A DNA stretch of 26,663 nt from a virus. The notes under the pieces are model-generated. The model ran no database searches. It was not told the DNA's origin and worked only from the letters and a program-made list of their open reading frames with translations. Each line of letters begins with the position of its first letter. Positions within the stretch are counted from its first letter, which is position 1. Of the stretch, positions 1 through 26,663 are shown piece by piece. The position numbers were made by a program, and so were the translations under genes. Location of the stretch: the IMG/VR virus record IMGVR_UViG_3300023278_001895, positions 1 through 26,663 of that record; one strand, 5' to 3'.

Positions 1-112
1 GGGAGGAATGGGTTTTTCTTCTGTCTAAGTATTCGATGTTTTGTTGTTTTTTAGTAGGGCTAGACAATAAGTTTATAGGAGGAAATACCATATTAGACCA
101 AACTATTTTCAT
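1..112 (-). CDS. Partial gene downstream of the J-like hub (first 37 codons), function unknown
   Basis: An open frame starts at an ATG (112-110) and runs off the left edge without a stop. It is preceded at ideal distance by a very strong Shine-Dalgarno, AGGAGGAG, the best in the window. The visible protein begins MKIVWSNMVFPPINLL and continues with a polar, lysine- and glutamine-rich stretch. It starts 18 bases after the stop of the J-like hub gene on the same strand, so it is probably the next late gene (tail fibre, tail accessory or lysis). I do not recognise the family from 37 residues. The start is well supported; the function is open. Confidence 0.65.
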   Translation of the reverse strand, partial: MKIVWSNMVFPPINLLSSPTKKQQNIEYLDRRKTHSS

Positions 113-130
113 AATCTCCTCCTATTCCTA

Positions 131-2272
131 TTAGCTATGACTGAAACTATGGTTATATGCTTGAAATGAAGTTAACCCATTACACACAGATTCTAACTTT
201 ATGTGAGGAGCTATCAATGTACCAAACCCAGTGAATGTAGTTGTTTCTCCAGTTATTCCCGTTGTATTAGTAATAAGGGTTGTACCATCATATAATCTAC
301 AGTTATAAGTAGTACCTACTTCTGGAGTAATTGTCCCATAAAGCTGTCCAAACAATCCCGCTGTTTCAGTAAGTCTATTTCTATGCTTCCAAGTAACAAC
401 AAGGCTAGTTCCTGTTGTAGTTAATGGAAAAGCAACACCATTTATTTGAAATTTTCCTGGTGGGTAGGGTTTATGAAATCTATCTACCATAGTTATAGTA
501 TCAACTGGAGCAGCACTTAGAGGAAGTGTCCCTTTACCTGTTTTAGTTAATAACTTGCATCGCACTACATCTGTAGTAAGGTATTCTACTTGTGGTGCGC
601 CATTGTATTTTTCCCAAGCATAGATTTTATCAGTATTAATATGAGCTACTGGAAGAGTATCCAACACTCCCCTTTCTACAATAAAAGTAAAAATAGAATA
701 TAGTTCTTGAGTGTAGGAAACAAGTTTCATTATCTCTGTTCCAATTTGAATAAATTGGTCAACTGCTAGAAGGTTCCAATTCTTAGCAGCATTTACGGAT
801 AATGATGTATCTGTTTTACCTATTGAACTATATAATTCTGCATAAGCACAGAAACTCATAGTACCTTTTTGTGAGTAAGTAGTTCCACTCTCTACATAAA
901 TACCAGCCGATAAAGCATCAGGACTAGGGTAACTTCCTGCACAAACTAAAAAGGTTGAACCAACTGCTACTGCTTGTGCTGCAGCATCTCCTTTAGCTCT
1001 AGCATATATGTAATAAGGCATTTCTTGAACTATCCGTTTAGTTACAGCTAAAGGAATACTAATTGGGTCTATCCAGCCAGAAGCAACTGGAGGTATGTAT
1101 ACAATATCAGCATAAGTAAAAACATCTTCTACAGCTGTTATGGTTACTTGACCCGAGTTTACAGTTCCAAGATTTATATCTGTAACTCGAAAGATTAATT
1201 CATTTATACTTAAGTCTTCCCAAGATAATCTAAAAGGAGTACCTATTATAGCATTAGCAACACTTCTATCTACTTTAAATGTTATTTTAGCTATAGGAAG
1301 CGACAACCTTTTTAAATCTCTTTGAGCTAATTTAGTAGCTAACTCCTTATTAGTAACCATATCATAGGTTATTTTTTCAGTTATAACTGTCCCTTGTTTT
1401 TGAAATAATGCTATATTATTAGCAAGAACCGTATTTTCTTTATGAGTAGTAATATCCCAATAAGTGACTTGTACTTCATTAACTAAAGTATCTAATGTAG
1501 GATAGAAAAAATTTGTTACTTCTTCTATATAATTTTCATTAAGTAAAGCTAAGTCATTTACTACATAATTATCTCGTATAAGGAAAATCTCAAATAAGCC
1601 TGTAGAGGGATTTATAAATAAACTAGCATCAATATGAGATAGAATTCTATTTAATATATCTTCAACTGTACTATCATCATTCCAAAGATAAGATAATCCA
1701 AAGTGTTCATTAAATAATGTTTGTGCAGCAGTTACAAAACTAGTTTCATTTATATCTCCTACAGGTGTTGTTAAGCCATATTGAGGACTTAGGAGGATTT
1801 CTCTAATCATATGGACAGGATTTATATTTCCTGTAGTAGGTTCTGCTAAAGAAGATTGCCAAATTGTACTGCCATTTTCAGCTGTATGTATTCTAGTAGC
1901 TAGAAATGCCCATTGTTTTAAATAATAAAAGTTACCTATGTATACTTTATTAAGTATAACTGATACAACTCCTCGGAATCCAGGAAGGTCAGATGTTCCA
2001 AGAACTCCTGCTAAGTAAGCATTAACTCCTTGCCCAAGGTCACCCATAAGAATATCTAAAGTTCCTACTATACCTCCTTCAGCGTTATCGCCACCAAAAA
2101 GTTCGGGGGAATCTACACTTATCTGCCCTCCTGTAGTAGTTCCTTCCCAAGCTATTTTATCTCCATCAGCTATAAGTTTAGTTATTTTATCTACAGGGCC
2201 GGTACAAAGCACAAGATGTGCTCCAATAAAGTATTTATACCCTATAATAGTACCTCCGCTTTTACCCCCCAT
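131..2272 (-). CDS. J-like tail tip / central hub protein (putative phage tail protein, 713 aa)
   Basis: The N-terminus (MGGKSGGTIIGYKYFIGAHL, then CTGPVDKI and a GDKIAW motif) and the following DIL-G-L-G-G stretch fit a widespread phage tail-tip family related to lambda gpJ. Residues about 150-235 (IREILLSPQYGL, FNEHFGLSY, A-LF-NPSTGLFEIFLIRDNY) resemble the hub domain described as 'putative phage tail protein'. In lambda-type tails this protein forms the central hub below the tube and carries or holds the receptor-binding part. At 713 residues it is much shorter than lambda gpJ (over 1,100), so long C-terminal fibronectin-like and fibre regions are missing or encoded by other genes. The ATG at 2272 has an AAGGA ribosome site. 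The gene overlaps the upstream 68-residue gene by 11 bases. It lies last among the recognisable tail-tip genes, as J does in lambda. Confidence 0.82.
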   Translation of the reverse strand: MGGKSGGTIIGYKYFIGAHLVLCTGPVDKITKLIADGDKIAWEGTTTGGQISVDSPELFGGDNAEGGIVGTLDILMGDLGQGVNAYLAGVLGTSDLPGFRGVVSVILNKVYIGNFYYLKQWAFLATRIHTAENGSTIWQSSLAEPTTGNINPVHMIREILLSPQYGLTTPVGDINETSFVTAAQTLFNEHFGLSYLWNDDSTVEDILNRILSHIDASLFINPSTGLFEIFLIRDNYVVNDLALLNENYIEEVTNFFYPTLDTLVNEVQVTYWDITTHKENTVLANNIALFQKQGTVITEKITYDMVTNKELATKLAQRDLKRLSLPIAKITFKVDRSVANAIIGTPFRLSWEDLSINELIFRVTDINLGTVNSGQVTITAVEDVFTYADIVYIPPVASGWIDPISIPLAVTKRIVQEMPYYIYARAKGDAAAQAVAVGSTFLVCAGSYPSPDALSAGIYVESGTTYSQKGTMSFCAYAELYSSIGKTDTSLSVNAAKNWNLLAVDQFIQIGTEIMKLVSYTQELYSIFTFIVERGVLDTLPVAHINTDKIYAWEKYNGAPQVEYLTTDVVRCKLLTKTGKGTLPLSAAPVDTITMVDRFHKPYPPGKFQINGVAFPLTTTGTSLVVTWKHRNRLTETAGLFGQLYGTITPEVGTTYNCRLYDGTTLITNTTGITGETTTFTGFGTLIAPHIKLESVCNGLTSFQAYNHSFSHS

Positions 2273-2468
2273 GTAAATTCCTTACAAACTCTTCAGCCAT
2301 AGCCTGTTTACTTTCTAGTAAAGTTTGAACTGTAACTTTACCTTCTAGTAAATCATTTCTAGTTAAATTATTAGAAGATAGAAAATAATCCATACCCCAG
2401 ACACAGAGTTTTTTATCATCTATAGAATTTCTTACATCTGCCATAGTTATAACACGAAATAAATCCAT
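2262..2468 (-). CDS. Small tail-region protein of unknown function (68 aa)
   Basis: This is a short, mixed-charge soluble protein with no membrane segment or signal peptide. The start at 2468 is chosen because GGAGG lies correctly upstream and the ATG overlaps the preceding stop as TAATG; a later in-frame ATG (2444) has no such site. The sequence looks helical, with a DLLEGKVTVQTLLE stretch and a C-terminal HGG. It sits between a membrane-anchored tail-tip protein and the J-like hub and is probably translationally coupled to both. In lambda the equivalent place is occupied by K and I, but this protein is far too short to be the K peptidase and I see no metal ligands. It may be an assembly chaperone or small tip component; that is inferred only from position. 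Confidence 0.7.
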   Translation of the reverse strand: MDLFRVITMADVRNSIDDKKLCVWGMDYFLSSNNLTRNDLLEGKVTVQTLLESKQAMAEEFVRNLHGG

Positions 2469-2707
2469 TATTTTTTACCTCCACTAGCATATCTAGGCTC
2501 AGTAGATACATCTCCATACCAAACTACATTAGTATTGGTAATCAGTCGTGTCCCAAAGAGAACTGGTATACGTTTACCTACCTCCGCAACTGTTATTTTT
2601 GAGTCTTCAGGAAGCAGAGTTGGGGCTTTCATGCTTCCTGTAAGCATAAAAATAGCAGTAGAAATCAAAATTACAACAACAACAACTGCTGTCCACGTCC
2701 AAGTCAT
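2468..2707 (-). CDS. Small membrane-anchored tail-tip protein with IPVLFGT / NVVWYGD motif (79 aa)
   Basis: Residues about 5-24 are one long hydrophobic segment (valine and isoleucine rich) that would cross the inner membrane. The rest is soluble and contains GKRIPVLFGT and NVVWYGD. From memory, this pair of motifs is common in phage tail-tip proteins and short tail-region proteins from many siphoviruses, usually annotated as hypothetical. The gene overlaps the cupin-like gene upstream (ATGA, 2704-2707) and the 68-residue gene downstream (TAATG), so the three should be co-translated. A GGAGG site stands before the ATG. The hydrophobic segment could equally pack inside the tail tip until ejection, as suggested for other tip proteins. 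The protein is real; its precise role is not known. Confidence 0.75.
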   Translation of the reverse strand: MTWTWTAVVVVVILISTAIFMLTGSMKAPTLLPEDSKITVAEVGKRIPVLFGTRLITNTNVVWYGDVSTEPRYASGGKK

Positions 2708-3204
2708 GGCATTACCTCCATAGCGGTTAGTTCAACCTTAGCTAATTTAGTCTTCATTTCAAATTCCTCAAAAGTTTTAGATATTAATTCTTCTTCAATT
2801 ATTTCTAAATCTGTAGAATCCGTTCTATGTACAGTTATAAAAGTACAATCTGCTTCTGTATAGAGCAATCTTTTAACTCCTGGTTTATCTACAGAAATAT
2901 AAGGGGCTAGGATATGCAAAGAAGTTTCACCATTAGTTATACGGGCAGAACCCTGAGCCAATATAATTATACCTTCTTTAGCATGTATCTTACCTGTTAC
3001 TAAAATTCCTTTAGGTATAAAAAGAGTTCTTACATACACCCCTTTTATAAAATAGTGTTGAGGTTCTAAACTTGTTTGTGGTTTAGTTTTTAATATGTTT
3101 TCTATCGCTAAAATTGTAGGCATTAGGCTAACACCTATTTCCTTAGTTAATAGTTTGTCGCTATGTTTGTCGCTATGTTTGTCACTATGTTTGTTTTTAT
3201 TCAT
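2704..3204 (-). CDS. Cupin-like phage protein of the tail-tip cluster (166 aa)
   Basis: Residues about 50-140 form a predicted beta barrel: YVRTLFIPKGILVTGKIHAKEG, then IILAQGSARI, APYISVDKPGVKR and CTFITVHRTDSTDLEIIEEEL. This matches the small cupin-like proteins found in many phage structural clusters, where the pattern P-G-LLTGKIH...G...G...PGTKR...THRTD is typical. One conserved histidine (in KIH) and the late THR/H position are the residues that could bind a metal, but the full metal-binding set is not obvious, so a structural role is more likely than catalysis. The N-terminus carries three copies of HSDK. The ATG at 3204 has a GAGGA site; the stop overlaps the next gene as ATGA. Confidence 0.7.
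   Translation of the reverse strand: MNKNKHSDKHSDKHSDKLLTKEIGVSLMPTILAIENILKTKPQTSLEPQHYFIKGVYVRTLFIPKGILVTGKIHAKEGIIILAQGSARITNGETSLHILAPYISVDKPGVKRLLYTEADCTFITVHRTDSTDLEIIEEELISKTFEEFEMKTKLAKVELTAMEVMP
3154..3189 (-). repeat. Tandem 12-base repeat encoding three HSDK units
   Basis: Three consecutive 12-base units (two nearly identical, one with a single change) encode HSDK-HSDK-HSDK at residues 6-17 of the cupin-like protein. Gain or loss of units would keep the frame, so the repeat could vary in number without destroying the gene. The tail is charged and probably disordered. Confidence 0.85.
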
Positions 3205-3222
3205 AAGTCCTCACTTATTAAG

Positions 3223-3960
3223 TTAAAATAATCCATTTTGTCCAAAAGGATTTTTAGGAGGAATCCTAGAGAATCCTCCAAAATTCAGCAGATTGTTTAC
3301 AGTAAATTTATTCTTACAATTATCTTCAGTTAAAGCGCAACCAGGGTAGATAGATAAAGTACCACTAACTATACCTATAAATGGACTAGAAAAGGTTAAA
3401 ACTGTACTTATTTGTGTAATTATTCCTCTAGTTTGTGCTCCAATTACAGCTATTCCGTTGGAAAAGAATCCAGTAGGTTGAGTTAGACCTGCAATAGTAT
3501 GTGTTTTACCTGTTACTGTTCTATTTGCAAAATCATACCTATTAGCTTCTTGAACTATACTACATGGACTAGAATATAATCTATGCCTGCAACTAAGGCT
3601 CATTGTATTCTTTATTCCTATACGTTTTAAACTTGAGGTTATATACTCACATACAGCATTTATGGTTGTACCATCTGAAGTTACACTTGTAACTAATCCT
3701 TTCCAATATAGATTTCCATTTTTAAATATGGTAAGTTTGAGTAGAGAATCTGCACTTCTTGAAAGTAAGTAAACTGCAAAAGCGTCTTTTAAATCTATTT
3801 TTATAGTTAATGCACCTTTAACTAGATTAGTAGTTTTCCTTACTTCACTTCTTTCCATTACTGCTGGACGATAGGTATTTCCTAAATACGTTTCAGGAAG
3901 CAGTTCTGGAGTCAAGTAATAATAAATATTACCTTCGCTAAATAAATATAGTTCACTCAT
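3223..3960 (-). CDS. Baseplate hub protein, BR0599 / gpL-like (245 aa), probable Fe-S cluster
   Basis: The C-terminal half carries the BR0599-type signature (YPGC near 206-208, then C215-K-KF, NFGGF, IPP-NPF). The N-terminal half resembles the barrel domain of gene transfer agent hub proteins and of phage distal tail proteins. Four cysteines lie at 124, 133, 208 and 215, that is C-X8-C and C-X6-C. Lambda gpL is known to bind an iron-sulphur cluster, and I recall the same two spacings there, so a [4Fe-4S] site is a reasonable inference. The protein would form part of the ring that closes the tail tube and opens during DNA release. The start overlaps the stop of the preceding gene as TAATG. It ends 18 bases before the cupin-like gene. 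Confidence 0.8.
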   Translation of the reverse strand: MSELYLFSEGNIYYYLTPELLPETYLGNTYRPAVMERSEVRKTTNLVKGALTIKIDLKDAFAVYLLSRSADSLLKLTIFKNGNLYWKGLVTSVTSDGTTINAVCEYITSSLKRIGIKNTMSLSCRHRLYSSPCSIVQEANRYDFANRTVTGKTHTIAGLTQPTGFFSNGIAVIGAQTRGIITQISTVLTFSSPFIGIVSGTLSIYPGCALTEDNCKNKFTVNNLLNFGGFSRIPPKNPFGQNGLF

Positions 3961-5849
3961 TAGTTTACTTCCCTAATTGGAGTAGATACTGTCATAAGGT
4001 TTCTTCCGTCATGGCTAAGTTCTATTCTATCAGAATTAATACGGTATTTTCTCATAGCTTGTATACCAGTTATATTAGAAATAGCTACAGTTAAAGAGGA
4101 TACAAAGTTAATAATTTCAGTATTAGGGGCTGAACCTGCGGTAACAGTGCTTACCTCTTTATATTGAATAGTATCTCCTACTATTTTAATATGTTTAAAT
4201 CCATATATACTCCATCCAGCCGCTTTTACTGTAACAGAAAAAGCTCCTATATTCAAGTTTCCCTGTAAAGTAATTAAATCATTAATTCCAGAATCCATAT
4301 AAAATTCTTTATACCTTCCTTGTAACCAATCTATTTTACGCTTAACTAAGTGCTTTTCTGTTTTAGTTGTTGCTAAAAATGTAAGTTGTTGTTCCAATTT
4401 TGTTGTATTTTCTGAAGGATAATTTGTTAATTCTCCAATACCAAAGTCAACCTCAGTAGTTTTTCTATTAAATTTATCAGTAAAAGAACCTAGAATTACA
4501 TGTTTACCTTCTAGTACTGGCAGATTTAAAAACATTGTTGGCGCTGTCCAAGTTTGTTCAAAGTAAGGTTTAACTATAGTATATGTTACTTTTAACTTTA
4601 CCTTATCCGGAGCTTTTCTAGCAAACTCAAAGCCATTTAGTGCTTTTGCAATTAATATTGGTGCAACATAGCAAGGTCTATAATTATCAGAAATTACAGA
4701 ATTAAAGTAAAGTGTAGTTGCATCAATACTTTCAATTTGCAGTGCTTCATACTTGTTTTCATTCTGCCAAAGTATTATAAAATCTCCTACTCTAAATTCT
4801 TTATTAGCTGTAGGTAAGGATAGGGTAATTCCTCCTGCAGCTACAAAATCAAGAAAAGAAAAGGTTTCCCAAGTAGGAACTCCTAAAGCATAACTACCAA
4901 TCTTTTGAAACTTACCTTTTAATTTAGAATAACTTTCTGCATTTTTTATAGGGTAAGTTACTGTTTGAGACTCTCTAGGTATCTTTCTGACTATGCTGCG
5001 TGTTTCAGTGTTTTTTGAAAAAATAACATCGGTTAGAAATTCTCTAGTTATGTTTTGTTTAGCAAGTGGCATAGTTCCTATAATTGTAATTCTTTGTCCA
5101 AGAACTGAAAGAACTAAAGAAATATCTACAAAATTAAATATATAACTTGCATTTATTACTGGAGGACCAGCTATACTAGCTTCAATACTATAGGTTTTTG
5201 CTAACAAAGGTGTATAAACTAATGGCATAGTATAGCCAGAAAGAGAAAGTCCTTCTGCAAATAGAGTAGTTATACTATTTAAAGTTTTAGAAGTTAGAGA
5301 ACTATTCCATACTTCTACAGTTTTAATTGTAGTTGATAAAATTAAACCTAGTAGAAGTGGATTAGGTTCAATATGTATTCTAAAATAAAAATCTTGTAAA
5401 TAGGTATCAGTTACCCAGCCATTTAGAGTTAAAGGAAATTGAGGTATTGGTTGATTTATTGTTAAACTGCCCGTGACAGCATTAGGGGCTATACTCCAAT
5501 GACCCGGCCAATAGTCTACTATATACTTTAATTCATCTGCCATGTACTCTACAGAAGCAATAGGAACTGTAGGAGTATTAGGTAAGAAAGGTACAAGATA
5601 ACCACGAATGTTTGCAGCAGCAGAAACTATACTACTTCCACCTATAGCAGTTAGTTGCCCTGAGTTTAGATTAGATTCTATAGGGTTAACGGAATCTGAT
5701 TGGAGAAGGGAACCTGCTGCAGATACACTTCCAGGTAAAAGATAACTTTGTATATCTGGAAAATCCGCAAAAGATATAGAGAAGTCTAACCCAGCTACCC
5801 AAGTAGAGTCTATAACAAAATCTAACCCTAATACATAGTTATCAGCCAT
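3960..5849 (-). CDS. Putative distal tail / minor tail structural protein (629 aa)
   Basis: This is a large beta-rich protein with no membrane segment. The first third is low in charge and rich in serine, leucine and proline. From about residue 280 onwards there is a conserved-looking module with RKIPRESQTVTYPI, YALGVPTWETF, FRVGDFIILWQNENKYEALQIESID and YVAPIL. In many siphovirus genomes a protein with this 'ILW...Y....I.SI...TL' pattern lies just before the BR0599-type hub and is called a distal tail or minor tail protein; the same order is seen here. No Shine-Dalgarno is obvious before the ATG at 5849, which follows the previous stop by three bases, so translation is probably coupled. The assignment rests on gene order and partial family memory. 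Confidence 0.6.
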   Translation of the reverse strand: MADNYVLGLDFVIDSTWVAGLDFSISFADFPDIQSYLLPGSVSAAGSLLQSDSVNPIESNLNSGQLTAIGGSSIVSAAANIRGYLVPFLPNTPTVPIASVEYMADELKYIVDYWPGHWSIAPNAVTGSLTINQPIPQFPLTLNGWVTDTYLQDFYFRIHIEPNPLLLGLILSTTIKTVEVWNSSLTSKTLNSITTLFAEGLSLSGYTMPLVYTPLLAKTYSIEASIAGPPVINASYIFNFVDISLVLSVLGQRITIIGTMPLAKQNITREFLTDVIFSKNTETRSIVRKIPRESQTVTYPIKNAESYSKLKGKFQKIGSYALGVPTWETFSFLDFVAAGGITLSLPTANKEFRVGDFIILWQNENKYEALQIESIDATTLYFNSVISDNYRPCYVAPILIAKALNGFEFARKAPDKVKLKVTYTIVKPYFEQTWTAPTMFLNLPVLEGKHVILGSFTDKFNRKTTEVDFGIGELTNYPSENTTKLEQQLTFLATTKTEKHLVKRKIDWLQGRYKEFYMDSGINDLITLQGNLNIGAFSVTVKAAGWSIYGFKHIKIVGDTIQYKEVSTVTAGSAPNTEIINFVSSLTVAISNITGIQAMRKYRINSDRIELSHDGRNLMTVSTPIREVN

Positions 5850-5852
5850 GAC

Positions 5853-7085
5853 TTAAGATGGTATCTTAGCAGTTAATATTCTAGGACTAACTAAAGGCCC
5901 AACATAGGTTAAAACTGCTGTACCTTGTGTAGTTGTTCCAGATAAGTTCCAAGTAGCTTCTGTAGCTGCAAAAGCACCTACGGTTGTTACTTTGAATAGA
6001 TGCGGTGCTGTTTCTGGATTACTTGTTACTACAAATTCATTGAGTGCTGCTACTTTATTAGCTGACCAGGGATAGTTTACTTTTTGAGCTATTTGGATAT
6101 TACACAGCTCAGTTGTGTTAACATCTAGGGTATAGGTTGTACCTGTCGATATAGAAGTCCCTGCAAATGTGCCGTCACTGCATTTAGTAGCTGTAAGTAT
6201 CCAAGCAGTGATGGCTAATGATTCTGTAATATTCCCGCTGAAAGTCCCTCTATAGACGGGAAAAAGGCGAGATTGTGCAGTAGTCCATGATGTCTGACTC
6301 GTTATTGAAGCAGTCGTTGTCCAAGCACTCCCGTCATCTGAATACTGAATCAGGAAATCTTTCGGTGCTCGATTAACTTCATTAACCAACGGGCTAACAA
6401 CTTGAACTTCTACTGGACTTATTGGAGAAGCGAATTGATAACCTACCCAGTTAGGTACACCTGCCTGACTTAAAAAACCGGTTGCGACGTTATTATCAAA
6501 AGCGGCCCCCGGCCCAGTGTAGTTATTAGTGCTACTTAACGCCGTTCCGCCCGACGGAACACTGGAGGTTCCGGCTACAGTCCTAAATTGCAGTTCATTA
6601 ACCTCGGTATAAGTTGCATCACCATTGTTGGCAGTGATGTAGATCCGCCAATAAGTATGACCTGTAAAATCTGTAGGTAAAGTTACTGTGCTTCCATTTA
6701 TCCAATCTGTTTTATTAAGGACTTCTATAACAGTAATCCAAGTAGTCCCATCATAATATTGGAATACAAAAGATTTTGGGGAATCTCCAAAATAACCATC
6801 ATTTCTAGCAAATATTTTTATTTCTTTGATACTAACTGCTGCTGCAAAAGTATATTGTATCCACTGATTATTTGAGGTTGTCCACCAAAAAGTCGCTGGG
6901 TTACTATCAAAAGCATTCTCCTTTGGATAGCTACTATTATTATATGATGCAGATACAGTACCTCCAGTCGCAGTATCAGACCCCCCAACAGTTTGTCGTA
7001 ACTCCAAGCCAGCTACAGCTATATTAGCTCCACCACTTTGAGCCGTATAACAGAACAATCTCCATTGAGTAGCAGAAATAGCCAT
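5853..7085 (-). CDS. Fibre-like protein with two F5/8 type C (discoidin) domains (410 aa)
   Basis: Two galactose-binding-like domains stand in tandem. Residues about 7-170 show the pattern ENAFDSNPATFWWT, W-QYTF, FVFQYYDGTTW and YWRIYITANNG. Residues about 178-277 show AAFDNNVATGF, NWVGYQF and FLIQYSDDGSAW. Residues about 282-345 (GNITESLAITAWILTATKC) form a small beta module, and about 346-403 (FKVTTVG...ATEATW...GTAVLTYVG) a module often seen in phage fibre proteins. F5/8 domains bind sugars or lipids, so a receptor-binding or surface-adhesion role is likely. The stretch 6110-6620 is clearly richer in G and C than the neighbours, suggesting that the second domain arrived by recombination. 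The start overlaps the previous stop as TAATG; the ribosome site is weak. Confidence 0.8.
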   Translation of the reverse strand: MAISATQWRLFCYTAQSGGANIAVAGLELRQTVGGSDTATGGTVSASYNNSSYPKENAFDSNPATFWWTTSNNQWIQYTFAAAVSIKEIKIFARNDGYFGDSPKSFVFQYYDGTTWITVIEVLNKTDWINGSTVTLPTDFTGHTYWRIYITANNGDATYTEVNELQFRTVAGTSSVPSGGTALSSTNNYTGPGAAFDNNVATGFLSQAGVPNWVGYQFASPISPVEVQVVSPLVNEVNRAPKDFLIQYSDDGSAWTTTASITSQTSWTTAQSRLFPVYRGTFSGNITESLAITAWILTATKCSDGTFAGTSISTGTTYTLDVNTTELCNIQIAQKVNYPWSANKVAALNEFVVTSNPETAPHLFKVTTVGAFAATEATWNLSGTTTQGTAVLTYVGPLVSPRILTAKIPS

Positions 7086-7558
7086 TATGGATTATCCGTA
7101 TGAATGATTTTAAACCAACCGTCAGCCCCTAGAACTATACTCTCACTTATAGTAGTAGATATATCTATTGGGGTTCCTCCATTATAATTCAAACTACCAT
7201 AGCAAAGTAAAGGTTTGTTACTTGCAGGAGTATTATCATACATTGCCCAAGTTCTAGCAGTAAGTGTTCCACTAGGTACAGTCCACACTGGGTCATTGGA
7301 ATCAAAAATAACAAATCCTGAACCATCAGCAGCAAAGGTTTTAGCAGTTAAAGCTAATCCCCCTAAAGTATATCCACTTGCAGTTGGCAATTCATTAGTT
7401 ATACTTACATCATAATACTGATGTGTTGCTGCATTAGGGGTATATGCAGAAGTAAGAAGTATAACCTTTATATCATTAGCAAGAAGCATTCCTGGAGTCT
7501 GCTTGACTGCTATTGCTCCAGATTTATACCATTTGAAACTACTTGTAACTGCTGTCAT
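7085..7558 (-). CDS. Conserved phage virion/fibre-associated protein (157 aa)
   Basis: The protein fits a family common in siphoviruses: an N-terminal W-KSG, then D-IKVILLTSAYTPN, HQYYDVSITNELP-ASGYT-GG-AL, a WTVPSGTLTARTWAMYDNTPASNKPLLCYG block and a C-terminal beta stretch ending WFKI. Homologues that I remember are annotated as structural or hypothetical and lie near tail fibre genes; no enzymatic residues are known. It sits directly upstream of the F5/8-domain protein and overlaps it (TAATG at 7085), so the two are likely made together, perhaps as fibre and fibre-attachment or decoration subunit. The ribosome site is weak (AGG at a long distance). Confidence 0.65.
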   Translation of the reverse strand: MTAVTSSFKWYKSGAIAVKQTPGMLLANDIKVILLTSAYTPNAATHQYYDVSITNELPTASGYTLGGLALTAKTFAADGSGFVIFDSNDPVWTVPSGTLTARTWAMYDNTPASNKPLLCYGSLNYNGGTPIDISTTISESIVLGADGWFKIIHTDNP

Positions 7559-7580
7559 AAGTTTATGCCTATCTTCTTAG

Positions 7581-8594
7581 TTAAATGTTTGTTTTAAATG
7601 CCCAACCAAATGTTCCTGTTTTAGGTCCTCCTCCAAATGGTGTAGCTTCTCCATAACTACCTACATTTAATCCATTACGGTCAACTGTATCTTTCTTACA
7701 TATAGGAAAACATTTCCAAGTATCAGCACCTAAAGTTATAATATCTCCAGGGTTTAGGTAATCTATTCGTAAGAACCTAGCTATAGGAATATCTCCAAAA
7801 TCCATAGAGAGGTTTGAAGCTACTGGATGAGTTAGTCGTATAGGAAATAAGGTAGTTTGTGAGTTCCAAATATTAGGACTTTTTTCCCATAATTCTTCTC
7901 CTAAATCTACAGAATTAGCTAAAACTAGTCCAGCCGAGCCCCCTCCTAAATCTTGTCCCCAACCAATATTATTAGTAGATAAGTAAACAAATGAATTTTT
8001 CCATAGTCTATTATAATAATAAGTTGCTCCTTGTTTGTGAAAAAATCCTCCATTACCTCCAAAGTTATTACTACCCCGCCTAGGATTAATAGCAAACCCA
8101 ACATTAGCTGCAGATGTAGTTACATTATCGGAAGTTGGTCCTAGTGAGGCATTTCTACTGGAAAACATAGCTGCAAAGTAATTACCTCCAGTAAATAAGG
8201 CAGAAGTTTTTCTAATATTTCCAAAACTAAGCCAAGTATGCAAACCTACTCCATATTGCATAATGCAAACTAATTCTGTAGGAGAAGTTTGTCCAAATAA
8301 ATGATAAGTAATTGGATAGTCTCCCGCAGGAATTAAAACACAAGCGGATGATGAAGGTGCTGCCATATATTCTGGAGTAACATTTACAGTAAATCCAGAT
8401 TCAGTTCCTCCAGTTAAACCTATATACCCATAAGAATTTGAATCAATAGTTCTAGTATCCGCAACAAGTTTAGTAAAACTAGCTCCAGCAGCAAGAATAT
8501 TACCACTTAGAGTAAATCCATTTACTTGTGCAAAAATCTTTATGATTGTTAGCATAGATGCTGCAGATGCAGCAGTGCCTGTTTGGTAGCTCAT
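7581..8594 (-). CDS. Conserved phage virion protein, YQTGTA family (337 aa)
   Basis: The start (SYQTGTAASAASML..I), the GYIGLTGG block, the GDYPITYHLFG...ELVCIMQYGVGLHTWLSFGNIRK stretch with FTGGNYFAA, and the C-terminal W-CFPICKK are typical of a virion protein family found in siphoviruses and podoviruses, usually beside the family of the next upstream gene. It is rich in aromatic residues and glycine and has no enzymatic motif that I recognise; a tail or fibre structural role is inferred. GAGGA stands before the ATG, which overlaps the previous stop as TAATG. Confidence 0.65.
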   Translation of the reverse strand: MSYQTGTAASAASMLTIIKIFAQVNGFTLSGNILAAGASFTKLVADTRTIDSNSYGYIGLTGGTESGFTVNVTPEYMAAPSSSACVLIPAGDYPITYHLFGQTSPTELVCIMQYGVGLHTWLSFGNIRKTSALFTGGNYFAAMFSSRNASLGPTSDNVTTSAANVGFAINPRRGSNNFGGNGGFFHKQGATYYYNRLWKNSFVYLSTNNIGWGQDLGGGSAGLVLANSVDLGEELWEKSPNIWNSQTTLFPIRLTHPVASNLSMDFGDIPIARFLRIDYLNPGDIITLGADTWKCFPICKKDTVDRNGLNVGSYGEATPFGGGPKTGTFGWAFKTNI

Positions 8595-9487
8595 TAGTTC
8601 ATCCTCATTGCAGCATAATCTTTAAAGCCTGTTCTTGTACTATCCCTAAATACATGGTAATTCATTAACTCTATTGAAACTACATTAGTAGTTGCATTAT
8701 CAAATCCCGATATGAAAAATAACCCATCAAGTTCTCCATAGATGTTTCCAGTAGCAGCAGCCCCCCAGCCCTCAGTTGAGTCAATAAGCAAAAGTGGATA
8801 TAATCCATAATCTCCTGCAGCTACTGCATCAGTGTTATTTGTGTTGCGTAAGATTATTCTTGGAAAGGACCCTGCAGAAGTTTCCAAGAAGGGATATACT
8901 ATTGGGTTATGCCAAATGCCTTGAGTATCTCTAAACGAAAGTGCAGTATTCCCTTTATATCCCATAGATATAGAAGATACATCACTGTAACGTAATGTAG
9001 TCATTCCTGCAATCATACCAGATACTAGCATAGGGTAGGGAAATTGCCCTGGTGTAGCATAAGGGAGGAATTTACCTATGTAGAAACTAACATCAGTATT
9101 TTGTATTCTTGCATGAAAAGCCATACGCTGGGCATTGCAGATGCAGGTAAAAGGTATAGCTTGATCCCAAAGTGGTACACCTTTAGTAGTATATCCTGGT
9201 TGTGTTTCATAACTATTACCTGGAACATAACCAATAAAAGCAGTTACTTGAAAGTTATAATAATCACTAGGTATGCTTTGATTAGTCTTAATTCCCATAA
9301 AGATTTCTTCAGTTCCAGAGTATCCTGGAGCTTTCCAAATCACCCATTTAGTTGCAGAAGCAGTATTTACTTCAAGTTCTACCCAAAGTTCAGCCGCAGC
9401 AATAGCTCTAAGCCTAGTAAATAAATCATAATGAGCAGAAACCCCAGAAAGGCTATTTGCTACTGCTGTTGCTACAGTTACACTCAT
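8594..9487 (-). CDS. Conserved phage virion protein, partner of the YQTGTA-family protein (297 aa)
   Basis: Diagnostic stretches are GTEEIFMGIKT, DYYNFQVTAFIGYVPG, QPGYTTKGVPLWDQAIPF, CNAQRMAFHARIQNT and FYIGKFLPYATPGQFPYPMLV. From memory, this pattern is very common in phage structural modules (often FLPYATPSQYPYPL in other members), and its gene usually adjoins the family found here just downstream, which supports a shared structure. Role in the particle is not established; tail or fibre component is an inference. It is the first gene after the tape measure protein, with a 59-base gap and a weak ribosome site (CGGA). Confidence 0.65.
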   Translation of the reverse strand: MSVTVATAVANSLSGVSAHYDLFTRLRAIAAAELWVELEVNTASATKWVIWKAPGYSGTEEIFMGIKTNQSIPSDYYNFQVTAFIGYVPGNSYETQPGYTTKGVPLWDQAIPFTCICNAQRMAFHARIQNTDVSFYIGKFLPYATPGQFPYPMLVSGMIAGMTTLRYSDVSSISMGYKGNTALSFRDTQGIWHNPIVYPFLETSAGSFPRIILRNTNNTDAVAAGDYGLYPLLLIDSTEGWGAAATGNIYGELDGLFFISGFDNATTNVVSIELMNYHVFRDSTRTGFKDYAAMRMN

Positions 9488-9546
9488 TTTTTATTCCGCC
9501 AAAGTTTAGTTTAAGTTAAGTTACTGACGTAAAATATCTAGTAATT

Positions 9547-12500
9547 TCATGCTGCTCTATTCCTTTTAACTATATTCATAATTGCAATTTCCCCTTCATC
9601 ACTACCAATATATTCATGCACCATAGACTTGTCATAAACATTTATATTTCGTACATTGACTATAGGGGCTTCTTGTTTAGCTGCTTCTTGCTTACCTTGC
9701 ATGTTATTATTGATTGTATAATTCCTAATAAAATTTGTAAAGTCTTTATTTTGATTGGGTGATAATACTCGTTCGCCCTTATTTAGTAAGTATGTTTGTT
9801 CTTCTGGTACTTCTGTTAGACCACCATGAGCTGCTGGCATAGGCTGGGCAATAATCGTAGCAACTTGTACCGCTGTTAGAATTGCAGTTGCATTTGCAAG
9901 TGCTATACCTAACGGAGGAGGTTGTATTTTTAAAGCAGCTGTATATGCTAAAGCTCCATTTATAATAGCTTCAGTAATAGCCATAGCTTTATGAATAGCC
10001 CAAGCTGCTCTGGCTGCTGTACTTTGAGCTCCATACATTTTTATAGCTGTAGAAGTTAGTTGAGAGAATAAAGCAGCCCCTTGCCCAGCCAATGCCGATG
10101 CAAACCTAAGACCAGTAAACAGAACTTGTTTATTATAGTCACTATTTAATTGAGCTTTTTTCTCTAAGAACGCTTTTTCATCTACAAGTTTTCCCGCATT
10201 AATTGCATCATCATGCTCCTTAATCATTGCATCATTTTGCATATTAAAGTCTATCTCTAAAGCTTTCTTATCCAGTTCTACCTTATTAATTCCTGCAAGA
10301 ACTGGATTATCATCTTTATGTTTCGAAGCTTTTATTGCACCAGTACCTTGTCCAGCAATCTCTGCACGTTGTCTTTCTATCTCAAGAAGTTTCCTAGCAT
10401 CTTCAATATTAGCTGGTGCAATAGTATGAGCTGCTCGCATAAGTTCTATTTCTTTATCTAACGCAACAAGTGTCTCTTCTCGTATTTTTGCAATATCTAT
10501 TAATGCTTGTTTCTCTGTAATGAATCCTATTTGTTTTAAATTAGTTGTCTTTTGCAGCTTAAAATTATATTCTTCAAGGATAAGAGTACCTGCTTTCTGC
10601 AGTGCAGTAATCTTAATAGTTGTTTTCTCATACAGCTCCGCTTGCATTACTCTGGCAGCTGCAGCTGAATCATTAACCCTTGTTAGTTCAAGAATTTCTT
10701 TATACTTTGCAGTAACTCTACTTATCGCAAGGTCATCTGCTTTACCTTGAGCAGTTAAAATAGTTTCATTAACTTCTCTAAGTTTCTCATTGTATTTCTC
10801 AAGGTCTTGGTATTTAGCGTCTGCATTAGTCTTTTGAAGTATAGCTAATTTATCTTCAAGCTCCATTGCTTTAGTTGCATAGATTTCTAACTCGGAAACA
10901 TTTTTTGACTGTGCAGCTATTTCTTGAGCTATTGCATTATTTTTAATTTGATTCTGAATATCTTCAGCTTCTATTCTATTTTTTTCACTGTAATAACTTG
11001 CTATACTTATTTTATTTTCTTTATACTGGTTGGCAAGTTCTGTAAGTTGTACTTTTTGTTGTAGAGCAAATTGCTTGTTCTTTTCAGATATTAGAGCAAG
11101 TTCACCATTAAGTCCGGATTCAGCTCCAGTATTTTTTGTATTTGTTAGGTCTTCAGATAGGGAAGTTCCAGTATTTTGTGCATTAGTATTAAGTTGTCCT
11201 GCAACTTTAGCTTTATTCTTTGCATCTTGAATACTGGCTGCTTCTGTAAGTATATTAGTGGCATTTTCGTTAACCCTTTCTACTAGGGCTTTACCTAAAT
11301 CACTAACAAATTGAAAAGTGTCTGCTTCCGTAACAGTTAGCTCTGCAAATACTTTTTGTGAAGTTTGTGAAGATTCTTGTGCAGCCCTTTCCCAGATACC
11401 AGAATATCTCCTATTCTCTATATCTGTAAGCATACTACTTATAGCAGCAATAGTGCCTTGTATTTCTGCAAAAGTTGATTTTACTAAATTACTAACACCT
11501 GTAATTATACTAAATACTTTAGTTTTAACGGTTTCATACATTGCTTGTATAAGGTCAGCCATAGTTATAAGTGGGTTTTCAAGTCCAAAATCTGCAGCTA
11601 TCTCTTTAATTATAGTCCCTATCCTACGCAAAGTGGCTTCAGCAATAGAGCTTATTTCTAGCTGCCTTCCTTCAAACTCTACAAATAAACTATTACTTTT
11701 ATCCTGCATATTAGCTATAGCTTCTAAATCTTTTCCTGCTTGAGCTGCAGCACTACCTTGCGCTGCATATAACTGCATCAAAGAATCTATTTGTTCTTTT
11801 GAAGTATTAGTAAATTTGTCATAAACAAGAGTTGCACCAGTAGCAGAAAGAATTGCAGCTTCTAAACTTACAACCCCCAGACCAATGCCCCCAATAATTG
11901 CAGTGATTGGATTAGAGAAAGTTAACATAGCCAGAAGCTCAGTATGGACAAGTTTAAGAGAATCAACAAATCCTAAAGTTGAAACTTTGGCAACTGCCAT
12001 AGTCAAGGCCATATCAAGAAGTTTAACTGTAACTAAAGCTAGAGCAACAGAAAGACCTTGAAGTATACCTTTCATATTCTCAGTCAAAGAAATAAGAACA
12101 GTATTCATCGCTCTGACTGTAGTATTCATTGCTTCTTGTGTAGAATCAAATAGCTCCCTATTGAAGTTTTCGTAATTAGTTTTTAACCTCATTAAGTTTG
12201 CAAATAACTTATCCTGTATAGATAGAAATACACTATCATCTACACCCCCATATATTTTACGATATAATTCTGCAAACTTAGGTACAAAGTCTTTAGCAAT
12301 TATTTCATTCTTTTCCATAGCTTTCATAAAGGCTGCAGGGGATTTACCCATTGCTTGTGCTCCAATCTCAACAGCAGCTGGAAGCACGTTACCTAATTGC
12401 TTTTTAATTTCTTCTGAGTTTACTGCTCCTTTAGAAAACATTTGATCTAAAGCTAGAAATAAGGAATCCATTTTATCTTCAGTAAGATGCAGTATAGACC

Positions 12501-13836
12501 CTACTTCTGAAAAATCTTTAAATGATTTATTTACTGCTTCTAATGCTGTACCTGCAAGAAGAGCAGAAGGACCAAACCGTCTAAATGCCTGTTCAAGTAC
12601 AAGAATACTCTGCCCTGAGTTTTGAGCAATATCCTGCAAAAACTTTAATTCTTCTTGTCCTTGCTTAGTTCCAAATATACCAAATAGGCTAGCTTGAGTA
12701 GCTTGTTGTTCTATACCTGCTGTAGGAATTTTAAGGAGGCTTTGTTGAGTTAGGTTTATTACAGAATTTATTAATCTGTATGAACCAACAAGCTCACTTA
12801 CACGAATAAGTAAGTTTTTATGGTGATAGGAGCTATTCTCTAATGCTTTAGCTTGAGCGTTGTATGCTGCATTAACCTTATGTATATCTTTTTCATAGGT
12901 TTTCATTACAGAATCTACTTGAGCAATACCTTGAGCAGCAGTAAGACTACCAGAAGCTATTTTATTATTAGTTGCAGTTATTGCATCAGCAAGATTATTT
13001 TGTAATACTTTTGTTTGATTAATTGCAGATACTTTAGCCACTTGAATAGAATTTATTCCATGTTGTTCTATTGCTGTTTGATACTTTATTGAAGCTGCAA
13101 GTGCTTCTTCTTTTAGATGTAATTGCTCTTTAAAAGTAGATATTTCTGAAGAACGATTAGATTTTACAGTTTCTAAGCTAGTTTGAACATTAACAGTATC
13201 ACTGCCTGCTTTGGAAATAAGAGCAAACCTTTGAATATTTGCTTGTGATCTTTTAAGCTGCCCTGCAGCGATTTGCTCTTCTAATATTTGTAAATCACTA
13301 GCTAATTTTCTTTTAATAGCTAACTCATCATTAGCTGCTTTAATCTCTAAAGAACGTATGGAATTTAATCCCTTATCACGAATAGCTTGTTGAAGGTTAA
13401 GACTTTCAGAAAGACGTAAAAGGTGTGCTTTAGTATGCTGTGAGAATATATCTGCAGTATCTTTATTACTTTTAATTAAAGCTTTTCTTGCTAGTTCTGC
13501 TGCTACGTCTAATTCTTTCTGCTCTGCAGCATTATCTTTAGGTATATTCTTTTTAACTTTTATCTGTTTAGTAGTTCCATCCTGAGATTGATCACTTTTT
13601 GCTACAATATTAGCTAAACTATTTCTAAGGTCATTTGCATCTTGAGCTGCAACAGTAATCTCATGAACATAAGTTTTAATAGCTGTTCCATCTTTCTTTA
13701 TTTTAAGAGAAAGAGTAGTAACCATATTTGCTATTCTTGTATTAGCCTGTTCAGCTGCTAAAGTTAGCTGTGCAAAAGCTGCTTCAGTACTTCCTAAATC
13801 CGCCCGTATCTTAATTGTAGCTAATTTTTCACTCAT
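9547..13836 (-). CDS. Tail tape measure protein (1,429 aa)
   Basis: This is the longest gene. The N-terminal 340 residues are helical and alanine, lysine and glutamine rich (coiled coil). Residues about 367-545 match the conserved tape measure domain (GIEQQATQASLFGIFGTK, the FLQDIAQNSGQS region, FRRFGPSALL, KKQLGNVLPAAVEIGAQAMG). A hydrophobic zone follows at about 587-690, then a long coiled-coil zone and a second hydrophobic zone at about 1240-1335. The C-terminus has the HGGLTEVPEEQTYLLNKGERVLSP motif typical of tape measure ends. The protein sets tail length by spanning the tube during assembly and is then ejected; at about 0.15 nm per residue it predicts a tail near 200 nm. AAGGTAAG lies upstream of the ATG. 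It follows the G/T chaperones, as in lambda. Confidence 0.95.
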   Translation of the reverse strand: MSEKLATIKIRADLGSTEAAFAQLTLAAEQANTRIANMVTTLSLKIKKDGTAIKTYVHEITVAAQDANDLRNSLANIVAKSDQSQDGTTKQIKVKKNIPKDNAAEQKELDVAAELARKALIKSNKDTADIFSQHTKAHLLRLSESLNLQQAIRDKGLNSIRSLEIKAANDELAIKRKLASDLQILEEQIAAGQLKRSQANIQRFALISKAGSDTVNVQTSLETVKSNRSSEISTFKEQLHLKEEALAASIKYQTAIEQHGINSIQVAKVSAINQTKVLQNNLADAITATNNKIASGSLTAAQGIAQVDSVMKTYEKDIHKVNAAYNAQAKALENSSYHHKNLLIRVSELVGSYRLINSVINLTQQSLLKIPTAGIEQQATQASLFGIFGTKQGQEELKFLQDIAQNSGQSILVLEQAFRRFGPSALLAGTALEAVNKSFKDFSEVGSILHLTEDKMDSLFLALDQMFSKGAVNSEEIKKQLGNVLPAAVEIGAQAMGKSPAAFMKAMEKNEIIAKDFVPKFAELYRKIYGGVDDSVFLSIQDKLFANLMRLKTNYENFNRELFDSTQEAMNTTVRAMNTVLISLTENMKGILQGLSVALALVTVKLLDMALTMAVAKVSTLGFVDSLKLVHTELLAMLTFSNPITAIIGGIGLGVVSLEAAILSATGATLVYDKFTNTSKEQIDSLMQLYAAQGSAAAQAGKDLEAIANMQDKSNSLFVEFEGRQLEISSIAEATLRRIGTIIKEIAADFGLENPLITMADLIQAMYETVKTKVFSIITGVSNLVKSTFAEIQGTIAAISSMLTDIENRRYSGIWERAAQESSQTSQKVFAELTVTEADTFQFVSDLGKALVERVNENATNILTEAASIQDAKNKAKVAGQLNTNAQNTGTSLSEDLTNTKNTGAESGLNGELALISEKNKQFALQQKVQLTELANQYKENKISIASYYSEKNRIEAEDIQNQIKNNAIAQEIAAQSKNVSELEIYATKAMELEDKLAILQKTNADAKYQDLEKYNEKLREVNETILTAQGKADDLAISRVTAKYKEILELTRVNDSAAAARVMQAELYEKTTIKITALQKAGTLILEEYNFKLQKTTNLKQIGFITEKQALIDIAKIREETLVALDKEIELMRAAHTIAPANIEDARKLLEIERQRAEIAGQGTGAIKASKHKDDNPVLAGINKVELDKKALEIDFNMQNDAMIKEHDDAINAGKLVDEKAFLEKKAQLNSDYNKQVLFTGLRFASALAGQGAALFSQLTSTAIKMYGAQSTAARAAWAIHKAMAITEAIINGALAYTAALKIQPPPLGIALANATAILTAVQVATIIAQPMPAAHGGLTEVPEEQTYLLNKGERVLSPNQNKDFTNFIRNYTINNNMQGKQEAAKQEAPIVNVRNINVYDKSMVHEYIGSDEGEIAIMNIVKRNRAA

Positions 13837-13856
13837 AAGACTTACCTTGTAGTAGG

Positions 13857-14243
13857 TTAATTAGATTCATCTGTACTTGCTTCTTCTTTTACTTTTAATA
13901 TCTCTGAAAGGTAACCTGAGTGACAGCAAGCTAATTCTTCAAGAGTTTGCTCTAAAGGTAGATTATTTTCTTTTATTAATTCCAACATAAGGACTGGTTC
14001 AAGTTGATACTCTCTAAGGAACATTGTAAGAGTTTTATAGATTCTGTAGCATACTTCTGAACTATTCCAAAGATAGTATATTTCATAAGTTCCAGGTTCT
14101 GCTTCTTCTTCTTCTTCCTTTTCCTCTTCAAAATCAGGAAAGGCAGCAGCAAAAGATTTTTCATCTTCTTGCAACTCAGTAACTTCTCTTTTACTTTGAG
14201 CTTGCAGTACTGCCCTTCCTAAAAACTTACCAGCCCCTATTAG
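13857..14243 (-). CDS. Tail assembly chaperone T domain, expressed by -1 frameshift as a G-T fusion
   Basis: This frame is open from the slippery site at 14249-14243 through to the stop at 13857 with no interruption, and gives 128 residues after the slip. There is no ATG at its head; the only candidate start is a TTG at 14174 with no good ribosome site. Joined to the 151 residues of the upstream gene it gives a fusion of about 279 residues, close to lambda gpGT. The T part contains a run of acidic residues (EEEKEEEEEAEPG) and a tryptophan- and leucine-rich helical end. In lambda the T domain recruits the tail tube protein while G coats the tape measure protein. It lies 20 bases upstream of the tape measure gene, the expected place. 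Confidence 0.85.
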   Translation of the reverse strand, partial: LIGAGKFLGRAVLQAQSKREVTELQEDEKSFAAAFPDFEEEKEEEEEAEPGTYEIYYLWNSSEVCYRIYKTLTMFLREYQLEPVLMLELIKENNLPLEQTLEELACCHSGYLSEILKVKEEASTDESN

Positions 14244-14695
14244 TTTTTTATCTTATTCTCAGTATGGTCTAAGTTAGCAATAGCTGTACTCATTGTGGAA
14301 ATAAAAGAAAGTCTGTAAGGTGCTGACCTTAAGTAGTAATCCAGGAGGACGTCTAAACACTGCTCAGGAGTTCCCCACAGACCTTCTATAGCTTTTTGTG
14401 TACGAGTATCTTCAACTAGAAGTTTTGACATCTTACCAGTTTCCTGATTTTTTGATTCTAGTTCCATTTTACGCAAATACACTACTTCATTCTTTACGAA
14501 TGACATATATAAATTCTCTTGAATCTTAACTTCAGATTCTTCTGCTATACGTTCTAATTCTGCAAACTTTGTTTTAGATTCTTCAATTTCATAGCGGTTG
14601 AAACCAACTATGATTTTATCTTTAGTTCCAGCAGCATCTTTTACATTAACTTCAAGTTCTATAGTTGGAACTTGCAACTTTACGAATAATTCCAT
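14240..14695 (-). CDS. Tail assembly chaperone G (151 aa, short form)
   Basis: Position (between tail tube and tape measure genes), length (lambda gpG is about 140 residues) and the slippery site at its 3' end identify this as the short tail chaperone. The N-terminus has beta strands (LFVKLQVPTIELEVNV, KIIVGFNRYEI); the middle is a charged helix (KFAELERIAEESEVKIQENL); the end has a predicted helical bundle (WGTPEQCLDVLLDYYLRSAPYRLSF). Chaperone G is not in the finished virion; it binds the tape measure protein and keeps it soluble. The ATG at 14695 has GAGGA at good distance. It is separated from the tail tube gene by a terminator-like hairpin, consistent with lower expression. Confidence 0.82.
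   Translation of the reverse strand: MELFVKLQVPTIELEVNVKDAAGTKDKIIVGFNRYEIEESKTKFAELERIAEESEVKIQENLYMSFVKNEVVYLRKMELESKNQETGKMSKLLVEDTRTQKAIEGLWGTPEQCLDVLLDYYLRSAPYRLSFISTMSTAIANLDHTENKIKN
14243..14249 (-). promoter_or_regulatory. Programmed -1 ribosomal frameshift site (A AAA AAC)
   Basis: On the minus strand the last codons of the G gene read ATA AAA AAC TAA, giving the heptamer A AAA AAC in the correct phase, directly before the stop. Slipping back one base lets both tRNAs re-pair on AAA AAA and enters the T frame, which is open. A perfect ten-base palindrome (GCAGTACTGC) lies about 30 bases downstream; I cannot tell if it forms part of a stimulating structure. Confidence 0.88.
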
Positions 14696-14724
14696 TAAAA
14701 TGTCCTCATTTCTTACTTCTAAAT

Positions 14725-14750
14725 TAAAAAAGGGGGAAGTTGCCTTCCCC
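14725..14750 (-). terminator. Rho-independent terminator after the tail tube gene
   Basis: Minus strand: stem GGGGAAG / CTTCCCC (14750-14744 with 14739-14733), tetraloop GCAA, then C and six T. The seven-pair GC-rich stem and T run are a textbook intrinsic terminator and it stands 20 bases after the stop of the tail tube gene. The next gene in the same direction has no visible promoter of its own, so partial readthrough or antitermination is needed for the tail chaperones and all genes beyond. Confidence 0.85.
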
Positions 14751-14754
14751 AGAG

Positions 14755-14772
14755 TAACGGCGCATCCCGTTA
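14755..14772 (-). other. Second hairpin over the tail tube stop codon
   Basis: Perfect six-base inverted repeat TAACGG / CCGTTA with a six-base loop, starting at the TAA stop itself and ending five bases before the terminator stem. It could protect the 3' end of the abundant tail tube mRNA or add to termination. Role inferred from position. Confidence 0.5.
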
Positions 14773-16257
14773 AGATAGAATAATATCAGTTGTTCCAGCA
14801 TTACGCAAATTTAAATCTTGAGCTGCTGATTTAGCAATTTTACTATTAGTAGTTTTTGCAAGCACCAATTTATGAAAAATAAGTGCAATTTTCTTACCTG
14901 TAACATTACCAAATCTCAAAGTAAGAACTTGAGCATTTTCAATTTGAGAATCAGGATTAAAAAGTGATTCAGCTCTATCTTCAAGAATAGTAATAGTTAC
15001 ATCTGAAGGAACTGCACCTTTATCCCAAGAATCAAAACAACTCAACTGGTAACGAGTGTATTCAAATCCTGCAAGATTAGGAGCAGAAAGTTTATCAAAA
15101 CAAATATTTGAAACTGCTAGTATGCTTGGCTCAACTCCTGAATCTGCATAAGTTGTAATTTCAGATAAAGTAATAGTAGAACTTTTCATTGTAGGTGCAA
15201 TCATACCTTTTTGATCACTATAATTAGGTACAAGAGAAATTTTATCTTTAACTGAAAGCAAGTTACCTAAGAAGTTAAACTTCATTTTTGCTTTAGTACC
15301 TATCATTCCAGTAAAGTCAATTAAACCCCGGCTATCAGATATAGTATAAGTTTTTTGTACATTTTCTACAGCAAGGTCAGGAGAACTTCTACGAACTTCA
15401 ATAGTAAGGAAAGAATTAGAACTTACTGAATTTGTAAATTTAGCAAAACCTGCAGCTCCAGTAGAAAGAACTACTGCAAAACCAGACGATTGCATCCAAT
15501 CCGCCATAGGAACTTCTGAAACAACTGGGTCAGAACCAGCAATAGTCCCAAGGGCAGGCAGGAATGTTTCAAAGTCAAATTTAGCAAACCTATCTTTAAC
15601 TTCTGTTACTTCATCACGAGAAGTTTCATCTCCAGCCCATTGGAAGCTTTCTGTTAAAATTTCTTGAGAGTAGTTCAGGTTTAAAACTGCAAGAGCATTA
15701 TCAGGACCAAGACCAGTGTTGTAATGCACTGCAGTAACTGGGCCAGATGCTCCCATAACTCCTACAGATTGTGTAACAGCAGAAGGTACTGCAGAAAGAA
15801 CAGCTGCAGTATTAGAAGATACACTTGCAACTTTACCCAGAATTAATCCAGAAGTTGTAAAGATATACCCACCAACTGTAAGGTCAGTTAGGAAGGCAGT
15901 ACCTGTACCAACTACAGCAGTGCCAGTAGTTGTAATAGTTCCTACTGTTGCTCCTTGCCCAATGTTAAATGCTACAGCAGAAAGTGCAGTTGTACTGTTT
16001 GCTGTAAGAACAAGTGCAGTGTCAGAAGTAATACTTGCAATAGTACCTACTAATACATCTGCAATAGTATAAATCTTATCACCTATATTAACTTTACTAA
16101 GGAATTTAGTGTTAACACCAGTGACAGCTGTAGAACTACTAGTTGCCGATATAGTACCAAAACCAGGCAAACTATACGTCTTAACTGCAGAACTGTTTTC
16201 TGAACTTTGAGCTACTCCATATATTGCAATAGCTTTTTCGTGAAATTTAACTGCCAT
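14770..16257 (-). CDS. Major tail tube protein with duplicated N-terminal module (495 aa)
   Basis: Position between the tail terminator-like gene and the G/T chaperones is that of the lambda tube protein V, and two hairpins follow it, as expected for a highly expressed gene. The N-terminal core MAVKFHEKAIAIYGVAQ is interrupted by two related modules, residues about 34-93 and 106-160, each starting GTI and running ST/GTAV.G.NTKFL, a short strand, G-I-S--S-TA-VL. Similar modules occur as decorations in many phage structural proteins. The rest (from about 170: LGPDNALAVLNLNYSQE, WAGDETSRDEVTEV, then SFLTIEVRRSSPDLAVENV) is beta-rich and probably the tube fold. At 495 residues it is twice the size of lambda gpV. 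GGAGAAG precedes the ATG; the start overlaps the previous stop (TAATG). Confidence 0.8.
   Translation of the reverse strand: MAVKFHEKAIAIYGVAQSSENSSAVKTYSLPGFGTISATSSSTAVTGVNTKFLSKVNIGDKIYTIADVLVGTIASITSDTALVLTANSTTALSAVAFNIGQGATVGTITTTGTAVVGTGTAFLTDLTVGGYIFTTSGLILGKVASVSSNTAAVLSAVPSAVTQSVGVMGASGPVTAVHYNTGLGPDNALAVLNLNYSQEILTESFQWAGDETSRDEVTEVKDRFAKFDFETFLPALGTIAGSDPVVSEVPMADWMQSSGFAVVLSTGAAGFAKFTNSVSSNSFLTIEVRRSSPDLAVENVQKTYTISDSRGLIDFTGMIGTKAKMKFNFLGNLLSVKDKISLVPNYSDQKGMIAPTMKSSTITLSEITTYADSGVEPSILAVSNICFDKLSAPNLAGFEYTRYQLSCFDSWDKGAVPSDVTITILEDRAESLFNPDSQIENAQVLTLRFGNVTGKKIALIFHKLVLAKTTNSKIAKSAAQDLNLRNAGTTDIILS
15778..16158 (-). repeat. Two degenerate copies of a ~60-residue module inside the tail tube gene
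   Basis: Copy 1 covers about 16158-15979 and copy 2 about 15942-15778; starts are 72 codons apart. Shared landmarks are GTI, ST/GTAV(T/V)G, T-FL, a glycine-rich turn, (V/I)G-(I/V)AS(I/V)-S-T and (A/V)VL. The copies are diverged at the DNA level, so duplication is old or the two were acquired separately. Confidence 0.7.
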
Positions 16258-16427
16258 TATACTTCTCCAACAGGAATTTTAGTTGCAAGGGTGTCTTTTC
16301 TACAAGGGGATATTTCTAATCCAGCTGCAAGAATAGACTCTTCTTTAATACGAATTACATCATTTGCAGATAGGTCAGGATTTACACAAGTAATCTTACC
16401 AGCTGCATCTTCTACATATATTGCCAT
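16257..16427 (-). CDS. Small conserved-looking protein between tail terminator and tail tube (56 aa)
   Basis: A longer frame exists, but the start MAIYVEDAAGKITCVNPDL at 16427 has AGGA eight bases upstream while the longer one begins within the stop region of the previous gene, so the 56-residue version is preferred. The protein has an N-terminal beta hairpin (AIYVEDAAGKITCV), a short helix (NDVIRIKEESILAAG) and ends K-DTLATKIPVGEV with two cysteines. I do not recognise the family. Its stop overlaps the tube protein start as TAATG, so it should be translated at a high level together with the tube protein. Confidence 0.65.
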   Translation of the reverse strand: MAIYVEDAAGKITCVNPDLSANDVIRIKEESILAAGLEISPCRKDTLATKIPVGEV

Positions 16428-16437
16428 AATTTTAATC

Positions 16438-16851
16438 CTAATAAGGAGTTTGAGGAAAAATAAGACCAACAAATTCTTTCCAGAATACGTTGTATTTTGT
16501 AGCTTCTTCTAATTTTGCTTCTATAAATGCTAAGTTTGAATAATTACCATCAGCAGGAAAAGGTGAAAATTTTCTATAAGCTGTTGCAATATTACTTCTA
16601 ACTTCAGCTAACTCAGCTCTAGGACACATTATTTGAATTTCAGTTAATAACAGTTGAGGGTTATCTACGTCATCATAACCATCAGACCAGATACTATTTT
16701 GATCTTGTAGTTTCATTCCTACATGCCCAACAAATATCAAAGGAGACACTAAAGTTCCAATTAGATTTTCAGTATTCACTCCTGTAGCAATTTCAACAGA
16801 ATAACCTGTTTCTAATATAAGATGATTTACCAAATCTATTTCATTAAACAT
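16438..16851 (-). CDS. Tail terminator / completion-like protein (137 aa)
   Basis: The gene sits where lambda U (tail terminator) lies, just before the tube gene region, and has the right size (lambda U is 131 residues). The start is taken at the ATG 16851, which has TTTAGGA eight bases upstream; a TTG two codons earlier is less likely. The sequence begins FNEIDLVNHLILETGYS, has a beta stretch (IFVGHVGMKLQD), a LLLTEIQIMC strand and a helical C-terminal half. This alpha/beta arrangement (N-terminal helix, strands, C-terminal helices) fits the tail-terminator fold, which caps the tube and joins it to the head. The assignment is by position, size and predicted fold rather than a clear motif. 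Confidence 0.55.
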   Translation of the reverse strand: MFNEIDLVNHLILETGYSVEIATGVNTENLIGTLVSPLIFVGHVGMKLQDQNSIWSDGYDDVDNPQLLLTEIQIMCPRAELAEVRSNIATAYRKFSPFPADGNYSNLAFIEAKLEEATKYNVFWKEFVGLIFPQTPY

Positions 16852-17158
16852 TTTCAAATCCTAAAAGAGACACAATAGTCTTGCACCAACCCGTAGTATC
16901 AGGAGTAAGACTTACTACTTCAAAAGTCCAAACACCTAAATTAGAAGAATAAGTAAAAGTATCTTCCTTTACTATCCCATTCAAAATAATACCTGCATGA
17001 GAGAATTGAAAAGAATACTCCACTTTCTCTACAATATAAGTAGAGTTTTCAAGCCTAAGTACTGCTTCTCCTGGAATACCATAAATAGTAAACGTAGGAA
17101 AAACTAGAGAGACTCCAGTCAGACGCAAAGCAGTTTCAATTAAGTTTTGGGATTCCAT
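16844..17158 (-). CDS. Head-tail connector-like small beta protein (104 aa)
   Basis: Mostly beta strands (SLVFPTFTIYGIPGEAVLRL, YIVEKVEYSFQFS, FTYSSNLGVWTFEVVSLTPDTTGW) with a single C-terminal helix. Its length and the late strand followed by a tryptophan resemble lambda FII-type joining proteins or other neck proteins, but no decisive motif is seen. It overlaps the terminator-like gene by eight bases (after the preferred start) and follows the Z-like gene by two, so the three form a tight head-tail joining cluster. There is no Shine-Dalgarno before its ATG; translation is probably coupled to the gene before it. Confidence 0.5.
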   Translation of the reverse strand: MESQNLIETALRLTGVSLVFPTFTIYGIPGEAVLRLENSTYIVEKVEYSFQFSHAGIILNGIVKEDTFTYSSNLGVWTFEVVSLTPDTTGWCKTIVSLLGFENV

Positions 17159-17160
17159 AG

Positions 17161-17787
17161 CTATTTCAACATAGTGATATGCTCTAAAATAATATCATCA
17201 AGATTCTCAAGATAAGCCATAACTGTAGGATTATATGTTACCATAGTTTCAACCATATCCGTAAGGCTAGGACCAAACAGTAGCTTTAACTCAGACCGCG
17301 CTTTACCTATTCTTTCAAACATCTGCGCCCCACGACCAGAAGGACTACGCCATGTATCTCCTCCTTTAGCTTTAGGAATGAATCCTCCTTTACCATATTT
17401 TCCCTTAAGTACCTTCCTGCTATTTCTTAAAATAGAAATAGATTGAATTTCTGGATTATATGGAGATTTGAAAAACTTTTGACCACTAGGTCCAGGAGTT
17501 GCTTCTCTTTCAAACTGTAGTTTGCTAAGGTCTACAGCTTTGTACCTATAGGTTAATCCAGCAGAAATAATATTCTTACCAGTGGTTTGTGTAGAAATAC
17601 TCTTACCAACTCTTACAGAATCTAAAGGCTTTGCATTATATGTGTTAGATATTTCAAACTCTAATAACCTATTTAAACCAAAGGCAGCTCTACTAACACC
17701 CTCACGAATATCTTTAAGAAATACTTTATGGTCAAACATCTCCTTAATTTCAGATAAACCTGGAAACTCAACGGTTATATTTGGCAT
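17161..17787 (-). CDS. Minor tail protein, lambda Z-like (208 aa)
   Basis: The N-terminus has an amphipathic helical region (FKL-type repeats: MFDHKVFLKDIREGVSRAAF), then SNTYNAKPLDSVRVGKS, and the middle a glycine- and basic-rich strand with SILRNSRKVLKGKYGKGGFIPKAKGG, followed by MFERIGKARSELKLLFGPSL. These pieces match the Z-type minor tail protein family (long helix, T-YN-K-sl, GFI-kaK, ER-gkaR--i--l-GPs). Lambda Z is of about the same length and is needed to finish a tail that can inject DNA. It is the first gene after the major capsid gene, beyond a 108-base gap with a hairpin. No good ribosome site precedes its ATG, which may keep its level low. Confidence 0.72.
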   Translation of the reverse strand: MPNITVEFPGLSEIKEMFDHKVFLKDIREGVSRAAFGLNRLLEFEISNTYNAKPLDSVRVGKSISTQTTGKNIISAGLTYRYKAVDLSKLQFEREATPGPSGQKFFKSPYNPEIQSISILRNSRKVLKGKYGKGGFIPKAKGGDTWRSPSGRGAQMFERIGKARSELKLLFGPSLTDMVETMVTYNPTVMAYLENLDDIILEHITMLK

Positions 17788-17846
17788 AAGAAGTATAATT
17801 GGTATTAGTATGAATTATAAGCTAGGGTATAAAAACTAACATTATG

Positions 17847-17890
17847 AATAAAGAAAGGCAGTAAAATGAACTAATTCTTTCTACTGCCTT
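17847..17890 (-). terminator. Hairpin / probable terminator after the major capsid gene
   Basis: Minus strand: nine-base stem AAGGCAGTA / TACTGCCTT (17890-17882 with 17863-17855), an 18-base AT-rich loop, then TCTTTATT. It begins five bases after the capsid stop. The T tract is broken, so it may act as a leaky terminator or as an mRNA-end stabiliser. Confidence 0.6.
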
Positions 17891-17895
17891 ATCCA

Positions 17896-18963
17896 TTACA
17901 GTACTTTAATTGCAAAAGTAGAGTTAATCTTAGTATGGATTAACATTGGAGCAGATTGCATTTGAAGTTGTGGTTGACCAAATTCTTCCTCAATCCACAT
18001 ATTCCAAAATTCATCTACAGAACGATAACCTGCTTCACCATGTTGAATAGCACCATAGGCAATAGTACCAAAACTAGCTGCTGGGATACCTACAACCATA
18101 CCTGCTGGAATATACTTAGTGATAGTTCCTGTAGTTGGGTGTTGATATTCACCATTGTAAGTTCTAATTTCTGTACCATTAGAAGCTAATGTTCCTCGAA
18201 TTTTTAAACCTTGAACAGTACCTTGCACTGGCATCATTTCAAAATTAGAAGTAGACATATTGCGAACTGTAGTAAGCATTGCCTTTTCAAACTTAGGGTC
18301 AAGTTGAAATTGTCCCCAAGCATCATTAGACATATAAATTACTGCAATATGCTCTTGGCAGTTATCTAAAAATTCTTCTAAATCTGCAACAGGAGAAACA
18401 GTTGCAGTACCACCAGTAGAACCCCAAACTCGTTTACCAACACCACCATTTGCATTTAAAGTTGTGAAGTTTTTAGTATTTGCGGCTTTACGGCTAAAAT
18501 CAATAGTTACTGGTTCAGGATACAATTCAGATTCTGCAGTATATTTGCCTTCTAATAACATAGTTGCTGCAGTAAGTTCCAGCAAACGTGCCATATAAGT
18601 ACGCATATCTACTGCTTTCTTAATTAATGCAGAAGTATACTTTTGATTAGGAGATGCAAAAGCATTAATTGGTTCACCGGCAGCACGTTTGTAAATGTTG
18701 TCTGGAGTAATTCCTGCTTTTTGTTTAACATAAGGAGCAACATAACTTTCTGTACTAAACCCTCTTTCACGAATAGTTCTAGCAGAAAGTTTAGGGTCAA
18801 CGTAAATTGCTACCCTTAAGTCATTTGAAATCTTATCAAAGTCAATTTTCTCTGAGTCAAAGTTCATTATGTTTCCAAAGAACTGTAGCAATTCATGTTT
18901 GAAAGGTACTGTTTCTTCCAAAACTCCTACAATTTCTTCATTAGAGTAAATATCAAATGCCAT
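17896..18963 (-). CDS. Major capsid protein, lambda E family (355 aa)
   Basis: The N-terminus MAFDIYSNEEIVGVLEE, the segment KISNDLRVAIYVDPKLSARTIRERGF and the internal ERGFSTESYVAPYVKQKAGITPDNIYKRAAGEP are the hallmarks of the lambda E capsid family (PY-K-K--I-P). C-terminal landmarks are GMVVGIPAASFG, EEFGQPQLQMQSAPMLI. Lambda E has 341 residues. The start at 18963 is chosen because AGGAG lies before it; an upstream in-frame start would run through the decoration gene stop. It lies one base after the decoration gene, as in the lambda D-E order. It forms the hexamers and pentamers of the shell, with the HK97 fold. Confidence 0.97.
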   Translation of the reverse strand: MAFDIYSNEEIVGVLEETVPFKHELLQFFGNIMNFDSEKIDFDKISNDLRVAIYVDPKLSARTIRERGFSTESYVAPYVKQKAGITPDNIYKRAAGEPINAFASPNQKYTSALIKKAVDMRTYMARLLELTAATMLLEGKYTAESELYPEPVTIDFSRKAANTKNFTTLNANGGVGKRVWGSTGGTATVSPVADLEEFLDNCQEHIAVIYMSNDAWGQFQLDPKFEKAMLTTVRNMSTSNFEMMPVQGTVQGLKIRGTLASNGTEIRTYNGEYQHPTTGTITKYIPAGMVVGIPAASFGTIAYGAIQHGEAGYRSVDEFWNMWIEEEFGQPQLQMQSAPMLIHTKINSTFAIKVL

Positions 18964-18964
18964 A

Positions 18965-19333
18965 TTATAATGCTCCTGCTGGATAGAAAGTAGCAAATAG
19001 CCCTGTACCTTCTAACAATTTTTGTTTAAGTAAGTCTGAAACTGCGCCAGTATCAATAGTTGCAGGCCATACAAGTTTATTCCCAATGAAATCTCCATCA
19101 ACATAGACCATACCACTTTTATCGGAAGCTGTAGCATCTACAGCTTTGATTAAGACACCTACTACTTTCTTAGTAGTAACTCCATCATGAGCAACAAGTT
19201 TACCTGCTGCATCAGACATAAGTACAGTATGTTGTGCAAGATTTTGACCCGATTTGACAGTAATTACTCGTCTAGTTTCTGATGGGTTACCTGCAAATAA
19301 TTCTACGGGTGTAAAAGTTCCTTCGGTTGCCAT
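18965..19333 (-). CDS. Head decoration protein, lambda D family (122 aa)
   Basis: The pattern TFTPVELFAGNPSETRRVITVKSGQNLAQHTVL, GKLVAHDG, KVVGVLIKAVDATASDKSGMVYVDGDF is characteristic of the gpD family. Lambda D is 110 residues and stabilises the expanded shell as trimers. GGAG stands before the ATG. It follows the protease/scaffold gene by two bases and precedes the capsid gene by one, so the C-Nu3-D-E order is intact. Confidence 0.95.
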   Translation of the reverse strand: MATEGTFTPVELFAGNPSETRRVITVKSGQNLAQHTVLMSDAAGKLVAHDGVTTKKVVGVLIKAVDATASDKSGMVYVDGDFIGNKLVWPATIDTGAVSDLLKQKLLEGTGLFATFYPAGAL

Positions 19334-19335
19334 AA

Positions 19336-19758
19336 TTATACTCCAGCGTTAAGGGTTGTTTTAAACTTCAATCCAGCTGCTCTTGCACCTGCGCGTAAAG
19401 CAGATAATCTTACAACTGAAGCTGCTGCTTCTGAATCAGACTGTGCAGAAAGCTTTGCATCTAAATCTGGGTCGATTTCACTTGAATTGTTTTCTGTATT
19501 CAATGCAGTTATTGTTCCTTTACCAGTTGCAATATCTGTTTGAATTTCTAAACTATCTTCAACTGAGTAACCTTTATGAATATGGCGAACTACCGTATCC
19601 ATAGAAGTTTTTAAAGTTGTTGATGCAGTAAGGATTGCAGAAACTCGTTCACGTTCAGCAGTTAATGCTAATGTTGTAGCATTAAGTGCTTCTACTTTTA
19701 ATTGTGCATTACTTGCATTAGCTGCAGTAAGTGCAAGTTGTAATTCTTCTATATCCAT
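19336..19758 (-). CDS. Internal in-frame scaffold gene, Nu3-like (140 aa)
   Basis: Within the protease gene an in-frame ATG (codon 305, 19758-19756) is preceded by AAAGGAG with five-base spacing, a better ribosome site than that of the full-length gene. The product would be the C-terminal coiled-coil region alone, as lambda Nu3 is the C-terminal third of gpC. Scaffold is needed in far larger amounts than protease, which this arrangement provides. The C-terminal end (SVVRLSALRAGARAAGLKFKTTL) is basic, suited to bind the acidic capsid interior or capsid protein. Confidence 0.85.
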   Translation of the reverse strand: MDIEELQLALTAANASNAQLKVEALNATTLALTAERERVSAILTASTTLKTSMDTVVRHIHKGYSVEDSLEIQTDIATGKGTITALNTENNSSEIDPDLDAKLSAQSDSEAAASVVRLSALRAGARAAGLKFKTTLNAGV

Positions 19759-20670
19759 GTTCACTCCTTTAGAGCTATTAGAGGTAAGGGTAAGTGCAGT
19801 AGCACTTGGTTTTTTATTTTTTGCTGTCATAGCCATAGTAAGAGTTGAATCCATTCCAGAAACTATACTATCAACTAAACCTAGTGATAGGGCATCTGAA
19901 GCTATAAACTCACTTGCTCTAGTAGAAATAATATCAGCTAAAGTCAAATTAGGGCGACTTTGTAAAATGTCATTATTAAATGCGGTATCCATATTGTCAA
20001 GCAGTAAATTAAATTTAGCTATTACTTGTTCAGTAAGTGCTGTATGGCTATCCCCTAAGGCTTTCTCTGATTTACTTCTGAAAATAGTATAGGTTTTACC
20101 AGCAGCTATGTCAGCCTTACTTGTTTCAAGGTGAACCATGATTGCCCCTATGCTACCAAGTAAAGAGGTATTAGTTGCATAAATAGTTTGAGAGCTGGCT
20201 GCAATAGCATAAGCTGCACTGGTAGCCATACCATCTACATAACTAAATACATAAATTCCTTTAGTTTGTAGATTACGGATGTAGTCTGTAAGTGCAAACA
20301 AACCTGTAGCTTCACCTCCTGGAGAATCAATATAAAGCATAATGGAGGTATAGCCATTTGTTACTGCAGCATTAATATCTGATCTAATACCTTCATAAGT
20401 AGTACCTCCAGACATACCAGCACTTCCTTTAGCTGCAAGAGTATCAAAAATATTAATAACTGCAATATCTTGAGTAGTTATTTTATTAGATGACCCTGTC
20501 ATAGCCTGTTCACGCATCTCTACTTTATTTCCTGCATCGTAAAGCAAACTTGGAGCAAGACCAGCAAAGAGAGGAAGAAGTACATTTTCCGTAATAACTG
20601 ATAACTTGCTTTCAGCTATGAACAAAGGAGTATTTGTAGTACGGGAGAGTAGTCTAAGATAATTTTTCAT
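19336..20670 (-). CDS. Prohead protease, S49 / lambda C family, with C-terminal scaffold domain (444 aa)
   Basis: The catalytic domain covers about residues 65-275: IDSPGG at 114-119 forms the oxyanion region, the nucleophile is Ser151 in GMATSAAY, and the general base is most likely Lys203 in SEK, 52 residues later, the same distance I recall for lambda gpC. GSIG at 172-175 is also typical. From residue 305 the sequence becomes helical and charged (MDIEELQLALTAANASNAQLKVEALNATT is a coiled coil), the scaffold part equivalent to Nu3. Length matches lambda C (439). The protease cleaves portal and scaffold during prohead maturation. Its ATG overlaps the lysozyme stop as ATGA, with AGGAAA upstream at rather long distance. 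Confidence 0.93.
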   Translation of the reverse strand: MKNYLRLLSRTTNTPLFIAESKLSVITENVLLPLFAGLAPSLLYDAGNKVEMREQAMTGSSNKITTQDIAVINIFDTLAAKGSAGMSGGTTYEGIRSDINAAVTNGYTSIMLYIDSPGGEATGLFALTDYIRNLQTKGIYVFSYVDGMATSAAYAIAASSQTIYATNTSLLGSIGAIMVHLETSKADIAAGKTYTIFRSKSEKALGDSHTALTEQVIAKFNLLLDNMDTAFNNDILQSRPNLTLADIISTRASEFIASDALSLGLVDSIVSGMDSTLTMAMTAKNKKPSATALTLTSNSSKGVNMDIEELQLALTAANASNAQLKVEALNATTLALTAERERVSAILTASTTLKTSMDTVVRHIHKGYSVEDSLEIQTDIATGKGTITALNTENNSSEIDPDLDAKLSAQSDSEAAASVVRLSALRAGARAAGLKFKTTLNAGV

Positions 20671-21134
20671 TTTGCATATTTTCCTGTTTTCATTTGAGTA
20701 GCTAGAATTACTGCTCTGTTGCCTACCTGTTTAGCCCAATCTGAATTAAGCATTTCAACTCCAGCAGCAGCATAGTCTTCATTTGCAATAAAAGTTAAAG
20801 TCTTTTTAAATTTCTTTAGTTTAACGATACCTAAATTATAGTGCATGTTTATCAATGTATCTTTTCTAATTCTATCCACGGAGGGGAACCAACTAAAGGC
20901 TTTAATTAATTCAGCTTCAGAAATATCTACAAGCTTCCTTAGTAACCTTAATGCTGTATCTTTTTCCATTCCTGTAGCATGAATAGCTGCTAATTCTTCC
21001 TTAGACAAATTAAAAGTGTTTGCTTCAAGATTATACCCATACCCGCAAGTAAGCACTTGTTTTGTATCTCTATAGGGCATACGTCTATAGCCTTCATGTG
21101 TGCAAAGTTGTTTCTCTAATTCTTTAGTAATCAT
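20667..21134 (-). CDS. T4-type lysozyme (glycoside hydrolase family 24) inside the head operon (155 aa)
   Basis: The N-terminus aligns with T4 lysozyme: Glu14 in THEGYRR, Asp23 in YRDTKQV and Thr29 in LTCGYGY have the same spacing as the T4 triad Glu11, Asp20 and Thr26, followed by the GYGYNL turn. Later helices (LSKEELAAIHATGMEKDTA, RLLRKLVDISEAEL, RKDTLINMHYNLGIVKLKKFKKTL) match the C-lobe. It cuts the sugar chain of peptidoglycan. No signal peptide or N-terminal anchor is seen, so export would need a holin or packaging in the virion. It is unusual that it lies between portal and protease genes instead of in a lysis cassette. AAGGAG precedes the ATG; the stop overlaps the protease start. 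Confidence 0.9.
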   Translation of the reverse strand: MITKELEKQLCTHEGYRRMPYRDTKQVLTCGYGYNLEANTFNLSKEELAAIHATGMEKDTALRLLRKLVDISEAELIKAFSWFPSVDRIRKDTLINMHYNLGIVKLKKFKKTLTFIANEDYAAAGVEMLNSDWAKQVGNRAVILATQMKTGKYAK

Positions 21135-21145
21135 ATAGTAGCTCC

Positions 21146-22693
21146 TTATTTGCTTGGTCGTGTTTTAGCTATATTAGTTTTATCAGATTTAGTTGTTGCA
21201 GTGTTTGCAGTAGTTGCAGTAGCTGCAGACTCAGTTTTAACATTTGGCTTTGCAAGAGCTATTGTTTCAGGGAAGGAAGAAAGAACCATCCCAGAAGCTT
21301 TTATCTTAGCCTGCTCTGCAACTATTTCTTCATACACTGCTCCTCGTTCATCAAGTTTACTTTGCAGTGTTGCAAACCCTGCTTGTACTTCCATCAAATC
21401 CGCTTGTGCATCCTTCAATTCATCTACACCATACCTGCGAGGTAGGGAGAAAGTTGCATAAGTATTCAGCATTGCAGCACTTTCATAGATTCCGGCAAGT
21501 TCTTGAAACTTAGCTGTAACTTTCAGCAGACCTAAATTAATAAACAAGTGTTCCTGCACTATCTCTACTCGTACCCGTAGTTCATTCAATCCTGCACGAA
21601 TAGAGCTAAAGTTTACCTTATCTAAATCTCCAGTTAGTTGGTGATATGCAAGTCCTAAAGCTGAAGCAATTTTACTCCATTCATCTGCAAGTAAGATTGG
21701 CAAGTTTGCTCCAATATCATCTATGCTAGAAGTAGTTATTGTTTCACCACGATTTAAGTAAACTACACTACCTGCACTTCCTTGAATTATTTTCTTACGT
21801 TTACCCGTAGTAGAATCTATATCATTAGGGTCATCAGAGTTTCTAACTGTTCCAGTTACAAGTGCATTTGCCATATTAGTATTAGAAATAATCCAAGATA
21901 TAGCTTGTGCTGCTTTTTGCCTTTGTAAAGTTGCATCTACAAGTTCATCCATCTCATAAATGTTTAATAATACTGCTGCAAGCATTGGAACTCCTCTCCA
22001 CTGCCCCGGTCTTTCTCTTTCAAAGATATGGATTATTTCATCTGCAGGAATAGCAATACGAATATTATTAGTAAAGTTACTATTCACTGCTCCAGGATGA
22101 AATTTCCAGAAATAGTAAGTTGTTGGGATACTATCCACAAATCCTATACCATTACGAACTACTTGATTTTCAGGAATAGTTAGTTGACTAACTCCTTCTG
22201 CGGAATTTAAAAACTTGTTAAACATTGGGTCAAGTTGTTCAGATTCTATAAGCTGCAATGCTAATGGAATTTTACTTTTTTTCCTTTTGGAAATAACCAT
22301 ACGAGTCAAAGACTCTCCACTTTCAAATAAGGCACTACCCCAGGCATCTTCAGTATTATAGAAGTTACCATAGGTATCTAAGTTACATTCCTGAATCCAA
22401 GTATCCCAAAGATTCTGCATTTTCTTATTTGGAGTTCTATTAGGATTTAGCCAACGAACAGTTATACCTCTACCTATCCAGTTTGCTATCAGTCGCTTCT
22501 TTGCAGTTTTAGCACAAGCATTATTGCGACTAAGATAGTGGCTTCGACTCCAAAGATTATTAAGTTCTCTAGCTGCAAGAGTATCTTGGTCTCCTTTTTT
22601 TAACCCTTTCTGTTCTAAGCGGTAGCTTTGACTTGCACCTTCATACGCAGGTTGTCGGGCTAAAGTAAATGAGGTTGTACTAAATTCTGACAT
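21146..22693 (-). CDS. Portal protein, lambda B family (515 aa)
   Basis: The family pattern is clear: ARELNNLWSRSHYLSRNNACAKTAKKRLIANWIGRGI near the start, WDTWIQECNLDTYGNF, ESGESLTRMV, NGIGFVD--PT-YYFW--HPG, IPADEIIHIFERERPGQWRGVPMLAAVL, QKAAQAISWIISN, and LGLAYHQLTGDLDKVNFSSIRAGL. Length is close to lambda B (533). It forms the twelve-subunit ring through which DNA enters and to which the head-completion proteins bind. The C-terminal 40 residues are a low-complexity A/T-rich tail. The start overlaps the gpW-like gene stop (TAATG), with AGGAG upstream. In lambda, B is trimmed at the N-terminus by protease C, which is also present here. Confidence 0.95.
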   Translation of the reverse strand: MSEFSTTSFTLARQPAYEGASQSYRLEQKGLKKGDQDTLAARELNNLWSRSHYLSRNNACAKTAKKRLIANWIGRGITVRWLNPNRTPNKKMQNLWDTWIQECNLDTYGNFYNTEDAWGSALFESGESLTRMVISKRKKSKIPLALQLIESEQLDPMFNKFLNSAEGVSQLTIPENQVVRNGIGFVDSIPTTYYFWKFHPGAVNSNFTNNIRIAIPADEIIHIFERERPGQWRGVPMLAAVLLNIYEMDELVDATLQRQKAAQAISWIISNTNMANALVTGTVRNSDDPNDIDSTTGKRKKIIQGSAGSVVYLNRGETITTSSIDDIGANLPILLADEWSKIASALGLAYHQLTGDLDKVNFSSIRAGLNELRVRVEIVQEHLFINLGLLKVTAKFQELAGIYESAAMLNTYATFSLPRRYGVDELKDAQADLMEVQAGFATLQSKLDERGAVYEEIVAEQAKIKASGMVLSSFPETIALAKPNVKTESAATATTANTATTKSDKTNIAKTRPSK

Positions 22694-22965
22694 TATCTTA
22701 CTCCTGCTTTACCCATAACCAAAGGAATAGAGCCAAATGCTCTAAAGGTAGGTTCTGCATCAGGCAAATAAGCAAATAACTCATTAGTAAGTTCTGTCCG
22801 AAGTATTAGTAAACTATCTAAATTTACTTGTTGGAATTTATAAGTTCGTTGAAACTCTCCACTACCTATAACTAATTCATTAATCTTTTCACCACTCATT
22901 ACTGAGCCTATAGCAGAATTTACTGTTGCTAATTCTGCTTCTACATTTGCTTTAGTTCTAGCCAT
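22693..22965 (-). CDS. Head-completion protein, gpW family (90 aa)
   Basis: Small alpha/beta protein lying between the large terminase and portal genes, exactly as W does in lambda. The N-terminal helix KANVEAELATVNSAIGSVMSG, the strand pair INELVIGSGEFQRTYKFQQVNL and the second helix LDSLLILRTELTNELFAYL fit the gpW fold (two helices around a hairpin). It is somewhat longer than lambda W (68), with an extra C-terminal tail (PTFRAFGSIPLVM). It stabilises the packaged head and prepares it for tail joining. Ribosome site weak (AGGT). Confidence 0.8.
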   Translation of the reverse strand: MARTKANVEAELATVNSAIGSVMSGEKINELVIGSGEFQRTYKFQQVNLDSLLILRTELTNELFAYLPDAEPTFRAFGSIPLVMGKAGVR

Positions 22966-23002
22966 AATTTACTTAACCTAATGGTGGAGGGTTTAATTTA
23001 AT

Positions 23003-24985
23003 TTAGGTACTGGTACTGGTACTGGTACTGGTACTGGTACTGGTACTGGTACTGGTGCTGGAAGATAACAGATTTTGTTCTTCCTGTAACCATTTTGCTT
23101 CAGTCCAGTTACGCAGTTGTATAGCATAGCTTGCATGTAATGCAAGTTTTTCACAGTCTATTGCTTCTTTACGTTTTCCAGGCTTTAGTTCATAGCGAGT
23201 AACTGCAGTATTTACAGAAAGCCTTTTTACACAAGATAGCATTTGCTCTTCATACTGTCCATAGCTTGTTTCATTATGATAATACCTATCTCTAGTTCCT
23301 GTAAGAGTAATCCTACGCAAGATTTCCTCGTGAGCTTTATGCGCTCCCATAAGAAATAGGGCTACACCCATTCTTTCTGCCATAGTTTTTCTTTCTTGCT
23401 TTTGAGAAACTAATTCCTGAGTTCCCGGTTCAGTAAATATCTCTGCATTATAGTTTGTATCCGTACTACCTTTAGTTGCAAAAATAAAGTTGTGTACTTC
23501 TTCTAAACTTTTTACCCAGGAGTAGACCAACTCACTTGTCTTACCATCTGAACAATCTATACTTGCAGCAGAAATAGGAAGCATAATTGATTTACCATTT
23601 GCACGTTTAGCTTCATGGGCTACAGCACCTAGAGCTAGCTCTGTTAGTTCTACCCAAACTGGATCTTCTGGGTCAAGTACATTTCCAAAGATTTCTTTCC
23701 AAGATACTAACCAAGAACAATTATTCCTGCCCCATGCACGAATAATTATAGCAAAACGATTATGCTGAACATCTATTCCCATAGTAAGGACACTTCCTCC
23801 CATAGGAATAAGGTTCTCAGTATAATTTAACCTGCGCTTTTTCATTTCTTCTATATCTATACCAGTGAGCTTAGTTTCATAAGCCTTCCCTATAGAATTG
23901 TTAGTAAATGATTTCATCAAGCCTTCTTCACCTTTGCTCAATGCTAATTCTGCTTTAACTTTCTTCTTCATGAGTTCTACATGTGTACTTGCAGAGAAAC
24001 TACTCATAAGTTCATTAAAAGTAAAACCATAAATATCTATTTCTGCAGGGCGTAATGCAACCCAGCCAAGACTGTTGAAATTTAATGCTTCTATTACGGC
24101 TTTTTTTCTATCACTGTCATCCCATACAGCTTTACAAGAAATACATTCATAATATGCAGTTGCAGGATTTAACTTACCATAAATTTCATGTATGTACCTG
24201 TCTTGGTATTGGTCACATTTCAGTTGATTAAAGTTAAATTCCTGCAATGTTCCACAACATCTGCAAGGAACTTGGAATACCATTTGATTACTTTGATTGT
24301 AGGCATTTGCAACTCTGGAAAATCCTGCATCAGTGGGAGTACCTCCAAAAATAAGTTTTCTTTCTGCAAAAGTCTTCTGCCGTTGCATAAGAATATCCAA
24401 GGCATCACCTTGATTACCTACGTCATCCTGCAAACCGTCTGGTTCTTCCACTAGAATAATTGGAACTGAGGAACTCTTAAGGTCTTCTGTACTTCGTGCA
24501 GTAACTAAAGACAGCCAACCACCTTTAAATTTAAAAAATTTATAACTGCTTCTATCTGGGTTACCAATATCTGCCAATAGAATTGGATTGCTCCGAATCA
24601 ATGGTTTGATTTTTTCTCTTGAATACTTTTTTGCAGATTCCATCCGTGGAAAAGCTATAATCATATTTTGAGGGTCAATGTGCATCCGTTTAGATAGATA
24701 GCTATTTGTAGTTTCACTCCAAGAAACTTGTGCAGATTTCTGAGCAACAATAACTTTTATATCTACATCATCCATACATTCCATAGGATACAACATAAAT
24801 GGAGTTTCCATACAATCCATTTTACCTGGTTTAGCAGTTACATCACTTCCTAACCAACGGTAGGTTTCAGCATATTCTTTAGTAGAAAGACGTTCTGGCT
24901 TTTTAAAGAATTGCAGCATTTGTCCTAAAAATAACCTTTCAGTAATCCGTTCAACAGGAGCAAAAGCTAGGTTAGAGGAGGTCAT
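23003..24985 (-). CDS. terL: Terminase large subunit, lambda gpA family (660 aa)
   Basis: Residues 83-90 KSAQVSWS align with the lambda Walker A (KSARVGYS), with Ser in place of the usual Gly; IILVEEPD at about 176-183 is the Walker B region. A zinc-ribbon-like set of cysteines is at 241, 243, 244, 281 and 284. The nuclease domain starts near 400 with TMGIDVQ, Asp405 being a metal ligand candidate (lambda Asp401). The protein packages DNA into the prohead and cuts it at cos or headful sites. Lambda A has 641 residues. The start at 24985 is used because upstream in-frame codons lie inside the small subunit gene in an unlikely hydrophobic extension; AGGAG is close upstream. The C-terminus is a Ser-Thr repeat tail. 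Confidence 0.95.
   Translation of the reverse strand: MTSSNLAFAPVERITERLFLGQMLQFFKKPERLSTKEYAETYRWLGSDVTAKPGKMDCMETPFMLYPMECMDDVDIKVIVAQKSAQVSWSETTNSYLSKRMHIDPQNMIIAFPRMESAKKYSREKIKPLIRSNPILLADIGNPDRSSYKFFKFKGGWLSLVTARSTEDLKSSSVPIILVEEPDGLQDDVGNQGDALDILMQRQKTFAERKLIFGGTPTDAGFSRVANAYNQSNQMVFQVPCRCCGTLQEFNFNQLKCDQYQDRYIHEIYGKLNPATAYYECISCKAVWDDSDRKKAVIEALNFNSLGWVALRPAEIDIYGFTFNELMSSFSASTHVELMKKKVKAELALSKGEEGLMKSFTNNSIGKAYETKLTGIDIEEMKKRRLNYTENLIPMGGSVLTMGIDVQHNRFAIIIRAWGRNNCSWLVSWKEIFGNVLDPEDPVWVELTELALGAVAHEAKRANGKSIMLPISAASIDCSDGKTSELVYSWVKSLEEVHNFIFATKGSTDTNYNAEIFTEPGTQELVSQKQERKTMAERMGVALFLMGAHKAHEEILRRITLTGTRDRYYHNETSYGQYEEQMLSCVKRLSVNTAVTRYELKPGKRKEAIDCEKLALHASYAIQLRNWTEAKWLQEEQNLLSSSTSTSTSTSTSTSTSTST
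23006..23059 (-). repeat. Hexanucleotide microsatellite at the 3' end of the large terminase gene
   Basis: On the plus strand GGTACT is repeated eight times without change (23006-23053), followed by one variant GGTGCT. On the coding strand this gives a terminal tail of nine Ser-Thr pairs immediately before the stop. Slippage would change tail length in pairs of residues and keep the frame. Confidence 0.97.
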
Positions 24986-25565
24986 CATACTCCTGCAGAA
25001 CGGGTGAAACATAGTCATCAAAGGTACTAAGAGGTATATCTTCTTCCTCAATATCATCTATAACTTCCATCTTCTCTGAGATAAAGTTATCTAAATCTGT
25101 CTGAGCAGTTACTTCCATTCTTTCACCAAGCCTATACCATTCTTCTAAACACCTGTCTATAGTTTCTTGAGTTTCTGGATGCTTACGAGAAATACTAATA
25201 AGTTGTGTACGAATCTGTAAGAATACTGGCTCACAAACTTCTGCAAACTCTTTAATCCCAATTAATTCTTTTTTCTTTTCTTTGTTGTTTAACCACTCGT
25301 TCTCAGTTTTAGCTCTATCTAATTCTATCTTCTGCAATAGTGCTTTCTCTGATACATTACTTACTTTACTTGCAGATTTACCTTTCCAAAAATTAATATA
25401 ATGAATTATGCACTCACGGTAGCTTGCGCTAGGATTTGGAGGTAGTTTTCCATCTTGCCTACCTTGATAGGTCATTGAAACATTAATACCAAGCATAGAA
25501 GCTAATATAGCTGGCGTAGCTTTAACATTAATGTCTATAATTCCCTGATTATTTTTATCTATCAT
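24972..25565 (-). CDS. terS: Terminase small subunit, Nu1-like (197 aa)
   Basis: Residues about 16-45 (TPAILASMLGINVSMTYQGRQDGKLP) form the winged helix-turn-helix that binds cos DNA in lambda Nu1, followed by YRECIIHYINFW. The middle is a charged coiled coil (EKALLQKIELDRAKTENEWLNNKEKKKELI) for oligomer formation, and the end is acidic (MEVIDDIEEEDIPL...QEYDDLL), the part that in lambda contacts gpA. The start at 25565 is the first ATG (a TTG at 25631 lies inside the promoter region); no Shine-Dalgarno is seen, so initiation may be weak. It overlaps the large subunit by 14 bases and is the first gene of the late operon. Confidence 0.88.
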   Translation of the reverse strand: MIDKNNQGIIDINVKATPAILASMLGINVSMTYQGRQDGKLPPNPSASYRECIIHYINFWKGKSASKVSNVSEKALLQKIELDRAKTENEWLNNKEKKKELIGIKEFAEVCEPVFLQIRTQLISISRKHPETQETIDRCLEEWYRLGERMEVTAQTDLDNFISEKMEVIDDIEEEDIPLSTFDDYVSPVLQEYDDLL

Positions 25566-25599
25566 AAAAGCTAATTGTTTGATCAAATGTAATTTAGTA

Positions 25600-25628
25600 T
25601 TGACTATAAATGACTTTACGGTAATAAT
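25600..25628 (+). promoter_or_regulatory. Promoter for the plus-strand genes
   Basis: On the plus strand TTGACT (25600-25605), 17 bases, then AATAAT (25623-25628): five of six matches to each sigma70 box, ideal spacing. Start site would be near 25636, about 32 bases before the ATG at 25668. It faces the minus-strand promoter; both boxes overlap those of the other strand. An inverted repeat TTGAYTAT (25600-25607 and 25624-25631) underlies both. Confidence 0.7.
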
Positions 25629-25631
25629 CAA
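25603..25631 (-). promoter_or_regulatory. Promoter for the minus-strand late operon
   Basis: On the minus strand TTGATT (25631-25626), 17 bases, then TATAGT (25608-25603). This is four of six and five of six matches to the sigma70 boxes with ideal spacing. Transcription would start near 25596, about 30 bases before the small terminase ATG. It almost wholly overlaps the plus-strand promoter. No other convincing promoter was seen for this long operon. Confidence 0.7.
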
Positions 25632-25667
25632 GCAAACATAAAATTAACCGTATATAAAAGAGTCCTT

Positions 25668-25907
25668 ATGCCTGATGAATCTTGCAGAATAGCTAAATTA
25701 GAAGCGTATCATGCGTATCATGCGGAACATTTCCGGCAGTTTGAAGAACATATTAAAAGAGAGGAAAGAAATTTTGATGCACTATTTACAAGTATTAAGG
25801 ACTTAGAGATTAGTATAAATGGTCAAAAAAGTTTTATAGGGGGAGTAGTATTTGTATTAAGTGGAGTTGCTGCTGCTGCAACAATACTTATAAACAAATA
25901 TCTTTAA
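25668..25907 (+). CDS. Small coiled-coil protein with C-terminal membrane anchor, XhlA/holin-like (79 aa)
   Basis: Residues about 7-50 are charged and helical (KLEAYHAYHAEHFRQFEEH, then KREERNFDALFTSIKDLE), a probable coiled coil. Residues about 55-75 (SFIGGVVFVLSGVAAAATILI) form one membrane segment, ending NKYL. This layout, soluble coiled coil plus C-terminal membrane helix in about 80 residues, is that of XhlA-type and other small phage lysis proteins, and of some spanin-like or superinfection proteins. I cannot choose among these. It is transcribed away from the late operon under its own promoter-like sequence. A nine-base repeat (GCGTATCAT twice) encodes AYHAYH. The ribosome site is weak (AAGAG at fair distance). 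Confidence 0.6.
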   Translation: MPDESCRIAKLEAYHAYHAEHFRQFEEHIKREERNFDALFTSIKDLEISINGQKSFIGGVVFVLSGVAAAATILINKYL

Positions 25908-25990
25908 AGCGTAGCTAAGTAATTGCTCAACTTTTACTTAAGCACAATGCTACTGCTTATAACTTATAGCTTATAGCTTGTATAGAAATT
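25908..25990. other. Short intergenic region with a weak hairpin and a 7-base tandem repeat
   Basis: A seven-base inverted repeat TAAGTAA / TTACTTA (25916-25922, 25934-25940) with an 11-base loop lies just after the small membrane protein gene; it has no T tract, so it is at best a weak terminator. Then CTTATAA, CTTATAG and CTTATAG follow head to tail at 25956-25976. No clear promoter or ribosome site for the gene at 25991 was found. Confidence 0.5.
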
Positions 25991-26663
25991 ATGACTGAAT
26001 TTAAGGATAGTGTAGAGGATGAAACAAATACTCTAGGTACTGGACCTGTAGTTGTTATAGGAGTATTCCTTGCTGGGCGTAGAACTATAGCTTCTGCACA
26101 TACTTCTGGTGCTACAGTATCCTACCGTATCAATAATTCTAATGATACAGAATGGGAAGTTGGTAAAGGAATATGGACAGCAGCAGGCTCAACCCTAACT
26201 AGAGTTACAGTATCAGCTTCTAGTAATTCAAATTTGTTAGTTAATTTCTCTGCTGGAATAAAGAGAATTATAACTACATTTATTGCTTATGATGCAGTAG
26301 CCCAAAACATATATGTAAATACTTTTATTAGTATTGTGTGGGGTACTCCCTCCGTAGAATCTTCTAATAAGATTGAGATACTGGCGACTTGCCTTAATAT
26401 TGACAATGAAGTTTTTGTTAGTGGGCAGGTTGCCGTTGAGTTAAGGGTGTCTGACTCGGCAGGTTCAAATGAACCTAGCGACACCGCAGTTATACAAGCT
26501 GCAACAGCACCAGTAGGAACTATGCTTTCTGGTACTGGAACGGCTACATCGGTGTTTAAAACAAATAATGCAGGGCAGTTTAAAATAGCCGTTTATGATG
26601 TAGCGGTAGGTAGCAGGTTTGTTTGGCTAAAAGCGGGTGGGCACTCGCAACTTTTCTGCCGTG
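25991..26663 (+). CDS. Partial phage fibre-like virion gene (first 224 codons, runs off the right edge)
   Basis: From the ATG at 25991 one frame is open to the window end. The first ~95 residues (MTEFKDSVEDET, then TGP..IGVFLAGRRTIAS, EWEVGKGIWTAAGSTLTRVTV and ASSNSNLLVNFSAG) follow a module that I recognise from the N-terminus of many phage virion and tail fibre proteins (KDRV-ET--TTGTG...WEVG-GT...L-R--V--SSN-----FSAG). The last ~50 residues visible (APVGTMLSGTGTATSVFKT, AGQFKIAVYDVAVGSRFVWLKAGG) match another common fibre beta module. Base composition becomes GC-richer from about 26340, suggesting a module boundary. It is transcribed opposite to the late operon. No Shine-Dalgarno is obvious. 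Confidence 0.75.
   Translation, partial: MTEFKDSVEDETNTLGTGPVVVIGVFLAGRRTIASAHTSGATVSYRINNSNDTEWEVGKGIWTAAGSTLTRVTVSASSNSNLLVNFSAGIKRIITTFIAYDAVAQNIYVNTFISIVWGTPSVESSNKIEILATCLNIDNEVFVSGQVAVELRVSDSAGSNEPSDTAVIQAATAPVGTMLSGTGTATSVFKTNNAGQFKIAVYDVAVGSRFVWLKAGGHSQLFCR

Follow-up and report, generated by a model that had tools for sequence, protein, structure and literature searches.

Can a stretch of 32 bases between two phage genes carry two promoters on the same bases, and what would such an arrangement do? The question was raised by an uncultured phage, for which positions 1-26,663 of the IMG/VR record IMGVR_UViG_3300023278_001895 were analyzed (26.7 kb, G+C = 35%; this whole stretch is referred to as the window). 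An earlier note on this DNA had placed two overlapping opposite promoters at 25600-25631, serving the terminase operon on one side and the membrane-protein/fibre genes on the other, and the element was indeed found in the gap between both units. The features concerned are listed in Table 1. The element is probably real, i.e., a fully overlapping divergent σ70-type promoter pair kept under selection, since four related phages share this arrangement.

Table 1. Coordinates of the promoter element, its predicted boxes and the surrounding genes in the window.
Feature	Position	Strand	Basis and remarks
Large terminase subunit (TerL, GpA type)	23003..25057	-	PF05876 (E 4e-54); PF20454 (E 6e-50); phrog_15
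Small terminase subunit (TerS), first gene of leftward promoter	24972..25565	-	phrog_57 (E 2.6e-4); 52-62% identical to relatives
Non-coding gap, 102 bp, between divergent small terminase gene (-) and small membrane-protein gene (+)	25566..25667		ORF list
Fully overlapping divergent promoter element (putative)	25600..25631		sequence TTGACTATAAATGACTTTACGGTAATAATCAA; terminase strand TTGATTAT-N15-TATAGTCAA
-35 TTGACT, rightward promoter	25600..25605	+	promoter scan; invariant in 5/5 phages; 25603-25605 common to leftward -10
-10 AATAAT, rightward promoter	25623..25628	+	promoter scan; NATAAT in relatives
-35 TTGATT, leftward (terminase) promoter	25626..25631	-	promoter scan; invariant in 5/5 phages; L003 also has TTGATT
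-10 TATAGT, leftward promoter	25603..25608	-	promoter scan; TAAAGT in four relatives
79-AA protein with C-terminal membrane segment, holin-like; first gene of rightward promoter	25668..25907	+	28-33% identical to L140, L144 and L150 proteins
Open-ended fibre-like ORF, second gene of rightward unit	25991..26662	+	ORF list

The leftward block contains packaging, head and tail genes from TerS (25565) to the window end, and the rightward genes begin at 25668. For TerS, the start codon ATG at 25565 is supported by aligning the protein with its relatives; its frame is open back to a TTG at 25631, and this extension is interrupted by stops in the relatives L002, L012 and L013. Judging from the alignment, the true start of TerL probably lies near 24985. 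On the rightward side, a search with the 79-AA protein returned no relatives, which appeared only beside terminase matches. Three of the four members of its family matched phrog_689 ‘holin’ (best E 2.3e-4), and the window protein itself gave no match to this family. ORF 25991..26662, which we tentatively take to be fibre-like, as the earlier note did, had no Pfam match and a weak PHROG match. Among relatives, the promoter stays and the first rightward gene varies: L012 and L013 have small membrane proteins there, and in L134 the gene matches a virion protein. Two further observations concern the leftward block. The portal and S49 peptidase genes flank a lysozyme gene (20667-21134), and L002 has no ORF at this place. 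The 6-base repeat GGTACT occurs nine times at the 3’ end of the TerL gene (window 23006-23061) and encodes a Ser-Thr run which is absent from the compared relatives.

The boxes described in the earlier note were confirmed on both strands, with spacers of 17 bases. The promoter scan gave a consensus score of 10/12 for the rightward promoter (TTGACT-17-AATAAT, 25600-25628) and of 9/12 for the leftward promoter (TTGATT-17-TATAGT, 25631-25603), whereby the scores refer to the σ70 consensus, which is assumed to apply in the host. A second plus-strand candidate in the window (25615-25644) also scored 9/12. Each -35 box overlies the -10 box of the other promoter with an offset of 3 bp. The pair had been termed ‘face-to-face’, which is the wrong term: the rightward -10 is at the right end of the element and the leftward -10 at its left end, so transcripts would start outside the element, at about 25635 (+) and 25596 (-), and run apart. 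Hence, the promoters are divergent. The leaders from the predicted starts to each gene would comprise about 30 bases. The notion that polymerase fits in only one orientation at a time holds by geometry.

AT-rich DNA is full of promoter-like matches and a single genome therefore says little. On a given strand, such a match occurred in 37-44% of the shuffles of the 102-bp gap, and a 6.7-kb region contained 13 matches versus 21.4 ± 4.4 in its shuffles, i.e., fewer than shuffled sequence. Nearly co-centred opposite pairs with a score of ≥ 19/24 were found in 0.2% of the gap shuffles; shuffling the whole window gave such a pair in 3 of 30 runs. As seen in one genome, the promoter pair is uncommon, not overwhelming, and suggestive only. 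Conservation in relatives makes the element credible and is decisive over single-genome statistics.

Relatives were gathered by terminase protein similarity searches. Upstream of TerS, the pattern TTGATTAT-N15-TAWAGTCAA was present in four of them with exact geometry: L002 (4132), L012 (129), L013 (2440) and L134 (1202). In the first three of these, the region reads TTGATTAT-N15-TAAAGTCAA. All five phages, the window and these four relatives, carry recognizable -35 and -10 boxes on both strands, overlying the same bases and spaced within the range of 16-18 bp. The alignment of the gap among relatives, proposed in the earlier note as a check, revealed that the boxes of both promoters are conserved: among the five phages, 16 of 17 box positions show no variation, compared to 0 of 15 spacer positions. 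At four-fold degenerate sites of TerS, pairwise identity was only 31-52% (L003 was included and L134 left out of this comparison). Since silent sites are well diverged and the boxes almost identical, the boxes appear to be held by selection. L134 served as a prospective test. The pattern was fixed before L134 was included, this phage was found through its large terminase, and the same pattern was detected at 1202 despite an HNH-like ORF between the element and the intact TerS copy. Exact copies of the element number one per phage record and none are clustered. The genes on either side of the element diverge in the window, L012, L013 and L134, and the opposite neighbour differs. In L002, a short co-directed ORF of 65 AA intervenes upstream of TerS, so that the rightward promoter is without a gene directly in front. 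L003 keeps a terminase promoter, TTGATT-N17-TATGAT, with rearranged rightward boxes. Relatives at 38-55% TerL identity are without the element; the divergent gene order is mostly kept in them, the overlap is not. As judged from these sequences, promoter overlap is a trait of one clade.

HNH-like ORFs were also noticed in their own right. In L134 (1264-1935), a TerS 5’ end, which reads MAQFIDINSKPSPAVLSSLLGISVQM, directly follows the promoter element, then comes the HNH-like ORF stretch, and the intact gene, at 1929, is entered from another TerS start that has diverged from the first. A mobile endonuclease gene seems to have been inserted here, with the TerS start being re-created. An Rfam search of the window and L134 returned no family, and no intron match in L134. 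A 170-AA HNH-like ORF is situated between the small and large terminase genes in L143 (3463-3975), L149 (3463-3975) and L151 (3457-3969) and is absent there in other relatives.

Conservation of the 32 bases might be due to one functional promoter only, the opposite one being a by-product of box symmetry or spurious transcription. Boxes of the -10 and -35 type have a pseudo-symmetry, and divergent transcription without evident need is seen at many bacterial promoters (PMC10268837). The absence of a gene directly in front of the rightward promoter in L002 also fits this explanation, as does the score of the four relatives on the terminase side, which is only 8/12 (-10 TAAAGT; rightward 10/12). 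Against it, the private positions of either promoter are about equally invariant, including element positions 7, 8 and 30-32, which are needed only by the rightward promoter and are all invariant in the five phages. The two consensus sequences conflict at four positions, of which three favour the rightward promoter (5, 6 and 28) and one the terminase promoter, identically in five phages. The pair score is 19 in the window and 18 in the four relatives, with a maximum of 20 of 24 at offset 3. Such invariance and conflict resolution is the pattern expected from selection on both promoters. Furthermore, the flanking genes diverge, hence transcription of both units has to begin within or close to the gap, and a TTGACT -35 toward the opposite unit is still found in L003 and in several of the 53-55% relatives. 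A single functional promoter is therefore decidedly unlikely. The terminase-side promoter is weak by consensus and may, thus, need an activator.

Beyond the clade, an exact search of viral contigs with the 32 bases returned no match. A scan of viral contigs with the 17-base pattern yielded at least 119 stretches, and among the 80 loci tested from the pattern matches listed, a related terminase was present only on the already known L013 contig. Most other listed matches are thus presumably chance or unrelated. In 1.05 Mb of pattern-match contigs with the seed sites masked, pairs at offset +3 were not enriched (0 seen versus 0.5 expected), so the architecture does not seem to be generally common in phage DNA. 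A further viral scan gave only known loci plus one contig which ends before the gap. Separately, the same box pattern (TTGATTATTACCGCAAGTGATTTTATAGTCAA) was observed at L089:3317-3348 and also in L074, L090 and L091, 47 bases upstream of a CI-repressor-like gene; here, too, two promoters may overlap, in what would be a lambda-like control region.

The earlier note had further recognized an inverted repeat, TTGAYTAT, at the ends of the element with 16-base spacing. The arms TTGACTAT (25600-25607) and ATAATCAA (25624-25631) are 16 bases apart and match in 7 of 8 bases, as described. The repeat had been proposed to bind a dimeric regulator. Under this explanation, it would be the operator of a dimeric regulator from phage or host, and the likeness to promoters would be secondary. 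Two conserved half-sites which flank an unconserved spacer would also suit a protein binding both ends. Overlaying two such promoters at a 3-bp offset, however, forces the inverted repeat TTGANTAT in any case. Half-site symmetry was not conserved in the relatives but decreased from 7/8 in the window to only 6/8 in L002, L012, L013 and L134, and all five phages have the same TTGATT/TTGACT asymmetry. As the arms drop to 6/8 while the boxes hold, a symmetric dimer operator is the less likely cause. In addition, the half-sites are 24 bp apart centre to centre, which is no whole number of helical turns, the boxes and their spacing obey the 17-bp σ70 rule on both strands, and there is one copy per record without clustering. 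We consider the operator explanation highly improbable. Some regulator may nonetheless act on the element.

The element might also belong to a packaging (cos/pac) site, given its position beside the small terminase gene. Phages of the lambda type have their cos immediately upstream of this gene, and TerL of the window is of the GpA type. However, no cos/pac repeats (repeated terminase-binding motifs) and no operator-type repeat array were seen in the 102-bp gap, and the conserved bases coincide with promoter boxes at the right spacing on both strands. We regard a packaging site as extremely improbable.

For the overlapping promoter pair, we infer from the sequence that both promoters are active, that they start transcription where predicted using a host sigma factor, and that simple steric competition occurs between them. 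In one orientation, RNA polymerase would start at about 25596 and read the terminase-head-tail operon leftward, and in the opposite orientation it would start at about 25635 and read the holin-like and fibre-like genes rightward. The earlier note had proposed a mutually exclusive choice between the two sets of genes, which would amount to a switch from one infection programme to another. On 32 bp, one polymerase unavoidably keeps a second one out, and the overlapping divergent promoters of pLS20 are one layer of a real switch (PMC4207663). However, the late functions of both units, virion or lysis, are required within a single infection, which makes an either-or decision between them unlikely. 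Lysis genes are even split, with the lysozyme on the terminase side and the holin-like protein on the other, and no regulator gene adjoins the element, in contrast to pLS20. Moreover, bidirectional promoters of E. coli showed little competition at basal activity, and occlusion became relevant only upon strong activation of one direction (PMC12825309). A decision switch is thus very unlikely, and the steric competition would rather tune the ratio of the two transcripts. More tentatively, the overlap could be a selected device for ratio setting or timing, in which polymerase on one side throttles the other, so that activating one side would automatically delay or restrict the other with no dedicated repressor involved; we rate this as a rather unlikely possibility.

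In this group of uncultured phages, transcription of both late units likely starts from the element. It constitutes a conserved natural case, in which an exact promoter overlap is kept across phages with widely diverged silent sites, and would therefore be a clean test object for selection on promoter occlusion itself, a question left open by recent bidirectional-promoter work.

Several known systems resemble the element in part. The phage lambda promoters PR/PRM are likewise divergent and in one short intergenic region; their core boxes are unshared, and control is exerted through CI and Cro operators (PMC4207663). In both respects they differ from the element described here. Grainger-type bidirectional promoters also occupy one short stretch, bind polymerase in either orientation and produce divergent RNAs, with simultaneous binding excluded (PMC12825309, PMC10268837). 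They share a -10 element and their divergent starts are 7-25 bp, commonly 18 bp, apart (PMC10268837), whereas the geometry of the phage element, with -10 boxes at opposite ends and predicted starts about 39 bp apart, falls outside this type. The closest described case is Pr/Pc of the Bacillus subtilis plasmid pLS20 (PMC4207663). There, too, the -10 and -35 boxes overlie the -35 and -10 boxes of the other promoter, the spacers are 17 bp long, and the pair lies between divergent genes of a mobile element; the phages with divergent neighbours (window, L012, L013 and L134) have units of this kind. The boxes of pLS20 are said to correspond exactly (PMC4207663), in contrast to the 3-bp offset in the phages. 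The weak Pr depends on RcoLS20, which has sites overlapping and flanking the promoters, and a DNA loop is part of the system (PMC4207663). The phage element differs from a switch of the pLS20 type, as its neighbours are terminase and holin-like genes without an adjoining regulator gene, no operator array was found in the gap, and each record has a single element. It would serve packaging/virion and lysis/fibre genes of a phage, in contrast to pLS20. The architecture is, thus, already known from pLS20 Pr/Pc and Grainger-type promoters, and what is new is this example, in an unusual place and unusually well conserved.
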